Part shown: positions 1 to 64,000 of the stretch, one piece after another
Layout of the letters: each line of letters starts with the position of its first letter
Numbering within the stretch: the stretch's first letter is position 1
Source: Bradyrhizobium sp. 1(2017)
Lineage (GTDB): Bacteria; Pseudomonadota; Alphaproteobacteria; Rhizobiales; Xanthobacteraceae
Assembly (NCBI RefSeq): GCF_011602485.2
Contig: NZ_CP050022.2
Coordinates: 2,748,001 to 2,812,000 of the forward strand
Direction of reading: 5' to 3'
DNA: 64,000 nt
Translations under genes and position numbers: made by a program
The notes under the pieces: model-generated
Databases searched by the model: none
What the model was told of the DNA's origin: nothing
What the model saw: the letters and a program-made list of their open reading frames with translations, nothing else

Positions 1-381
1 GTCATGGCACTGCCGGGTCGGCCGCTGTCCGCCCGTATCAACTACGTCGCCGCTGCGATCGATCCCGGCACCCGCCGTCTCCTGGTCCGCGCCACCATCG
101 ACAACAAGGACGGCCTGCTCAAGCCGGAGATGTTCGCCAACGTCACGATCTACTCGGCCGGCGACCGCGCCGCACCAGCGGTGCCGAAACAGGCTTTGAT
201 CTATGAAGCCGACAAGGTCCGCATCTGGGTCGCGCGCGACGACAAATCGGTCGAGCTGCGCCAGATCAAGACCGGCCTCATCAACGGCAACCTTGTCGAG
301 GTCACCAGCAATCTGAACCCCGGCGAGCAGATCGTCACCAAAGGCAGCCTGTTCATCGACCGCGCGGCGTCCGGCAGCTGA
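1..381 (+). CDS. RND efflux periplasmic adaptor (HlyD/MFP family), C-terminal part
   Basis: This is the last 126 codons of a periplasmic adaptor subunit; the gene begins before the window. The visible part has the beta-barrel and membrane-proximal features of the family: a DPGTRRLLVRATIDN stretch, then LLKPEMFANVTI, and near the end LNPGEQIVTKG. Such adaptors link an inner-membrane RND pump to an outer membrane channel in the periplasm. The pump gene follows 28 bases downstream on the same strand, which supports one operon. The substrate cannot be read from this fragment, but the metal-type pump suggests a metal-efflux adaptor. Confidence 0.88.
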   Translation, partial: VMALPGRPLSARINYVAAAIDPGTRRLLVRATIDNKDGLLKPEMFANVTIYSAGDRAAPAVPKQALIYEADKVRIWVARDDKSVELRQIKTGLINGNLVEVTSNLNPGEQIVTKGSLFIDRAASGS

Positions 382-409
382 TCGACGACCCAAGAAATTG
401 AAGACCTGA

Positions 410-3526
<3,117 letters not shown>

Positions 3527-3529
3527 CCG

Positions 3530-4492
3530 TCAGAACCCGTAGAGCCGCGCCGGATTGTCGACCAGGATCTTCTTGCGCACACCCGCGTCCGGCGCCCACA
3601 CAGGTAGCTGGTTGAGCAGCCGGCCGTCGTCGATCTGATAGAGCGGCGCGATGTCGATGGGCTTGCGTCCCTCGACGCGGCTGGAATCCGGATGCGGCCA
3701 GTCCGTGCCCCAGACGATGCGGTCGGGATTGGCCGCAATCAGCGCCTGCGCGAACGGCACCATGTCCTGATAATCGGGCGAGAGCGTCGATGACCGGTAG
3801 GCACCGGAGATTTTGACATAGGCCTTGCCGGACTTCACCAGCGCAACGAGATCGGAGAAGCCCGGCTGCACCAGGCCTCGGGAAGCTTCAAGACCGCCAA
3901 AATGGTCGAACACGACGGGCACCGGCGCCGTCTCCACGAGATCCTTGATCGCCGAGATCATGGCTAGCGTGGTGTAGAGCTGCACGTGCCAGCCGCGCGC
4001 CTTCATGCGCTCGACGGCGGCGGTGAAGCGCGGCCGGCCGACATTGGGATCGTTGACGCCTCCTGTTGCGAGATTGAGGCGGACGCCGCGGAAGCCGTCC
4101 TGATGCATTGCATCGAGCGCGCTCTCGCTGGTCTTGTCGTCGATCACGGCGACCCCGCGCGCATTCGCGCCGCGGGCCTTCATGCCGAACAGGCTGGACG
4201 CATTGTCGGTGCCGTAGACGCTCGGCGTCACAATCACCACGCGCTCGATGTGCAGCGCCTTGTGCAGCGCGGCCATCTCTTCGGGGCTCGCCGGCTCCGG
4301 CGTGTAGACGCGTCCGGCGAAGAACGGAAATTTTTCGACGTCGCCATGGATGTGCGTATGACAGTCGCAGGCATGCGCCGGAACCTCGAAATTGATGGGC
4401 GTGGCGGGCTGGGCCGCGCGGGCATGGGCTTTGCTGGTCATGGCTGCTCCGGCGGCAAGGGGGGCGAAGAGCACGCCGCGTCGGCTGAGCAT
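3530..4492 (-). CDS. Exported amidohydrolase (amidohydrolase-2 family, TIM barrel)
   Basis: A 320-residue metal-dependent hydrolase. The chosen ATG at 4492 has an AGGAG ribosome site 7 bases upstream and gives a twin-arginine-like leader (MLSRRGVLFAPLAAGAA); an upstream in-frame start at 4567 lacks these. After the leader come CDCHTHIHGD, with the His-x-His metal ligands, and near the end GTDWPHP, with a likely catalytic or metal-binding Asp. The family includes 2-pyrone-4,6-dicarboxylate lactonase-like enzymes; the substrate is unknown. It is convergent with the RND pump gene and stops 3 bases from it. The Tat-like leader suggests the enzyme is folded before export. Confidence 0.82.
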   Translation of the reverse strand: MLSRRGVLFAPLAAGAAMTSKAHARAAQPATPINFEVPAHACDCHTHIHGDVEKFPFFAGRVYTPEPASPEEMAALHKALHIERVVIVTPSVYGTDNASSLFGMKARGANARGVAVIDDKTSESALDAMHQDGFRGVRLNLATGGVNDPNVGRPRFTAAVERMKARGWHVQLYTTLAMISAIKDLVETAPVPVVFDHFGGLEASRGLVQPGFSDLVALVKSGKAYVKISGAYRSSTLSPDYQDMVPFAQALIAANPDRIVWGTDWPHPDSSRVEGRKPIDIAPLYQIDDGRLLNQLPVWAPDAGVRKKILVDNPARLYGF

Positions 4493-4619
4493 GGTTTCAC
4501 TCCTGCTTCGTTGTTGAACAGCGACTATAGCACACGCGGAAGGCGCGTGGGATTTCGACACGTTCAATGTCGACGCCGCGAGGTCACGTTCGCAGGAGCG
4601 AAAGGAAGTGTTTCGACGG

Positions 4620-6050
4620 CTACTGCCCCGACGGCGTTCGCAGGCCGTGCCAGGCGTCGCGGACCTGATGGTAATGCACCTCGGGCAGGTAGTCCGGCGT
4701 ATTCAGATTCAAGGTCTTGACGTCGAGATGGCCGGTCGCGCTGAGCAGCGTGTAGGAGGCGATCACGCGGTCGCGCAATGCGCCGATCAGGCGGGCCTTG
4801 GCCTGGATCAGGTCGGCCTGCGAGTTCAGCACGTCCACCGTCGTGCGCTGCCCGCCGGCGGCCTCGCGCTGCACGCCCTGCAGCGCGACGGTCGCCGCCT
4901 TCACCTCGGACTCCGAGGCCGAGACCGTGACCTTGGCGCCTTCATTGGCAACCCAGGCGCTGACAGCCGCCGTGCGCGCCTGATTGCGCACCTGGTCGAG
5001 CACCAGCCGGCTCTGCGCCGTGATCTCCTTGGCCTGCCGGGTCTGCGCCGCGGCCTGGCCGCCGTCATAGATCGGCGCGGTGACGTTGGCGACGATCGAG
5101 GCCTGGTCCTCGGCGAAAGTACCGAGCGTCGGGTCGTTGTTGCGGCTCTTGCTGGCGCTGCCCTGGATGCTGGCGCTCGGCAGCAGCGTGCCTTCGGCGA
5201 TGCGGATGTTGGTGGAGGCAACATCGACGTCGAAGCTTGCGGCCATCACCGCCGGATGCTGGCGGATCGCCATCGTCATCGCGTCTTCGCGGCTCTTCGG
5301 CAGATAGCGGTCGACGGCTTCGGCGGGCCGAAGCTGCGACGGCGCGTTGCCGATCACCTGCGCATAGGTTGCCTGGCTGACGGCGAGCGCGACTTCGGCC
5401 GCGTTGAGATCGGCAAGGCCGCGGTTGAGGCGGGCTTCAGCCTGGGCGGTATCGGTCGGCGTGACATCGCCGGCGTTGAGGCGGCGCTGGGTGACGGAGA
5501 GTGTTTCGCGCAGGAAAGCGACGTTGGAGCGCTGGGCTTCGACCAGCGACTGGTTGGCGAGCACGTTGGTGTAGGCGGTGACCGCATCGAGCAGCACGCC
5601 CTGGCCGACGTTGCGCAGCGCCTCGCGGCCCGACTGAACCTGGAGCTCCGCAGCCCGCACGCTGTTGGCGGTGCGGAAGCCGTTGAACAGGGTCTGCGTC
5701 ACGGTGACGCCGATGATCCATGGCTTCAGATTGGCGGTCTGGATGGTGTTGTCGGGCAGCAGATTGCGCACCGATTGCAGGCCGGCGCTGAGGCTGGCCA
5801 GGATCTGCGGCCGGTAGCCGGCGAGCGCCTGCGGCACGTTCTCGTCGGTCGCGCGCTGCCGCGCCCGCTCGGCATTGAGCTGCGGATTGGTCTGGTAGGC
5901 CTTGGCGAGCGCCTCGGGCAGCGCTTCGGCCCAGGCGGAGGAGGAAAGGGCGCAAGAGAGCGCCAGTGTGGTCCATGTCGCAAGCACAGGAGCCAGGCCC
6001 GATCGATGCCGCATCATCACGCGACCAGCTCTGGCGGCACGCCCAATCAT
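4620..6050 (-). CDS. TolC family outer membrane efflux protein
   Basis: A 476-residue outer membrane channel with two OEP-type repeats. A signal peptide ends near SSAWA, and the mature start EALPEALAKAYQTNPQLNAE is typical of TolC proteins of type I secretion and drug efflux. The ATG at 6050 is preceded by GGA about 6 bases upstream; in-frame starts at 6131 and 6017 are possible. TolC trimers form the outer membrane and periplasmic tunnel for RND, ABC or MFS systems. It lies close to the RND genes but is on the opposite strand, with an amidohydrolase gene between, so partnership with that pump is inference. Long Ala/Gln-rich helical stretches support the assignment. Confidence 0.9.
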   Translation of the reverse strand: MIGRAARAGRVMMRHRSGLAPVLATWTTLALSCALSSSAWAEALPEALAKAYQTNPQLNAERARQRATDENVPQALAGYRPQILASLSAGLQSVRNLLPDNTIQTANLKPWIIGVTVTQTLFNGFRTANSVRAAELQVQSGREALRNVGQGVLLDAVTAYTNVLANQSLVEAQRSNVAFLRETLSVTQRRLNAGDVTPTDTAQAEARLNRGLADLNAAEVALAVSQATYAQVIGNAPSQLRPAEAVDRYLPKSREDAMTMAIRQHPAVMAASFDVDVASTNIRIAEGTLLPSASIQGSASKSRNNDPTLGTFAEDQASIVANVTAPIYDGGQAAAQTRQAKEITAQSRLVLDQVRNQARTAAVSAWVANEGAKVTVSASESEVKAATVALQGVQREAAGGQRTTVDVLNSQADLIQAKARLIGALRDRVIASYTLLSATGHLDVKTLNLNTPDYLPEVHYHQVRDAWHGLRTPSGQ

Positions 6051-6238
6051 GTAATTCCGCAAACCCTGACTGTCCGCCCCCGCCGACCGCGGCTCTCTTA
6101 ACTGTTTAACCAGCGCAGGTCCCGCAGGCAAACTGCCGCGGGGGAAACCCCCATGAAATCCGTGCTTGTTGCAGCTTCGTCACAGGGGTTCCGCGGTGGG
6201 ACGAGAGAGGCTTACACCGGCCTTACCGCGGGCGGTCA

Positions 6239-7018
6239 CTACCGGTTCTTGTTCACCGGCTTGCGCTTCTCGATGAAGGCCGCCATGCCCTCGGAGCGGT
6301 CCTCCAGCGCGAAGGTCGAGTGGAACAGGTTGCGCTCGACGCTCATTCCCTCGGCCAGCGTGGTCTCGAACGCGCGGTTCACCGCTTCCTTGGCCATCGC
6401 GGCGGCGGGGCGCGACATCGCCGCGATCTTCTCGGCTGCCGCCATCACCTCGTCCATCAGCTTGTCGGCCGGCACGATGCGGCTGACGAGGCCGCTGCGC
6501 TCGGCCTCCGCGGCATCCATCATGCGGCCGGTGAGGCAGAGGTCCATCGCCTTCGATTTGCCGATCGCGCGCGTCAGGCGCTGGGTGCCGCCGATGCCCG
6601 GAATGGTGCCGAGCGTGATCTCGGGCTGGCCGAACTTTGCGGTGTCGGCGGCGATGATGACATCGCACATCATGGCGAGCTCGCAGCCGCCGCCGAGCGC
6701 ATAACCCGCGACCGCAGCAATGGTCGGCTTGCGGCAGCGCGCGACGCGGTCGCCGCCGATCGCGGCAAAGTCCTCCGAGAACATGTCGATGAAGCCCTTC
6801 GGCTGCATCTCCTTGATGTCGGCCCCGGCGGCAAAGGCCTTCTCGCTGCCGGTCACGACGATGCAGCCGATGGCATCATCGGCCTCGAGGTCGTCGACGG
6901 CGGCCGCGATCTCGCGGAAGACGCCGAACGAGAGTGCGTTGAGCAGCTTCGGGCGGTTCAGCTTGATGATGCCGACCGCGCCTTTGCTTTCGACGATGAT
7001 GTGTTCGAACGTGCTCAT
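6239..7018 (-). CDS. Enoyl-CoA hydratase (crotonase family)
   Basis: A 259-residue crotonase, the normal length. It has the CoA-binding oxyanion segment around AAGADIKEM (residues 64-71). The two catalytic glutamates of the hydratase subgroup are in GGGCELAM (E113) and [11 protein letters not shown] (E133), followed by GIGGTQRL. The enzyme hydrates trans-2-enoyl-CoA to 3-hydroxyacyl-CoA in fatty acid or aromatic-acid degradation. Both glutamates are present, so hydratase activity is likely. It stands alone, about 110 bases downstream of the next gene on the same strand, with a GC-rich hairpin between, so it probably has its own promoter. Confidence 0.93.
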
Positions 7019-7090
7019 GCTCCACCCACGCTTTTGATCAGGCGGGCAATGTGCCCGCTGGCGCGGTGGGCTTCAAGGGGGCGGACGACG

Positions 7091-7116
7091 CAGGACGCGC
7101 GGGGCCGCGCGTCCTG
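7091..7116 (-). terminator. GC-rich hairpin after the exported basic protein gene
   Basis: The arms CAGGACGCGC and GCGCGTCCTG flank a six-base GGGGCC loop, 14 bases after the stop of the gene at 7130-7810. There is no T-run, so intrinsic termination is uncertain; it may instead protect the 3' end of the transcript. Confidence 0.45.
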
Positions 7117-7129
7117 GCGGAACCGGCAA

Positions 7130-7810
7130 TCAGGCCATAAACATGCGCGCGGCCGAGGCGAGCGTCAGCAGCGTGCCGACGCCGATGAAGATCTTGCCGA
7201 TCAGGGAGCTCTGGTCCCAGGCCGAGCTCTGCTGGCTGCCTGCCATCACCGGCGCGGGGCGCGGCTGCGCTTCAGTCGCGGCGATCACGGCCTTCTGCAC
7301 CGGCGGGTCGCCCTGTTGCAGGGCGCGATCGATGTCGTTGAGCTGATCCGGAGCCACCACCTGCGGCTCGGCGTTGGGGGCGGCACCATTGGCGGTATCA
7401 CCGGCCGCTGCCTGGACGTTGTCGTTGGCCCGGCCCGTCATCGCGGAGGCCGCAGCCGCGGTCGGGGTATCGGCGGCAGCGAGCTGCGCATTGGCGTTGG
7501 CAACCTCCGGCGGCATCCGGTTGGAGGCCGGCACGTCGTTTTCGGCCTTGGTCTGGTCGGCCTTGCTCTCGTCGGCTTTTGCCGCGCTGTCCTGCTTGTC
7601 GGTCTTGTCGCCCGCTTTCACCGCGGACTTGCCATCGCCGGTCCGGCGAGACTCGTGGCGCCGGTGCTTGCTCGGCTTGGCCGTGTCGGCCTGCTTGCCC
7701 GCGCTGTCCGGTTGGCCGTTTGAACTCGGCGCCGCCTGTGCAGCGCCGCTCGACAGCAAGAAAATCCCGGCCACGAGGATCAGGGCCGCGCGCCCGCTGG
7801 CTTTGATCAT
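7130..7810 (-). CDS. Exported Lys/Asp-rich protein with C-terminal membrane anchor, unknown function
   Basis: A 226-residue protein not recognised as a known family. The ATG at 7810 has GGGGAG upstream and starts a signal peptide or anchor (about 1-26, ending GAAQA). A long polar low-complexity region follows, rich in Lys, Asp, Ala and Ser, with a basic patch KHRRHESRR near residue 45. The C-terminus (about 203-226, LIGKIFIGVGTLLTLASAA) is a hydrophobic segment. This suggests a periplasmic or envelope-tethered flexible linker protein. It is divergent from the ECF sigma factor at 8097 and shares with it an intergenic region carrying a strong palindrome. That could mean shared regulation, which is inference. 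Confidence 0.65.
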   Translation of the reverse strand: MIKASGRAALILVAGIFLLSSGAAQAAPSSNGQPDSAGKQADTAKPSKHRRHESRRTGDGKSAVKAGDKTDKQDSAAKADESKADQTKAENDVPASNRMPPEVANANAQLAAADTPTAAAASAMTGRANDNVQAAAGDTANGAAPNAEPQVVAPDQLNDIDRALQQGDPPVQKAVIAATEAQPRPAPVMAGSQQSSAWDQSSLIGKIFIGVGTLLTLASAARMFMA

Positions 7811-8011
7811 GTCGACGATCTCCCCAATTCCCTGTCCCACGAACGAACAGAGACCTTGGGGCGTGACGACAACGGGGCAGAAAATGGGAATCTTCGAGCT
7901 TCGCCGGGCAAAAACGGGGCAGGCCGCCCCAGCGCGGCCGGGCCGCTCGTGCGGAGGGGACCGATCGGTGTTATGAGCCGTCGCGGATTCCCACGGCCGT
8001 GTCGGACAGTG

Positions 8012-8047
8012 GCATTGCGAGATCACGAATTCGTGATCGCGCGATGC
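8012..8047. promoter_or_regulatory. 36-bp near-perfect palindrome in divergent promoter region
   Basis: The two 18-base arms match at 16 of 18 positions. The central 18 bases (8021-8038, GATCACGAATTCGTGATC) are a perfect palindrome. It sits just upstream of the putative sigma-factor promoter and between two divergent genes, so a dimeric regulator site is likely. A hairpin in a transcript from an upstream start is also possible. Confidence 0.6.
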
Positions 8048-8051
8048 CTGC

Positions 8052-8076
8052 GTAACAAATTGAAAGAGCGGTCGAA
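8052..8076 (+). promoter_or_regulatory. Putative SigF-type ECF promoter (GTAAC, 16 bases, CGAA)
   Basis: GTAAC at 8052-8056 is followed after 16 bases by CGAA at 8073-8076, 21 bases before the GTG start of the sigma gene. This resembles the GTAACC/CGAA promoter described, from memory, for the Caulobacter SigF-NrsF system. The sigma factor here is paired with an NrsF-like protein, so an autoregulatory promoter is expected. In the six-base form the spacer is 15 rather than 16. Confidence 0.55.
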
Positions 8077-8096
8077 TTGCATGGTGAGGGGCGCGC

Positions 8097-8642
8097 GTGC
8101 GCGGACGTGAGGATGAATGGACCGGCCTGATGCGGTCGGCCATGGCAGGCGATGATGCGGCGTATCATCGCCTGTTGAAGGCGGTCACGCCTGTGCTGCG
8201 CGCCGCTGCGAGGCGCGGGCTGGCGCGGGCCGGCCAGCCTCCCGACCAGGCCGAGGATATCGTGCAGGAGATTCTGTTGGCGGTGCATCTGAAGCGGCAC
8301 ACCTGGGACAGCGAAGCTCCATTCGCGCCCTGGCTGTTCGCGATCGCCCGCAACAAGCTGATCGATGCGCTGCGGCGGCGCGGCAGGCGTGTCTTCGTCA
8401 ATATCGACGATTTCGCCGAGATCTTGCCCGGCGAGGCGCCGCAGGAGACGGCGTCGGCGGGCGAGGTTGCCGCGCAGCTCAGCACCCTGCCGCAGCGCCA
8501 GCGCGACGTGTTGCAATCCATCGCGGTCGAGGCCGCCTCGATCAAGGATACGGCGGCAAGGTTTGCAATGAGCGAAGGTGCGGTCCGGGTCGCGCTGCAT
8601 CGCGGACTTGCTGCGCTGACTGCCAAACTGCGGGACCAGTAG
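8097..8642 (+). CDS. ECF RNA polymerase sigma factor (SigF-like)
   Basis: A 181-residue group 4 sigma factor. Region 2 includes DQAEDIVQEILLAVHLKRHTW and the segment PWLFAIARNKLIDALRRRGR (about 81-101). Region 4 is LPQRQRDVLQSIAVEAASIK followed by a helix-turn-helix with SEGAVRVALHRGL. The GTG start at 8097 is preceded by a GAGGGG ribosome site. The next gene, 2 bases downstream, encodes an NrsF-type membrane anti-sigma factor. In Caulobacter the SigF/NrsF pair responds to chromium and cadmium and controls exported stress genes. The same role is inferred here from the pairing and the candidate promoter. Confidence 0.88.
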   Translation: MRGREDEWTGLMRSAMAGDDAAYHRLLKAVTPVLRAAARRGLARAGQPPDQAEDIVQEILLAVHLKRHTWDSEAPFAPWLFAIARNKLIDALRRRGRRVFVNIDDFAEILPGEAPQETASAGEVAAQLSTLPQRQRDVLQSIAVEAASIKDTAARFAMSEGAVRVALHRGLAALTAKLRDQ

Positions 8643-8644
8643 TC

Positions 8645-9283
8645 ATGGATACCGATCAACTCATTCGCTCGCTTGCGGCCGACAACGTCCATCGCGCGCC
8701 GCGCGTCGGCGCCGTGCTGACCATGGCGCTGCTGGTGGCCGCGCCGCTTTCGATCCTGATCTTCGCCACGTTCCTCGGCGTGCGGTCGGATGTGATGAGC
8801 GCGATGGGCAACCCGTTCTTCGACATGAAGTTCGCGGTGACGCTCTCGCTCGCGATCCCCGCCATCATCGTCAGCCTGCATCTGTCGCGTCCAGAAGCCC
8901 TTCTGCGCGGTTGGGGCTGGCTCCTGCTGCTTCCCGTCGGCCTGCTTGCGGTCGCGATCGGCGGCGAGATGATGATGGCGCCGGCGATGCCGATGACGAT
9001 GCGCCTGATGGGCAAAAACTCGAGGGTATGCCTGTTCGCGATCCCCGCGATGTCGCTGCCGCTGCTTGCGGGAGCGCTGTTCGGCCTACGCCACGGTGCG
9101 CCCTCGCGCCCCGCGCTCGCCGGTGCGCTCGCTGGCCTGGTGTCGGCCGGGCTCGCCGCGACGCTCTACGCCTCGCACTGCACCGACGATTCCCCGCTGT
9201 TCGTCGCGACCTGGTACACGCTCGCGACCGCGGTGGTGACCGCGATCGGCGCGGCGGTTGGATCGAGGGTCCTGAGATACTGA
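8645..9283 (+). CDS. NrsF-type anti-sigma factor (DUF1109)
   Basis: A 212-residue integral membrane protein with about six hydrophobic segments (near 23-45, 62-80, 91-108, 128-147, 155-176 and 186-206). It starts with MDTDQLIRSL, typical of DUF1109/NrsF proteins. Two cysteines, C129 in the segment SRVCLFAIP and C179 in YASHCTDD, match the pair reported as needed for metal or redox sensing in Caulobacter NrsF. The protein probably holds the upstream ECF sigma factor inactive at the inner membrane until stress. The gene begins 2 bases after the sigma gene stop, indicating one operon. Confidence 0.85.
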   Translation: MDTDQLIRSLAADNVHRAPRVGAVLTMALLVAAPLSILIFATFLGVRSDVMSAMGNPFFDMKFAVTLSLAIPAIIVSLHLSRPEALLRGWGWLLLLPVGLLAVAIGGEMMMAPAMPMTMRLMGKNSRVCLFAIPAMSLPLLAGALFGLRHGAPSRPALAGALAGLVSAGLAATLYASHCTDDSPLFVATWYTLATAVVTAIGAAVGSRVLRY

Positions 9284-9294
9284 CTGCCCGGCCT

Positions 9295-10395
9295 TCACGC
9301 CGGCGTCGTGCTCTGCTGCATGCGGTGGAAGCGCAGCACCTGCTGCGCGGTCGATGAGCGCAGGGCTTCGTAGGTGTCGCGCAGCGTCAGCATGTCGGTC
9401 TGCGAGCCGCCGGAGAGCTTCTCGCGCATGGCGATGATCGCGCGCACGCTCGGCCACGACAAGCCCGCGACCTTGGCGAGGATCATCACGCCCTCGGTGC
9501 GGCTCTCGATCATCATCCCCTCGGCGGTCTCGACGGCGACGCCCGCGAGCGCGGCGAGTCCCGCATTGGTCTCGTCGAACTTGCCCTGCTCGGCAAAGGT
9601 GGTGACCTGGGATTCGGTGAGACGGCCGTCCTCATGCAGCGATTTCACCAGCGCGCGCGCCATCTCGGTCTGCCTGGTCGTGGCGGCGGCGCGGACGCGC
9701 TGGGCCGCCTCCTGGACCACGCTCGACACTTCCTCCGCGAGCTCGGGGTGCGCGGCCTCCAGCTTCCTGCGCACGCTCAAGGAAGCTTTCGCGACCAGCT
9801 TCAGATAGTGATGACGCGGCAGGTCGGGCCGCAGGCCCATGCAGGTGGCGAGGTCGTCGTCGCGTTCGGCGCGGGTGACGAGGTCGGCGAGACTTCCCTC
9901 GGAGAGGCTCGCGCCAGGATTGCTGACGGTCGATTGCACGACATCCTCGTTGCCGCGCGTCACCAGCACGTCGGTCAACGCCTCCGACAGCACCCGCCGC
10001 AGCGAGATCGCCTTGAGATGCGCCTGGCCCCTGGTGCGCGCGACCTCAATGAGCGTCGCCTCGTCCAGTCGTTCCGATTTCGACAGCACGGGCCCGGACA
10101 CCTCGATCAGCTCGTCGAGCGCCAGGGTCCGGATGATCCTGGGCGGTGCGGCCGCGATCGGTGCGAGGCGGTCGGCCAGCAGTGCCTTGGCCGAGGTCTC
10201 GATCTGTTCGATGAGGCACTGGAATACGTCGTCGAACACGCGGACATGGTCGTCGGAATAGTCCATCGCGTTGCCGACGAAGAGATCGGTGACCCGGCGC
10301 AGCGTCTCGACCCGGCGCGCGACGGTGCCGTGCGAGAGCGCAGCCTGCAATTCCTCGAGCAGGTTCTCGGATGGTTTCATGGATTTTGATCTCAT
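9295..10395 (-). CDS. DUF2336 domain-containing protein
   Basis: A 366-residue all-helical, mostly soluble protein of the DUF2336 type, recognised from the charged HEAT-like helices and segments such as DLFVGNAMDYSDDHVRVFDD and LVTRAERDDDLATCMGLRPD. The ATG at 10395 is preceded by an AGGA-like site; an internal ATG at 10380 lacks one. DUF2336 proteins occur in alphaproteobacteria, often near signalling or cell-cycle genes; no biochemical role is established to my knowledge. It lies 62 bases downstream of the diguanylate cyclase gene on the same strand and may be co-transcribed. A second DUF2336 gene is at 46412-47386. Confidence 0.82.
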   Translation of the reverse strand: MRSKSMKPSENLLEELQAALSHGTVARRVETLRRVTDLFVGNAMDYSDDHVRVFDDVFQCLIEQIETSAKALLADRLAPIAAAPPRIIRTLALDELIEVSGPVLSKSERLDEATLIEVARTRGQAHLKAISLRRVLSEALTDVLVTRGNEDVVQSTVSNPGASLSEGSLADLVTRAERDDDLATCMGLRPDLPRHHYLKLVAKASLSVRRKLEAAHPELAEEVSSVVQEAAQRVRAAATTRQTEMARALVKSLHEDGRLTESQVTTFAEQGKFDETNAGLAALAGVAVETAEGMMIESRTEGVMILAKVAGLSWPSVRAIIAMREKLSGGSQTDMLTLRDTYEALRSSTAQQVLRFHRMQQSTTPA

Positions 10396-10457
10396 TGCCC
10401 TGTCCTGGAGCGTTTGTTCCGGCGACGTCTTCTCACGCGCCGGAAAAAATGAATTGG

Positions 10458-11615
10458 TCAGTTCGTCGAAATGCGGTTGCGCCCTTGTGCCTTGGCGGAA
10501 TAGAGCGCGCTGTCGGCGCGGGCGAGAAACGTGTCTGCAGTATCGGCGTCGCGCAGCGTCACGACGCCCGCGGAAATCGTCACGCGCATGCCGGGAGAGA
10601 ATGCGCTCCAGTCGAGATCGGCAACGATGCCGCGCAAGCGCTCGAGCATGCTTGCCGCCGCCTCGCCGTCGGTTCCCGGCAGCAGCAGCAGGAACTCCTC
10701 GCCGCCATAGCGGCCGAAGCTGTCGGCTGGGCGGATGTTGGCGAAAACGGTGATCGCGAAGGTGCGCAGCACCTCGTCGCCGACGGGGTGCCCGTGAGCG
10801 TCGTTGATGCGCTTGAACCAGTCGAGATCGATCAGCGCGATCGCGCAAGGCGCCGATGCCTGCCGGGATGTTTCGATCGCGGCATCGAGAAGCCGCATGA
10901 TGCAGCGACGGTTGTAGGAGCCGGTGAGCTCGTCGAGCTCGGCCAATTCCTCGATGCGCTGATAGGCGGCCTTCAGCTCGATGCTGCGCCGATACAGGAC
11001 CTTGCGCAGCGTGGCGCCGAACAGGCCGAGGAAGGCGCACTGGCCGATCACCAGCACGAAGCAGAGCATGGAGGCGGTCCGCTGCAGCCGCGTTGCGACG
11101 GGCAGGCCGATCGGGAGGTCGGACGCGAGGAAGACCGCGGCAAGGCCTGCGGTCGCGATCGCCCAGGTCAGCATCGTCTGCGCCGAGGTCATGCGCAGCG
11201 AGCCGAAGGCGAAGATCAGGAACAGCACGCTGATGAAGGTGACGCCGATGGTCGGCACCGACAGCAGGAACACGAACTGCAGCGCCGTGTGCGCCGAAAT
11301 CTGGAATACCGTGAGATAGTGGTCGCTGAACCTTTCACCGACACCGGCTTCGGATAGCACGGCGAACGCGCCGATGATCAGGAGCCCGCCGAACCAGAAC
11401 AACGAGGCAACGTCGAGGGAGATCGCGCCGTCGAAGGCGTAGAGCAACAGGACCAAGGCGCCGAGCGAGTAGCTTGCGACCTGGCCGACATACATCTGGC
11501 GGCGCTGCCGGGTCCGGCGCATGCGGACTTCGGGCGCGGCGGCCTCGGGTGTGAGGACGAGATCCGCGACTTCAGCGGCATTCCTCTCCGGAAAGGACGT
11601 CGCGGCCGTGCTCAT
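10458..11615 (-). CDS. Membrane diguanylate cyclase (GGDEF domain)
   Basis: A 385-residue protein with about six membrane helices in the first 215 residues and a C-terminal GGDEF domain (about 228-385). The signature is RYGGEEF with the catalytic GGEEF loop intact. The upstream metal- and substrate-binding motif is present as ALIDLDWFKRINDAHGH. No clear RxxD inhibitory site is visible before GGEEF. The enzyme should make cyclic di-GMP from GTP at the inner membrane. The short sensor part lacks a recognised ligand domain. It precedes the DUF2336 gene on the same strand, which suggests a joint role in c-di-GMP or cell-cycle signalling (inference). Confidence 0.9.
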   Translation of the reverse strand: MSTAATSFPERNAAEVADLVLTPEAAAPEVRMRRTRQRRQMYVGQVASYSLGALVLLLYAFDGAISLDVASLFWFGGLLIIGAFAVLSEAGVGERFSDHYLTVFQISAHTALQFVFLLSVPTIGVTFISVLFLIFAFGSLRMTSAQTMLTWAIATAGLAAVFLASDLPIGLPVATRLQRTASMLCFVLVIGQCAFLGLFGATLRKVLYRRSIELKAAYQRIEELAELDELTGSYNRRCIMRLLDAAIETSRQASAPCAIALIDLDWFKRINDAHGHPVGDEVLRTFAITVFANIRPADSFGRYGGEEFLLLLPGTDGEAAASMLERLRGIVADLDWSAFSPGMRVTISAGVVTLRDADTADTFLARADSALYSAKAQGRNRISTN

Positions 11616-12060
11616 TGTCCCGCCAATGGTGGATGTCAGCTCAAAAATCTACGTGGCAAGCCTTTAGGTTTGGTATCCTTTTGAAATCGAATCCGTCCGT
11701 TGCTTCCGGCCATGGGACATCGATCGGCAAGATCGTTTGCCGGCGATTAGGCATCGGGTGCGATGCGGTCGAGCCAAAACGGGGGTTCGCGAGACATACG
11801 TCGTGCAGGGCTGCTATGGGGAACCAGACTTGGCTGGACTTGGCCGCGCCGCCTGTGCCGGACGGCCACTGCAGGGAAATGTTCAGTATTATGCTACCGA
11901 TCTGGACCGAAACGGCCGACCGCCAGGGGCGGAACACGGAAAATGCGCGTATGTGGGGTAGATCACACAGGCTTCCGTATGACTGCGGTAGGCTGAAGAA
12001 TTTCGCCCCTCCCGTCGAACCGTCCGCCGCACCGACCCGACCAACCTTGCGAGACGGCCA
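11616..12060. other. Intergenic region between diguanylate cyclase and ECF sigma gene
   Basis: These 445 bases separate divergent genes. No convincing coding frame was found. They contain an interrupted inverted repeat GGCAA/TTGCC near 11724-11742 and must hold the promoters of both genes. No SigF- or EcfG-type promoter was recognised upstream of the sigma gene. Confidence 0.5.
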
Positions 12061-12630
12061 TTGAGCGCGACACAGGCGGCTTCGGACGAGGTCCTGATCG
12101 CCAGGATCGCTCAAGGCGACCGGCTCGCCATGCAGGTGCTGTACGGGCGGCACCATGTCAGGGTTTACAGGTTCGGTCTCAGGCTCGTCCGGAACGAGCA
12201 GGCGGCGGAAGACCTCATCAGCGAGGTGTTTCTCGACGTCTGGCGTCAAGCCGGCAAGTTCGAGGGCCGATCCGCCGTTTCCACCTGGCTGCTGGCAATC
12301 ACCCGCTTCAAGGCCCTGTCTGCGCTCAGGCGCAGGAAGGATTTCGAACTGGACGAAGAGGCCGCCAACGCGATCGAGGACACGTCCGACGATCCGGAAA
12401 CGGTGGTGCAGAAAAAGGATACCAGTGAGGCGTTGCGGGAGTGTCTGACGGGCCTCTCGCCGGACCACCGGGAAATCGTCGATCTCGTCTACTACCACGA
12501 GAAGTCCGTGGAAGAGGTGGCCGAAATCGTCGGGATACCGGAGAACACTGTGAAGACGCGCTTGTTCTATGCGCGCAAGAAACTGGCCGAACTGCTGAAG
12601 GCAGCCGGCGTTGAGCGAGGCTGGCCATGA
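12061..12630 (+). CDS. ECF RNA polymerase sigma factor
   Basis: A 189-residue sigma factor starting at a TTG codon, with GCGAGACGG just upstream as a possible ribosome site. Region 2 is visible as NEQAAEDLISEVFLDVWRQA followed by the segment AVSTWLLAITRFKALSALRR. The linker is acidic. Region 4 contains LSPDHREIVDLVYYHEKSVE and a helix-turn-helix ending PENTVKTRLFYARKKL. It overlaps the anti-sigma gene by four bases (ATGA), indicating translational coupling, and an exported subtilase follows. The set of sigma, anti-sigma and protease looks like one regulon. The inducing signal is unknown. Confidence 0.9.
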   Translation: MSATQAASDEVLIARIAQGDRLAMQVLYGRHHVRVYRFGLRLVRNEQAAEDLISEVFLDVWRQAGKFEGRSAVSTWLLAITRFKALSALRRRKDFELDEEAANAIEDTSDDPETVVQKKDTSEALRECLTGLSPDHREIVDLVYYHEKSVEEVAEIVGIPENTVKTRLFYARKKLAELLKAAGVERGWP

Positions 12631-13322
12631 TGGCTTTGAGCAAGAAGATGCTGGAGCAAGAGCCCAGTGAAATTGAACTGCTGCTGCCCTGGCACGCCGC
12701 CGGCACGCTGAACGCGCGCGATGCCCGCCGCGTCGAGGAAGCGCTGGCGCGCGATCCGGAGCTCGCCAGGCAGTATGCCGCGATCCGCGGCGAGTACGAA
12801 GAGACCATTCATCTGAACGAGAGCCTGGGAGCTCCGTCGTCGCGCGCGATGCAGAAGCTGTTCGCCGCGATCGACGCCGAGCCCGCGCGGGCAGTCGGCT
12901 CGCTGCCGCTGTCGGCGCGCATCTCGACCTTCTTCGCGAGCCTGTCGCCGCGCACGCTGGCCTGGTCGGCGGGACTCGGTGCCGTCGCGCTCGTGCTGCA
13001 GGCCGGAATCATCGGCGCCGTGCTGATGAAGAACCAGCCGGCGACCTTCCAGACGGCTTCGCTCTCGACCAGTGCGCCGATCACACGTGAACTTGGCAAC
13101 ACGGCCACGCCGGCGCGCGCGCTGGTGCGCTTCACGCCGGAGGCGCGCATCGCCGACATCACCGCGCTGCTCGAAAGCTACCAGGCCTCGATCGTCGACG
13201 GTGCCAAGGGCGGCATGTTCCGCCTCCAGTTCAACAAGGCGATGAGCCAGGACGAGCTCGCCTCGCTGCTCGGCAAGATGCAGCGCGAGAAGTTCGTCAA
13301 TCTGGCCGTCGCGGCGCCCTGA
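12627..13322 (+). CDS. Membrane anti-sigma factor
   Basis: A 231-residue single-pass protein. The N-terminal cytoplasmic part (1-110) holds the short anti-sigma helix region (LLLPWHAAGTLNARDARRVE) without the full His/Cys zinc-binding set. A membrane helix spans about 111-134. The periplasmic C-terminal part (about 140-231) has a small alpha/beta fold with ALVRFTPEARIADITALLES. It overlaps the sigma factor gene by four bases. Such proteins sequester their sigma factor at the membrane until a periplasmic signal, often proteolysis, releases it. The following subtilase could be a target or a processing protease, but this is speculation. Confidence 0.82.
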   Translation: MMALSKKMLEQEPSEIELLLPWHAAGTLNARDARRVEEALARDPELARQYAAIRGEYEETIHLNESLGAPSSRAMQKLFAAIDAEPARAVGSLPLSARISTFFASLSPRTLAWSAGLGAVALVLQAGIIGAVLMKNQPATFQTASLSTSAPITRELGNTATPARALVRFTPEARIADITALLESYQASIVDGAKGGMFRLQFNKAMSQDELASLLGKMQREKFVNLAVAAP

Positions 13323-13338
13323 ACGCGCCGCTGAACCG

Positions 13339-15015
13339 ATGACGCGCAAATCCGAGAGCAGGGGACGCGCCGGGGCCTACGCTTCGTCGGTCGGAGCCGC
13401 GCTTTTGTTTGCAGCCTGTCTCGGCGTCGAGATGGCACAGGCGCAGGCGATCATGCGCACGCCCACGATCAGCGTTCCCTCGCGCACGCCGACCATCTCT
13501 CCGAGCATTGCTCCGCGTGTCAGCGCCAGCGTCGCGGCGCGCGCGGTCAGCGTCGACCGCGGCCCGCGCACGATGGCGGCCATTCCCCGCACCACGACGT
13601 CGCGCCTGCGGCCGACGACGCCGGTGCTGCCCTATGCGCGCTATTCGCCGAACCTCTATCCTGCCTGCACCGCACCCTATCGTGATGCCGACGGCGAGTG
13701 CACGGGCCAGCCGAACGCAGGCGGCCAGGGCACCGGAAAATCAAGCAAGAAAAGCGCTGGCAAGGGGCGCGGCAACACCACGCAGGTTGCGACCACCTCG
13801 CGCAGTTTCGCCAACGAATTCGTCGCCGAGATCGACGGTGCGCTGTCGTCCACCGAGGCCGACGAGCTTGCGCGTCGCCACGGCCTGACGCGCATCGCCT
13901 CCGAAAATTTTCCGCTGATCGGCGCCACTTTTGGCCTGTTCCGCATCAGCGACGGCCGGCCGTACGAGACGGTGCGGCGCGAATTCGCCGCCGACGGCAG
14001 CGTCCGCTCGCTCCAGCCGAACTTCCGCTACGTGCTTCAGGACCAGAGATCGTCGCGGACGACCGAGGGAGATCCCGCGCAATACGCGCTGACGAAGCTC
14101 CGCCTGCCGCAGGCGCATGCGCTGGCGCACGGCGCCAACGTCACGGTGGCCGTGATCGATTCCGGCATCGACGCCAGCCATCCCGAGCTCGCCAACTCCG
14201 TCGCCGACAGTTTCGACGCGCTCGGCAGCGCCGAGGGACCGCACGTTCACGGCACGGGCATTGCGGGCGCCATCGTGGCGCATGGCCGGCTGATGGGCAG
14301 CGCGCCCGAGGCGCGCATCATCGCGATCCGCGCCTTTGGCGGCACCGCGGGCGGCGCCGAGAGTTCGTCTTATGTCATCCTGCGCTCGCTGAACCATGCC
14401 GCCGAGCACGGTGCGCAGATCGTCAACATGAGCTTTGCCGGTCCGAAGGACGCGGTGATCGAGCGCGCCATCGCGGCGACCGCTGCGCGGGGGCTGGTGC
14501 TGATTGCGGCCGCCGGCAATGCCGGCGCGAAATCGCCGCCGCTCTATCCCGCGGCCAATCCCAACGTGATCGCGGTCAGCGCCACCGACCAGCAGGACAG
14601 GCTGTTCACCGCCTCCAACCGCGGCAACTACATCGCGGTCGCGGCCCCCGGCGTCGACATCTTCCTGCCGGCACCCGAGGGCAAATACCAGATCACGTCG
14701 GGAACCTCGTTCTCGGCGGCCTATGTCTCCGGCGTCGCGGCGCTGCTGCTCGAGCGCAACCACGCCTTGAAGCCGGAAGCGCTGCGCTTGGCGCTGGTGA
14801 AGACCGCGCGCGACCTCGGTTCGCCCGGCCGCGACGATCTGTTCGGCGACGGCCAGGCCGATGCGTTTGCCGCGGTCATGGCCGTTCCCGCCGACAGCGC
14901 GACGCCGGTTGCCGCAGCATCCGGTACAACAAAACGTGAAGATACCGGCACGCGCCGCAATCAGCCGGGTAGCCGCGCCATCGACCAACCCTCGCTGTCG
15001 AGCGCGGACGAATAA
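13339..15015 (+). CDS. Exported S8 family serine peptidase (subtilisin-like)
   Basis: A 558-residue subtilase with a signal peptide ending near QAQA (residues 34-37). A Pro/Thr/Arg-rich spacer follows, then a prodomain-like region (about 155-240). The catalytic triad is complete: Asp274 in AVIDSGID, His304 in HVHGTGIAG and Ser457 in GTSFSAAYVSG, with oxyanion Asn394 in AAAGNAGA. The domain ends near residue 515, followed by a low-complexity tail. It should hydrolyse peptide bonds outside the cytoplasm. It begins 16 bases after the anti-sigma gene and belongs to the same operon, so it is probably expressed under the upstream ECF factor. Confidence 0.9.
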   Translation: MTRKSESRGRAGAYASSVGAALLFAACLGVEMAQAQAIMRTPTISVPSRTPTISPSIAPRVSASVAARAVSVDRGPRTMAAIPRTTTSRLRPTTPVLPYARYSPNLYPACTAPYRDADGECTGQPNAGGQGTGKSSKKSAGKGRGNTTQVATTSRSFANEFVAEIDGALSSTEADELARRHGLTRIASENFPLIGATFGLFRISDGRPYETVRREFAADGSVRSLQPNFRYVLQDQRSSRTTEGDPAQYALTKLRLPQAHALAHGANVTVAVIDSGIDASHPELANSVADSFDALGSAEGPHVHGTGIAGAIVAHGRLMGSAPEARIIAIRAFGGTAGGAESSSYVILRSLNHAAEHGAQIVNMSFAGPKDAVIERAIAATAARGLVLIAAAGNAGAKSPPLYPAANPNVIAVSATDQQDRLFTASNRGNYIAVAAPGVDIFLPAPEGKYQITSGTSFSAAYVSGVAALLLERNHALKPEALRLALVKTARDLGSPGRDDLFGDGQADAFAAVMAVPADSATPVAAASGTTKREDTGTRRNQPGSRAIDQPSLSSADE

Positions 15016-15111
15016 ATCCAAGATTTCTCAGGCGGATAGGCCGGCGCCCCGGTCGCGGCTGCGACAAAGATGCGCGCAGGGCCGTCGCCAAAAAAGCAAA
15101 CGCCCCCGTTG

Positions 15112-15256
15112 AACGTTCAGCCAGCTGCCACGACCAAATTATGTGGGAGCGGTCATCCCTCCCCATCGGTCATATCAGGCGCGAGCGCCCATCCACCCCA
15201 AGCGCCCATATGGCTTTGACCCGTCCGGTTGTCCCCCCGGACGGGTCTTTTCTTTC
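15112..15256 (+). ncRNA. Candidate small RNA ending at a strong terminator
   Basis: The terminator at 15218-15256 is about 200 bases past the subtilase stop, further than expected for that mRNA alone. A TTGAAC hexamer at about 15112 and an AT-rich CAAATTATG near 15136 could form a sigma-70-like promoter, giving a transcript of about 110 nt that contains GGGAGCGGTCATCCCTCCCC. This could equally be a long 3' UTR of the subtilase mRNA. No known RNA family was recognised. Confidence 0.3.
15218..15256 (+). terminator. Strong Rho-independent terminator
   Basis: A perfect 11-bp stem, GACCCGTCCGG (15218-15228) and CCGGACGGGTC (15237-15247), is separated by an eight-base loop and followed by TTTTCTTT. 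It ends either the subtilase operon or a small RNA. Confidence 0.88.
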
Positions 15257-15257
15257 C

Positions 15258-15352
15258 AGAGCCGTTTCGAGCGAAGTGGATTCTCGGTTCGCCTGAAGAA
15301 AACGCGTCAAAACAAGAATCTAGAGCTTCAGTTCTGATGCAATCAGAACCGA
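15258..15352. repeat. Interspersed repeat of Bradyrhizobium type
   Basis: The stretch starting near GTTTCGAGCGAAGTGGA, with GAAGAAAACGCGTCAAAACA in the middle, ends in a hairpin with arms GTTCTGAT (15331-15338) and ATCAGAAC (15342-15349). From memory, near-identical copies occur many times between genes in Bradyrhizobium genomes. Only one copy is in this window, so the repeat call rests on recollection. Confidence 0.5.
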
Positions 15353-15641
15353 GGCTCTCGGCATCCGATTTTTTGAAGTCTCGTGCTCGCGCAGCTTGCG
15401 GTTGAGAGATCGCGGCTGCGCTGGCGGCGATCGGCCGCTCGGCACGCCGCAAGCCCGTTATGCTTGTGCGGAGCTTGACTCGAAAACCCAGAAATCTCCG
15501 CGCGACTACGGTGTTTGATGACGGATGCGGTGTCGTTGCTGGACAAGTCAAAACTTTTCCACAAAATAATCATGTCGCGTCTAAATTGATTCGTGTGCGT
15601 TGCGTCCTCCGCGTCCGTATTTTCCCCTGACGGGCTGGTTC

Positions 15642-16391
15642 ATGACACATCGCCAAGAAGTCGTTCGCGACGCTGTTAGCCGCGACATTGCCGCACGCTG
15701 GTGCGCTCTCGCCGAGCAGCGGCTGCAGCATCTTTCCGAAATGTTCGAGACCGGCCGCTGGCGCCGCTATCACTCGGAGATCGCATTTCTCGAGAATATC
15801 CAGGAGGCCAAGCGCGCGGTCCAGACCTGGCGGGCGCTTGCGACCGGCGCAGACGTCGCCGAGGCGGCCGCCAGCGTCATTCCCGCCTTCGGCTGGTCTC
15901 CGGCGACGATGCCGCGCGTGTTTCCGCGCGAGCAACAGGCGCAGACCGTACAGCCGAAAGCCGTGCACATCGCGCCCGAGACCGCCGTGCCGGTCCGGCT
16001 CGATCCCAAGCCGGACGTTCTCGCCGAGGTCACGGACGTCCCGATCGCACCGATCTCCGTGCCGCCCGCGATGGCGCCGGCGACGGCACCTGCCGCGGTG
16101 GCATCGTACACCGCCCCTGCAGAGATGCCACCGCTCAGGGCTCCCGCTGCGCGGGCGCCGCTGACCGCACCGGTTGTGAGGCCACCGGTCGCCACGCCCG
16201 CCGCGATGGCGCCATTCACCGCGCCCGTTGTGAGGCCGCCCGTCGCCGCGCCTGCCGCGATGGCAGCACTCCTGCCGCAGTTCGCGCCGCCCGCCGCCGA
16301 AATCGTCGCGGCCCCCGACCGCGTCGTCGAATTCACCTTCAGCCTCGACGGCCTGGAAGCGAAATACCCGCTGCTCAGGAACGCGTTCTAG
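15642..16391 (+). CDS. TIGR03809 family protein, unknown function
   Basis: A 249-residue protein starting at ATG 15642. The N-terminal 75 residues (RDIAARWCALAEQRLQHLSE and following) are helical and match the family core as I recall it. A Pro/Ala-rich linker follows, with two tandem 18-residue repeats (TAPVVRPPVATPAAM type, about residues 175-210). The C-terminus ends with a short conserved motif, VVEFTFSLDGLEAKYPLLRN. The family is restricted to Bradyrhizobium and relatives and is paired with TIGR03808 proteins, as here with the convergent neighbour at 16388-17758. The stop overlaps the neighbour's stop by four bases. It has no signal peptide, and its function is unknown. Confidence 0.7.
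   Translation: MTHRQEVVRDAVSRDIAARWCALAEQRLQHLSEMFETGRWRRYHSEIAFLENIQEAKRAVQTWRALATGADVAEAAASVIPAFGWSPATMPRVFPREQQAQTVQPKAVHIAPETAVPVRLDPKPDVLAEVTDVPIAPISVPPAMAPATAPAAVASYTAPAEMPPLRAPAARAPLTAPVVRPPVATPAAMAPFTAPVVRPPVAAPAAMAALLPQFAPPAAEIVAAPDRVVEFTFSLDGLEAKYPLLRNAF
16164..16271 (+). repeat. Two tandem 54-bp coding repeats
   Basis: Copies at 16164-16217 and 16218-16271 encode TAPVVRPPVA[TA]PAAMA-type units in the Pro/Ala-rich linker of the TIGR03809-like protein. The copies differ mainly at third codon positions, which points to an old duplication kept in frame. Confidence 0.75.
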
Positions 16392-17758
16392 CGCCGCACC
16401 GCATTCCCACCGACCACGACCTGCGCGAAGCGCTGGGCGCCATCGGCTGATAGATCCGGCGTCACCGCACGCGCATGGTCCAGCCCCACCACGGCGCCGC
16501 GCGGGGTCTCGGATATTATGTTGTTGTTGACGAGCGCGGTGCCGGCACCCGGCACGACAGAGACGCCGACGCCGGCCAGCGCCTTGCGGATCACGTTGCC
16601 CGTGATCGCGACGTCGCGCAGATATTTACCCCAGCCGGCGACGATGCCGTAGGACGGTGCGTTCTCGATCACGTTGCCGGTCACGGACGAATCCGCCTCG
16701 ATATAGATGCCGACGCCGGCATCGTCGTCCGGCGCGGTGCCGATCGGCCGTTTCGGGATCAGGTTGCGGATGATGTTGCCCTGGACCACCGCGATGCGGC
16801 CGCCTTCGTTGAAATTGCAGACGGAGACGCCGACGGCGGCGCCATCCACCGTGTTGTTGGCAATCACCGCGGCTTCGAACGCGAACTCGGAATAAAGCGC
16901 GACCTCGCGCACGTCGCTGACGCTGTTGCCTGATATGTGGATGTTGGAGGCGGAGTTGCCGCGCACCGCCGAATAGTCGCAGTTCCTGATGCGGTTGCCC
17001 CGCACGATCACGTTGCCGGCGCGGAAGGCGTTGATGGCGTTGCCGTACTGGCCGGAGCCGCCGGGACCTGCCTTGATGTCCTCGATGCGGTTATCTGCGA
17101 CCAGCGTCCCGTCGTCGCCGATCGCGGTACGCAGGATCTCGATGCCGTTGTCGTTGGTGCCGGTAATGGTGTTGCGGGACACGCTGAGCCCCCTGGCGTC
17201 GAACGAGACCACCGCCGTCAGCGCGATGTTCGTGAAAATGTTGCCGGAGATGTCGCCCGACACTTGCTCGAGCCAGATGCCGCTGCCGCCGGAATCGATG
17301 ATTTCGCAATTGGTGATGCGGGCGTCGCGTCCGCCCAGGATGTGGATCAGGCCGCGCCGGGCCGGCAGCGGAAACTTGCCGCCGTCGAAGGTGATGCCGG
17401 TGAGGCCAATCGCGTCGGAACCGTCGCTCTGGATCGCCGACGCTCCGCCCGTGAAGAGGAGCTTGGTCGCGCCGCGCACGCCAATCAGTTGCGCGCCGTT
17501 CGGCAGCCGCAACAGGCCGGTCCGGTAGACGCCCGGCGGCAAGGCGAGCGGCATTTGCGCCCGCGCGGCCTCGTCGATCGCACGCTGAAGCGCTCGGGTC
17601 TGATCCTCGCTGCTGCCGGGACGCACGCCGTATTGCGTGGCGTCGCGGCCCAGCAGCGACGTCAGCGGCGCGGCGCGCGCAGCGTCGGCCGGCATGGCGA
17701 GCGCACCGGCGATGCCCGCGGTCGAAGCCCCGATGAGATGACGGCGATTGAGGTCCAT
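16388..17758 (-). CDS. TIGR03808 family Tat-exported repeat protein (parallel beta-helix)
   Basis: A 456-residue protein with a twin-arginine leader (MDLNRRHLIGASTAG). A pectate-lyase-like start (YGVRPGSSEDQTRALQRAID, LALPPGVYRTG) leads into many beta-helix repeats such as ITNCEIIDSGGSGIW, VSRNTITGTNDNGIEI and VIANNTVDGAAVGVSV. This fold is typical of polysaccharide-binding or lyase proteins; no catalytic residues are assigned. Tat export implies folding in the cytoplasm. It is convergent with the TIGR03809 gene and overlaps it by 4 bases. The two families co-occur, so they may act together, but neither has a known role. Confidence 0.85.
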   Translation of the reverse strand: MDLNRRHLIGASTAGIAGALAMPADAARAAPLTSLLGRDATQYGVRPGSSEDQTRALQRAIDEAARAQMPLALPPGVYRTGLLRLPNGAQLIGVRGATKLLFTGGASAIQSDGSDAIGLTGITFDGGKFPLPARRGLIHILGGRDARITNCEIIDSGGSGIWLEQVSGDISGNIFTNIALTAVVSFDARGLSVSRNTITGTNDNGIEILRTAIGDDGTLVADNRIEDIKAGPGGSGQYGNAINAFRAGNVIVRGNRIRNCDYSAVRGNSASNIHISGNSVSDVREVALYSEFAFEAAVIANNTVDGAAVGVSVCNFNEGGRIAVVQGNIIRNLIPKRPIGTAPDDDAGVGIYIEADSSVTGNVIENAPSYGIVAGWGKYLRDVAITGNVIRKALAGVGVSVVPGAGTALVNNNIISETPRGAVVGLDHARAVTPDLSADGAQRFAQVVVGGNAVRR

Positions 17759-17870
17759 GACGCGTCCTCCGGCGGACGCGGGAGATGTCCGCAGCGGTTA
17801 GGTAGCGCAGCGCGGCTCAGGGCGTCTGGATTGTTCGCGGTAGGGTTAAATGTTTACGCAAAAGACGGTG

Positions 17871-17963
17871 TCGTAGGGTGGGTTAGCCGTAGGCGTAACC
17901 CACCACGGTCTCTGTCCGCGGACATAGAAGAGGTGGATTATGCTTCGCTAATCCACCCTACGA
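17871..17963. repeat. Palindromic intergenic repeat, family A
   Basis: The outer arms TCGTAGGGTGG (17871-17881) and CCACCCTACGA (17953-17963) are perfect inverted copies. Inside are two hairpins, GGTGGGTTA/TAACCCACC and GGTGGATTA/TAATCCACC. Related elements lie at 36668-36763 and 41262-41361. It sits in the 199-base gap between two minus-strand genes. Confidence 0.8.
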
Positions 17964-18614
17964 GACCGAGGTGTTCCGCGTCTTCCGCGCCAACTGCACC
18001 ATCTCCATCAGCATCGCTTCCCCCGCATCCACGAGTTCCTCCAGCGTGATCCGCGGTGCGCCCTTGCGTCGCACCGCGCCGCTGCGCGCGAGCAGGGGAA
18101 TGTGGATGAACGCGGCAAGCTGCGGGCCGCCGGCTCTCACGTTCTCGATCGCGCGCCAGCTCAGATAGTTGCAGAGATAGGCGCCGGCATCGCGCGAGGC
18201 GCGGGCATCGATGCCGGTGAGGCGCGCGGTGCGCAGCAGCCGTGCGGTGTGCGGGCCGAACATCATGGCATCCGCATGACCGGCGATGCCGCGTTTGCTG
18301 GAGCGGGTGTTGGCGGCATCGGGCCAGAGCATGGTGACGGCGTTGCGCGCGCGGGTCTCGATCCGAAGGTAAGGCGTGCGCGCGGCGAGGCCGAACATCA
18401 GAAGCGCACGCGGCTTCACCTTCGCGAGCACCTCGGGCAATTGCCGGTCGACCGCGGCATAGGTGACCGGAAAGATGTGGCTGGCGATCGCGACGTCGTC
18501 CAGTGCCGGGCGGCGCAGTTGCGCTAACCGCGCGACCAGCGGCTGGGTCGGGTTATAGGGCGCGCCGGGGAACGGCCCGAAGCCGGTGAGGAGAATGCGG
18601 AGCTTTTCGCTCAT
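17958..18614 (-). CDS. pcp: Pyroglutamyl-peptidase I family protein (C15)
   Basis: A 218-residue member of peptidase family C15. The start ILLTGFGPFPGAPYNPTQPL matches the family. The catalytic triad can be placed at Glu86 (LRIETRARN), Cys148 (DAGAYLCNY) and His171 (AFIHIPLL). The enzyme type removes N-terminal pyroglutamate from peptides in the cytoplasm. Its start overlaps the stop of meaB by four bases, so the two are translated from one mRNA. That pairing has no obvious metabolic logic. The 3' end runs into the outer arm of the palindromic repeat at 17871-17963, so the last residues may be repeat-derived. Confidence 0.85.
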   Translation of the reverse strand: MSEKLRILLTGFGPFPGAPYNPTQPLVARLAQLRRPALDDVAIASHIFPVTYAAVDRQLPEVLAKVKPRALLMFGLAARTPYLRIETRARNAVTMLWPDAANTRSSKRGIAGHADAMMFGPHTARLLRTARLTGIDARASRDAGAYLCNYLSWRAIENVRAGGPQLAAFIHIPLLARSGAVRRKGAPRITLEELVDAGEAMLMEMVQLARKTRNTSVS

Positions 18615-19600
18615 TGCAGCAACTCCAGGATCTGCTCGGCGGCGACGGCTGGTGTGAGATGACCGTCGGCGACTTCAGCCTCGATCCTCCGGACTTTCGT
18701 TCGCACCGACGCCTCGCTGCGCAGCCGTGCCAGCATGCGCTGCTCCAGCATCGACCACATCCACTTCACCTGCTGATCGCGCCGCCGTGCGGCGAAATCG
18801 CCTGATGCGTTCATCGCCTTGCGGTGATCCAGGATCTTCTGCCAGATCTTTGCGATCCCATCGCCGGTGAGCGCCGAATAGGTCTCGACCGGGGGATGCC
18901 AATGCTCGGACCGGGGGCTGAGGATGTGCAGCGCGCCGCGGTAGTCTGCGGCGGTGATCTTGGCACGCTTGAGGTTGTCGCCATCGGCCTTGTTGACGGC
19001 GATCATGTCGGCGAGCTCCACCAGGCCCTTCTTGATGCCTTGCAACTCGTCGCCGCCGCCCGGCAGCATCAGGGCAAGGAAGAAATCGGTCATGTCGCAG
19101 ACCGCGGTCTCGGATTGGCCGATGCCGACGGTCTCGACCAGCACGACGTCGAAGCCGGCGGCTTCGCACAGCAGCATCGCCTCGCGCGTTTTCGCGGCAA
19201 CGCCGCCGAGCGTGCCCGAAGACGGCGAGGGCCGGATGAACGCATCGCTGGAGGCCGACAGCCGCGCCATCCGCGTCTTGTCGCCGAGGATCGAGCCGCC
19301 GCTGCGCGCCGAGGACGGATCGACCGCGAGCACCGCGACCTTGTTGCCTTGCTCGATCAGATAGGTGCCGAGCGCATCGATCGTGGTGGACTTGCCGACG
19401 CCGGGAGATCCCGTGATGCCGACGCGCACCGCCTTGCCGGTGTCGGGCAGCAGCATCTGCACCAGTTCGCGCGCCAGCGCTTGGTGGTCGGCACGCCGGC
19501 TCTCCACCAGCGTGATCGCCCGCGCCAGCGCCGCGCGGCTGCCGGCGCGCAAGTCGCGAGCGAAGGATTTGATGTCGAGCGAGGCCTTCTTCTCAGTCAT
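18611..19600 (-). CDS. meaB: Methylmalonyl-CoA mutase-associated GTPase MeaB
   Basis: A 329-residue G3E-type GTPase of the MeaB/ArgK group. The P-loop is GSPGVGKS (residues 64-71). The Walker B-like VETVGIGQSE and the base-recognition NKAD (in MIAVNKADGD) are present. MeaB chaperones loading of adenosylcobalamin into methylmalonyl-CoA mutase and protects it from inactivation. The mutase genes lie about 5 kb away at 24439-28951 on the same strand but not in the same operon. The downstream pcp gene overlaps by four bases. The C-terminal dimerisation region is complete. Confidence 0.93.
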   Translation of the reverse strand: MTEKKASLDIKSFARDLRAGSRAALARAITLVESRRADHQALARELVQMLLPDTGKAVRVGITGSPGVGKSTTIDALGTYLIEQGNKVAVLAVDPSSARSGGSILGDKTRMARLSASSDAFIRPSPSSGTLGGVAAKTREAMLLCEAAGFDVVLVETVGIGQSETAVCDMTDFFLALMLPGGGDELQGIKKGLVELADMIAVNKADGDNLKRAKITAADYRGALHILSPRSEHWHPPVETYSALTGDGIAKIWQKILDHRKAMNASGDFAARRRDQQVKWMWSMLEQRMLARLRSEASVRTKVRRIEAEVADGHLTPAVAAEQILELLQ

Positions 19601-19651
19601 GCCCTGCTTTACAACGCCCCGGCAGGGCAGGCGAGGGCCGCCCGGCCGATA

Positions 19652-21163
19652 TCACCGTGATGTTGCCACCGCTGTCTGAGGCGGCTTCACCTTGCGCCAC
19701 ACCCACACCATCACCGGCCACAGCAGGGCGCCGATCGCCATCGCTGCGAGGATCGCGGCGACCGGGCGCTCGAAGAACGGCAGGATGCTTCCGTCGGACT
19801 TGATCAGCGAGGTGACGAAAGCCTGCTCGACCATGGTGCCCATGACGATGCCGAGCACCATGGCGGCGACGGGATAGCCGTTCGCCTCCATGACATAGCC
19901 GATCACGCCGAAGGCGGCGACGGTGACGACGCCGAACATGTTGTTGCCGATTGCGAACGAGCCGACCGCGCAGCACAGCATGATGATCGGCATGATGGCC
20001 GAGCGGGGCGCCAGGAGGATGTAGGCGGCGACCCGGATCATGGCGATGCCGAGCGGGATCATCATGATGTTCGCGATGATGAACATCAGATAGATGGCGT
20101 ACATGCTCGACGCCTTCTCGGTGAACAGCGTCGGGCCGGGATTGAGGCCCTTCATGTAGAGCACGCCGATCGCGATCGCGGCGATGGTGTCGCCGGGGAT
20201 GCCGAACAGCAGCGACGGCACCCAGCCGGAGGCGATGCTGGCATTGTTGCTGGCGCCGGCTTCGACCAGGCCCTCGACATGGCCGGTGCCGAACTTCTCC
20301 GGTTCCTTGGAAAAGCGCTTCGACATCGCATAGGAGACCCACGCCGCCATATCGGCGCCGGCGCCGGGCAGCACGCCGATGATGATGCCGACGATGTTCC
20401 CGCGCGTCATTTGCCAGTGATACAGCTTGGTCAGCTTCCACTGGCCGGCCATGATGCTTCCGAACTTGCGCCGCGGCAGCGGCGGCGGCTCGGGCGTCAG
20501 CATCGCGCGCATCACCTGCGCCACCGCGAACACGCCGACCAGCGCCGGGATCGGCTCGATGCCGCCGAACAGATCGGTGATCCCGAAGGTGAAGCGCGGC
20601 ACGCCGCCGGGATTCTCGATGCCGATGCAGGAGACCAGCAGGCCGATGAACATGCCGGCGATCGCCTTCACCGGCGAGGAGCGTGCGACCAGTGTGGCGC
20701 ACATCAGGCCGAGCAGCGCCAGCCAGAAATATTCGAAGGTCGAGAACGACAGCGCGATCTCCGCGAGCGGCGGCGCCAGGATCATCAGCGAGAGCACGCC
20801 GGCGATGCCGCCGACTGCGGAGAACCAGACGCCGGCGCCGAGCGCAAGCTCCGCCTGGCCCTTGCGCGTCATGGCATAGGCTTCGTCGGCGTAGGCGGCG
20901 GACGCGGGCGTGCCGGGAATGCGCAGCAGCGCGCCGGGAATGTCGCCGGAGAAGATTGCCATCGAGGAGGCCGCGACGATGGTCGCGATCGCCGCGATCG
21001 GGGAAAGGTAGAAGGTGACGGGGACGAGCAGGGCGGTTGCCATCGTTGCCGACAGGCCGGGCAGCGAGCCGATCACCAGCCCGTAGACGGAAGCGGCGAA
21101 CATCGAGATGATGACCTCCCAGGTGGAGATCAGCGCGAACGCATCAATCAGGGTTTTCAGCAT
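19652..21163 (-). CDS. tctA: Tripartite tricarboxylate transporter permease TctA
   Basis: A 503-residue membrane protein with about 11-12 hydrophobic segments, the normal size for TctA. Recognisable family segments are VYGLVIGSLPGLSATMATAL near residue 27, GDIPGALLRIPGTPASAAYA near 93 and LPGAGADMAAWVSYAMSKRF in the middle. It forms the large permease of a sodium- or proton-coupled carboxylate uptake system with TctB and TctC. It starts 3 bases after the tctB stop. Gene order on the minus strand is tctC, tctB, tctA. The substrate is unknown. Confidence 0.93.
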   Translation of the reverse strand: MLKTLIDAFALISTWEVIISMFAASVYGLVIGSLPGLSATMATALLVPVTFYLSPIAAIATIVAASSMAIFSGDIPGALLRIPGTPASAAYADEAYAMTRKGQAELALGAGVWFSAVGGIAGVLSLMILAPPLAEIALSFSTFEYFWLALLGLMCATLVARSSPVKAIAGMFIGLLVSCIGIENPGGVPRFTFGITDLFGGIEPIPALVGVFAVAQVMRAMLTPEPPPLPRRKFGSIMAGQWKLTKLYHWQMTRGNIVGIIIGVLPGAGADMAAWVSYAMSKRFSKEPEKFGTGHVEGLVEAGASNNASIASGWVPSLLFGIPGDTIAAIAIGVLYMKGLNPGPTLFTEKASSMYAIYLMFIIANIMMIPLGIAMIRVAAYILLAPRSAIMPIIMLCCAVGSFAIGNNMFGVVTVAAFGVIGYVMEANGYPVAAMVLGIVMGTMVEQAFVTSLIKSDGSILPFFERPVAAILAAMAIGALLWPVMVWVWRKVKPPQTAVATSR

Positions 21164-21166
21164 GGG

Positions 21167-21658
21167 TCACCAGGGCGTCGGCAGCAGGCCGACCGGCAGC
21201 GGCACGCGGAGCAGCTTGCCGAAGATCAGGTGGATGGCGAACGGCGAGAGCGCCGCGAGCGGCAGCGCGAGCTTCCACTTGGCCCCTAACGCGGTCGAGG
21301 TGATGTAGACCATGATCGCCGCGGTGATGATGAAGCCGAGCCGGTCCGCGGCAAGGACGTAGAACAGCAGCAGCGCCGGCGGCAGCAGCGCGCGCAGGCC
21401 GTAGAGCTTGCCCTGCGGCGGCGGCGCGGCGGCCTGACCGTCCTCGAACGGGATGAGTTCTTCCTCCTCCTCGAACGAATGGCCGATGCCGAACACGATC
21501 GCGAGCCCGCACAGCGCGAGGCCGCAGCCGATCACCAGCGGGAATACGTTGGGGCCGACCGGCTGCCCCGGCACCGGCGGCAAGATCCAGCCGCCATAGG
21601 CGGCCGCAGCGCCGAGTGCGACGAGAAACGATCCCGTGACGGAGTCGGGAAGACGCAT
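21167..21658 (-). CDS. tctB: Tripartite tricarboxylate transporter small subunit TctB
   Basis: A 163-residue membrane protein with four hydrophobic segments and an acidic loop (FEEEEELIPFEDGQ, about 71-84) between the second and third, typical of TctB. The N-terminal motif GWILPPVPGQPVGPNVFPLV fits the family. TctB pairs with TctA to form the membrane part of the carrier. It lies between tctC and tctA, with a 244-base gap carrying a repeat upstream and 3 bases downstream. Confidence 0.88.
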   Translation of the reverse strand: MRLPDSVTGSFLVALGAAAAYGGWILPPVPGQPVGPNVFPLVIGCGLALCGLAIVFGIGHSFEEEEELIPFEDGQAAAPPPQGKLYGLRALLPPALLLFYVLAADRLGFIITAAIMVYITSTALGAKWKLALPLAALSPFAIHLIFGKLLRVPLPVGLLPTPW

Positions 21659-21686
21659 GGGGAGAAATCCTGTCAGAGGTGCACTT

Positions 21687-21887
21687 CCTCTCCCCGCGTG
21701 CGGGGAGAGGGCATAGGCGGCGTTGGCCGCCGTCGTTGAAGAGCGCCGATGCGCCGCATCGGCTTTGGTGAGGGGGAGTCTCCGCGAGGTAGGTGAGAGT
21801 TGGCGTCGCGGAGAGTCTCCCTCGCCCGGAATCCGCGCGTCGCGCGCATTCCGGCCTCTCCGCGCAGGCGGGGAGAGGCGATCAGAG
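21687..21887. repeat. Palindromic repeat cluster, family B, inside the tct operon
   Basis: CCTCTCCCCGC (21687-21697) and GCGGGGAGAGG (21700-21710) form a near loop-less perfect hairpin. Near 21770-21825 GGGGGAGTCTCCGCGA is mirrored by TCGCGGAGAGTCTCCC, and near 21862-21887 a third GCCTCTCC/GGGAGAGGC hairpin follows. It fills the gap between tctC and tctB and could adjust expression of the downstream permease genes relative to tctC. Confidence 0.78.
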
Positions 21888-21902
21888 CATTGCAGGCGCA
21901 GA

Positions 21903-22895
21903 TCACGCCTTGCTCAGGCCGGCCGCCTTCATCGCCTCGCCCATCTGGGCGTCGCCCTTGTCCATGAAGCTGGCGAAATGGGCGGCATCGCCCCACACGG
22001 TGCCGAAGCCGCGATTGCTCATGAAGTCCTTGAACTCGGCGGAGTCGTAGACCTTCTTCAGCGCCGCGGTGAGCTTCGTTGCGATTTCAGGCGGCAGATT
22101 CTTCGGCCCGGCGATGCCGCGCCAGGCGCCGGTCGCATAGTCGATGCCCATCGCCTCCTTCAGCGTCGGCACGTCCTTGAAGATCGGGTTGCGCGCCGGT
22201 GCCATGATGGCAAGGCTCCTGGCCTTGCCCGCCTCGATGATGGCGCGCGCTTCCGGCACCGAGCAGGTGGTGAGGTCGAGACCGCCGGCGGCGAGATCCT
22301 GCATCGCGGGCGCCGCGCCGTTTGACGGCACCCAGGCCACCTGGTTGGCGGGCAGGCCCATTGCCTGCATCCAGCCGACCAGCGCCAGATGCCAGATGCC
22401 GCCCTGGCCGGTGCCCGAGGCCTTGAACTTGCCGGGAGGCGCGGCCTTGATCGCATCGGCGAGCTCCTTGACCGTCTTATACGGCGAGGACGAGGAGACC
22501 TGGATGCCGGGGGGATCCTCGTTCATCAGCGCCAGCGGCGTATAGCTCTTCGGCGTCAGCTCGGTGAGCCCCTGCCAGTGCATCATCGAGATTTCGACCG
22601 TCAGCATGCCGATGGTGTAGCCATCGGGCTGCGCGGTCGCGATCGCGCTATGGCCGACGACGCCGGAGCCGCCGGTGCGGTTGACCACGTTGAAGGGCTG
22701 GCCGAGGTCCTTTTCCAGCAGCGCCGCGACGATGCGCGCCGTCGCGTCGGTGCCGCCACCCGCGCCCCACGGCACGATCACGGTGACCGGCCGCGCCGGA
22801 TAGGCTTGTGCGCGTGCGGGCTTGAAGCCGAATGCGGCGGATGCCGCAACTGCGGCGGAAGAGGCCGCAAAGGTGCGGCGCGAAATCTTGGACAT
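21903..22895 (-). CDS. tctC: Tripartite tricarboxylate transporter substrate-binding protein (Bug/TctC family)
   Basis: A 330-residue periplasmic binding protein. The leader SRRTFAASSAAVAASAAFG is Tat-like and ends near PARAQA. The mature protein starts YPARPVTVIVPWGAGGGTDA, the hallmark of the Bug family. It captures a carboxylate or related organic acid for the TctAB carrier. It is the first gene of the operon on the minus strand, before tctB and tctA; about 240 bases of repeat DNA separate it from tctB, so the binding protein may be made in excess. The ligand is not predictable from sequence alone. Confidence 0.93.
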   Translation of the reverse strand: MSKISRRTFAASSAAVAASAAFGFKPARAQAYPARPVTVIVPWGAGGGTDATARIVAALLEKDLGQPFNVVNRTGGSGVVGHSAIATAQPDGYTIGMLTVEISMMHWQGLTELTPKSYTPLALMNEDPPGIQVSSSSPYKTVKELADAIKAAPPGKFKASGTGQGGIWHLALVGWMQAMGLPANQVAWVPSNGAAPAMQDLAAGGLDLTTCSVPEARAIIEAGKARSLAIMAPARNPIFKDVPTLKEAMGIDYATGAWRGIAGPKNLPPEIATKLTAALKKVYDSAEFKDFMSNRGFGTVWGDAAHFASFMDKGDAQMGEAMKAAGLSKA

Positions 22896-23113
22896 TGAAT
22901 GGCCTCCCAGCGGCGCCCGTGACGTCGGGCGCTCTTGTCAATGGCGGCATTCTAGTCGGCTTTGCGCCGCCCCTGCAAGGTAGCGCTACCAACGAGATCG
23001 CCATGTTGTGCGAAAGCTGGAAGCCCATCGGATAGGCATTCGGAAATCGGGTGGGTTTTGCCTGCGCAAATCGCCAACCTCAGCGCGTAACGAAAGCCAA
23101 AGGCACACCTCCG

Positions 23114-23605
23114 ATGACCCAAGCCTATTACAGCGCCGTGCTGGACCACCCACTGGACGATGTCTGGTCGCTGATCCGCGATTTCAACAACTACCCCGCT
23201 TACATCGACGGAGTGAGCGAGAGCCAGATCGAGGACGACAAGCGCGGCGATGAAGTCGGCGCCATCAGGCGCTTCTGCTATCTCGGAAACTGGATCCGCC
23301 AGCGCCTCGTCGATCACTCGGACGGGCAGCACCGCTTGACCTATGCCGGTCTCGAAGCGCTGCCATATCCGCAAGATGATGCGAGCCAAATGGGAAGCCA
23401 GCCGCCGGCGCCGACGCGCTACCAGGGCACCATGCATTTGCGCCCGATCACCGAGGGTGACCGCACCCTCATCGAATGGTCGGTCGCCCTCGACACCGCG
23501 CCTGCGGACGCAGACCGCTGGCAAACGCTGTTTGGCTCCTGGATCCCCGATTGGACGGATTCACTGGCGCGGACACTGGCTCGCTCCCGTCCGCGATCCA
23601 GTTAG
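23114..23605 (+). CDS. SRPBCC family protein
   Basis: A 163-residue START/Bet v 1-like protein. The first strand and helix (YYSAVLDHPLDDVWSLIRDF, residues 5-24) and the closing helix WIPDWTDSLARTLA near the C-terminus define the helix-grip fold. Such proteins bind small hydrophobic ligands or catalyse simple cyclisation or hydrolysis; no specific role can be assigned. The ATG at 23114 is chosen because the fold begins there. It is a single gene, divergent from tctC and convergent with the DUF3298 gene 8 bases away. Confidence 0.8.
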   Translation: MTQAYYSAVLDHPLDDVWSLIRDFNNYPAYIDGVSESQIEDDKRGDEVGAIRRFCYLGNWIRQRLVDHSDGQHRLTYAGLEALPYPQDDASQMGSQPPAPTRYQGTMHLRPITEGDRTLIEWSVALDTAPADADRWQTLFGSWIPDWTDSLARTLARSRPRSS

Positions 23606-23612
23606 CGATGGC

Positions 23613-24401
23613 TCACGGCGCGTCCGCGTCGCCCTTCGGCCGCGCGCCGCCGAAGATGCGCGTGCCTTCCGCGGTGAGAAAAGGCTTCAGGGTCTCCCAC
23701 GGCACGAACGCAACATATTCGCCTTCGGCGTAAGGGCCGACCGCATAGGGCGGATAGTGGAAGGTGAGGCCGGAGCTCTTGCCGGGCTCGGTCGAGGGCG
23801 CAAGCGTCACCGCGCCGATCTTGAGCAGGCTCGGCGCGAGTTCCTTGAACCACTCGTCGGTCGCGGTCTCGCTGGCGCCGCGCTTCGTCTTTTCAGCCTC
23901 GAGCGAGGCGATGATCCCTTTCACCATCGCCTTCATGTTCGGCCCGTTGTCGGCGGTCTCTGTGAAGAACGGGCGGATCGAGATGCGTTTATTGTTGGCC
24001 CTGTCCCACAGGATCGTGTTGACGTCCGAATTGGGGTGAGCGCCGCGGGTGTTCATGTAGTCGTTGCGGAGGATGCTGACGTAGCGGTCGGCAACGACGG
24101 AGCGGATCGTATATTTGCGCTCGAAATCCCAGCCGCCGTCGCGGAAAAACTGCGGGTCCGCCTTGCGGGAAGCGGCGGCCTCTGCTGCGCTCTTGTCGAG
24201 CCATTGCTTGCCTTCGGCAAGGCAATCGGCCGCGAGAGGTGCGTCAGCCTTGATCTTGTCGTCGAGGACGATGCGGGCGTCGATGCTCCTGCTCTTGATG
24301 ACGGCGTCGGGCCTGGGCTCGGCGGCCAGCACGGGGCCGGCCAGGGCGCACCAGACCGCGGCCGCGACCAGGGCGCGCATGAACGTTGGCGCGAGAAACA
24401 T
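23613..24401 (-). CDS. Exported DUF3298/RsiV-like protein
   Basis: A 262-residue protein with a signal peptide (ATG 24401, ending near PVLAAEP). It resembles the RsiV/PdaC C-terminal domain (DUF4163 plus DUF3298): YVSILRNDYMNTRGAHPNSD is the typical DUF4163/3298 junction and LTFHYPPYAVGPYAEGEYVA the DUF3298 end. In Bacillus RsiV this domain binds lysozyme; here there is no attached anti-sigma helix, so a periplasmic binding role is only inference. It ends convergent with the SRPBCC gene and lies 37 bases downstream of the mutase gene on the same strand. Confidence 0.78.
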   Translation of the reverse strand: MFLAPTFMRALVAAAVWCALAGPVLAAEPRPDAVIKSRSIDARIVLDDKIKADAPLAADCLAEGKQWLDKSAAEAAASRKADPQFFRDGGWDFERKYTIRSVVADRYVSILRNDYMNTRGAHPNSDVNTILWDRANNKRISIRPFFTETADNGPNMKAMVKGIIASLEAEKTKRGASETATDEWFKELAPSLLKIGAVTLAPSTEPGKSSGLTFHYPPYAVGPYAEGEYVAFVPWETLKPFLTAEGTRIFGGARPKGDADAP

Positions 24402-24438
24402 CACGCGAAATCCTTTTGTCGGAAGATCGGCGGCGAAG

Positions 24439-26595
24439 CTACTCCGCCGCCTCGCTATGCCCCAGCCGCGCATTCAGCTTGCGGATCAGCTCCTCGGCGG
24501 CGTCCGCGATCACCGTGCCCGGCGGGAAGATCGCCTCCGCGCCGGCGGCATAGAGTGCGTCATAATCCTGCGGCGGCACCACGCCGCCGACGATGATCAT
24601 GATGTCGTCGCGGCCCTGCTTCTTCAGCGCGGCCTTCAATTCAGGCACGGCGGTGAGGTGGGCGGCGGCCAGCGAAGAGACGCCGAGAATGTGCACGTCG
24701 TTCTCGACCGCCTGCCGCGCGGCCTCGTCGGCGGTCGCAAACAGCGGCCCGATGTCAACGTCGAAGCCGATATCGGCGAATGCGGATGCAATCACCTTCT
24801 GGCCGCGGTCGTGGCCGTCCTGGCCGATCTTGGCGACCAGGATGCGCGGGCGGCGGCCCTCCGCTTCCTCGAAGGCATCGATCAGCGCCTGAACCTTCTC
24901 GACCTGGTTGCCCATGCTGGACGCCTCCCGCTTGTAGACGCCGGTGATGGATTTGATCTCGGCGCGGTGCCGGCCGAACACCTTCTCCATCGCCTCCGAA
25001 ATCTCGCCGACGGTCGCCTTGGCGCGCGCGGCGTCGATCGCGAGCGCCAGCAGATTGCCGTTGCCTTCGCCCGCCGAACGCGTGATCGCGGCGAGCGCGG
25101 CCTCGACGTCCTTCTGGTTGCGCTCGGATTTCAGCCGCGTCAATTTGTCGATCTGCAAGCGCCGGACATTGCTGTTGTCGACCTTGAGGATGTCGATCGG
25201 CGCCTCGTCAGTCGGCTTGTACTTGTTGACGCCAATCACCGCCTGCTTGCCGGCATCGATGCGCGCCTGGGTCTTGGCCGAGGCTTCCTCGATGCGCAGC
25301 TTCGGCACGCCGGCCTCGATGGCCTTTGCCATGCCGCCGAGCTCTTCGACCTCCTGGATGTGGGCCCACGCCTTGGCCGCAAGATCGCGCGTGAGCCGCT
25401 CGACATAGTACGAGCCGCCCCAGGGGTCGATGATGCGGGTGGTGCCGCTCTCCTGCTGCAGGAACAGCTGGGTGTTGCGGGCGATGCGCGCCGAGAAATC
25501 GGTGGGCAACGCCAAGGCTTCGTCGAGCGCGTTGGTGTGCAGCGACTGGGTATGGCCTTGCGTCGCCGCCATCGCCTCCACCGTGGTGCGCATCACGTTG
25601 TTGAAGACGTCCTGTGCGGTCAGCGACCAGCCTGATGTTTGCGAATGCGTGCGCAGCGACAGCGAGCGCGGGTCTTTGGGATTGAACGGCTTGAGCAGCT
25701 TTGCCCAGAGCAGGCGCGCCGCGCGCAGCTTGGCGACTTCCATGAAGAAGTTCATGCCGATCGCCCAGAAGAACGACAGGCGCGGCGCGAAGCGGTCGAC
25801 GTCGAGGCCGGCGGCAAGGCCAGCGCGAAGATATTCGACGCCGTCGGCAAGCGTATAGGCGAGCTCGAGGTCCTGCGTCGCGCCGGCCTCCTGCATGTGA
25901 TAGCCGGAGATCGAGATCGAATTGTATTTCGGCATCTTCGTGGAGGTGTAGGCGAAGATGTCCGAGATGATCCGCATCGAGGGCGCGGGCGGATAGATAT
26001 AGGTATTGCGCACCATGAACTCTTTCAGAATGTCGTTCTGAATGGTGCCCGAGAGTTTTTCCGGCGGCACGCCCTGTTCGCCCGCGGCCGCGACGTAGAG
26101 CGCGAGGATCGGCAGCACCGCGCCGTTCATGGTCATGGACACGCTCATCTGGTCGAGCGGAATCCCCGCGAACAGCGTGCGCATGTCGTAGATGGAATCG
26201 ATGGCCACGCCGGCCATGCCGACGTCGCCGCCGACGCGCGGATGATCGCTGTCATAGCCGCGGTGCGTGGCGAGATCGAACGCGACCGAAAGGCCCTTCT
26301 GTCCGGCCGCGAGGTTGCGGCGGTAGAACGCGTTGGAATCCTCCGCCGTGGAGAAGCCGGCATATTGCCTGACGGTCCAGGGCTGGTTGACATACATGGT
26401 CGGGTAGGGGCCGCGCAGGTAAGGCGCGATGCCCGGATAGGTCTCGAGGAAATCGAGCCCCGCGAGATCGGCCTCGCCATAAGCGGGCTTCACCAGAATG
26501 CCCTCGGGCGTCAGCCACGGCTCGGCGCTACCTGATGGCGTTGCGGTGGCAGCGCGCTCGAAGGCGATGTCGGCGAAATTGGGAATGCGGCTCAT
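24439..26595 (-). CDS. scpA: Methylmalonyl-CoA mutase large subunit
   Basis: A 718-residue adenosylcobalamin-dependent mutase, full length for the catalytic subunit. The TIM barrel includes [20 protein letters not shown], and the C-terminal B12 domain has the DGHDRGQK motif with cobalt-ligand His595. It converts (R)-methylmalonyl-CoA to succinyl-CoA, the last step of propionate assimilation and a part of PHB/odd-chain metabolism. The ATG at 26595 is chosen to match homologues ([13 protein letters not shown]); an in-frame TTG at 26622 is possible. It follows the GFA gene by 23 bases, so all three genes 28951 to 24439 are probably one operon. MeaB is nearby. Confidence 0.95.
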
Positions 26596-26618
26596 GGTTT
26601 CAACCATATCATGGACGC

Positions 26619-27083
26619 TCAATCATGATCCGGATGCTGATGGCTGACGATGGTCGCCATCTTCTCCGGTCCGTAATTCTGCTGCGTGGTCAGGCTCGGC
26701 AAATTGGAGATGCCGACCACCCAGCCGAGGCGGGATTCGGTGCCGAACTGCCGCGTCGGGATGACGCGGTCGGGGTGATCGAAGGCGCCGGTCATGATCT
26801 CGATCCGGTCGCCGTCGATGCGGCCAAAGCTCAGCGGCGTGCCGCAGGCCGCGCAAAAGCCGCGTTCGGCGATTGAGGAGGAGCGGAAGAACGACGGCCG
26901 TCCCTTGGACCAGGCGAAATCCGTCTTGGTGATGTCGGCAAAGGAGGCGAACGGCGCGCCGGCTGCTTTCTGGCACATCCGGCAATGGCAGATCGACACC
27001 CTGGTCGGTGCCGCCGTCACTCCAAAGCGCACGGCGCCGCATTGGCAGCCGCCGGTGAGAACGGGTTTGCTGGTGTCGGTCAT
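26619..27083 (-). CDS. GFA family protein between the mutase subunit genes
   Basis: A 154-residue zinc-binding protein of the GFA family (glutathione-dependent formaldehyde-activating-like). Zinc ligands are in [25 protein letters not shown] and [12 protein letters not shown]. Its start overlaps the stop of mutA by four bases (ATGA), and scpA starts 23 bases after its stop. So it is translationally coupled inside the methylmalonyl-CoA mutase operon. Most GFA proteins have no proven substrate; formaldehyde detoxification has been shown only for Gfa. The placement may be an insertion or a functional link to the mutase. Confidence 0.88.
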
Positions 27084-28951
27084 GCCTGCTCCATCCGATG
27101 GTAGGCGTCTTGCAGTGTTGCAAGCGCATCGCCTCCGGCGAAGACAAAACCGGTGACGCCGGCTGCGCGCAGGGCCGCCTCGGCATCCGTCGGGCGGCCT
27201 GCAAGATAGATATGTCGCGCGCCGGCCGTTTGCAGGGCCTTGGCCGTGGCTTCGGCGTGTTCCGCATAGACCTTGTCGCTGGAACAAAGACAGGCGAGTC
27301 CGGCGCCGGAGGCCTTGAAGGCGGCGGCGAGCTTGGCCGGATCGGCAAAACCCTCGCTGTCGACGGCCTCGATGCCGCCGGCCTCGAAGAGGCTCTTGGC
27401 AAAAGTCGCGCGCGCCGTGAAATCGGCAGGCGTGCCGAGATTGGCCAGGAACACCTTTGGCCGGGCGCCCCGCGCCTTCAACGCCGCATCCGACTTGTCG
27501 CGCAGCGCCTCGAACGGTTCCGCCAGCCGGATCGGTGGCAGCGCCTCGAATTTGAACTTCTGTTCGCCATAGGGCGCGAGCGCGACCGGTGTCGCTTTCA
27601 ATACGGTGGCCTCGCTCTCGTGCAGGTTCGGAAACTCGCTGGCGCCGGTCAGCACGTCGCGGCGCTTTGCGATGTTGCCGTCGCGCGCCTTTCGCGCCGC
27701 CGCCACCTTGCTCTGGAATACGCCCTGCTGAAGCGCGGCAAAGGCGCCGCCGGCTTTCTCGCTCTCCTGGAACAGCGCCCAGGCCGCATCGCAAAGCTGC
27801 GCCGTCAGCGTCTCGATGCCGCCTGCGCCCGCCGCGGGATCGCTGACCTTGGCGAGGTTGCTTTCCTCCAGCAGCAGGAGCTGCGTGTTGCGTGCCACGC
27901 GGCGCGCGAAAGGATCGGGCAGCCCGAGCGCGAGCGTGTGCGGCAGCACCGTGATCGCGTTGGCGCCGGCGAGCCCTGCCGCGAACGACGCGATGGTCGC
28001 GCGCAGCATGTTCACGTAGGGATCGCGCTGCGTCAGCATGCGCCAGGCGGTGTCGGCGGCAATGAACAGCGGCTTTGGCGTCAGGCCGCAAGCCGTCTCG
28101 ATGCGCGCCCATAGCAGCCGCAGCGCGCGGAATTTCGCCATGGTCAGGAACTGGTCGGCGTGGGCGGCGAGCCGCGCATAGACCATGCCTTGCGCGGCTT
28201 CCATCGGGATGCCGGAGCCTTCGATCGCGCGCAGATAGGCGACGCCGCAGGAGAGCACGAAGGCAAGTTCCTGCACCTCGGAGCCGCCGGCATCGTGGAT
28301 CGCGCGCCCGTCGGCGGACGCGAAAGGCCCCTTGAAGCCAAGCGCGGCGAGGCCCTTGATCGCGCCGGCGACGGCGGGAATGATTTCCTCCCACGTATAG
28401 GGGCTGTGACCCCACACTGCGAGGGCTGCGAGCGGATCGAGCCCGAAGCGGATGTCACAGGCGGCGGGATCGAGGCCTGCGCTCTTCACATATTCCGCGA
28501 CATGGATCGCGGCCATCCGCGATTGCGGGCCGATCTCGAGCTCGAGGCCGATGCCGGCGTCGAGATGGATGTCCTTCAAGACCTTTGCGACCGCATCGGC
28601 AGAAGGTTCCAGGCCGAAACCATGCGCGCCGCTGCCGCCGGCGAACACCAGCGCGAGACCGGTCGCGCCGCTCTCGAGATCCTGCAACGCCTGCGCATTC
28701 GCGAGCGCCGCATCGGGATGGTCGATTCGCTGGATGATCTGCCAGGGCGCAGCGGCCGGCCGCCCCACGACCGGCGCGACACCCTTGGCGCGCGGATAGA
28801 GCGGGTCGATCTTGATTCCGTCATAGGTCTTGCCGACCAGCTTCTCAAACGGCGCGCCCTTCAGCACGCCGTCGACCAGCTTGCGCCAATCCTCGACGGT
28901 CGCCTTGGGGAAATCCGCCGCCAGCGGCAGGTCGTCAGTCACGGAGGTCAT
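27080..28951 (-). CDS. mutA: Methylmalonyl-CoA mutase small subunit
   Basis: A 623-residue protein homologous to the mutase barrel but shorter and without the DxHxxG cobalamin motif, as expected for the non-catalytic beta subunit. It begins DLPLAADFPKATVEDWRKLV; the central LRLLWARIETACG and LLLLEESNLAKVSDPAAGAG match mutase barrels. It pairs with ScpA to form the heterodimer that isomerises methylmalonyl-CoA. It is the first gene of the operon. A GFA gene overlaps its 3' end and separates it from the large subunit, whereas the two subunit genes are usually adjacent. Confidence 0.92.
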   Translation of the reverse strand: MTSVTDDLPLAADFPKATVEDWRKLVDGVLKGAPFEKLVGKTYDGIKIDPLYPRAKGVAPVVGRPAAAPWQIIQRIDHPDAALANAQALQDLESGATGLALVFAGGSGAHGFGLEPSADAVAKVLKDIHLDAGIGLELEIGPQSRMAAIHVAEYVKSAGLDPAACDIRFGLDPLAALAVWGHSPYTWEEIIPAVAGAIKGLAALGFKGPFASADGRAIHDAGGSEVQELAFVLSCGVAYLRAIEGSGIPMEAAQGMVYARLAAHADQFLTMAKFRALRLLWARIETACGLTPKPLFIAADTAWRMLTQRDPYVNMLRATIASFAAGLAGANAITVLPHTLALGLPDPFARRVARNTQLLLLEESNLAKVSDPAAGAGGIETLTAQLCDAAWALFQESEKAGGAFAALQQGVFQSKVAAARKARDGNIAKRRDVLTGASEFPNLHESEATVLKATPVALAPYGEQKFKFEALPPIRLAEPFEALRDKSDAALKARGARPKVFLANLGTPADFTARATFAKSLFEAGGIEAVDSEGFADPAKLAAAFKASGAGLACLCSSDKVYAEHAEATAKALQTAGARHIYLAGRPTDAEAALRAAGVTGFVFAGGDALATLQDAYHRMEQA

Positions 28952-29032
28952 GCGGCGCGGGGCTCCCGAAAAACTTGTTGTTCGCAGGCGAAATTGCCAC
29001 GGCGGACCGTCCCTGCAAACGGTTGTTTTTGG

Positions 29033-29524
29033 TTAACCGGTATCCGGAAGCCGCTCAATGCCTTGCGTCGAGACGCTGGCGAGCCCGTCGCGCACACGAA
29101 TGCCTGAGATCACGCGCTCGGGCGCAATTTCCGCCAGCGGGACCAGCACGAAGGCCCGTTCGAACAGGCGCGGATGCGGCAGGGTCAGATCGGGCTTCTG
29201 CAAAGAGACATCGTCATAGGCGATCATGTCGAGATCGAGGGTGCGCGGACCCCAGCGCCGCTCCTTGTTCCGCGTGCGTCCGAACTTCTGCTCGACCTTC
29301 TGCAGCACGAACAGCAGCGCATGCGGATCGAGGCCGGTCTCGATCTCGATGCAGGCATTGATGAAGGGCGCCTGCTCCTCGTCGCCCCAGGGCGGCGTTG
29401 CGTAGTCCGACGACCGCGCGATCAGCGCGGCCTGCGCCATGCCGCAGACATGAGCGATCGCCTTGCCGAATGTCGCGCGGACATCGCCGACATTGCCGCC
29501 GAGTGCGATCAGCACGCTCGCCAT
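29033..29524 (-). CDS. folK: 2-amino-4-hydroxy-6-hydroxymethyldihydropteridine diphosphokinase
   Basis: A 163-residue HPPK, the usual size. It starts SVLIALGGNVGDVRATFGKA and has the signature RWGPRTLDLDMIAYDD with the metal-binding aspartates. It transfers pyrophosphate from ATP to the pterin in folate synthesis. It is the last gene of a folP-folB-folK operon, with a single base between folB and folK. No other folate gene is in the window. Confidence 0.95.
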   Translation of the reverse strand: MASVLIALGGNVGDVRATFGKAIAHVCGMAQAALIARSSDYATPPWGDEEQAPFINACIEIETGLDPHALLFVLQKVEQKFGRTRNKERRWGPRTLDLDMIAYDDVSLQKPDLTLPHPRLFERAFVLVPLAEIAPERVISGIRVRDGLASVSTQGIERLPDTG

Positions 29525-29525
29525 G

Positions 29526-29894
29526 TCAGGGATGCCGCGAGCGCGTCAGCATGATGCCGACATCGTCGAAGATGGCGGCGATCGGTGCATGCGGCTTGTG
29601 CACGGTGATCTTCACGGCGCGGATGCGCGGGAAGTGCGACAGGATGGCATCGGCAACGGCGCCGGCCGCGCGCTCCAGCAGCTTGTAATTGGTGTTCTTG
29701 AACGCAGCCGTCGTGGTCGCCACGACCTCCGCATAGGACACGGTGTCGGCGAGCCGGTCGGTGCGCGAAGGCTCGGACAGGTCGGTGTAGAGCTCGAGGT
29801 CGATGACAAAACGCTGGCCGACTTCGGTTTCGTGATCCATCACGCCGTGGCGGGCGTGGATCGACAGGCCGGTCACGAAGATCGTATCGGTCAT
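29526..29894 (-). CDS. folB: Dihydroneopterin aldolase
   Basis: A 122-residue FolB. It has the N-terminal GLSIHARHGVMDHETEVGQR, with the conserved Glu, and the C-terminal VKITVHKPHAPIAAIFDDVG with the conserved Lys. It cleaves dihydroneopterin to hydroxymethyl-dihydropterin and glycolaldehyde. The start overlaps the folP stop by four bases, and folK begins one base after its own stop, so translation of the three is coupled. Confidence 0.95.
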   Translation of the reverse strand: MTDTIFVTGLSIHARHGVMDHETEVGQRFVIDLELYTDLSEPSRTDRLADTVSYAEVVATTTAAFKNTNYKLLERAAGAVADAILSHFPRIRAVKITVHKPHAPIAAIFDDVGIMLTRSRHP

Positions 29895-30751
29895 TGCTTG
29901 CTCTCGATTGCATGCGCGACCCGCAGGGCCTGCAAGGTCTCGGCGACGTCATGGGTGCGGATGATTCTGGCGCCGCGCTGCGCGGCGATCAGATGTGCGG
30001 CGATCGACCCGGCGAGGCGCCCCGATGGCTCCGACGGCGAGACCGAGGCGATGAAGCGCTTGCGCGAGGCGCCGACCAGGATCGGCAGGCCGAACATGTC
30101 GAGCTCGCGCAGCCGCGCCAGCGCGATCATGCTCTGCTCGGCCGTCTTGCCGAAGCCGATACCGGGATCGAGCACGATCTTTTCACGTGCGATGCCGGCC
30201 CTGGCGGCGATATCCAGCGAACGAAGGAAAAAGGTCTTCATGTCAGTGACGATGTCGATGCTGGGATCGGCATTGTCGCGGTTGTGCATGACGATGACCG
30301 GAACGCCTTTCGCTGCGACCAGCGGCGCCATGGCGGCGTCGCGTTGCAGGCCCCAGACGTCGTTGACGATCGCCGCGCCCTGGTCGAGTGCAAAGGCCGC
30401 CACCTCCGCCTTCATGCTGTCGATCGAGATGGGCACGCCGAGCGCCGCGACGCCAGCGAGGACCGGCTTCAGCCGGGCGAGCTCGTCGTCCGCCGTGACC
30501 GGCTGGGCGCCGGTGTAGGGCCGGGTGGACTCGGCGCCGATGTCGATGATGTCGACACCATCGGTGATCATCGCCCGGGCCCGCGCGAGCGCCTGCTCGG
30601 GCGCGATGAACTTGCCGCCGTCGGAGAAGGAATCGGGGGTGACGTTGAGCACGCCCATCACGGCCGGGACGGGCCGTTCCAGCAGCGTCCGCAGCACATC
30701 AGGCCCGGCCGAGCCGGCCGGCGGGACTGATGGGAAGGGCGAGGCATTCAT
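29891..30751 (-). CDS. folP: Dihydropteroate synthase
   Basis: A 286-residue DHPS. The two signatures are VMGVLNVTPDSFSDGGKF and DIGAESTRP; the later VLDPGIGFGKT is also intact. It condenses hydroxymethyl-dihydropterin pyrophosphate with p-aminobenzoate and is the sulfonamide target. The start ATG at 30751 is chosen near the usual N-terminus; an in-frame ATG at 30787 is possible, and neither has a strong ribosome site. It is the first gene of the folPBK operon. A palindromic repeat fills the upstream gap. Confidence 0.94.
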   Translation of the reverse strand: MNASPFPSVPPAGSAGPDVLRTLLERPVPAVMGVLNVTPDSFSDGGKFIAPEQALARARAMITDGVDIIDIGAESTRPYTGAQPVTADDELARLKPVLAGVAALGVPISIDSMKAEVAAFALDQGAAIVNDVWGLQRDAAMAPLVAAKGVPVIVMHNRDNADPSIDIVTDMKTFFLRSLDIAARAGIAREKIVLDPGIGFGKTAEQSMIALARLRELDMFGLPILVGASRKRFIASVSPSEPSGRLAGSIAAHLIAAQRGARIIRTHDVAETLQALRVAHAIESKQ

Positions 30752-30837
30752 GCGCGTGGCATTGCGCTGTCGGGGAGGGGGAGTCAAGGAGGGATTGGCG
30801 GGCTTTGGGCGTGGCCGGACGTTACGCAGGATGACGC

Positions 30838-30974
30838 TCTCGTGGCCGGACGCAGCGCTTTTTCAGCGGTGCGCTGCAGAGCCGGGGCCTATGTGTCGCC
30901 GAGAGCTGTTTGCGTGGTATGGGTCCCGCTCTGCGCAGCAACGCGAAGGGCGTTGCAGCGCGTCCGGGACATGA
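30838..30974. repeat. Intergenic palindromic repeat, family C
   Basis: The ends CTCGTGGCCGGACGCAGCGC and GCGTTGCAGCGCGTCCGGGA form imperfect inverted arms, with an inner AGAGCCGGGGCC / GGGTCCCGCTCT pair. The wording (GCGTCCGGGACATGAG) matches, from memory, repeats common between Bradyrhizobium genes. It lies in the 239 bases between the DUF4332 gene and folP, both on the minus strand, and leaves little room for the folP promoter. Confidence 0.6.
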
Positions 30975-30990
30975 GGCCGAACGTCCGCGG

Positions 30991-31398
30991 CTAATACGTG
31001 ATCTTCGGCGGCAGCTTCTTCGCCTTGGCGATGATGTCGCTGACGGACTTCTCGGACGGCAGGATGCGGAGGAGCTTCTTCTTCTCGTTGGCGTCCCGCA
31101 TGCTCTGGGCGAGCCTTGCCGGATTGCGATAGGCGAGCTCGCGCACGGTGGTGACGCCGGCGGCGCGAACGAGGTTGACCTTGGCCCGGCCCATGCCGGG
31201 GATGCGCATGTAGTCGGAGACGTTGGCCCATTCCAGCAGCAGCTGTTCGCTGATGCCGGTCTTGGCGGACAGCGCCTTGCGGCCCTTCACGGTGGAGGCG
31301 GCCTCGAGCAGCGCGTCGGTGGTGCGGATTCCCTGCGCCTTCAACTTGTTGGCGGCAAAGACCGACAGGCCCTCAATCTCGGAGATCGGATATGTCAT
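30991..31398 (-). CDS. DUF4332 domain-containing protein
   Basis: A 135-residue protein with tandem helix-hairpin-helix-like segments: ISEIEGLSVFAANKLKAQGI near the start and MRIPGMGRAKVNLVRAAGV in the middle. This matches DUF4332, which resembles DNA-binding HhH domains of polymerases and topoisomerases. A nucleic-acid-binding role is possible but unproven. The ATG at 31398 is chosen because the first HhH begins there. It is 25 bases downstream of the next gene on the same strand. Confidence 0.8.
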   Translation of the reverse strand: MTYPISEIEGLSVFAANKLKAQGIRTTDALLEAASTVKGRKALSAKTGISEQLLLEWANVSDYMRIPGMGRAKVNLVRAAGVTTVRELAYRNPARLAQSMRDANEKKKLLRILPSEKSVSDIIAKAKKLPPKITY

Positions 31399-31423
31399 GA
31401 TGCTCGATATGAAATGCGTGGCT

Positions 31424-31789
31424 TCAGGCGAATTGGCTGAGGCCCGGCGTCCCCGCGATGATCTTGCCCATCTGATCCGCTCCGATTTTGTCTCGGCCGA
31501 AGCGGAAAAGTTCACGGGCGACGTTTTGAATCTCCGACATGCCGAGTCCAAGGCCCATCAGGCGCGTGCCGACGGCCATCAGGCTGCCGCCCATCAGCCG
31601 CGACAGTCCGCCGCCGCTCCTGGACGCCTCGATCGCGGCGTCCGCACCGGGAATCTGGTCGATCAGGGCCTGCACGCTGTCGGAAGGACCCTCGCTGCGG
31701 AGAAAGCCCAGGATAATGCCCACGGTCTTTTCGGCGACAGCACTATCTATGCCGGCGTTTGTCGCCAGCCGTCCGATCAGCTCGTCCAT
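31424..31789 (-). CDS. Small conserved protein, possibly DUF2267-like
   Basis: A 121-residue protein without a signal peptide. The N-terminal half (DELIGRLATNAGIDSAVAEK, EGPSDSVQALIDQIPGADA) is helical and resembles the start of DUF2267 proteins. The middle has a Gly-rich amphipathic stretch (LMGGSLMAVGTRLMGLGLG, about 65-84). The family assignment is from memory and uncertain. It shares a 349-base divergent promoter region with the HerA-like ATPase gene and precedes the DUF4332 gene on the same strand. Confidence 0.65.
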   Translation of the reverse strand: MDELIGRLATNAGIDSAVAEKTVGIILGFLRSEGPSDSVQALIDQIPGADAAIEASRSGGGLSRLMGGSLMAVGTRLMGLGLGMSEIQNVARELFRFGRDKIGADQMGKIIAGTPGLSQFA

Positions 31790-32138
31790 ATGGCCTGCCC
31801 CTCAGCCGGTTCACATGCCGGAATATTGCTTTCGAAAAATGATCTTGAGCCGGTGCGATGTGAATTTCAAGCGATGAACGCCGGCGTGGCCCTCGAACGC
31901 GCGTAAAGTGTTGCAGCGGTGCAAGAGCGGAGATGGAATCGGCAAGAAATTGCCGCGGTGCGAACGCACCGTTGCGACTTTCGGACGATGCCGCCCCGTC
32001 GTGTCCGACAATGTCGCATGCTCAGCTCGCCTCATGGCGCGTTGAATGATTTTAATCGACGCACAACATACGTTAAACTACGGAACTGGTGCATTCGAGT
32101 TTCCAGACGCGAAACGTGCAGAGAGATCAGAGAGAACA
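31790..32138. promoter_or_regulatory. Divergent promoter region with two tandem dyads
   Basis: No coding sequence is seen in these 349 bases. Two adjacent inverted repeats stand out: CGGCAA-GAAA-TTGCCG at 31940-31955 and CGGTGCG-AA-CGCACCG at 31956-31971. They directly abut and could be operators for one or both divergent genes. Confidence 0.5.
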
Positions 32139-33761
32139 ATGACCGCACAGGACAGCAAGCTCGGCGACACCGACGGCAAGATCTTCGTCGGCAAGGGCGA
32201 CGAGCAGGCCTGGCTGACGCTGGCGCTCGCCAATCGCCACGGCCTCGTCACGGGTGCAACCGGAACCGGCAAGACGGTGTCGTTGCAGGTGATGGCGGAA
32301 GGATTTGCGCGCGCCGGTGTTCCGGTCTTCGCCTCCGACATCAAGGGTGACCTCTCCGGCATCTCCGAGGCCGGAGAGGCCAAGGACTTCATCGTCAAGC
32401 GCGCCACCGAAATGGGGCTGACGTTCCAGCCCGACCAGTTCTCGACGGTGTTCTGGGACGTGTTCGGCGAGCAGGGCCACCCGGTGCGGGCGACTGTCAC
32501 GGAGATGGGGCCGCTTCTGCTCGCGCGCATGCTCGATCTGAACGACGTGCAGGAAGGCGTGCTCAACGTCGCCTTCCGTGTCGCCGACGACAACGGTCTC
32601 ACCCTGATCGACATGAAGGACCTGCGTGCGTTGCTCGACGCCATCGTGCCCGACAGCGCGAGGAAGGGGGCGGACGCGGAGGCGGATCCGTTCACCGCCA
32701 TCCGCAAGGCCGCGCAGGGTTTCGGCAACGTCAGCAAGGCCACCGTCGGCACCATCCAGCGCCAGCTCCTGGTGCTGGAGAACCAGGGCGGCACCAAATT
32801 CTTCGGCGAGCCGGCGTTGACGCTGAAGGATTTCATGAAGACCGATCGCGACGGCCGCGGCATGGTCAACATCCTCGTCGCCGACAAGCTGCTGCAGAGC
32901 CCGCGGCTTTATGCGACGTTCCTGTTGTGGATGCTGTCGGAGCTGTTCGAGGAGTTGCCCGAGGCCGGCGACCTGCCCAAGCCCAAGCTCGTGTTCTTCT
33001 TCGACGAGGCGCATCTTCTGTTCAACGATGCGCCCAAGGCGCTGATGGACAAGATCGAGCAAGTGGTGCGCCTGATCCGCTCCAAGGGCGTCGGCGTCTA
33101 CTTCGTGACGCAGAACCCGGTCGACGTGCCCGACCGCGTGCTCGGACAGCTGGGCAACCGGGTCCAGCATGCGCTGCGCGCCTTCACGCCACGCGACCAG
33201 AAGGCGGTCGCTGCGGCGGCCCAGACCTTCCGGCCCAATCCGAAGCTCGACACAGCCAAGGCGATCACGGAGCTCGGCAAGGGCGAGGCCCTGGTCTCCT
33301 TCCTCGAAGGCAACGGCACGCCTTCGATGGTCGAGCGGGTGATGATCCGGCCGCCGACGGCCCGGATCGGATCGATCACGCCGGAGGAGCGCAAGGCGAT
33401 CATGGATGCCAGCCCATTCAAGGGCAAATACGACACCGCCGTCGATTCCGAGTCGGCCTACGAGATCCTTCAGAAGCGCATCGCCGGTACGGCGGTGACG
33501 GCCGATAGTGCGACCGGTGGAAGCGGTGGCGGCATCCTCGGCCAAATCGGCTCGATCGTCGGCAGCATTTTCGGCACCAACGTCAAGCGCGGCCGTCTGT
33601 CGGCCGGTCAGGTCATTGCGCGCGACGTGACGCGATCGGTGACCAACCAGGTGATCGGCGGCATGGCCGCCAATATCGGCAAGTCGGTTGGCGGCCAGCT
33701 CGGCGGCTCGATCGGCCGCACGCTGGTGCGCGGCGCGCTCGGCGGGTTGCTGCGGCGGTAG
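32139..33761 (+). CDS. HerA-like ATPase (DUF853)
   Basis: A 540-residue P-loop ATPase of the DUF853/HerA-FtsK superfamily. Walker A is GATGTGKT (residues 39-46), and Walker B is [12 protein letters not shown]. The sensor/Arg region is [20 protein letters not shown]. The Gly-rich C-terminus ([20 protein letters not shown]) is usual for this family. The ATG at 32139 is preceded by AGAGAGAA. The family is thought to act on DNA, but no function is proven. No NurA-like nuclease or other partner gene is adjacent, so this is probably not an antiphage HerA system. It is monocistronic. Confidence 0.9.
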
Positions 33762-33920
33762 GCCGCAACCCCGGCGGAAGGGCAGCACGCGATGCTCGGG
33801 TGGTATTCGGTTGTCCTGACGAGAGACTGCTAATCGCAGGCGGCACAAATTGCGGTGAGGGGCTCTCCAAGCGCCCTTCCGTCTGCTACGTGCTAGTCCC
33901 GACGCCGACTGGACGCACCC

Positions 33921-35249
33921 TTGACCTCGACCGCCTCCTTAGCCAAACCCGATGCGCCGCGACGCCTGTCGCTGCGTGCGCCGCTGGACCTGCTTTTCCT
34001 GTTCTGCTGCGTCCTCCTGACCGCCGACGTGCTCGTCCCCGAGATCTTCGGCCACGGCAAGACCAAGGATTACGGGCTGTGGTACTGGGCCGGGCAGCAG
34101 GTCTTGCAGGGGCAGCCGCTCTATCCTGGCCAGGCCAACGCGTATTTCGACTTCATCTATCCCCCGCTGCCCGCGATCCTGCTGGCGATCCCGAGCTGGT
34201 TCGGCAAGACCCCGCTCTATGTCGTCCTGTCGATCCTGAATGCGGTTGCGTGGTGGTACACCGGGATGTTCTCCCAGGCCTTGGCCGGATCGGACCGCAA
34301 GCCCGGTCCCTGGCTGGAAGCGCTGCCAGCCTTGGTCACCGTGACCTTCGTGTTCGACATGTTCGACCTCGGTCAGCCGAACCTCGTGCTGCTGGCGATG
34401 ATGCTCTACGGCTTCTGGAGCCTGCGGCAGCAGCGGTCCTGGCTTGCAGGCTTCATGTTCGCGCTCGCCACCGCCATCAAGGTGTTTCCGATCGCGGTGC
34501 TGCCCTATCTGGTCTGGCGGCGGAAATGGTCGGCCGTCGTCGCGACGGTCGCCTTCACCGGCATCCTGCTCTATGTCGTGCCGGCGCCGATCCGCGGCTT
34601 CGAGCGCAACGCCGCCGAGCTTGCGACCTGGTACCAGGCCATGGTCGGGTCGAGCTCGGAAAGAGGCTTCGGCCAGCGCGACGAGCAGAACTGGTCATGG
34701 GTCAACCAGTCCCTCATTGCCGTCACGCATCGGCTGGTCCGGCCGATCAACTACAATCAGGAAGATCCCAACAAGCCGCCGCGGACGATGAATATCATCG
34801 ACGTCGATTACAGGACGGCGAACTGGATCGTGCTGGCGCTGTCGGCCGTCCTCGGACTCGGCTTCGTCGCGATCATGCCGCGGCAAGCGCGACGAACGGC
34901 GCGCTCCGATGCCGAGGAACTCGGCATCCTGTTCTGCCTGATGACGATCGCCTCGCCTCTGGCGCGGCAATACTATTTCATGTGGCTGTTCTTTCCGATC
35001 ACGGTGCTGACGCTTCGGGCCGCCTTCGACGCGCGGGCGCATGTGCGGCTGGGAACCTGGCTCGCTTTGGGCGCGGCCGGCATCCTCATGCTGCTGTCGC
35101 TGCCGTGGTTTCCCAACGTCATCCAGGCCTGGGGCAATAACCTCATTGCGACCGCAATCCTGGCCGGTAGCCTCGCATGGCACATCCGCCATCCGCCGGT
35201 TGCGGCTGGCTCCGAACCGGCGGCAGAGCTAAAAGCGCAAACGTCTTGA
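33921..35249 (+). CDS. Glycosyltransferase family 87 protein (DUF2029)
   Basis: A 442-residue membrane protein with about 10 hydrophobic segments. The first periplasmic loop has the GT87 signature DYGLWYWAGQQVLQGQPLYP and DFIYPPLPAILLAIP. GT87 enzymes are polyprenol-phosphate-mannose-dependent mannosyltransferases in actinobacteria; the alphaproteobacterial substrate is unknown. The start is a TTG at 33921 without a strong ribosome site, so a slightly later start is possible. It lies 23 bases before the M20 peptidase gene, perhaps one operon without an evident functional link. Confidence 0.82.
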   Translation: MTSTASLAKPDAPRRLSLRAPLDLLFLFCCVLLTADVLVPEIFGHGKTKDYGLWYWAGQQVLQGQPLYPGQANAYFDFIYPPLPAILLAIPSWFGKTPLYVVLSILNAVAWWYTGMFSQALAGSDRKPGPWLEALPALVTVTFVFDMFDLGQPNLVLLAMMLYGFWSLRQQRSWLAGFMFALATAIKVFPIAVLPYLVWRRKWSAVVATVAFTGILLYVVPAPIRGFERNAAELATWYQAMVGSSSERGFGQRDEQNWSWVNQSLIAVTHRLVRPINYNQEDPNKPPRTMNIIDVDYRTANWIVLALSAVLGLGFVAIMPRQARRTARSDAEELGILFCLMTIASPLARQYYFMWLFFPITVLTLRAAFDARAHVRLGTWLALGAAGILMLLSLPWFPNVIQAWGNNLIATAILAGSLAWHIRHPPVAAGSEPAAELKAQTS

Positions 35250-35272
35250 GATTCACCAGCCAGGAACACGCC

Positions 35273-36667
35273 ATGCCCAACGCGCAGCTTCAATCCGTGC
35301 TCGACCACATCGACAAGGATTTTGACAACAGCCTGGAGCGCCTGTTCTCGCTGTTGCGGATCAAGTCGATCTCGGCCGATCCGGCCTTCGCCGCCGACTG
35401 CAAGGCGGCAGCCGAGCACCTCGCCAAGGACATTGCGAGCCTCGGTGTTGCCACCGAGGTGAGGCCGACCGCCGGCCACCCGGCCATCGTCGGCAAGACC
35501 GGAGCAGGCGGACGTCCGCACGTGCTGTTCTACGGCCATTACGACGTGCAGCCGGTCGATCCGCTCGATCTCTGGCACCGCCCGCCGTTCGAGCCCGTCG
35601 TCACCGACCATGCCGATGGCCGCAAGATCATCGTCGCGCGCGGCGCCGAGGACGACAAGGGCCAGGTCATGACCTTCGTCGAGGCGTGCCGCGCCTGGAA
35701 GAAGGTGACGGGCTCGCTGCCGATCGACGTCACCTTCCTGATCGAAGGCGAGGAGGAGGTCGGCTCGAAGAATTTCGTGCCCTTCATCGAGGCCAACAAG
35801 GACGAGTTCAAGGCCGACTACGTGCTGGTCTGCGACACCGGCATGTGGGACCGCAACACGCCGGCGATCACGACCTCGCTGCGCGGCCTGCTCTATGAAG
35901 AGCTGAAGATCACCGCCGCCAATCGCGACCTGCATTCCGGCGTGTTCGGCGGCAGCGCGATGAATCCGATCCGCCTGCTGACGAAAATCCTTGGCAGCCT
36001 GTTCGACGACGACAACCGCATCACCATCCCCGGCTTCTATGACGGCGTGAAGGACCTGCCGCCCGACATCCTGGAGCAATGGAAGAAGCTCAATCTCACG
36101 CCCGAGATGTTCCTGAAGCCGATCGGGTTGTCGATCCCTGCGGGCGAGAAGGGGCGGCTCTTGATCGAGCAGGCCTCCTCGCGCCCGACCTGCGATGTCA
36201 ACGGCATCTGGGGCGGCTATATCGGCGAAGGCTCCAAGACGGTGATCCCGTCCCACGCTTCAGCCAAGGTCTCGTTCCGCCTGGTCGAGGGGCAGGACCC
36301 CGCGAGGATCCGCAAGGCCTTCCGCGACTATGTGACGGCGCGCATTCCCGCCGATTGCAAGGTCGAGTTCGGCGACCATTCCGCCGCGCCCGCGGTCGCG
36401 CTCGACTGGAACATGAAGCCGCTGGCCGCCGCCAGCAAGGCCCTGGCGGAGGAATGGGGCAAGGAGACCGTGCTGATGGGCTCGGGCGCCTCGATCCCGA
36501 TCGTCGCCGACTTCAAGCGCACGCTTGGCCTCGATTCCCTGTTGGTCGGTTTCGGATTGGACGACGACAACATCCATTCGCCGAACGAGAAGTACGACCT
36601 GCGAAGCTTCCAGAAAGGCATCCGCTCCTGGGCCCGCATCCTCGCGGCACTGGCGGAGGTGAAATAG
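35273..36667 (+). CDS. M20 family metallopeptidase / dipeptidase
   Basis: A 464-residue M20-type zinc peptidase. Metal-binding motifs are FYGHYDVQP, GAEDDKGQ and EGEEEVGS. The dimerisation domain follows (HSGVFGGSAMNP). It should cleave dipeptides or N-acyl amino acids in the cytoplasm. The ATG at 35273 has AGGA 8 bases upstream. A bidirectional terminator and a palindromic repeat follow. The family as a whole is broad, so the exact substrate is not claimed. Confidence 0.93.
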   Translation: MPNAQLQSVLDHIDKDFDNSLERLFSLLRIKSISADPAFAADCKAAAEHLAKDIASLGVATEVRPTAGHPAIVGKTGAGGRPHVLFYGHYDVQPVDPLDLWHRPPFEPVVTDHADGRKIIVARGAEDDKGQVMTFVEACRAWKKVTGSLPIDVTFLIEGEEEVGSKNFVPFIEANKDEFKADYVLVCDTGMWDRNTPAITTSLRGLLYEELKITAANRDLHSGVFGGSAMNPIRLLTKILGSLFDDDNRITIPGFYDGVKDLPPDILEQWKKLNLTPEMFLKPIGLSIPAGEKGRLLIEQASSRPTCDVNGIWGGYIGEGSKTVIPSHASAKVSFRLVEGQDPARIRKAFRDYVTARIPADCKVEFGDHSAAPAVALDWNMKPLAAASKALAEEWGKETVLMGSGASIPIVADFKRTLGLDSLLVGFGLDDDNIHSPNEKYDLRSFQKGIRSWARILAALAEVK

Positions 36668-36763
36668 GCACCGCTGTGGGCAAAGCGCAGCGTGCCCACC
36701 ACCTCCCAGGCGAGGTCTAGGATGGTGGGCACGGCGCTATGCGCCTTTGCCCACCCTACGAAA
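36668..36763. repeat. Palindromic intergenic repeat, family A
   Basis: It starts right after the M20 stop codon. GTGCCCACCA (36692-36701) and TGGTGGGCAC (36723-36732) are perfect inverted arms. An outer TGGGCAAAGCGCA pairs with TGCGCCTTTGCCCA. It shares GTGCCCACCACCTC and GCGCCTTTGCCCA with the element at 41262-41361. Confidence 0.8.
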
Positions 36764-36775
36764 TCTCTCAAATAA

Positions 36776-36803
36776 AAACGCCGCCCGGAATTGGGCGGCG
36801 TTT
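36776..36803. terminator. Bidirectional Rho-independent terminator
   Basis: Arms AAACGCCGCCC (36776-36786) and GGGCGGCGTTT (36793-36803) flank a six-base loop. T-rich tracts lie on both strands (TTTCATT on plus, TTTTTATTT on minus). It serves the convergent M20 peptidase and class II aldolase genes. Confidence 0.92.
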
Positions 36804-36860
36804 CATTCCAGAACGTGCAGAGGTAGTTCGACAATTACCCTACACGAAATCTCGAAAATC

Positions 36861-37640
36861 TCAAGACCGGTAACCCGGAAGCTCTCGGTCGAGCTTGCGC
36901 AGCAGCGGCGGCCACACGAGGTTGGTGGCGCGCAGCTCGGCACGGTCGCGGTTGGCAAGCAGCTCGGTGTTCTTGTCGATCGCAACGTCGTCGACCGGAT
37001 AGACCGGCGTGCCCAGCGCGCGCGTGCGCACCTGCATCGAGCAGGCGCGCTCCAGGTGATACATGCGCTCGAAGGCGGAGGCGACCGAGCGGCCGACGGT
37101 CAGCGTCCCGTGGTTGCGCAGGAGCATGTGGTTGTGGTCGCCGAGGTCCTTCTGCAGGCGCGGGCGCTCGTCGTGGTCCAGCGCGATGCCCTCATAGTCG
37201 TGATAGGCGAGATCGTGGGTGACGAGCTGGGCGGTCTGGTTGAGCGGCAGCAGCCCTTCCGCGCTGCTCGACACCGCGGTGCCGTCGAGGGTGTGGAGAT
37301 GCAGCACGCAGATCGCGTCCTCACGCACCTCGTGGATCGCCGAATGGATGGTGAAGCCGGCGGGGTTGATGCTGTATTCGCTCTCGGTGAGCTGGTTGCC
37401 GTGCAGATCGACCTTGACGAGGCTGGACGCCGTGATCTCGTCGAACATCAGCCCGTAGGGATTGATGAGGAAATGATGGTCGGGGCCGGGCACGCGCGCG
37501 GAGATGTGGGTGTCGACCAGATCGTCCCAGCCGTACAGGGCGACGAGGCGATAGCAGGCGGCGAGATTGACCCGTTGCTGCCACTCGGCCTCCGTCATGT
37601 TCGACGGCACTTCCTTCAGGCGCGCTTCCGCTGGCGACAT
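36861..37640 (-). CDS. Class II aldolase/adducin family protein
   Basis: A 259-residue class II aldolase-like protein. Zinc-binding histidines can be placed in LVDTHISARVPG, CVLHLHTLDG and MLLRNHGTLTVG. This is the fold of fuculose-phosphate aldolase and ribulose-phosphate epimerase; this subfamily, with GYRS-type ends, has no defined substrate. The ATG at 37640 is preceded by GGAG. It is a single gene between a bidirectional terminator and a repeat, so its expression is probably independent. Confidence 0.9.
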   Translation of the reverse strand: MSPAEARLKEVPSNMTEAEWQQRVNLAACYRLVALYGWDDLVDTHISARVPGPDHHFLINPYGLMFDEITASSLVKVDLHGNQLTESEYSINPAGFTIHSAIHEVREDAICVLHLHTLDGTAVSSSAEGLLPLNQTAQLVTHDLAYHDYEGIALDHDERPRLQKDLGDHNHMLLRNHGTLTVGRSVASAFERMYHLERACSMQVRTRALGTPVYPVDDVAIDKNTELLANRDRAELRATNLVWPPLLRKLDRELPGYRS

Positions 37641-37729
37641 GGCTGATCTCCGAACATCGTTGTTGCGGGGAGGGAGCGTAGTCTTGGTTGAAGTCTGCGG
37701 CAAGGCACGGGGAGCGTGGCTGTCGCGCG

Positions 37730-37852
37730 TAGCCTGTATGCTTGTCCGCCGTAGCTCGGAGCGCGAGGGCGGAAGCGAAAATAGCCCGGATGTCGCGGAG
37801 CCTGTCATCGAGCGGTGCTCTGCGCCGACCCGTTGGCTCATCCGGGCTACGG
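37730..37852. repeat. Palindromic intergenic repeat, family D
   Basis: TAGCCCGGAT (37782-37791) and ATCCGGGCTA (37840-37849) are perfect 10-base arms. A TCCGCCGTAGCTC / GAGGGCGGA structure precedes them. Similar wording is common between Bradyrhizobium genes from memory. It lies between two minus-strand genes. Confidence 0.7.
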
Positions 37853-37862
37853 GAGAAGAATA

Positions 37863-39512
37863 TTACGGCGCCGGGATCGACAGCAGGCTGGAAATGCCGC
37901 GGCCGCGGATGTCGTAGACGCGGGCGAACACCACGTCGTCGCGCTTGATCTCGACCATGACCGGTGCGGTGAGGCCCTTGCAGTAGAACTCGCCGAGTGT
38001 CATCGCGAAATCGGCCGCGTTGGAATCCCAGCCGATGGTGAAGTCGGGGCCGAGCGCGACCTGGGCGGGGCGCTGCGGACCGCACACCGCGACCTTCCAT
38101 TTGCGATTGACGGGCGGCACTTCCTGGCGCTCGACGAGCTGCTCGCGCAATTCGTCCGAGGCCTGCTTCAGCGCCAGGCCCCAATAGTCCAGCATGAAGC
38201 GGTCATCGGCGCCGCGCACGGTGCCGGCGATGTGGTTGAAATGGGTGTACTGATAAGGATGCAGCCGGATCATCTCGGCGAGCGAGAGCGCGAGGCCGAA
38301 GCAAAAGGTCGCGAGCACGACCGGCTGCCAGGTGCGGTGATTGGTGCGCAGGCGCTCCATGGCCCAGGCGAAGGCGACGCCGCCGAGCGCCGCCATCGGC
38401 GGGATCACGAAGACGAAATGGCGGATGCCGTTGTACAGCGCCGGCCGCTTCACCATCGCGATCACGAGCGGGAGGGTCGCGGCGAGCGTCAGCATCAGGA
38501 GGATGGTCTTGCGGCGCGCCGGAACCTCGCGGCGCGGCAGCATGGCGAAAGTGCCGACCACGGCGCCCGCCATCAGCACCAGCATCACTTCGGGCAGCTG
38601 CAGCGCGAACAGCGTCGGCAGATAGGACCAGGGCATGTCGGGCACGGACACGATCGCACCGTCGAACATTTCCTTCCAGGGCTTCTCGAAGAAGTGCGAG
38701 AAGTAGGTCAGCGCCTCGAAGGGATTGCCGGGCTCCATGATCGACCACGGCCAGATCAATCCCATCACGAGATAGCCGAACACGAGGCCCGGCAGCAGCA
38801 CATAGACGACATGGGCGAAGCGGCGGATCGCCTCGCGCCGCCCCTCGTTGCGCAGCTCCTCCAGGAACAGCGGGACGAAGCCGAGCATGGCATAAACCAG
38901 CGCGAGGCCACCGAGAACGCGGCAGCCGAGCGACAGGCCGGCTCCCAGGCCGACGATCAGGATCGTGCGCGGCGACGGCTGCGGATATTCCTCGGCGAGC
39001 CGGACGAGGCCGAGCATCAGGATGATCATGGCCACCGCGAAAGGCGCATCCTTCGGGTTCATGAACATGTGGCCGTAGAAGATCGGGCACAGCGCGAGCA
39101 GCAGAAGCGCGGCAAGGCCGGCGAGGGGGCCGCCGATGCGGCGGCCGAGCCGCCACGTCACCGCAAGCCCGATCACGCCGACGATGGCGCCGACCAGACG
39201 TCGCGTCTCGAACAGCTCGAGCGGGATGATCTTGTGCAGGAGAGCGGCGACCATGTCGAAGCCGCCGCCATACATGTAGAGATTGGCAAACGAGAGCGCC
39301 GCGGTGTCCTTGAAGCCGGAACCGAACATGCGCAGCAACAGATCGGCATATTCGGCGTGCGTGTAATCGTCCCAGCCGAGCCCGTAGTCGCGGAAGGTCA
39401 AGCCTGCAACGACCGCGACCGCGGCGAGCACCACCATGGCGAGATCGTCGCAAGTCCGTTCGATCGAGCGCCGCAGAGGCGTGTCGATCGCCGAAGTCGT
39501 GATGGATGTCAT
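37863..39512 (-). CDS. ArnT/PMT-like glycosyltransferase, family 39 type
   Basis: A 549-residue integral membrane protein with about 11-12 hydrophobic segments. The first periplasmic loop has an acidic motif, GLGWDDYTHAEYADLLLRMF (about 44-63), where PMT/ArnT-type enzymes keep catalytic acidic residues. The second loop has FYGHMFMNPKDAPFAVAMII. The C-terminal part (after about 440) is soluble. Such enzymes transfer sugars from polyprenyl-phosphate carriers to proteins or lipids at the periplasmic face. The acceptor is unknown. It is a single gene with repeat DNA after its 3' end. Confidence 0.8.
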   Translation of the reverse strand: MTSITTSAIDTPLRRSIERTCDDLAMVVLAAVAVVAGLTFRDYGLGWDDYTHAEYADLLLRMFGSGFKDTAALSFANLYMYGGGFDMVAALLHKIIPLELFETRRLVGAIVGVIGLAVTWRLGRRIGGPLAGLAALLLLALCPIFYGHMFMNPKDAPFAVAMIILMLGLVRLAEEYPQPSPRTILIVGLGAGLSLGCRVLGGLALVYAMLGFVPLFLEELRNEGRREAIRRFAHVVYVLLPGLVFGYLVMGLIWPWSIMEPGNPFEALTYFSHFFEKPWKEMFDGAIVSVPDMPWSYLPTLFALQLPEVMLVLMAGAVVGTFAMLPRREVPARRKTILLMLTLAATLPLVIAMVKRPALYNGIRHFVFVIPPMAALGGVAFAWAMERLRTNHRTWQPVVLATFCFGLALSLAEMIRLHPYQYTHFNHIAGTVRGADDRFMLDYWGLALKQASDELREQLVERQEVPPVNRKWKVAVCGPQRPAQVALGPDFTIGWDSNAADFAMTLGEFYCKGLTAPVMVEIKRDDVVFARVYDIRGRGISSLLSIPAP

Positions 39513-39822
39513 GACTATTGGCGCCCCGGAATCCCCTCTAGGCCCAGCTGGTGCGCGCGGGCCTGCTCCCGGAATCCCTATAGCGCAGTTCCATTACCAA
39601 GTAATTGGGCATTATGGCTAAATTCCTGATGCGACGCAGCAAATCCAGAAACTTGGAGCATCGTAGCTGTAGCGATCCGTAGCTGAAGGGAATGTGAATA
39701 AGTCCCTGATTTCCTTCCCTTTAGGAACGACGCCCACAATTGGCCGTTGGCGTGGAACATCGTAAGGCGGTATCGTGGCGTGACGAGTGTCGCGTGTGGA
39801 TGCGCGGCCGGGGGTGAGTTCG
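39513..39822. other. Divergent intergenic region
   Basis: These 310 bases separate the minus-strand glycosyltransferase and the plus-strand membrane protein gene. No coding frame is convincing. The region contains an EcfG-type promoter near its right end (39724-39748). Nothing else was recognised in the left 200 bases, which are AT-richer than average. Confidence 0.5.
39724..39748 (+). promoter_or_regulatory. Putative EcfG (general stress) promoter
   Basis: GGAAC at 39724-39728 and CGTT at 39745-39748 are separated by 16 bases. This matches the GGAAC-N16/17-CGTT promoter of the alphaproteobacterial general stress sigma factor EcfG. It lies 74 bases before the start at 39823 and points toward that gene. 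Confidence 0.6.
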
Positions 39823-40704
39823 ATGACCTTGGCATTGTTGATCGTGGGGATTTTCGCCGTTCTGGCGGGCCTCCTGGCGATCCTGTTCGGCTATTCAGTC
39901 AGGGAATTCAGTGTCGGCAGCACCCTCATAATCTCCGGAACCGTCGGCGTCTGCACCGGACTGTTACTGGTCGGCCTGTATGCCCTGCTGCTCGAGCTGA
40001 GGGGCATTGCCCGCCGGCTGGCCGCAGGATCGGTTGCATCGTCCGAAGTTCGGGTCAGGCCGGTGCTGCCGGGCCTGGCGATGCAAGGCGCGCCTGCATC
40101 CGAGCCCGCGGTTGCCGCGCCTGCGAAGATCGAACCGGCGGCGCCGCCGCCGCCACCGGCTGCAGGTCCTCTGCCGTGGCAGGGCGAAGCCGCCGCGCGC
40201 GAGCGTCCGCGCATTGAGGCGCCGGAAGCCCCAACGCCGCCTGCGGCGCCGGAAGCGCCGCGTCGTCGCAACCTGATGTTCGCCTCGACCTCGCGCAAGG
40301 AGCGCGAACGGGCGGAGGCAAAGGGCACCGAGGGCCCGACGCCGCCTCCTGAAGAACCCGCAGCTTCCGCCGCGCAGGATGCCCCGTCCGCCAGCTTCGA
40401 CGACGCCTGGCCGAAGCCGGAGCGCCTGCGCCAGCCGGAGCCGCCCGCGGCCGCGCGCCGCCCGCCGCCGCCTCAGCAGCGCTCGCCCTCGACCTTTGCG
40501 GAAGCCGCGCCTCCGGCGCCGCCTGCAGCTGAGCCCGTGGCTGCGCCCGAGGAGCCGCGCGTCACCGTGCTCAAGTCCGGCGTCGTCGACGGCATGGCCT
40601 ATTCGCTCTATTCCGACGGCTCGATCGAAGCGCAGATGCCGGAGGGCATGATGCGCTTTGCCTCGATCGATGAGCTCCGCTCCCATCTCGACCAGCGCGG
40701 TTGA
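39823..40704 (+). CDS. Membrane protein with Pro/Ala-rich domain, unknown function
   Basis: A 293-residue protein. Two hydrophobic helices lie in the first 60 residues (TLALLIVGIFAVLAGLLAIL and STLIISGTVGVCTGLLLVGL). A long Pro/Ala/Glu-rich region then follows (about 80-240). The C-terminus ends in a conserved-looking small motif, AYSLYSDGSIEAQMPEGMMR, then FASIDELRSHL. The ATG at 39823 has GGGGTGAG upstream. It is 127 bases before mucR on the same strand and follows a candidate EcfG promoter. The topology suggests a membrane anchor with a flexible cytoplasmic arm presenting the C-terminal motif. Function is unknown. Confidence 0.7.
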   Translation: MTLALLIVGIFAVLAGLLAILFGYSVREFSVGSTLIISGTVGVCTGLLLVGLYALLLELRGIARRLAAGSVASSEVRVRPVLPGLAMQGAPASEPAVAAPAKIEPAAPPPPPAAGPLPWQGEAAARERPRIEAPEAPTPPAAPEAPRRRNLMFASTSRKERERAEAKGTEGPTPPPEEPAASAAQDAPSASFDDAWPKPERLRQPEPPAAARRPPPPQQRSPSTFAEAAPPAPPAAEPVAAPEEPRVTVLKSGVVDGMAYSLYSDGSIEAQMPEGMMRFASIDELRSHLDQRG

Positions 40705-40831
40705 GTACCCAAGTAAAGAGCTACCGTTCGGCAGTAATCGTCAGTCGTCGTGTTCGGCCGAACGCGTTCTTGACAGGGAATACTTTGACGTCGTCAATCC
40801 CGTGGGACGCAAGGTGGAGAAAGGCGGGCGA

Positions 40832-41248
40832 ATGTCGGATGTGGGAGGCAAGAATTTCATCGAGCTGACGGCGGGCATCGTGTCGGCCTATCTCAGCAAC
40901 AATCCGACGCCCGCGGCCGAGATCCCGAACCTGATCAGCCAGGTGCATGGCGCCTTGGTGCGGGTCTCGTCGGGCCGGACCGAGGCTGCGCCGCTCGAGC
41001 CGGCAAAGCCCGCGGTCTCGCTGAAGAAGTCGATCGCGCCGGACTATCTGGTGTGTCTGGAAGACGGCAAGCGCTTCAAGTCGCTGAAGCGCCATCTGCG
41101 CACCCAGTACAACATGACGCCCGAGCAATATCGCGAGAAATGGGGCCTGCCGGCCGACTATCCCATGGTTGCGCCGAACTACGCGGTGGCGCGCTCGCAA
41201 CTGGCCAAGCAGATGGGCCTCGGGCAGCAGCAGCGGAAGCGGAAGTAG
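40832..41248 (+). CDS. mucR: MucR/Ros family transcriptional regulator
   Basis: A 138-residue MucR-type regulator. The N-terminal dimerisation part includes FIELTAGIVSAYLSNNPTPA, and the C-terminal DNA-binding domain has VCLEDGKRFKSLKRHLRTQY then NMTPEQYREKWGLP. In the Ros zinc finger this would be Cys2-His2; here the second ligand is Asp and the last His is Gln, a combination that may not bind zinc. Family members regulate exopolysaccharide, motility and cell-cycle genes in rhizobia. The ATG at 40832 starts the conserved MSDVGGKNFIEL. Confidence 0.92.
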   Translation: MSDVGGKNFIELTAGIVSAYLSNNPTPAAEIPNLISQVHGALVRVSSGRTEAAPLEPAKPAVSLKKSIAPDYLVCLEDGKRFKSLKRHLRTQYNMTPEQYREKWGLPADYPMVAPNYAVARSQLAKQMGLGQQQRKRK

Positions 41249-41261
41249 TCCGGCCTAAGAT

Positions 41262-41361
41262 CTCGTAGGATCGGCAGAGCGAAGCGTGCCCACCACCTCG
41301 AGCGCGAACTGAAGGAAGATGCGTGGGCAAGGCGCAACGGCGCCTTTGCCCAGCCTACGAG
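41262..41361. repeat. Palindromic intergenic repeat, family A
   Basis: The outer arms CTCGTAGG (41262-41269) and CCTACGAG (41354-41361) are perfect inverted copies. The inside shares GTGCCCACCACCTC (41286-41299) and GCGCCTTTGCCCA with the element at 36668-36763. It lies between the convergent mucR and sufE genes and may also end transcription of either. Confidence 0.8.
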
Positions 41362-41374
41362 GCTGCGAAGCTTC

Positions 41375-41803
41375 TCACGACGCTTCCGCGAGCGCCTCTT
41401 TCGCGTCGGTCTTGATGCGCTCGACCATGGAGCGCAGCCCATTGGACCGCTGCGGCGTCAGATGATCGCGAAAGCCGAACTCGTTGAACACCGCGATCGC
41501 GTCGGTATCGAGAATTTCCTGCGGCGTGCGGCCCGAATAGAGCGAGAGCACGATCGCGACCAGCCCGCGCACGATATGCGCGTCGCTGTCGCCGCGATAT
41601 TTCAGGATCGGCGCGCCATGGCTGCGGTCGACCAGCTTTTGGAGCCAGACCTGGCTGACGCAGCCATTCACCTTGTTCTCGGCGGAGTGCTCGGCCTCCG
41701 GCAGCGGTTCCAGGGTACGGCCGAGCTCGATGACGTACCGATAGCGGTCGTCCCACTCGTCCAGAAGCTCGAAATTGTCCCTGATTTCGTCGATTGTCGT
41801 CAT
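41375..41803 (-). CDS. sufE: SufE family Fe-S cluster assembly protein
   Basis: A 142-residue SufE with the sulfur-accepting cysteine in NKVNGCVSQVWLQ (C48) and the typical SLYSGRTPQEIL region. SufE takes persulfide from the SufS cysteine desulfurase and passes it to the SufBCD scaffold. No other suf gene is nearby, which is common in alphaproteobacteria. It is convergent with mucR across a repeat. Confidence 0.95.
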   Translation of the reverse strand: MTTIDEIRDNFELLDEWDDRYRYVIELGRTLEPLPEAEHSAENKVNGCVSQVWLQKLVDRSHGAPILKYRGDSDAHIVRGLVAIVLSLYSGRTPQEILDTDAIAVFNEFGFRDHLTPQRSNGLRSMVERIKTDAKEALAEAS

Positions 41804-41993
41804 GCTGGCCTACGGTTTCCGCTTCCCGCCAATATAGGGACGCGAAGCTGCGAAATCGATAGGGTTTGGGCTCGAATCGACGATCAGAATGCTGACAACC
41901 GGCCTTCTGGTCGCTCTCCCTGCGTGGGTGGAGCCATCGCCATCGCCAGCTACTTGGCGTAGAATGGAGCGGCCCAATCGAGCATGGAGTGCA

Positions 41994-42479
41994 ATGATGC
42001 GTTCCGTCAAATTGCTGGCCGCCCTTGTCGTCCTCGTGATTCCGCTCGGATCTCCGCGAACGCTACAGGCGCAGGATCAGCCGGCATACGTCCGCATCAC
42101 GCCAACCGATCTGAAGTGGAGTCCACTCGTTTCAATGCCGAAAGGCGCACAGATTGCTGTGCTGCACGGCAGTCTTGCCAAACCCGGCTTGTTTACGATC
42201 CGCGTGAAGCTGCCCGCGAACTTCAAATTGCCTGTCCATTCTCATCCCGACGAGCGGGTCCGCACGATCATTTCCGGAACCTACTATTCCGGCATCGGCG
42301 ACAAGGCCGAGAGCTCGAAACTGATGGCTCTTCCCCCGGGCACGTTCTCGCATGTCCCACCCAAGGTGTGGCAGTTCGCGGAAACACGAGACGAAGAGGT
42401 CATCTTCCAGATCACCGGCGTCGGCCCCTCCGGTATCGATTACCTGAATGCAACCGACGATCCGCGGAAGGCTCAATAG
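41994..42479 (+). CDS. Exported cupin-domain protein
   Basis: A 161-residue protein with a signal peptide (MMRSVKLLAALVVLVIPLG, ending near TLQAQD) and a single cupin domain. The metal-binding histidines lie in FKLPVHSHPDERVRTIISGT (HSH then a spaced Arg/Glu). GGAG lies a few bases before the ATG pair at 41994/41997. Such small cupins often bind metal or act as simple dioxygenases or isomerases; no substrate can be assigned. Codon and base use look slightly less GC-rich than the neighbours, which might mean recent transfer; this is a weak impression. Confidence 0.85.
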   Translation: MMRSVKLLAALVVLVIPLGSPRTLQAQDQPAYVRITPTDLKWSPLVSMPKGAQIAVLHGSLAKPGLFTIRVKLPANFKLPVHSHPDERVRTIISGTYYSGIGDKAESSKLMALPPGTFSHVPPKVWQFAETRDEEVIFQITGVGPSGIDYLNATDDPRKAQ

Positions 42480-42542
42480 GCGTCCGCCACTGCGGAGAGC
42501 GGCGAGCCACGCGCACATCGCCGAAGCTTGCGCGGACGCGCC

Positions 42543-42986
42543 CTAATTCGCCGCTTGAGGTCCGCGCCATTCCAGCGCGAGGTCGTCCTGGGTCAGGGTG
42601 TCGCGCACCGACTCGTTCGCGGCAATGTCGCCTTCGCCGGCCAGCGCGATCGAGCCGGTATGGTCGGGCGCCTTCTTGTCAGTCTTGTCGGTCTTCTCGT
42701 TCTTCTCGTTGGTGATCTGCTCTTTCTTGTCGTTGATGATCTGGTAGAGCTTGCGCGCGCCGTCCTGGGCCCGTTGGCCGATGATGGCCGCGGCCTGGCC
42801 GCCGACCTCGCAGGCTGCCGGCTGGCGCTTGCAGAACTGGCTCGCGTCGGAGACGGCCGCAGTCGCAGCCTGCACCGCGTCGGCAGCGCCGATTTGCGGC
42901 AGCTTCTCCGCCTCCGGAGTCTTGTCCCGCGGCAGGAGCACCAGCACCAGCCCGAGCCAGAATGTGATGCGGAGCAGAAAGCGCAT
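42543..42986 (-). CDS. DUF5330-like membrane-anchored protein
   Basis: A 147-residue protein with one N-terminal hydrophobic helix (MRFLLRITFWLGLVLVLLP), then a soluble part. A pair of cysteines in ASQFCKRQPAACEVGGQA matches DUF5330 as I recall it; the C-terminal third is Lys/Asp-rich. The ATG at 42986 starts the helix and has AAGG upstream. It is likely exported and tethered, with the two cysteines forming a disulfide in the periplasm. Function unknown. It is a single gene. Confidence 0.72.
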   Translation of the reverse strand: MRFLLRITFWLGLVLVLLPRDKTPEAEKLPQIGAADAVQAATAAVSDASQFCKRQPAACEVGGQAAAIIGQRAQDGARKLYQIINDKKEQITNEKNEKTDKTDKKAPDHTGSIALAGEGDIAANESVRDTLTQDDLALEWRGPQAAN

Positions 42987-43398
42987 CCTTGCGACCTGTA
43001 TCCTAGATCCCGCCCGCGGCGATCTCCGCGGGATGTCGGACCTAGCAACCCTCGATAAATCGCAAGTGATTGCCTTGAGCTTAATTCGCGGAAAACTTAC
43101 GCAAGATTCTTCGAGATCGACGCTCCGGTAAATTTTCGATTGACGCCCGCGCGCGTGATTCTGCCGACCGCCCCGCATCCACCAATTCGAAACCATGCGG
43201 AGCGAGGTGAAACCCTGTGTTCACCATTCGCAGCGAAGACGTCGCCAAATCGTCTAAAAAGCCCCGCGATGACGCGGTGGCCGGCCGCACCCGGCGCCGC
43301 CTTAGCACTCGTTTAAGGTCGCTCTGACACGGTGGCTCAACGACAAGGAGGCGTTCCGGCGCGCCTTCTCAAGACGATTGAGCCGAAGCGCGAGACCC
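42987..43398. other. Divergent intergenic region before the sensor kinase
   Basis: About 410 bases without a convincing gene. It is relatively AT-rich near 43065-43140. It should contain promoters for the DUF5330 and kinase genes; no known sigma or CtrA motif was recognised. Confidence 0.45.
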
Positions 43399-45258
43399 GT
43401 GACAGTTTTGAGTATCATCCGCGATTGTCTCGATGCGCTGCTGCATCCCTCCGCGCGTTACGATGCGCTGACGCGAGCGCGCCATCGTGCCTTCATGGCG
43501 CCGCGGCTGCTCGGCAGCCTGGCCGCCTTTGCCGCATTCCCGATCTATCTCGTCCTGCGCGGCGCACCGAGCGCGATCGAGGTCGCCGCCTTCGCCTGGC
43601 TGATCGCGCCGATCCTGCTGTCCTGGTTCCTGTCGCGCACCGGCCGTTATGAAGGCGCGCATGTGCTGTCGTCGCTGTCGCTCGCCGGCCTGATCATGGC
43701 GGTCGCGGCCACCACCGGCGGCATCGAATCCTTTGCCGCGATCTGGCTGGTCGTGGTTCCGCTCGAAGCTGCGCTGTCGGCCTCGCGCCGCGTCACGGCC
43801 TTTGCTTCGCTGCTCGCGCTGTCCTGTGCCGGCATCCTGATCCTCATCAGCCAGCTCGGCTGGTTACCGGCCGGTGAGCCGACCGCCGCAGAACGCAGCG
43901 TTCTGATGGCGCTCGGCGTCGCGTCGGCGACGCTCTATGCGGCGGGCCTCGCCTTCGGCGCGGAATCGCTGGCGCGCACCAGCGTTGCGCTGCTCTCGCG
44001 CGAGGAAGAGCGCTATCGCCTGCTCGCGCGCAACATGAGCGACGTCATCTCGCGCCACCAGCGCAATGGCGCGGTGCAGTTCATTTCTCCGGCCGCGGAG
44101 GCCATGCTCGGCATTCCCGTCGCGCAACTGCTCGGCCACGGCCTGTTCGACCGTGTCCACGTCGCCGACCGGCCGGCCTATCTCACGGCTCTGTCGGATG
44201 CGGCGCGCGGCAATGTGCGCAGCGTCGAGTTCCGGCTGCGGCGCGAGCCTGGCGGCTCCGAGCGCGGCCATATCGACTTCATCTGGGTGGAGATGCGCTG
44301 TCGCCCGCTCGAACAGGAAAAAGCTCGCGACATCACGCAGGAGGCCGAAGTCGTCGCCGTGATGCGCGACGTCACCGACCGCAAGCTGTCCGAGCAGGCG
44401 CTGGATCAGGCGCGCAGCGCCGCCGAGGCGGCCGATGCCGCCAAGACGCGCTTCCTCGCCACGATGAGCCACGAGCTGCGCACGCCGCTCAATGCGATCA
44501 TCGGCTTCTCCGAGATGATCGCGCAGGAGCAGACCTTGATGCTCGGCGTCGCCCAGCGCAAGGAATACGCCCAGCTCATCAACGATTCCGGCCAGCATCT
44601 GCTGTCGGTCGTCAACGGCATCCTGGACATGTCCAAGATGGAATCCGGCAATTTCGAGATCGCCTCGGAGCCGTTCGCGCCGCGCGCCTCGCTGATGCAT
44701 TGCTGCAATCTGCTGGCGCTGAAGGCGCGGGAGAACGGCATCGACCTCGTCACCGATGCGCCGCAGGACCTGCCGGTCATGACCGGCGATCCCAGGGCCT
44801 TCAAGCAGATCGTGCTCAACCTCGTCGCCAACGCCATCAAGTTCACCGAGCGCGGCGGTCAGGTCAGCGTGACGGCGGCGGTGTCGGGTTCCCAACTGGC
44901 GTTGCGCATCAGCGACACGGGCGTCGGCATCGCACCCGACGATCTCAAGCGCATCGGCGCGCCATTCTTCCAGGCGGGCAAGACCTATCAGCGCCGCCAC
45001 GAAGGCACCGGCCTCGGACTCTCGATCGTGAAGAGTCTCGTGGCGTTGCATCTCGGCGAATTGACGGTACAAAGCAGGTTGGGCGAGGGGACGGCCGTCA
45101 CCGTCAAGCTGCCGCTCGTCTACACGCCGCCGCTGGCCAGAACGTCCGACAAAAAGACGTCTGACGAGAAGGCGAGCGAGAGCAAGATTGCGACCCTGAC
45201 GCCGGTGCTGCGCCAGGAAACTCAGAACCAACCCGCTCTGGTGAAGAAAAGTGCCTAA
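43399..45258 (+). CDS. Membrane PAS-domain sensor histidine kinase (PleC/DivJ-like)
   Basis: A 619-residue kinase. The N-terminal 190 residues hold about six membrane helices. A PAS domain follows (about 200-330, SREEERYRLLARNMSDVISR onward), then HisKA with MSHELRTPLNAIIGFSEMI (phospho-acceptor His358) and an HATPase domain with NLVANAIKFTERGG, DTGVGIAP and HEGTGLGLS. The H-box is of the type found in the cell-cycle kinases PleC and DivJ. No response regulator gene is adjacent, so it probably acts on a distant one; DivK is a candidate by analogy. A GTG at 43399 is chosen; a TTG at 43378 is possible. It overlaps the next gene by 8 bases. Confidence 0.85.
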   Translation: MTVLSIIRDCLDALLHPSARYDALTRARHRAFMAPRLLGSLAAFAAFPIYLVLRGAPSAIEVAAFAWLIAPILLSWFLSRTGRYEGAHVLSSLSLAGLIMAVAATTGGIESFAAIWLVVVPLEAALSASRRVTAFASLLALSCAGILILISQLGWLPAGEPTAAERSVLMALGVASATLYAAGLAFGAESLARTSVALLSREEERYRLLARNMSDVISRHQRNGAVQFISPAAEAMLGIPVAQLLGHGLFDRVHVADRPAYLTALSDAARGNVRSVEFRLRREPGGSERGHIDFIWVEMRCRPLEQEKARDITQEAEVVAVMRDVTDRKLSEQALDQARSAAEAADAAKTRFLATMSHELRTPLNAIIGFSEMIAQEQTLMLGVAQRKEYAQLINDSGQHLLSVVNGILDMSKMESGNFEIASEPFAPRASLMHCCNLLALKARENGIDLVTDAPQDLPVMTGDPRAFKQIVLNLVANAIKFTERGGQVSVTAAVSGSQLALRISDTGVGIAPDDLKRIGAPFFQAGKTYQRRHEGTGLGLSIVKSLVALHLGELTVQSRLGEGTAVTVKLPLVYTPPLARTSDKKTSDEKASESKIATLTPVLRQETQNQPALVKKSA

Positions 45259-45952
45259 GAAGTCTGCAAAGGACGAAGCCGCGCCGCGCCGTCGTGGCGC
45301 CAAGGCCGCGGTCATCGATGTCGAGACCGAGCGCAACCTCGTGATGCGCGTGCTGCTGCACAGCCCCAAGGATACGCTGGCCGGCCTCGTCGCGGTCGCC
45401 GCGGTCGGTGCGATCGTTGCCAATGCGCTGTTCCTCCAGACCGGCCGGCATCCCGCGCCGATGTTCGGCACGGTGATCAATTTTCCCGCGCCGTCGTCCG
45501 CGTCGCTGTCGAATCCCTTGCCGCGTCCGCGTCCCGTCGGCGCCGACACTTCGCCCCTCGAGCCGCGCGCGACGGAGTTTCGTGCCGAGTCCAAACCCGT
45601 CGAGCGCGCCGCCGAGAAGCCGCCCGAAAAGCCCGTCGAGGCGACCGCCTCTACGCGCTCGAGCGATCCGATGACCAACCTGGTCAAGGCCACGACCTCG
45701 GCGCCGCCCTCGGCCCTGCGTCCGCCGGCGCCGATCCCGACGCAAAGCCCGGCGGCGCGACGCATCGCCGGTGTGCAGCGCGCGCTGTCCGAATATGGCT
45801 ACGGGAATCTGAAGATCTCGGGCACGATGAGCGGCGAGACCCAGGCCGCGATTCAGAAGTTCGAGCGCGAGCACAAGATGCAGGTCACCGGCCAGGTGTC
45901 CGACCGTCTGCTGCGCGAACTCGGTGCGGCGATAGGCCATCCCGTCGAATAA
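45251..45952 (+). CDS. Membrane-anchored peptidoglycan-binding domain protein
   Basis: A 233-residue protein starting at a GTG. A cytoplasmic N-terminus with basic residues (RRRGAKAAV), one membrane helix (about 42-60, LAGLVAVAAVGAIVANALF), a Pro-rich linker, and a C-terminal PG_binding_1 domain (about 170-233, AGVQRALSEYGYGNLKISGT) place it in the inner membrane with its domain in the periplasm. It overlaps the sensor kinase gene by 8 bases, so the two are translated together. This suggests a link of kinase signalling to the cell wall, which is inference. Confidence 0.82.
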   Translation: MPKKSAKDEAAPRRRGAKAAVIDVETERNLVMRVLLHSPKDTLAGLVAVAAVGAIVANALFLQTGRHPAPMFGTVINFPAPSSASLSNPLPRPRPVGADTSPLEPRATEFRAESKPVERAAEKPPEKPVEATASTRSSDPMTNLVKATTSAPPSALRPPAPIPTQSPAARRIAGVQRALSEYGYGNLKISGTMSGETQAAIQKFEREHKMQVTGQVSDRLLRELGAAIGHPVE

Positions 45953-46009
45953 TTTCCACGCGCGTGCGACGGCTGGCGCTGACTGCGCCACTGGCCTATC
46001 GTTCGATTC

Positions 46010-46354
46010 ATGCGTTTGAAATCCAACATTTGGGTGGCGGCTTATCTGCGCCGCTGCCAGACCGAGGGTGTGTTCGGCGCCGTGCGCCGCCGCGGAGCCG
46101 AGGAGGCGGGTGCAGTGTTCGTCAAGGTGTCGCTGCTCGACGGCAATGCGATGCTGTATGCGCCTGCGCCGCAGACCGTCTATGACGACGGCCGCCCCGT
46201 CGATCGACTGTTCGTGCCGGTCGCGCCGCAGCCCTTGCCGGACCACACCATTGAGGAAAGGCTGACACGGGAAATCCGCTTCGATCCGGACGCCTGGATC
46301 GTCGAGACCGAGGATCGCTCGGGCCGGCATTTTCTGGATTTGGCGAAGACATAA
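46010..46354 (+). CDS. DUF1491 family protein
   Basis: A 114-residue protein of the DUF1491 family: LKSNIWVAAYLRRCQTEGVF at the start, GAVFVKVSLLDGNAMLYAP in the middle and RFDPDAWIVETEDRSGRHFL near the end. It is common in alphaproteobacteria and of unknown function. It is 57 bases after the peptidoglycan-binding gene and may belong to the kinase operon. Confidence 0.85.
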   Translation: MRLKSNIWVAAYLRRCQTEGVFGAVRRRGAEEAGAVFVKVSLLDGNAMLYAPAPQTVYDDGRPVDRLFVPVAPQPLPDHTIEERLTREIRFDPDAWIVETEDRSGRHFLDLAKT

Positions 46355-46411
46355 CTGCTTCTACCGCCATTGCGAGCGCGTTGTGCTCAACGTTAGCGCC
46401 GACGCGAGAAA

Positions 46412-47386
46412 TCAGCGATCCGACGAGCCGGTGACGGTGCGCACGGCCGGGCTCGAGCCGGGCTGCACGCCCGGTCGCGTCTGGCTTGCGCCGGTACGTG
46501 CGCGCTGGCGTTCGCCGTCATGCAGCGAGGACTGATACTTCGCGCGGGTGACGGCGAGCGTCGAGCCGCGCCAGGCTGCCAGCATCACCAGTGCGGAACG
46601 ATCGTCGAGGCGGTCATAGAGCCGTGACAGCCGGTACACGTCGTTCACGGAGGTGCCGATCTCCGGCTTGAAGAACAAGAGGATGCGCTGGAACACCGGA
46701 CTCGGCATATCGAGCGTGCGCGCGGCGACCGCGAGTGCCTCGCCGCCGGCATCGTCGACGATCTGGGCCGCGACGCGCGAGGGGAGGATCAGGCTGTCGC
46801 CGAGCTCGAAGGTGAAGTTCTCGACATCGCGCGCGAGCGCCGCCATCTCCAGGATCTGGATCGCGCGCTTGGCGCGCACGGTCGGAATCTGCGGCGCGGC
46901 CTTCAGGGGTGTCTGCGCCAGATTGTGCAGGATCAGCGCGCGCTCGGAGGCACCGGCGCGGAAGAACATGTCGTGGATCTCGGCGGCGTCCTTCGGCTGC
47001 ATCGCCATGTTCGCGGCCATGCGCTGCTCGGCCTCGGTGGGCGCGCGGGCCGGGGCGGGCGCGGGCGGCGGCGTTGGAATCTCGCGCGCCAGCGGCACCC
47101 TGCGGCCTTCCTGGGTCGCGACCAGCCCGAGCTTCTGGAGGATCGGGATGGGCGTCGACGGATAGGTCGCAAGCCGCGCCTTGACGGCGGCGCGCGTCGC
47201 GTCGTCGACCTGGTCGATCAATCGGGTGGCAAGCTCGACGAATTGCCGCTGTTCGTCGTCGTTGTGGACGCGGGTCTGGACGTAGAGGTCGGTCAGCACA
47301 CGCAGCAGCGTGGGGCGAACATCGACGCCTTCGCGACGGGACAGGGTCATCAACCCGTCGAATCCGGGAAACAGCGACTTGGTCAT
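46412..47386 (-). CDS. DUF2336 domain-containing protein
   Basis: A 324-residue helical protein of the DUF2336 type. The N-terminus (ADLYVQTR-like LTDLYVQTRVHNDDEQRQFV) and central repeats match the family; the middle has a Pro/Ala-rich linker (about 100-120), and the C-terminal tail is basic and low in structure. It lies downstream of a perfect CtrA-type box (47441-47455), which suggests cell-cycle control. No catalytic residues are known. A second family member is at 9295-10395. Confidence 0.8.
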   Translation of the reverse strand: MTKSLFPGFDGLMTLSRREGVDVRPTLLRVLTDLYVQTRVHNDDEQRQFVELATRLIDQVDDATRAAVKARLATYPSTPIPILQKLGLVATQEGRRVPLAREIPTPPPAPAPARAPTEAEQRMAANMAMQPKDAAEIHDMFFRAGASERALILHNLAQTPLKAAPQIPTVRAKRAIQILEMAALARDVENFTFELGDSLILPSRVAAQIVDDAGGEALAVAARTLDMPSPVFQRILLFFKPEIGTSVNDVYRLSRLYDRLDDRSALVMLAAWRGSTLAVTRAKYQSSLHDGERQRARTGASQTRPGVQPGSSPAVRTVTGSSDR

Positions 47387-47641
47387 GGAGAGATACGCGA
47401 CCTGGAAGAGATACTCCCCGGCAACCTATCGCAGGGTCCTTTAAAGCCTCGTTAAGGAAAACGAGGCGTGAAGTTGATCCCTAAAATTAAGGTGTTGTCG
47501 TGCCGCAACGGGACACCGCGCCCGCGCCCGTGCGGCTACGGTCCGGAAGGGGCGTTTACATCCCGTTAACCATGAACTGATCTTAATGCATGCATGTTGC
47601 ATGAATGCGTTCGGTCGCGCGGCAATTGATAGAGAGCTGAT
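47387..47641. promoter_or_regulatory. Divergent region with CtrA-type boxes
   Basis: These 255 bases separate the DUF2336 and small-protein genes. The box TTAA-AGCCTCG-TTAA at 47441-47455 fits the CtrA consensus TTAA-N7-TTAA exactly, 55 bases upstream of the DUF2336 start. A TTAACCAT half-site lies near 47566-47573. A GCATGCATG/GCATGAATGC-type dyad lies just before the small gene. No coding frame was seen. Confidence 0.6.
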
Positions 47642-47830
47642 ATGGGGACCATCATCGAATTTCCGGCCGGTCGCCGGGCAGGCTCGTCGGGGGATGCCAC
47701 GCCGCGCACGGAAACGGGAACGATCGTGATTCTCCCGGTGATCCGTATCGAGCGCGAGGCGGATGAAACCAGCGGCGATCGGGGGCCGGAGCAGGGCACA
47801 GCGCCGGGGCGCCGTCGTCGCCGTCGTTAG
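47642..47830 (+). CDS. Small basic-tailed protein, unknown function
   Basis: A 62-residue protein. It starts MGTIIEFPAGRRA, has TGTIVILPVIRIER in the centre and ends in a run of arginines (RRRRRR). I recall similar short proteins in Bradyrhizobium with the same start and Arg-rich end, which supports a real gene. It begins downstream of the CtrA-box region and 15 bases before the lipoprotein gene. Function unknown; the Arg tail could bind nucleic acid. Confidence 0.6.
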   Translation: MGTIIEFPAGRRAGSSGDATPRTETGTIVILPVIRIEREADETSGDRGPEQGTAPGRRRRRR

Positions 47831-47845
47831 CAACCGGCTTTTGCG

Positions 47846-48607
47846 ATGCCGGAAAACCTCCGCCAGATCCGGCCTTTTATATCGGCCGTCCTGCTCGCGC
47901 TGATGGGTGCGACGCTCGGCGCCTGCAGCGGCGGCGATTTCGGCCGCACCCGCGCCGACATGCGCAGCGACGACATGCATCGCTGGCTGGGCGCGGAGGT
48001 CACCGCCAGCGTCGGCCTGAGGCCCTCGCAATTCCAGCTCACCGACGAAGAACGTCAGCTCCGCGACCTCGCCTATCCCATGATCGAGCCGCCGCTGTCG
48101 CGCCCCGCCTGGAAGAGCGTGTTCGGCGACTACAAGGCAATGCCATCGCCCTGGCGGCAGAAGATCGTGTTCGACCGCACCATGTACGGACGCACGCTGA
48201 TCGACGAGCCACACCGCTCGCATTCCTCGCGCTATGCGCAGCTGATCGAGGACGTGCGCAACGACATCACCCGCTTCGAGCCGTTCTTCGCCTCTGCGAT
48301 CCGCGTCATCGATCTCGACAGGAAGCGCGATGCCAGCATGACGCGCGTCTCTTCCCTCTCGCCGCGGGAGAGGGATGACGCGGTCGCGCGCATGCAGGAG
48401 AACTCGCTGATCGTGCAGTGGGTGCAGCAGTGCCTGGAGCAGCGCGTCTCGTCCTATCGCTGGGCGCTGGAGCGCCTGGTGATCCAGGCCCCCGACGGCA
48501 TGGCCGCCGACGCCGATCGCCTGATCGGCGAGCTCGCCGCCCAGACCGCCAACCCGCCGGTCGCGGGGCAGCCGCCTTACGGCCGGGCGGTCATTTCGAA
48601 GGGCTGA
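47846..48607 (+). CDS. Lipoprotein of unknown function
   Basis: A 253-residue lipoprotein: signal peptide with lipobox LGAC (Cys27), then SGGDFGRTRADMRSDDMHRW. The rest is mostly helical and rich in Arg/Gln. No family is assigned. The segment VSSLSPRERDD (about 168-178) is encoded by a palindrome of the repeat family B type (48353-48375), so part of the protein may be repeat-derived. Its 3' end overlaps the convergent hydrolase gene by 17 bases. It is 15 bases after the small gene at 47642. Confidence 0.72.
   Translation: MPENLRQIRPFISAVLLALMGATLGACSGGDFGRTRADMRSDDMHRWLGAEVTASVGLRPSQFQLTDEERQLRDLAYPMIEPPLSRPAWKSVFGDYKAMPSPWRQKIVFDRTMYGRTLIDEPHRSHSSRYAQLIEDVRNDITRFEPFFASAIRVIDLDRKRDASMTRVSSLSPRERDDAVARMQENSLIVQWVQQCLEQRVSSYRWALERLVIQAPDGMAADADRLIGELAAQTANPPVAGQPPYGRAVISKG
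48353..48375. repeat. Family B-like palindrome inside a coding sequence
   Basis: TCCCTCTC (48353-48360) and GAGAGGGA (48368-48375) are perfect arms inside the lipoprotein gene. The wording resembles the CCTCTCC/GGAGAGG hairpins at 21687-21887 and stays in frame. Confidence 0.5.
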
Positions 48608-49595
48608 CCTGCGGCAACTGCTTCGGCATCGCGCGTTCGAGAAACGCGAACAGCCTGCGCTCGGAGTCCTCGGTGACGTCCTTGCGGAAATGATATTCGA
48701 CGCGTCGGCCGCGAAAATCGATCTTGCTCAAGCCATCGAGCTGCTGGCAATCCCAGCAATGCGTCGCACCGGGATAGAGGTGCCACTCGACGGGCCGAGC
48801 GTCCCGTTTGAGAGCGTCGAGCTTGTCGATGCAGTCCGGCGCGGGCGTCTCGGTGTCCGCATCGCCCATCAGCACGAGAAGAGGTTGTGCGACATCCGAG
48901 TTGACGATGTCGAAGGGCGGTCGTCCGTTCGGCGGCGTCACACGGAAGCAGCCCGGATAGAAGCTGGCGACCGCGGCGAATCCCTTGTCGAACTTCAACG
49001 CGCTGACCGTGTGGGAGCTGGCCGCCATCAATCCGACCATCGCGCCCCAGGAAAAGCCGACCAGCGCGACGCGGTTCTTGTCGACATAGGCTTGCCGGCG
49101 CAGATGCACTGCGGCCTGCATTGCATCTTTTGCGCCGCGAAAAAAGTTCACGCCGTTCTTCGGACCGAAGCAGACGCTCTTGACGTCCCGTGGCCCAAGG
49201 CTGTCGAGGAGCAGGACGACGTAGCCGCGCGTGACGGCTCTGCGCGCCCAGGCCGCGACGGCGGGATTCAGTCCCGCGCACTGGTGCAGGAGCGCGATGG
49301 CCGGGAACGGGCCGGCGCCATCAGGCTTGAGCAGCGCCATGCGGGCTGCGGTAAATTGGTCGATGCTCTCGGCTACATCGGGAAGAACAAGGTCGGACGC
49401 AATTGTTGCTCCGCGGTAGATCGCCTCGGCCTCCCAGACCAGAGGAGTCCATTGCGGCCCGCCCTGCGCGGCGGCCCCGCCGGTACTCCAGTCTGCGAGC
49501 GATCCCGCAACGAGCGCCGCGAGCGCGCCAAAGCGCCATCGCTCCAGGGGCTTCAGGAAGCGGTGCTTGGCGCAGCGGCTAATCCTATTGGGCAT
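48591..49595 (-). CDS. Exported dienelactone hydrolase-like alpha/beta hydrolase
   Basis: A 334-residue alpha/beta hydrolase with a long N-terminal signal region (FGALAALVAGSLADWSTGGA, ending near AAAQG). The nucleophile is Ser in VGFSWGAM; a likely acid is in LLVLMGDADTETP and the His in GATHCWDCQ. A CAGLNP motif near PAIALLHQCAG is typical of the dienelactone hydrolase type. It should hydrolyse an ester or lactone outside the cytoplasm; the substrate is unknown. It is convergent with and overlaps the lipoprotein gene by 17 bases and diverges from the CHAT gene over 91 bases. Confidence 0.85.
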   Translation of the reverse strand: MPNRISRCAKHRFLKPLERWRFGALAALVAGSLADWSTGGAAAQGGPQWTPLVWEAEAIYRGATIASDLVLPDVAESIDQFTAARMALLKPDGAGPFPAIALLHQCAGLNPAVAAWARRAVTRGYVVLLLDSLGPRDVKSVCFGPKNGVNFFRGAKDAMQAAVHLRRQAYVDKNRVALVGFSWGAMVGLMAASSHTVSALKFDKGFAAVASFYPGCFRVTPPNGRPPFDIVNSDVAQPLLVLMGDADTETPAPDCIDKLDALKRDARPVEWHLYPGATHCWDCQQLDGLSKIDFRGRRVEYHFRKDVTEDSERRLFAFLERAMPKQLPQVSPSK

Positions 49596-49686
49596 ATCCC
49601 CGACCCTGATTGGCGCTTGTTCTTCGCCGCTATATCGATAGGATCATCTGGTTGCACCAAGTCATTTTTTTTTAAGGAATTTTGGG

Positions 49687-52600
49687 ATGAGCTCAGATTC
49701 CGGGACTCCATTTGAATCCGCTCCGATTTTTTCACCACCGCGAATGCTGCTGGCATTTGCCTTCCTGCTGGGATCGGCTAGCTCCGCTGCCGCGCTGACC
49801 AAGGAAGCGGCGATTGAAAATTGCCGAATGTCCGTCGGCAAGCCGATCGTACAGGCCTGCATGCGCGCTGGTGGAGGGCACGCCGGCGGCGCCAATCTGG
49901 AAGCTTGCCGCGCTCAAGCCTCTCCCAAGGTCAGGGCCTGCGTGATCGCGGCGCTCAATGCCGCCAACGGCCGCGCCAATGTCGCCGTCGAAATACCGAA
50001 GGAGGCGGCGCCAAAGCTCGATCCGGGCACCGCGCTGCCGAAGGATTTCGTCGCGCCGCCGCGCAACATCTCCGACATCACGGCCATTCTCGACGGCGAG
50101 AAGCCCGATGAGAAGCTGATTGCCGAGCTCAAGGCGGATGCCGATGCCGCACCGACGGGCAAGGAGTCGCGCCAGGATCTCGCTCGATTCTACTTCGATC
50201 GCGCCAATGCGCGCTCGCAGCTCGGCCGGCTCGCCGATTCGATCGCCGACGCCGACAAGGCGGTGGAGGTCGGCCGCGGAGCCGTCAGCCCGAACATGCT
50301 GGGGCGCCTGATGCAGCTGCAGTCGGTGCAGTATTCGCTGGCCGGCGATCCCAAGCGCGCGCTGGAGATCGTGCAAAGACTGTTGCGCGACGCGGCCAAT
50401 ACGCCGGGCGCGAAGGGCTACGTGTTCAATGCCAACCGTGCGATTGCGTCCATCCTGCTGCAGATGGGCGATGTCGCACAGGCCGAAGCCTATCTCCGTC
50501 GCAGCCTGACCGCGATCCAGGAGGCGCGCACCAGCGGGTTTCCGGGATGGCGCACCACCTATCCGAAGGTGGGCCAGAGCTGGGAAGGCGAGATCGAGAT
50601 GTCCCGCGCTCAGATCTTCGAGGCGCGGGGCCAGTTCGCCGAAGCCGAGGCCGCCTATCGCGCCGCCGAGATGCGCAAGCGCGCCGGCAACAAGGGGGTT
50701 CTGGAGCTGCCTAATCCGCCTGCCGAGACGCTGCTGCTCCAGGTTGTCGACGGCAACATCCTGAGCCAGGCGCGCATGAAGGCGCGGCAGGGACGGCTCG
50801 CCGAAGCCGAGGTCGACGCGCGCCGGGCGCTGCTGGCGCGGCTGAGGGACACCGGCAAGTACAATCCGGTGACGCCGCGTTACGTGATGGGGCTGGCCGG
50901 TATTCTCGTCGATCAGGGTCGCTACGCGGAGGCCGAGCAGCTCGGTCGCGTCGCCCTCGACATCAGCAAGACCGTCGGCGTGCCCGACGACTCGCAGCCG
51001 ACCGTGCAGTTGCTGTCGCAGCTCGCCGGAATTCTCAGCCTTCAGCGCAAGAATGCCGAAGCCAACGCCATGTTCGCGCGGATCGACCAGGCGATCGCGA
51101 AGTGGGAGCCGCAGCGCCGCCAGGTCTTCGAGCTCAATCCGTCGCGCATTCTTGCGCTCTACAACTCCGGACAGCTGGACGCCGGCATTGCGGCGGCCGA
51201 GCAGCTCGTCAAGAAGCAGGTCGGGCGCGTCGGCGAAAACCATTTCGATGCGGCCTCCGCGCGCGGCACGTTGGCCGTCGGTCTGATGCGGGCACGGCGC
51301 GATGCCGATGCGATCCGCGAGTTCAAGGCTGCCATCCCGGTCATGATGGCGAGCGCGAACGAGAACGCGGACGATGAGAACACCAGCGTGGTGGCCGCGC
51401 GCAGCCAGCGGCTGCAGACCATTGTCGAGAGCTATCTCGCGCTGCTGGCGCGGGCTGAGGGAACCGGCAGCGGCGTTGGCGAGGAGACCTTCGGCCTCGC
51501 CGATGCCGTCCGCGGCCGTTCGGTGCAGCAGGCGTTGGCCGCTTCGAGCGCGCGCGCGGCGGCAAAGGATCCGGCGCTCGCCGAGCTCGTGCGCAAGGCG
51601 CAGGATCTGACCAAGCAGGTCAACGCCCAGCTCGGCACGCTCAACAATGTGCTCGCGCTTCCGGCGGCGGAACGCGACGAGAAAGCCGTTGCACAAATCC
51701 AGGCCTCGATTGCCGCCTTGCGCGGCCAGAGCGACAAGGCGCGCCAGGAGATCAAGCAGAAATTCCCGATCTACGCCGATCTAGTCTCGCCCAAGCCGCC
51801 GAGCGTGGCCGAGATTCGCGCGACGCTGGCCGACGGCGAGGCCATGTTGTCGTTCTATTTCGGTCAGAACGGCAGCTTCGTCTGGGCCGTGCCGAAGTCG
51901 GGACCGGTGGCGTTCGCCGCCGTCCCGGCGAAGATCGGCGACCTCGAGACCAAGATCCGCAAGCTTCGCGAGGCGCTCGAGCCGCAGGCCGCGATGATTT
52001 CGGACATCCCGCCCTTCGACCTCAAGCTTGGCTACGAGCTCTATGAGCTGCTGCTCAAGCCGGTCGAGAGCGGCTGGAAGCCGGCCAAGAACCTGATCGT
52101 CGTGACCAACGGCGCGCTGGGACTGTTGCCGCTGTCGCTGTTGCCGACGGCGCCGGCAGAGGTGGCCGCGGACGAGGATCCGCTCTTCATCGGCTATCGC
52201 AACGTGCCGTGGCTGGCACGCACGCATGCCGTGTCGACGGTGCCGTCGGCGGCGGCGTTGCGGACGCTGCGGCAGTTGCCGCCGGGCAAGCCCGGCCGCG
52301 GCGACCTCGTCGCCTTCGGCGATCCCTATTTCAATACGGATCAGCAGGCGGAGGCTGAAACGGGCGACGCCAAGGTTGAGGTGGCCGATGCCGGTGGCGG
52401 CAACGTCACGCGCGGCATGCCGCTGAAGCGGCGCAACAGCCCGAAGCTGGAAGGCGTCGACAGCGCCGAGCTCGGCCTCTTGCCCCGCCTGCCCGATACC
52501 GCGGACGAGCTCAAATCGATCGCGCTGGCACTGCAGGCCGATCCCTCGAAAGTGTTGTTCCTCGGCAAGAGCGCGACGGAGAGCGCGGTGAAAACCATGA

Positions 52601-53109
52601 ATCTCTCCGGCTTCAGGATTTTGGCCTTTGCCACCCATGGTCTTGTCCCCGGCGAGCTCAACGGGCTGACGCAGCCGGCGCTGGCGCTGTCGTCGCCGGC
52701 GGTGACGGGCGAGGGCGGTGACGGCCTCCTGACGATGGAAGAGATCCTGGGCCTCAAGCTGGACGCGGACTGGGTCATCCTGTCGGCCTGCAACACCGGT
52801 GCGGGTGCCGGCGCGGGGGCCGAGGCGGCATCCGGGCTCGGCCGCGCGTTCTTCTACGCCGGAACGCGCGCGCTGCTGGTGACGAACTGGTCGGTGCATT
52901 CGCAGTCGGCACGGCAGCTGGTGACCGACCTGTTCAAGCGGCAGGCCGACGATCCGAAGCTGTCGCGCGCCGAAGCGCTGCGCCAGGCGTCGATGGCCCT
53001 GGTTGATGGCCCCGGCTATCTCAACAGCGAAGGCAAGACCGAGTTCGCCTATGCGCATCCGCTGTTCTGGGCGCCATACACGATCATCGGCGATGGCGGC
53101 TTGCGCTGA
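49687..53109 (+). CDS. Exported TPR-CHAT (caspase-like) peptidase
   Basis: A 1140-residue protein. A signal peptide (best read from the internal MLLAFAFLLG, ending near SAAALT, residues 20-37) is followed by two cysteine pairs (C46/C58 and C74/C85), each spaced 11 or 12 apart as in disulfide-stapled helical hairpins. About 145-640 are TPR-like helical repeats (AEAYLRRSLTAIQEA, YAEAEQLGRVALDI). A coiled coil covers about 625-700. The C-terminal CHAT domain (about 830-1140) keeps the dyad His984 (FATHGLVPG) and Cys1035 (LSACNTG). CHAT peptidases are caspase-like; some act in cell death with gasdermins. No gasdermin is seen. It leads a four-gene run and is probably periplasmic. Confidence 0.88.
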   Translation: MSSDSGTPFESAPIFSPPRMLLAFAFLLGSASSAAALTKEAAIENCRMSVGKPIVQACMRAGGGHAGGANLEACRAQASPKVRACVIAALNAANGRANVAVEIPKEAAPKLDPGTALPKDFVAPPRNISDITAILDGEKPDEKLIAELKADADAAPTGKESRQDLARFYFDRANARSQLGRLADSIADADKAVEVGRGAVSPNMLGRLMQLQSVQYSLAGDPKRALEIVQRLLRDAANTPGAKGYVFNANRAIASILLQMGDVAQAEAYLRRSLTAIQEARTSGFPGWRTTYPKVGQSWEGEIEMSRAQIFEARGQFAEAEAAYRAAEMRKRAGNKGVLELPNPPAETLLLQVVDGNILSQARMKARQGRLAEAEVDARRALLARLRDTGKYNPVTPRYVMGLAGILVDQGRYAEAEQLGRVALDISKTVGVPDDSQPTVQLLSQLAGILSLQRKNAEANAMFARIDQAIAKWEPQRRQVFELNPSRILALYNSGQLDAGIAAAEQLVKKQVGRVGENHFDAASARGTLAVGLMRARRDADAIREFKAAIPVMMASANENADDENTSVVAARSQRLQTIVESYLALLARAEGTGSGVGEETFGLADAVRGRSVQQALAASSARAAAKDPALAELVRKAQDLTKQVNAQLGTLNNVLALPAAERDEKAVAQIQASIAALRGQSDKARQEIKQKFPIYADLVSPKPPSVAEIRATLADGEAMLSFYFGQNGSFVWAVPKSGPVAFAAVPAKIGDLETKIRKLREALEPQAAMISDIPPFDLKLGYELYELLLKPVESGWKPAKNLIVVTNGALGLLPLSLLPTAPAEVAADEDPLFIGYRNVPWLARTHAVSTVPSAAALRTLRQLPPGKPGRGDLVAFGDPYFNTDQQAEAETGDAKVEVADAGGGNVTRGMPLKRRNSPKLEGVDSAELGLLPRLPDTADELKSIALALQADPSKVLFLGKSATESAVKTMNLSGFRILAFATHGLVPGELNGLTQPALALSSPAVTGEGGDGLLTMEEILGLKLDADWVILSACNTGAGAGAGAEAASGLGRAFFYAGTRALLVTNWSVHSQSARQLVTDLFKRQADDPKLSRAEALRQASMALVDGPGYLNSEGKTEFAYAHPLFWAPYTIIGDGGLR

Positions 53110-53139
53110 CGGACAGTCGAGGGGAAGGGGGGACGGAAA

Positions 53140-53583
53140 ATGAAGCGGAATGTCTTGGTGGGTCTCGTGGCCGCAAGTTTGTGGTTCGCGGGACCATCGC
53201 GCGCCGTGCCATTGATCACGGAAGAGGAGGCCAGGCTGCCGCCTCCGAAGGGCGCGGTCGCCGTCGACCAGCGCGGCATCATGCGCGGCCCCAAGGTCGA
53301 GTTCGTCTCGCCGGGCGCCTCGGCGAGTTCGCCTCTGCCGCTGGTCCTGAAATTCCAGTCCTATGGCGGGGCGAAGATCGATCTGGACTCGGTCAGGATG
53401 ATCTTCCTCCGGACGCCGAATGTCGACCTGACATCGCGCGTCAAACCCTTCGTGAAGGCCGATGGCATCAACATGCAGGACGCGGAGCTGCCGCCCGGCG
53501 AATACACGGTGCGCGTCGACATCAAGGACAGTGATGGCCGGTCGGGCACGGCCATCTTTACGCTGAAGGTCGCGCCCAAGTGA
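53140..53583 (+). CDS. Small exported beta-rich protein in the CHAT operon
   Basis: A 147-residue protein with a clear signal peptide (ending near PSRAVP) and a strong GGGGGA-type ribosome site. The mature part has the acidic ITEEEARLPPPKG then a beta-rich domain ending PPGEYTVRVDIKDSDGRSGT, resembling an Ig-like or carboxypeptidase-regulatory-like fold. No cysteines occur in the mature protein. It lies 30 bases after the CHAT gene and overlaps the next gene by four bases (GTGA). A role as partner, substrate or inhibitor of the CHAT peptidase is possible; nothing in the sequence decides this. It was not recognised as a known family. Confidence 0.78.
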   Translation: MKRNVLVGLVAASLWFAGPSRAVPLITEEEARLPPPKGAVAVDQRGIMRGPKVEFVSPGASASSPLPLVLKFQSYGGAKIDLDSVRMIFLRTPNVDLTSRVKPFVKADGINMQDAELPPGEYTVRVDIKDSDGRSGTAIFTLKVAPK

Positions 53584-53777
53584 CGTGCCCTTACTGCCGG
53601 TCCGGGACTGCTGAGGGTGCGCTGGTTTGTGCGTCTTGCGGGCGTGACATCGCCGTTCCCGCAACGCTGATTGCGGAGCGCGACGATCTCCTGCGCAAGC
53701 GTGAGGCGCTGCGGGATGAACTGCGGCGGGCCAGAGACGAGGTCGAAGCCATCATGATGCGAAGGAAGTCGCGCTAG
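53580..53777 (+). CDS. Small zinc-ribbon coiled-coil protein
   Basis: A 65-residue protein starting at GTG. A zinc ribbon (CPYC at 3-6 and CASC at 17-20) is followed by a charged helix (ERDDLLRKREALRDELRRAR) likely to be a coiled coil. It has no signal peptide, so it is cytoplasmic. The start overlaps the previous stop by four bases, and the next gene starts 2 bases after its stop. Its ribbon has the same Cys spacing as the ribbon of the following gene, suggesting duplication or pairing. Function unknown. Confidence 0.78.
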   Translation: MTCPYCRSGTAEGALVCASCGRDIAVPATLIAERDDLLRKREALRDELRRARDEVEAIMMRRKSR

Positions 53778-53779
53778 CG

Positions 53780-54544
53780 ATGGAATGTCCGTTCTGTGCC
53801 GAGACGATCAAGGACGAGGCCATCGCTTGCAAGCATTGCTCGCGGGATTTGCGCGTCGTGCGGCCGACACTTCTCGAGATTGACGAGATCGTCGCCGATC
53901 TGGACAAGCTCAGGCGCGATCTCGATCGCGTCAATGTCCGCCTCGAGCGCTACAACAATCCGCTGCGCTATTACGCAACGCATGCGGTGCTCTACGTTGC
54001 CATCCCATCCTTGTTGCTGGTGATCGCGCATGTGCTCGTGACCATCACCTTCAACGTGTCCTCGATTCCGCTTCGAATTGCATCGATCCTCATCCCGCTG
54101 CTGTTCGGGTTCTTGGCCTATCCGCTGCATCGGGTCTCCGCCCTGACGGCATTGGTGCTGGCGTTCCTGACGGCCAGCGTCAGCATCCTGGCGATGCTGA
54201 CGGTGACCGGGATCCACGATCACGTGCCGATCCTGCCGACGGTCTGGATCGAATGGCGTGAGGTGCTCGAATTCGGCGCGAGCATCCTGCTCGCCTTCGT
54301 CTCCGGAAACATTTTCAGCGTCGTGATCTTCCAGATCCTGCCGCGGGTGCTGAGCCAGGGCGGCAAGCCAAATGCGTTCGCCTTCCGCGTGGCGCGCTTG
54401 CTGGGGCAGCATGTCGGCGACGAACAGCTGCGCCGCCGCGCCCGCTTGATCCAGGACTTGATGCAGACCGTCGGGCCGCTCGCAGGCGTCGCCGCAACCG
54501 CCGTCGGCTCGATCTACGCGGGATTGAAGGGGATGCTCGGGTAA
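53780..54544 (+). CDS. Zinc-ribbon multi-pass membrane protein
   Basis: A 254-residue protein. The N-terminal zinc ribbon (CPFC at 3-6, CKHC at 17-20) is followed by a coiled coil (about 30-58, EIVADLDKLRRDLDRVNVRL) and about four membrane helices (67-90, 96-116, 120-142, 163-187). A basic C-terminal region follows, with a possible short hydrophobic stretch near 230-250. It thus carries a cytoplasmic ribbon on a membrane anchor. It begins 2 bases after the preceding ribbon gene, with GAAGGAAG as ribosome site, and is the last gene of the CHAT operon. No family name is recognised. Confidence 0.8.
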   Translation: MECPFCAETIKDEAIACKHCSRDLRVVRPTLLEIDEIVADLDKLRRDLDRVNVRLERYNNPLRYYATHAVLYVAIPSLLLVIAHVLVTITFNVSSIPLRIASILIPLLFGFLAYPLHRVSALTALVLAFLTASVSILAMLTVTGIHDHVPILPTVWIEWREVLEFGASILLAFVSGNIFSVVIFQILPRVLSQGGKPNAFAFRVARLLGQHVGDEQLRRRARLIQDLMQTVGPLAGVAATAVGSIYAGLKGMLG

Positions 54545-54589
54545 CGATGTCTGGCGCGGCCCCCGAGCGGGCAGGCACGCGCGCGTTTG

Positions 54590-54997
54590 CTATGGCTGCG
54601 GGGGATAGCGCTCGAACGTCGGCAGTTCATGCGCATGCTCCATCCAGCGCAGGCGCTCGGCGACCTGGATGTGCATCGTCGCAGGGACCGCCTCTGGATC
54701 GTCATAGGTCGCGCTCTGGATGTCGATGACTCCCGGCAGCAGGCTGTCATTGACGTAGAACAGGCCGGTTCCGCAATTGCTGCAAAACTGCCGCCTGCCG
54801 TGTTCGGAGGAGTTGTAGACCTTGGGTTCGCCCTTCGTCACCTTGAGGGCATCGCCGGGATACATCGTCCAGCCGACCACCGGTGCGCCGGCGTGAAGCC
54901 GGCAATCGCGGCAATGGCACAGCGCGTGCACGATCGCATCGCCCTCGACCTCGTAACGGATTGCGCCGCAGTGACAGCCGCCGGCGATGGTGCTCAT
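54590..54997 (-). CDS. GFA family protein
   Basis: A 135-residue GFA-fold zinc protein. Ligand motifs are GGCHCGAIRY, LCHCRDCRLHAGAP and FCSNCGTGLFYV. The ATG at 54997 is preceded by a strong GGGAGGAG site. Substrate unknown, as for most of the family. It is convergent with the CHAT operon and is separate from the arsC gene upstream by 127 bases. A second GFA gene is at 26619-27083, but the two differ in sequence. Confidence 0.9.
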   Translation of the reverse strand: MSTIAGGCHCGAIRYEVEGDAIVHALCHCRDCRLHAGAPVVGWTMYPGDALKVTKGEPKVYNSSEHGRRQFCSNCGTGLFYVNDSLLPGVIDIQSATYDDPEAVPATMHIQVAERLRWMEHAHELPTFERYPPQP

Positions 54998-55124
54998 GCG
55001 CTCCTCCCGATTGAAGGTCATCCTCGGCCGATCGATAGCGCCCGCGGCTTGCAGCATCAATGGCGCAATCGACTTGCGATTGCGTCCTACTGTCGCGTGA
55101 CAGCTGCTGCCATCGCGGCCACGT

Positions 55125-55526
55125 CTACCGCGCTTCCACCACCTCGCCGTCCTCCTTGACGAAGCGGCCGACGGGACGATCGAGGAGATCGAGCACCGCT
55201 TCCGAGGGGCGGCACAAGCGTGTGCCCTTTGCTGTCACCACGATTGGGCGATTGATCAGGATGGGGTGCGCGAGCATCTGGTCGATCAGCTCGTCGTCGG
55301 ACCATTTGGGGTCATCGAGGCCGAGGTCGCGAAACGGCGTGCCCTTCTCCCGCAGCAGGGCGCGAACGGAAATCCCCATGGCCGCGATGAGCTCGACCAG
55401 CTTTTCGCGGGACGGCGGCGTCTTCAGATATTCGATGACGTCAGGCTCGACGCCGCTCTGCCGGATCATCGCGAGCGTGTTGCGCGAGGTGCCGCAGGCT
55501 GGGTTGTGATAGATCGTGACGCTCAT
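55125..55526 (-). CDS. arsC: Arsenate reductase (glutaredoxin-coupled)
   Basis: A 133-residue ArsC of the glutaredoxin type. The catalytic Cys is C11 in YHNPACGTSRNT, and the downstream arginines lie in ILINRPIVVTAKGTRLCRPS. It reduces arsenate to arsenite with glutathione and glutaredoxin. Its start overlaps the aquaporin gene stop by four bases. Arsenite formed could leave through the aquaporin AqpS, as described for Sinorhizobium. The ArsR gene upstream is the likely regulator. Confidence 0.95.
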   Translation of the reverse strand: MSVTIYHNPACGTSRNTLAMIRQSGVEPDVIEYLKTPPSREKLVELIAAMGISVRALLREKGTPFRDLGLDDPKWSDDELIDQMLAHPILINRPIVVTAKGTRLCRPSEAVLDLLDRPVGRFVKEDGEVVEAR

Positions 55527-56224
55527 CGATGTGTCTCCGCGATTGGAACCGGGACGCGCGTCTCGGCGCGTCCCAACAGCCAGTTCATCAGCAACATGCC
55601 GGCAAACGCGCCAAGAAGCTCGGCAAGGATGAAGCCAGGCAGGTCAGTGGGGCGAATGCCGGCAAAGGTGTTCGTCAGCGACCTCGCAATCGCCACGGCC
55701 GGATTGGCGAACGAGGTCGATGCCGTAAACCAATAGGCCGCCGTGATGTAAAGGCCCACCAGCCAGGGCACCGCCGTTCGTTGGAAGCGGACGCCGGCCA
55801 GGATCGTCGCGATCAGCCCGAAGGCGGCGACGGCTTCAGCGAACCATTGCGGCCCACCCGTTCGAACCTTGGTCGAGAATTCGAGCAGGGGCGATCCGAA
55901 CATCAGATGCGCCGCCATCGTTCCCGCGATGCCGCCGAGGATCTGCGCGACGACGTAGAGCGCAGCTTCGTTCACTGGCAGTTCGCGCCTGGCGGTGAAG
56001 ACCAGAGTGACCGCCGGATTGAAGTGTGCGCGGGAGATCGGACCGAGCACCGTGATCAGGACGACCAGAATGGCTCCGGTCGGCAACGTATTGCAGAGCA
56101 GCGCAAGAGCGACGTCCCTGGTCAGCGTTTCCGCCATGATGCCGGAGCCGACCACGGTGGCGACGAGAATGCCCGTGCCGAGCGCTTCGGCCGCGACGCG
56201 CCGCGGGACGTCGAAATTGTCCAT
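55523..56224 (-). CDS. aqpS: MIP/aquaporin channel (AqpS-like)
   Basis: A 233-residue major intrinsic protein with six helices. The two channel motifs are HFNPAVT and FANPAVA; the second lacks the Arg that follows NPA in water channels (Ala and Ile here). In Sinorhizobium meliloti AqpS replaces ArsB and lets arsenite flow out after ArsC reduction. The same arrangement, arsR-aqpS-arsC, is seen here, so arsenite permeation is the best inference. It is 27 bases downstream of an ArsR gene and overlaps arsC by four bases. Confidence 0.92.
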   Translation of the reverse strand: MDNFDVPRRVAAEALGTGILVATVVGSGIMAETLTRDVALALLCNTLPTGAILVVLITVLGPISRAHFNPAVTLVFTARRELPVNEAALYVVAQILGGIAGTMAAHLMFGSPLLEFSTKVRTGGPQWFAEAVAAFGLIATILAGVRFQRTAVPWLVGLYITAAYWFTASTSFANPAVAIARSLTNTFAGIRPTDLPGFILAELLGAFAGMLLMNWLLGRAETRVPVPIAETHR

Positions 56225-56251
56225 CAGCCGACCCTCCGAGCTGATAGCCGA

Positions 56252-56614
56252 TCAGGCACGGCTTCGTTCCTTTCGCTTCGGCGCGCAGCAGGATTGCAGT
56301 GTCTCGACGACAGGTTCGCAGACCTCCGGCCGTCCGCCGCAGCAATCGCGCAGCAGGAAGACTGCAACGTCGCGAAATTCCGTGAGACCGGCGCGGTAGA
56401 CGATCGAGCGGCCATGCCGCACGGAAGACACCAGCCCCGCGCGGCTCAGGATCGCGAGATGCGCCGAGAGCGTGTTCTGGGGCACTTCCAGCAGGCGGGC
56501 GAGGTCGCCTGCCGCAAGGCCGTCGGGCTCGTGCCGGACCAGCGTCCGGAAGGCCTCCAGACGGGTCGATTGCGACAGCGCCGCGAGCGCCAGGACGGCT
56601 TCATCGATTTCCAT
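56252..56614 (-). CDS. arsR: ArsR family regulator (first copy)
   Basis: A 120-residue winged-helix repressor. The helix-turn-helix is LARLLEVPQNTLSAHLAILS. The C-terminus has cysteines C91, C92 and C99 (RDCCGGRPEVCEP) and a further C109/C110 pair, consistent with C-terminal arsenite binding as in AfArsR-type proteins. It is divergent from the second ArsR gene over a 117-base region with palindromes. It probably represses aqpS-arsC until arsenite binds. Confidence 0.92.
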   Translation of the reverse strand: MEIDEAVLALAALSQSTRLEAFRTLVRHEPDGLAAGDLARLLEVPQNTLSAHLAILSRAGLVSSVRHGRSIVYRAGLTEFRDVAVFLLRDCCGGRPEVCEPVVETLQSCCAPKRKERSRA

Positions 56615-56668
56615 ATATCCAGATTTATGGAATAATAAGCTGTGCGTCAACCCGAATTCGCTTCGCCA

Positions 56669-56692
56669 ATATTTCGAATATTCTAGAAATAT
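56669..56692. promoter_or_regulatory. Putative ArsR operator between divergent arsR genes
   Basis: ATATTTC (56669-56675) and GAAATAT (56686-56692) are perfect arms around GAATATTC, itself a palindrome (56676-56683). The nonamer ATTCTAGAA at 56680-56688 recurs at 57074-57082. A further CCATA/TATGG dyad overlaps the start of the first arsR (56611-56630). Confidence 0.6.
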
Positions 56693-56731
56693 GGTTGACT
56701 GTCGGCGCGAACGAGAACATGGTTTCCAGCC

Positions 56732-57049
56732 ATGAGGATCGATGACGCAGCGGCACGCTTGGAAGCTCTGGGCAACCGGACACGCCTCCAGATCTATCGC
56801 GCCCTGGTTCGCGCGGGGCGTTCGGGCATGCCCGTGGGCCGCTTGCAGGACAAGCTGAAGATCCCGGCCTCGACGCTGTCGCATCACATCAAGACGTTGG
56901 TCTCAGTCGGGCTCGTCAGCCAGGTCCGAGAATCCACGACGCTCGTCTGCCATGCGAACTACGACGCGATGCAGGGCCTGGTGGATTTCCTCGCTTCGGA
57001 GTGCTGTGCGGACGAAGTCGGATGCAAGGATACGCAAACGGCCGCCTGA
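56732..57049 (+). CDS. arsR: ArsR family regulator (second copy)
   Basis: A 105-residue ArsR. The helix-turn-helix is LQDKLKIPASTLSHHIKTLV. C91, C92 and C98 (SECCADEVGCKD) have the same C-C-x5-C spacing as the arsenite site of Acidithiobacillus ArsR (from memory). It begins 117 bases from the divergent first arsR and 49 bases before the flavoprotein gene, with a second operator-like site in between. The two ArsR paralogues differ clearly in sequence, so they may control the two arms separately. Confidence 0.92.
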   Translation: MRIDDAAARLEALGNRTRLQIYRALVRAGRSGMPVGRLQDKLKIPASTLSHHIKTLVSVGLVSQVRESTTLVCHANYDAMQGLVDFLASECCADEVGCKDTQTAA

Positions 57050-57073
57050 CTTTCCGGGCCATATTATTCGATG

Positions 57074-57082
57074 ATTCTAGAA
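57074..57082 (+). promoter_or_regulatory. Second operator-like site before the flavoprotein gene
   Basis: ATTCTAGAA at 57074-57082, within an AT-rich ATATTATTCGATGATTCTAG context, repeats the core of the site at 56680-56688. It lies 17 bases before the ATG at 57099, so a bound repressor could also block translation-coupled expression. Confidence 0.5.
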
Positions 57083-57098
57083 GGATGGGAGAAGTCGG

Positions 57099-58463
57099 AT
57101 GGACAAGAAAAAGGTGGCGATCATCGGGGCAGGGCCCGTCGGTCTCGCGGCGGCCGCGCACGTTCTCGAACGCGGCATGTCTCCCATCGTGCTCGAGGCT
57201 GGACCCGAGCCAGCCCACGCGATCCGGCAGTGGCAGCACGTGCAGCTGTTCTCGCCGTGGGAATACAATGTCGACAAGGCAGCGGCGCGCCTGCTCGCGC
57301 CGACGGGGTGGAATTCGCCGGACCCGAGCTCCTACCCCACCGGCGACGAGCTGATCGAGCGCTACCTCGAGCCGCTCGCGACTCGAACGAAGCTGCGCGA
57401 GGTGATCCGGACGTCCAGTCGCGTCACCGCGATCAGCCGCGCCGGCTTCGACAAGGCGAAGACCAGGGGGCGGGAGCAGGCGCCATTCGAAATCCGCTAC
57501 CAGAACGGTAAAGGCCCCGAGATGCTGCGTGCCGATGCAGTCATCGACGTGTCAGGCACGTGGTTCTCTCCCAATTCCGCGGGAGGCAATGGTCTGTCCG
57601 CAATCGGCGAGGGCGAACGCGCCGGCCATATCGCCTATGGCATGCCGGATGTGCGAGGTGCCGTCCGCGCCAGATATGCCGGGAAGACCGTTGCCGTGCT
57701 GGGCGCCGGCCATTCCGCCGTGGGCACGCTGATCGATCTCGTGCAACTCGCGGACGAGGCGCCCGGCACGCAACCCGTCTGGCTGCTGCGCGGCGCCGAT
57801 CCTGCCAAGGCTTTCGGCGGCGGCCGCAACGACAAGCTCGCTGCCCGTGGTGAGCTGGGAAGTGCTTTCGCAGCGCTCGTTGCCGCCGGGAAGATCAAGG
57901 TCGAGACCCAATTCGTTGTCACTCACCTCTCGGACTCCGAAGGTCGCCTCAAGATCGCCGCCGGCGCCTGCTGCGGCGCGCGGAGCGTGATCGTGGACGA
58001 ACTGATCGTGTCGACGGGCTTTCGTCCCGACCTCTCCTTCCTGTCCGAACTGCGCCTGCGGCTCGACCCTGCCATCGAGGCGCCCGTCGCGCTGGCGCCT
58101 CTGATCGATCCCAACGAGCACAGCTGCGGGACCGTGCGTCCGCACGGCGCCCGCGAGCTCGCGCATGATGAACCGGGCTTCTACGTGGCCGGCATGAAGT
58201 CGTATGGTCGCGCGCCGACCTTCCTCATGATGACCGGCTACGAGCAGGTCCGCTCGATCGCCGCCGACATCGCCGGCGACAAGGAGGCCGCGGCGAGGGT
58301 CGAGCTCGTGCTGCCGGAGACCGGCGTCTGCACGCGAGGCGGCCTCGAGACTGCTGCCACGTCGGGATGCTGCGGCGGTCCGGCCAAGGACGATTCATCC
58401 GCCTGCTGCGCGACCGACGAAGCGGCGAAGAGGTCGGGCGCCTCGGGGTGTGGTTGTTCATGA
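57099..58463 (+). CDS. arsO: ArsO-like FAD-dependent monooxygenase with Cys-rich tail
   Basis: A 454-residue flavoprotein. The FAD-binding motif is IIGAGPVGLAAAAH (8-21) and the NAD(P)H-binding VLGAGHSAVGTL lies in the middle. It is homologous to the putative flavin monooxygenases called ArsO in arsenic islands; the reaction is not established. The C-terminal 35 residues carry CC and C motifs (SGCCGGPAK, SACCATDE, SGCGCS), which look like a thiol metal-binding tail. It shares the arsR operator region and overlaps the next MFS gene by four bases. Confidence 0.82.
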   Translation: MDKKKVAIIGAGPVGLAAAAHVLERGMSPIVLEAGPEPAHAIRQWQHVQLFSPWEYNVDKAAARLLAPTGWNSPDPSSYPTGDELIERYLEPLATRTKLREVIRTSSRVTAISRAGFDKAKTRGREQAPFEIRYQNGKGPEMLRADAVIDVSGTWFSPNSAGGNGLSAIGEGERAGHIAYGMPDVRGAVRARYAGKTVAVLGAGHSAVGTLIDLVQLADEAPGTQPVWLLRGADPAKAFGGGRNDKLAARGELGSAFAALVAAGKIKVETQFVVTHLSDSEGRLKIAAGACCGARSVIVDELIVSTGFRPDLSFLSELRLRLDPAIEAPVALAPLIDPNEHSCGTVRPHGARELAHDEPGFYVAGMKSYGRAPTFLMMTGYEQVRSIAADIAGDKEAAARVELVLPETGVCTRGGLETAATSGCCGGPAKDDSSACCATDEAAKRSGASGCGCS

Positions 58464-59680
58464 GGCAGGCTCTTCCGGGCCTAGCTGCCGGCTCTCTCGC
58501 CGTCATCGTTGGCCTTGGCACCGCGCAAACCATTGCGTGGGCGTCGAGTTATTATCTCCCCGCCGTCCTCGCCGCTCCGATTGCGCGGGATCTCGATCTC
58601 GCGCCGACTTACGTGTTCGCGGCGCTGTCGGGTGCGCTCGTTCTCTCCGGACTTCTCGGGCCGCGTGTCGGTCATGCGATCGACCGGTTTGGGGGGCGCT
58701 ACCTGCTCGCGGCGTCGAATGCTGTCTTCGCCGCGGGCTTGCTGCTGCTGTCATGGGCCCATGGCGCGGGGCTGCTGGTCGCCGCGTGGATGATGCTCGG
58801 GCTCGCCATGGGCATGGGGCTCTATGAGGCGGCATTCGCGACGCTGACCCGGATCTATGGCACGGGCGCTCGAAAGCCGATCACCGGCATCACGCTGATC
58901 GCTGGCTTTGCAAGCACCGTCGGCTGGCCGCTCACGATGTGGCTCGATGCCGAGTATGGCTGGCGCGCCGCCTGCCAGATATGGTCGGTCATCCATGTCT
59001 GCCTCGCCTTGCCGCTCAATCTCTCGCTGCCGCGCGCGACGCCGCTGGATCAGGCCGCGCCGCCGGTTGCCGGCGCGAGCCCGCATTCCGAACGCCAGAG
59101 CGAGAGCTTTGCGATGGGCGTGTTGGCCTATATGTTTGCGGCAGCCGGCTTCGTCAGCTCGGGTGTTTCGGCGATTCTGCCGTCGATGCTGGTCGCGTTC
59201 GGAGCGACGCCGGCTCAAGCTTTGCTCGCAGGGACATTGGTCGGTCCTGCGCAGGTCGGGGCGCGTCTCCTCGAAGCGGGCTTCCTCGGTCGATTCCACC
59301 CGCTGTTGTCGGCGAGGCTCGCCATGCTCATGAACCCGATAGGCGTCGTCACGCTGATTGCGGGAGGATCATTCTTCGCGCCGGTTTTCGCTGTCCTCTA
59401 CGGAGCCGGCAACGGGATCATCACGATCGCACGCGGAACGCTGCCGTTGGCATTGTTTGGACCGGTGGGGTTCGGGAAACGTGTCGGCATGATTTCGCTC
59501 CCGTCCCGGCTGACGGGGGCGGCCGCGCCATTGGTGCTGGGTCTGATGGTCGAGCACTTCGGCCGAGGCGCGCTGTGGATCTGCGCTCTTGCCTCGGTCT
59601 CCGCGTTCGTCGCGCTGCTGCTGCTTCATGCGGACCCTGCGCCGTCGACGCGCCTGCAGACGGGAGGTCAGAATTCGTAA
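58460..59680 (+). CDS. MFS transporter (first of a tandem pair)
   Basis: A 406-residue major facilitator with about 12 helices. The loop after helix 2 contains GHAIDRFGGRYLLAAS, a version of the A-motif. It overlaps the flavoprotein gene by four bases and therefore is translated with it. Its position suggests export of an arsenic species made or bound by the flavoprotein, but no known arsenic MFS signature (ArsJ, ArsP) is evident. The C-terminal tail is short. Confidence 0.85.
   Translation: MRQALPGLAAGSLAVIVGLGTAQTIAWASSYYLPAVLAAPIARDLDLAPTYVFAALSGALVLSGLLGPRVGHAIDRFGGRYLLAASNAVFAAGLLLLSWAHGAGLLVAAWMMLGLAMGMGLYEAAFATLTRIYGTGARKPITGITLIAGFASTVGWPLTMWLDAEYGWRAACQIWSVIHVCLALPLNLSLPRATPLDQAAPPVAGASPHSERQSESFAMGVLAYMFAAAGFVSSGVSAILPSMLVAFGATPAQALLAGTLVGPAQVGARLLEAGFLGRFHPLLSARLAMLMNPIGVVTLIAGGSFFAPVFAVLYGAGNGIITIARGTLPLALFGPVGFGKRVGMISLPSRLTGAAAPLVLGLMVEHFGRGALWICALASVSAFVALLLLHADPAPSTRLQTGGQNS
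59662..59675 (+). promoter_or_regulatory. Ribosome site pointing to an ATT start for the second MFS gene
   Basis: GGGAGG at 59662-59667 is 5 bases before an in-frame ATT at 59673. The nearest ATG in frame (59709) and GTG (59706) have no such site. The ribosome site overlaps the last codons of the previous gene. Confidence 0.4.
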
Positions 59681-60884
59681 GCTGAACGGCCGGTCGCTGA
59701 TTGCGGTGATGTGCATCGGGCAGGTCGGCAATCTGCTGCCGCATGTGACGCTGTCGGCGAACCTGGCGCAGCATCTGATGCCGGCCTGGGGACTCTCGGC
59801 GGCCGAAGGCGGGCTGATGGCGAGCGGTTATGCGTTCGGCTACATGCTCGCGGTACCCGTGCTGACGACCTTGACCGACCGGATCGATGCGCGCGTCGTC
59901 CTGGTCTGGGGCTCGATCTTGAGCGGACTTGCCACCGTCGCATTCGGCGTGTTCGCGCAGGGATTCTGGTCGGGGATTGCGATCTGGTCCATTGCGGGAC
60001 TCGGATTTGCCGGCGCCTACATGCCTGGCCTGAAGGCGCTGACGGACCGGCTTCCCGCCGGCGACACCTCGCGGGCCGTCACGCTGTACACATCGAGCTT
60101 TTCCGTGGGGGTGGGCATCTCGTTCCTGGTGGCGCAAGTGGTCGCCGATCGCTGGGGTTGGCCCGCCGCTTTCGTCGTGACCGGCCTCGGTCCGATCGCA
60201 ATGGTCGTCGCGTGCCTCCTGATCGACGAGCGGCGGCCCGCGCCGAAGGCGGGGCGTCTCCTCGATTTCGCGCCGGTCTTCGCCAATCGCGAGGCGCTCG
60301 GATACATCCTCGGCTACGGCGCGCACTGCTTTGAGCTCTACGGTATCCGCACCTGGCTGGTCGGGTTCTGGACATTCGTGGTCGCGCATCAAGGCGCGCC
60401 GTCGTGGCTCAGCCCCGTCGTGCTGAGCTTCTGCTTCGCGGTGATCTCGATGCCCGCGAGCATCCTCGGCAACGAGGCCGCGCTGAAATTCGGCCGCCAT
60501 CGTGCGATCACCGTCGTGATGATCGCCTCGGCTTGCGTCGCGCTTGTCATCGGACTGAACGCGACCGCGCCGGCATGGGTGCTCGCGCTGCTGTTGATCC
60601 TCTATGGCCTGACGGTGCCGGCGGATTCCGGCGCCTTGACCGCCGGCATGTCGGCCGCGGCCGTCTCGGAGCATCGCGGCGCAACACTGGCCTTGCATTC
60701 GACGGTCGGCTTCGGCCTCTCGGCGGTGGGAGCATGGGGGACCGGCGCCGCGCTCGATGCGGCGGGCGGCCCGCAAAGCGCGACGGGCTGGCTGCTGGCG
60801 TTCATCGTCCTTGCGGCGGGAATCGCGCTGGGACCGCTGGCGCTGCTTTGGGCGCGGTCGGCTCGATCGGGAAAGCAGCCGTGA
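59673..60884 (+). CDS. MFS transporter (second of a tandem pair)
   Basis: About 403 residues, 12 membrane helices, with the A-motif-like TLTDRIDARVVLVWGSIL and the helix-4/5 region AGAYMPGLKALTDRLPAGDT. It overlaps the preceding gene region; the start is uncertain because the first ATG (59709) would cut into helix 1, while an ATT at 59673 has an excellent ribosome site. It is not closely similar to the first MFS. The family (CynX/NarK-like) fits anion export or uptake. Placement suggests a role in the arsenic locus, but it could be unrelated. Confidence 0.78.
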   Translation: MRKLNGRSLIAVMCIGQVGNLLPHVTLSANLAQHLMPAWGLSAAEGGLMASGYAFGYMLAVPVLTTLTDRIDARVVLVWGSILSGLATVAFGVFAQGFWSGIAIWSIAGLGFAGAYMPGLKALTDRLPAGDTSRAVTLYTSSFSVGVGISFLVAQVVADRWGWPAAFVVTGLGPIAMVVACLLIDERRPAPKAGRLLDFAPVFANREALGYILGYGAHCFELYGIRTWLVGFWTFVVAHQGAPSWLSPVVLSFCFAVISMPASILGNEAALKFGRHRAITVVMIASACVALVIGLNATAPAWVLALLLILYGLTVPADSGALTAGMSAAAVSEHRGATLALHSTVGFGLSAVGAWGTGAALDAAGGPQSATGWLLAFIVLAAGIALGPLALLWARSARSGKQP

Positions 60885-60919
60885 CCGCACTCGCTCCGTC
60901 GATCGGATTCCCTTGATCC

Positions 60920-60939
60920 ACGGGCGGGCTGCGGCCCGT
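60920..60939. terminator. Weak hairpin between convergent genes
   Basis: ACGGGC (60920-60925) and GCCCGT (60934-60939) can pair across an eight-base loop, between the stops of the MFS and ATP-grasp genes. No T-run is present, so this is a weak candidate. Confidence 0.3.
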
Positions 60940-60961
60940 CCCTCGGGTGGTCCTGACGTCT

Positions 60962-62038
60962 TCAGCCGGTGCGCACCTTTCGAGTGCTGAGCAAACGCTG
61001 CTTCAATGTTCGCGCGATCGCTGCCGGCGCCTCGTCGGGGATGGCAAAGCAGGAGCTCGCGTTGATCTCGCACAGAACGTAGGTGTCGCCGCCGGCGGCA
61101 TCCCTTGGCCCGTAGAGGAAGTCCGCGTCCCAGATAACGGGGAGCGAGGTTTCATCGATGTCGAGCGCCTGCATCATCTGCGGCACCCATTCGTTCTCCA
61201 TCGACTTGCGCAGCGCCTGGAACGCCGGGGCCGAGGGTCCGTGCATGATGCGAGGTCCTGGCTGCGCCTCGGGCGCGTCGGGACCTTCCGGCGGTGGCGG
61301 AATCAGGGCCTTGATCAATTGATGCCCGAAGCCGGCAACCTTGGCTGCGCTCATGTAGCACCGGATCATGCCGTCGGGGAGGCGAGCTTGATAGGCCTGG
61401 TCGATGATGCAGCCGCCCCAGCCGAAATAGGGCTGGCATCGCGCGATGAGGTCCTCGACCGGCATCTCCTCGGGCAGGCAGCCGCGCTGCGCATGCAGCA
61501 CGCGTACGATGCCGTCAGCATTCGGCAGTGCCTCCACCTTCCAGACTCCCTGGCCGCCATTGCCGCGATTCTGCTTCAGCACGCGCGGGCCGCTCGCCCG
61601 CAGGCGTGAGGGAAATTCGGCGCGGAATGCCACAGCGCTGTCGTAACGATGCGTGTCGGTGCCCCAGCCGAGATGACGGGTTTGGTAAAGCACCTCCTTG
61701 ACGCCCATCTTCAGGATGACATCGGGATGCGCGCTGACTAAGGGTCCCCGGGCCGCAACTTCGCGGAGCATGGCATCGAGATCGGCGCGCGTCTTGCCTT
61801 GATGAATCGGATCGACCCAGACGAGCACGCCGTCGACGCCGAGCAGTTCATCGCGCACGGTTTCAGTGAAGCTCTCGTCGTAGATGGCCGGCCGGGCGTC
61901 GATGCCGACCGCGGCCAGCGCCTCGAAAACGCGGACGAAGCGGCTGTTTTGCGGCGTCGCGTTCGAGCGTGCGGCAGCATCTCCGCGCGAGAGGATGGCG
62001 ACAGTATTGCGGGAAGAGGGATGTCGTTCGGTGTCCAT
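60962..62038 (-). CDS. ATP-grasp-like protein (Cj0069 type)
   Basis: A 358-residue protein resembling the Cj0069 family with a glutathione-synthetase-like ATP-grasp fold. Segments: VAILSRGDAAARSNA at the start, VLVWVDPIHQGKTRADLDAM, SAHPDVILKMGVKEVLYQT, then LKQNRGNGGQGVWKVE as the ATP-binding loop and YVLCEINASSCFAIPDEAP at the C-terminus with the metal-binding Glu/Asn. It should ligate a carboxylate to an amine or thiol using ATP; the substrate is unknown. The ATG at 62038 starts the conserved region. It is convergent with the MFS pair, so a link to arsenic resistance is weak. Confidence 0.8.
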   Translation of the reverse strand: MDTERHPSSRNTVAILSRGDAAARSNATPQNSRFVRVFEALAAVGIDARPAIYDESFTETVRDELLGVDGVLVWVDPIHQGKTRADLDAMLREVAARGPLVSAHPDVILKMGVKEVLYQTRHLGWGTDTHRYDSAVAFRAEFPSRLRASGPRVLKQNRGNGGQGVWKVEALPNADGIVRVLHAQRGCLPEEMPVEDLIARCQPYFGWGGCIIDQAYQARLPDGMIRCYMSAAKVAGFGHQLIKALIPPPPEGPDAPEAQPGPRIMHGPSAPAFQALRKSMENEWVPQMMQALDIDETSLPVIWDADFLYGPRDAAGGDTYVLCEINASSCFAIPDEAPAAIARTLKQRLLSTRKVRTG

Positions 62039-62524
62039 GCGCAAGCTCCACGAATTGCGTGCTGCGCAGAGCTTGGACCGAAGTCTCACGGGGAGTCTGC
62101 CTGGTCCCCACGCGGACAATGTATGTGACATCGCCCCGTCGTTTCAAGATGGTGGTTGGGTGCGGTCAGGGCGCCGTTGGAAGGGATCGAAAGGCCGCGC
62201 ATTCGCGCAACCTGCCTCAGGTGCCGCCGCTCGATATGAAAACACCCGCGGCGGATGGCTCCGCGCGGGTGTCAAATTCTCGATGATGCCATTCTGCCAG
62301 TGTTTTGCCCGACGTGTCAAAGGACGTTTGGACCGAGCGTCTATGGCCGATCGCGTTAATGGTCGCCGTGTCTTCGCTCGAGCAGCCGTCTTGCGCCGCA
62401 GGAGGGCAGGCGGCCGCCGCGTCGTCAAATTCCGAGAATGGAAACCGGATGCACTTCAGTAGCTTGGCTACTGTGCATGGGGTTGTTTTCGCACTTTTGT
62501 TTCGTGCTGCCGAAACGGCTGCGT
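62039..62524. other. Intergenic region with terminator and possible repeat
   Basis: 486 bases between two minus-strand genes. No coding frame is convincing. It holds a terminator for the upstream DUF1254/1214 operon (62242-62272) and, near 62284-62320, wording (TTCTGCCAGTGTTTTGCCCG) that I recall from Bradyrhizobium intergenic repeats. The promoter of the ATP-grasp gene must lie in the left part. Confidence 0.5.
62242..62272 (-). terminator. Intrinsic terminator of the DUF1254/DUF1214 operon
   Basis: On the minus strand, ACACCCGCG and CGCGGGTGT form a 9-bp stem followed by TTTTC. It lies about 250 bases downstream of the DUF1254 stop, so it may end a transcript with a long 3' tail. Confidence 0.7.
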
Positions 62525-63109
62525 TTACCGCCGGCCGCGCGGCGCCTCGGCCTTGGCGGGCGGCTCGGCCTGCGGGGCGCAGGTCGCGGCCTGAAGCGTC
62601 GCCTGCGCCTGCTGCATCAGGCCGGGCTCGGCGGCGAGCGCCTTCATCACGATCAGGCCCGTGGTAGAAGGGGAATCGATGATCAGCCGGTCGGCCGCGG
62701 TGACCTCCTCGTCCTCGGGCAGCTCGTTGTGCTGCGCCTCCGTCATGAGGTCGAGCTCGATCACCTTGCGGCCCGCCGAGCGGTCGTTGATGGCGTAATA
62801 GGCGATCTCGTTGTGGGTGTAGAACGACACCGAGGTATAGGCCTGGCTCACCGGCACCGTGAGCTTGATCGGTCCGTTCGTCAGATCATAGCGGCAGATC
62901 GCGAGCGCAAAGGCCGGGTCCATGAACGGCATCGGCGAGGTCTGCGGATCGGCGAGGGGCAGCTGGGTGACGCCGTTGAGCTTGGTCATCGGCGTCAGCC
63001 GCGAATAGGCATCCTGCGTCGCGATCCGCGGCAGCGCCAGCACGCTGACGAGATGGACCACGAGGCCCAGAACGATGCCGGCGACGATGGTGAACAGCAG
63101 GCGGATCAT
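62525..63109 (-). CDS. DUF1254 domain-containing protein
   Basis: A 194-residue protein with an N-terminal hydrophobic segment (IRLLFTIVAGIVLGLVVHLV), probably a membrane anchor, and a DUF1254 core. Visible parts are AYSRLTPMTKLNGVTQLPLA, MDPAFALAICRYDLTNGPIK and FYTHNEIAYYAINDRSAG. DUF1254 usually occurs with DUF1214, either fused or as neighbours, as here. No activity is proven. It overlaps the DUF1214 gene by four bases. Confidence 0.85.
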   Translation of the reverse strand: MIRLLFTIVAGIVLGLVVHLVSVLALPRIATQDAYSRLTPMTKLNGVTQLPLADPQTSPMPFMDPAFALAICRYDLTNGPIKLTVPVSQAYTSVSFYTHNEIAYYAINDRSAGRKVIELDLMTEAQHNELPEDEEVTAADRLIIDSPSTTGLIVMKALAAEPGLMQQAQATLQAATCAPQAEPPAKAEAPRGRR

Positions 63110-63684
63110 GAGCAGCCCGCCGTCCTGATGGTGGGCATCGGCGCATCGCGCTGGGTGCGGGTGGCAACGCCGACCGGGGTGTCGTAGAGGCGCAGCATCA
63201 ATGCGTAGCGCTCGATGCCGCCGGTCGGCAGCCAGTTGCCGGCGCGCGAGCGCGAGGCGATGCGGATCTCGAACGAGCCGTCGGACTGGCGCACGATCTC
63301 CTGGCTGGTGAAGCCGTAGCGCTGCAGCGAATTGGCGACGAGATGGCCCTTGCGGTCATAGAGCGTCAGCGTCCAGAACCGCGCCGGCGGCGTCACGCCG
63401 GAGACGATCACGTCGCAGCGGCCGTCGAGCGCCTTCTTCTTGTCGTCGGTGGTCGCGGTGAAGGCGACGCCGTCGCCGGTGCCGATCGGCAGCTCGCCGT
63501 TGCGCACGATGGTGGCCCGCGAATAGGGGTCGACGTCGGCCGTGCCGGTGCGCGGGCGCGCGGTCCAGGGGCCGATGGTCAGCGCGCCGATCTCGGTGCC
63601 GCGCGTCGTCGTCATCCAGGTCGCGCCGAGGCCGACCACGGTCGCGAGCAGGAGGGCCGTCAATGTGATCAGGATCAGCCGCAC
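63106..63684 (-). CDS. DUF1214 domain-containing protein
   Basis: A 192-residue protein starting at GTG. A hydrophobic segment at the N-terminus (LILITLTALLLATVVGLGAT) suggests export or membrane anchoring. The DUF1214 core includes PPARFWTLTLYDRKGHLVAN and RAGNWLPTGGIERYALMLRL, ending with YDTPVG. It is the partner of the DUF1254 gene downstream (four-base overlap). It begins 9 bases after the stop of the partial gene at the window end. Confidence 0.85.
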   Translation of the reverse strand: MRLILITLTALLLATVVGLGATWMTTTRGTEIGALTIGPWTARPRTGTADVDPYSRATIVRNGELPIGTGDGVAFTATTDDKKKALDGRCDVIVSGVTPPARFWTLTLYDRKGHLVANSLQRYGFTSQEIVRQSDGSFEIRIASRSRAGNWLPTGGIERYALMLRLYDTPVGVATRTQRDAPMPTIRTAGCS

Positions 63685-63693
63685 GGGTTTCGA

Positions 63694-64000
63694 TCAGTTC
63701 TTGCGCGGGGCGGAGGCGTTGGCGTTCTCTTCCGCATAGTTCTGCGGGAAGGCGAGCGCGTTCGTCGACGAGGACGGCTTGGTGTCGGCGGCCGTCGATT
63801 TGTTTGCGGTCTTGGCCGCGTCATCCAGCAGCTTCTCGACGCGCACAAGGATGTCGGCGCCGCGCTTGGTCAGAATGGGCGGCGGACCGGGCTTGGTCTC
63901 CAGCACCTTCGGCCCCGTATTGGCCTGCGCGTTGGAGACATGCTGCGGCGGCAGCTTCTGGCCCATGCCGATGCCGGGAATCTCCCGGACCTCGACGCCC
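63694..64000 (-). CDS. C-terminal part of an unidentified protein (gene runs off the window)
   Basis: The frame stays open to the window edge; the visible 101 residues include GVEVREIPGIGMGQKLPPQH and the charged helix RGADILVRVEKLLDDAAKTA, then a Ser/Thr/Asn-rich tail. An internal ATG at 63966 is probably not the real start because the upstream codons also look coding. No family was recognised. It is on the same strand and 9 bases before the DUF1214 gene, so one operon is likely. Confidence 0.6.
   Translation of the reverse strand, partial: GVEVREIPGIGMGQKLPPQHVSNAQANTGPKVLETKPGPPPILTKRGADILVRVEKLLDDAAKTANKSTAADTKPSSSTNALAFPQNYAEENANASAPRKN

Follow-up and report, generated by a model that had tools for sequence, protein, structure and literature searches.

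The association of a caspase-fold peptidase with two constant partners, a small predicted exported protein (IG) and a membrane protein with a four-Cys ribbon (RIB2), is well supported by the analysis of a four-gene run at 49687-54544 on the + strand of the window, by which we mean the whole 64,000-nt stretch of DNA analysed. We give an even chance to the reading that the locus represents one version of an envelope module that is conserved, with IG and RIB2 constant and the exported caspase-fold peptidase variable, and that the module works as a proteolytic switch.

The locus and its four products

The sequence-only reading had placed four genes on the same strand with gaps of 30, -4 and 2 bases, and the ORF coordinates agree with it (30, -4 and +2 bases). 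We considered this arrangement to be beyond chance because of the conservation counts given below. A scan for promoters and terminators gave nothing exceeding chance. The features are as follows.

49687..53109, + strand: TPR-CHAT peptidase, 1140 aa, predicted to be exported (ORF, Pfam, alignment, structure model)
49822..49941, + strand: four-Cys hairpin of the peptidase, Cys46, 58, 74 and 85 (alignment, CX11C...CX10C spacing)
53140..53583, + strand: IG, small predicted exported protein, 147 aa (ORF, Pfam, alignment)
53272..53292, + strand: Arg segment of IG, R45-G-I-M-R49-G-P, the proposed peptidase contact (alignment)
53580..53777, + strand: RIB1, 65-aa four-Cys ribbon with a charged helix, GTG start (ORF, Cys pattern)
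53780..54544, + strand: RIB2, 254-aa membrane protein (ORF, Cys pattern, hydrophobic segments)

The first product belongs to the CHAT family (PF12770; residues 781-1136, E 2.3e-50, 172 bits where the cut-off is 24, plus the conserved dyad), with TPR repeats upstream, and it gave no match to Peptidase_C14 (PF00656) at E <= 1. Precisely, its layout consists of a hydrophobic signal segment at about residues 20-36, a helical hairpin at 46-85, TPR repeats at about 121-600 and the CHAT domain. The dyad His984/Cys1035, previously read as intact, was found at these positions and is near-invariant in an alignment of 69 sequences from which loci with a truncated or absent CHAT were excluded (H984 in 68/69 and C1035 in 69/69, window counted). 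The lone His miss is L114, a MAG copy at a contig end with an apparently disturbed reading frame. The catalytic Cys is the single one beyond residue 121 in 64 of the 69 proteins, the four N-terminal Cys are retained in 67-68 of them, and the hairpin spacing CX11C...CX10C is present in 65. The top solved-structure match to the model of the whole peptidase was separase (9hn0; E 3.8e-9, TM 0.29, about 11% identity), a loose match to a model that is poor near the dyad (pLDDT <50 at 982-997 and 1033-1050). No positive selection on the CHAT gene was seen: dN/dS was 0.03-0.24 in the 7 pairs tested and below 1 in each of four gene regions.

Both the peptidase and IG have a hydrophobic N-terminal segment ahead of the conserved part, in agreement with the signal peptides assigned to them earlier. 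IG consists of an N-terminal ITEEEA...RGIMRGP segment followed by an Ig/PKD/CopC-like beta-sandwich. The segment, written R-[GA]-[IV]-x-R-x-P, is present in 84/86 strong IGs and in none of the nine weak ones. Against Pfam at E <= 1, IG matched no inhibitor family, that of chagasin-type inhibitors included, and gave only weak matches to Y_Y_Y and He_PIG.

RIB2 is formed by an N-terminal four-Cys ribbon, a coiled-coil-like stretch and four to five hydrophobic segments, and RIB1 is similar to its N-terminal part. The ribbon spacing is the same in the two proteins, as had been noticed, namely C3-x2-C6-x10-C17-x2-C20, and all 17 aligned RIB2 sequences have the four Cys. Pfam matches the two ribbons weakly (E 0.0017 and 0.0049, below the curated cut-offs), so it is mainly the four-Cys pattern that supports calling them zinc ribbons. 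A separate RIB1 is missing in L113, and L221 has a RIB2 relative without the ribbon.

Conservation of the partners and exchange of the peptidase

The neighbourhood is conserved past close strains: CHAT and IG were found at 71/76 RIB2 loci, chiefly of Bradyrhizobium and Afipia. At the remaining five, an exported caspase of another family, Peptidase_C14, stands beside the same partners, so that no RIB2 locus of the 76 has neither CHAT nor C14; in the five genomes without CHAT there, a C14 would be expected to lie within 8 kb by chance in about 2-5% of cases. IG and RIB2 together with an exported CHAT or C14 were found in the window, at 76/76 RIB2 loci and in L139, L217, L218 and L227, while L138, at a contig end, has the ribbon part only. 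The constant part is IG with RIB2, usually with RIB1, and the peptidase position is filled by at least two families. The earlier proposal of an exported CHAT peptidase with a membrane partner holds as regards the conserved neighbourhood and is too narrow as regards the peptidase, since TPR-CHAT is one of at least two families. The refuting outcome named with that proposal, a neighbourhood limited to close strains, was checked and did not occur.

In a survey of the genus by IG, a caspase-fold peptidase was within about 7 kb of 72/75 IG genes (64 CHAT, 8 C14), and for the other three no peptidase was found nearby. Occurrence is patchy: IG is present in 68/195 genomes of the genus, and RIB2 in 7/249 genomes of the order, every one from the same genus. 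None of five flanking genes tested is retained in more than 40/76 loci, a 253-aa upstream gene being nearby at 40 of them. None of the 72,556 plasmid or 50,697 phage records searched matched RIB2, and plasmid or phage cargo was rejected on this ground. Some copies are damaged: the CHAT frame of L090 is broken, RIB2 is shortened in L108 and L115 and split in L119, and L114 lies at a contig end.

Outside the genus, a genome of another alphaproteobacterial family (G360) has one C14 and no CHAT genome-wide, and this sole C14 adjoins IG and RIB2. The betaproteobacterium Limnohabitans G913 has two C14 and no CHAT, both C14 being beside IG and RIB2. A search of the class with RIB2 gave matches, besides the window's own genome, only in the two genomes having a strong IG; in G361 the match covers the ribbon part only, at a contig end. 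The class search with IG gave seven non-own matches, two of them without any caspase found, one of these with a trypsin.

The replacing proteins that match PF00656 are those of L087, L106, L107, L119, L139, L146, L221, L222 and L227. Replacing C14 proteins show signal-like N-terminal starts, and the peptidase, be it CHAT or C14, is often joined to a repeat region (TPR, or Sel1 as in L139); the L087 protein has a Cys-hairpin-like and TPR start with C14 at its C-terminal end, that of L221 a weak LprI match, and two of the C14 partners match peptidoglycan-binding domains weakly, below cut-off. On a quick RIB2 tree of 46 rows, with near-identical core rows thinned and long branches flagged for L221, L139, L113 and L119, the CHAT/C14 state needs four changes, at least two of them forced by starred branches; L087 and L089 sit inside a starred group of 36 rows, and the remaining 34 have CHAT.

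CHAT proteins of types A and B are 32-39% identical in the TPR region and 69-87% in CHAT (636 pairs). Type B as one clade was rejected on RIB2 (28 rows, p-AU 2.9e-6) but allowed by the CHAT tree (p-AU 0.17, 35 of the 69 rows), both tests relying on quick trees and on groups picked after the identities were seen. A single acquisition of the type-B TPR fits the CHAT tree and is rejected on RIB2, so either RIB2 or the TPR-CHAT gene as a whole may have been exchanged between operons. L115 has undergone a replacement or remodelling of its own.

Weak IGs were excluded from the module counts because they have no Arg segment and, L227 apart, no RIB2 was seen alongside. Trypsin-C14-DUF4384 fusions lie about 5 kb off in L140 and L144, a C14-DUF4384 neighbour is present in L222 and beside the second, weak IG of L227, TPR-trypsin and TPR-C14 proteins are within one gene run in L142, and L143 and L145 have trypsin-like neighbours only. 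The segment is therefore not required for every such pairing. No peptidase neighbour was found for L141 (contig end) and L148, nor among the genes scanned in L147 and L220, which share a neighbourhood with FrsA-like and porin genes. Our custom C14 profile missed the divergent C14 of L140, L142, L144, L221 and L222, which Pfam detected, so its miss alone is no proof of absence.

A proposed envelope switch and its alternatives

Since the peptidase family is swapped while the partners are constant, IG and RIB2 are marked as companions of exported caspases, and the swap suggests that the bacterial cell envelope has an undescribed proteolytic switch. We infer the following mechanism, with a role in either stress or defence. 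The peptidase would work in the periplasm, stabilised by two disulfides, and its repeat region would sense an envelope signal. Once active, it would bind, and most likely cut, IG at its Arg-rich N-terminal segment; RIB2, lying in the inner membrane, would then detect the altered IG and, together with RIB1, pass the event into the cytoplasm via the ribbon/coiled-coil face. Separase, the top solved fold, cleaves a cohesin-type substrate after Arg. Orthocaspases cleave after positively charged residues, as stated in PMC6426788.

Somewhat short of an even chance is a wider form, caspase-type envelope signalling across Alpha- and Betaproteobacteria, in which exported CHAT and C14 peptidases share one dedicated output, made up of an Ig-like periplasmic protein that is recognised by way of its fixed Arg segment and of a membrane transducer with a zinc ribbon, the peptidase and repeat-sensor parts being interchangeable. 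If true, caspase-type regulation extends to the periplasm, a role for bacterial caspases outside CRISPR and gasdermin systems. The Arg segment is a short, defined candidate substrate or inhibitor site, and a genome that has one C14 gene, or two at most, would allow clean genetics.

IG could instead be a resident inhibitor, with the Arg segment as a pseudosubstrate in the active site or the Ig fold blocking the peptidase, until an envelope signal releases the pair. Securin is a pseudosubstrate of separase, and chagasin-type inhibitors block their peptidase via an Ig fold. A small, exported, Ig-like partner that is retained across peptidase families, the weak IGs near exported C14 and trypsin genes, the conserved Arg segment and separase as top solved fold are all consistent with this; we consider it rather unlikely, as IG matches no Pfam inhibitor family, one pseudosubstrate for both CHAT and C14 would have to be very general, and RIB2 would have no role. 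That the CHAT protein is cytoplasmic, its N-terminal segment being merely hydrophobic, is highly improbable: the annotated start in the window does put 19 residues ahead of the hydrophobic part, but the Cys make-up of the CHAT proteins and the signal-like starts of the replacing C14 proteins weaken this reading, and the export signal of IG and the lipobox-like LVGC at the start of the L138 peptidase also argue against it.

The module could also serve in defence, antiphage or inter-bacterial, with a trigger at the envelope freeing the peptidase so that the cell is killed or arrested. This would fit the patchy presence of IG, the receptor-like exchange (TPR far more divergent than CHAT between types A and B, with discordant type-B clade tests) and the use of CHAT and caspase domains by known conflict systems. 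It is doubtful, given the lack of PADLOC matches for the four operon proteins and of RIB2 in the plasmid and phage records searched, the 253-aa gene recurring upstream, the low dN/dS of the CHAT gene, and no recognisable killing effector among the scanned genes. Slightly less likely still is a maturation role without signalling: the substrate of the peptidase would be a wall component or a protein that is exported or at the surface, IG would act as chaperone or adaptor, and RIB2 would be the membrane anchor. The peptidoglycan-binding matches and the extracytoplasmic-type domains (Sel1 in L139, weak LprI in L221) speak for it; against it, two ribbons, placed in the cytoplasm in this analysis, would be purposeless, and the counts for the five flanking genes tested show no steady substrate gene.

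Comparison with known systems

We found no description of the IG/RIB2/caspase module in the literature. Twelve flanking genes between 39787 and 59680, part of the ORFs there, were scanned with Pfam, and no Cas family and no gasdermin was found among them, nor was any PADLOC match obtained for the four operon proteins. The absence of a gasdermin or Cas7-11 partner, as first read, thus stands for these genes, and membership in a Craspase or gasdermin system was rejected.

Craspase (type III-E CRISPR) resembles the locus in that its Csx29 has TPR repeats ahead of a CHAT peptidase, but Csx29 partners the RNA-guided Cas7-11, whereas the window peptidase has a predicted export signal and IG and ribbon partners. 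The caspase conflict systems (gasdermin, EACC1-type and others) share a partner-controlled caspase-fold peptidase; gasdermin and EACC1 partners are not among the genes scanned at the window, and with the NCBIfam EACC1-caspase model, whose cut-off is 140 bits, the L087 and L106 C14 proteins score 58 and 54 bits. Separase, which is eukaryotic and nuclear, has helical repeats and a C-terminal caspase-fold domain; the likeness is a modelled fold resemblance only (TM 0.29), at about 11% identity, without IG or RIB partners. A survey of prokaryotic metacaspases and orthocaspases (PMC3501461) describes, in the portions drawn on here, N-terminal segments that are possibly signal peptides and a large number of operons whose function is unknown; those portions mention no CHAT, ribbons or Ig-like partner, and the word zinc is nowhere in the main text. 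It is these Peptidase_C14 proteins that stand in for CHAT in the module.

Operon products and conservation of the neighbourhood

In the window (G000:C1:2748001-2812000, from a genome of 7.86 Mb in a single contig), ORFs and alignment agreed with the sequence-only reading on the four genes of the operon at 49687-54544, the gaps between them, the catalytic dyad (His984/Cys1035) of the TPR-CHAT peptidase and the shared spacing of the two ribbons. The other products are a small exported Ig-like protein (IG), a 65-aa four-Cys ribbon (RIB1) and a membrane ribbon protein (RIB2). As the Pfam matches of the window proteins to ribbon and Ig-like families are weak, these names rest on pattern and model.

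The CHAT protein has five Cys, at 46, 58, 74 and 85 plus the catalytic 1035. Among 69 aligned CHAT sequences, each of the first four was retained in 67-68, the CX11C...CX10C spacing in 65, and 64 had one Cys only beyond residue 121. The Cys-poor body, the four-Cys helical hairpin and the hydrophobic N-terminus would fit a secreted protein with two disulfides; a relative (L138) starts with a lipobox-like LVGC. The IG model (pLDDT 84) is a beta-sandwich resembling CopC and PKD domains, its confidence dropping at residues 41-50, where the Arg segment lies. Of 86 strong IGs, 84 have R-[GA]-[IV]-x-R-[GAS]-P in this segment (exceptions L113 and L221), against 0 of 9 weak IGs. RIB2 consists of an N-terminal ribbon, presumably placed in the cytoplasm, followed by four to five hydrophobic segments.

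The four-gene neighbourhood search proposed from the sequence was run by scanning genome contigs with RIB2, which gave 148 stretches in 89 relatives and, with the best 80 kept, 76 distinct loci (to which all counts out of 76 refer), for the most part in Bradyrhizobium and Afipia. Partners were sought at these loci by tblastn with the parts of the window. IG was found in 76/76 and CHAT in 71/76; CHAT lies upstream of IG and shares its strand (the contig start truncates L057 and L082). RIB1 matched in 76/76, the match in L113 being RIB2 itself, hence a separate RIB1 is present in 75. L113 retains the order CHAT-IG-RIB2 at 40% (RIB2) and 42% (IG) identity. Two loci, L094 and L104, have a tandem pair of TPR-CHAT copies upstream of IG. 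The flanks vary among loci; a DLH gene was near in 9/76, and two genes upstream of the operon were near more often:

47846-48607, 253-aa lipoprotein-like gene, near in 40/76 loci
within 46412-48607, DUF2336 gene, near in 39/76 loci

The distribution of the module is patchy. RIB2 was found in 28 of 120 relatives (G024 a weak match, G052 a remnant) and in 7 of 249 genomes of the order, own genome counted and all of the own genus in both cases. One record titled Frankia sp. RB7 (L054, JAUEPE010000001.1) carries an operon typical of Bradyrhizobium, its flank genes being 88-89% identical, and is probably mislabelled or contaminated.

Paralogous TPR-CHAT genes, 54-59% identical, were found at L149 (G063:C94), L150 (G036:C1) and L151 (G021:C1), at which no IG or RIB was found by profile. 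Upstream of those in L149 and L150 lies a gene whose small exported product contains the stretch GHCQSACTMFL and is perhaps a different partner.

Exchange and possible movement of the peptidase gene

The five loci of the 76 lacking CHAT (L087, L089, L106, L107, L119) all have a Peptidase_C14 caspase (C14) with a hydrophobic N-terminus adjoining the same partners. Five proteins, from L087, L106 (a tandem gene pair), L107 and L119, matched Pfam C14 with E <= 1.5e-33, and that of L089 was seen by a custom profile in stretch L214, whose contig is equal in length. The L087 protein starts with a Cys-hairpin and TPR resembling those of the window protein and ends in C14, not CHAT; its gene is on the opposite strand. 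In L107 the order is IG-RIB2-C14-RIB1. On a quick tree built from 46 RIB2 rows, which does not tell direction and has long branches flagged at L221, L139, L113 and L119, the CHAT/C14 label requires 4 changes, at least 2 of them forced by starred branches; L087 and L089 belong to a starred group that has 36 rows, the remaining 34 being CHAT. Together, the C14 loci and this tree indicate that the peptidase family has been exchanged and the partners retained.

We also surveyed the genus by IG, which aligned at 75 places in 68 of 195 genomes (own counted), partly overlapping the 76 RIB2 loci, so that the two counts are not additive. The 74 places besides the window were fetched with about 7 kb on each side, where contigs allowed, and scanned. 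CHAT, IG, RIB1 and RIB2 occurred at 63 of them (64 with the window); the custom profile gave 4 places with C14, IG, RIB1 and RIB2 and 2 with C14 and IG, and Pfam added two that it had missed, L221 (1283-aa protein, C14 E 3.9e-10) and L222 (C14-DUF4384 adjoining a weak IG, E 3.8e-16). The totals were 64 CHAT and 8 C14; no peptidase was found at 3 of the 75 places, L147, L220 and L148 (weak IG). C14 is common in these genomes, with 6-20 matches each in the five CHAT-less genomes and in G063, which makes the chance of one within 8 kb about 2-5%. Of the 11 CHAT-less places, 8 have C14 (binomial 1.5e-8 for at least 7 of 11, assuming independence, which is true only in part). The own genome has 17 C14 matches, some of them fragments; three adjacent ones (G000:C1:5231260-5231936) are apparently a broken caspase gene.

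The TPR region was of type A in 55, type B in 12 and other types in 2 of 69 sequences. In A-B pairs (n=636) identity was 32-39% for TPR and 69-87% for CHAT, whereas the outlying L113 against type A had 47-52% and 64-67%, so one steady rate of change cannot explain both. The CHAT tree allowed type B to be a single clade (p 0.17) and RIB2 rejected this grouping (p 2.9e-6), a difference that points to movement of the peptidase gene between operons. Between the window and L065, dS was 0.15 for TPR and 0.54 for CHAT, as might be seen after recombination. The CHAT gene was under purifying selection in 7/7 pairs tested.

Relatives of the module beyond the genus

In a class search of 289 genomes IG matched 7 besides the own one. 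The best two were a CHAT locus (G361) and a C14 locus (G360), both with RIB parts; a separate RIB2 search matched only these and the own genome, in G361 by the ribbon part only. G360 has one C14 in its genome, adjoining IG, and no CHAT. The other five were weak IGs. In G398 and G512, of one genus and with just 2 C14 matches per genome, a trypsin-C14-DUF4384 fusion lies about 5 kb from the weak IG; in G376 the run of genes that holds the weak IG includes TPR-trypsin and TPR-C14, in G420 only trypsin-like genes were seen, and in G440, at a contig end, no peptidase was found. Thus IG-like proteins in the wider sense also accompany exported trypsins. A run resembling that of L142, with a trypsin-like gene, was seen in L143.

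A phylum search of 299 genomes added one genome, G913, whose RIB2 is identical to that of the betaproteobacterium Limnohabitans radicicola. Its stretch L227 holds IG (36% identical to that of the window), RIB2 (276 aa, 25%), a C14 protein, a second IG and another, divergent C14 protein. The two C14 proteins have signal-like N-termini and are the only 2 C14 matches of the genome, which has no CHAT. The second IG and that of L222 perhaps form a subfamily associated with C14-DUF4384.

L140:12944-15874 and L144:12823-15513, exported trypsin-C14-DUF4384 fusion, about 5 kb from weak IG
L142:8747-15772, same-strand gene run with weak IG, lipoprotein-like genes, TPR-trypsin and TPR-C14
L227:7877-8323, second, weak IG (Limnohabitans), adjoining the main module and the C14-DUF4384 protein
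L227:8811-10466, C14-DUF4384 protein, beside the second, weak IG

Proposed mechanism and known systems

The comparisons show that IG and RIB2 stay constant and the caspase-fold peptidase is exchangeable, that its dyad is conserved, and that signal-like starts and the Arg segment recur. We propose that the peptidase would be active in the periplasm, with the repeat region as sensor, and would recognise IG via the Arg segment, which would be either cut or a pseudosubstrate; RIB2 and RIB1 may relay the signal. Among the matches listed from the open-licence literature, PMC10907252 included, the available excerpts held no description of an IG/RIB2/caspase module, nor did those of PMC3501461, PMC8195603 and PMC7159879, and nothing was found in that literature for CHAT domain and Bradyrhizobium together. 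The CHAT model (pLDDT 69, poor near the dyad) had human separase as its top structural match (E 3.8e-9, TM 0.29), and Csx29 was absent among the 50 structure matches listed. Arg as the recognised residue would fit both separase, which cleaves after Arg, and the cleavage preference of orthocaspases. The latter cleave after positively charged residues, as stated in the available excerpt of PMC6426788.
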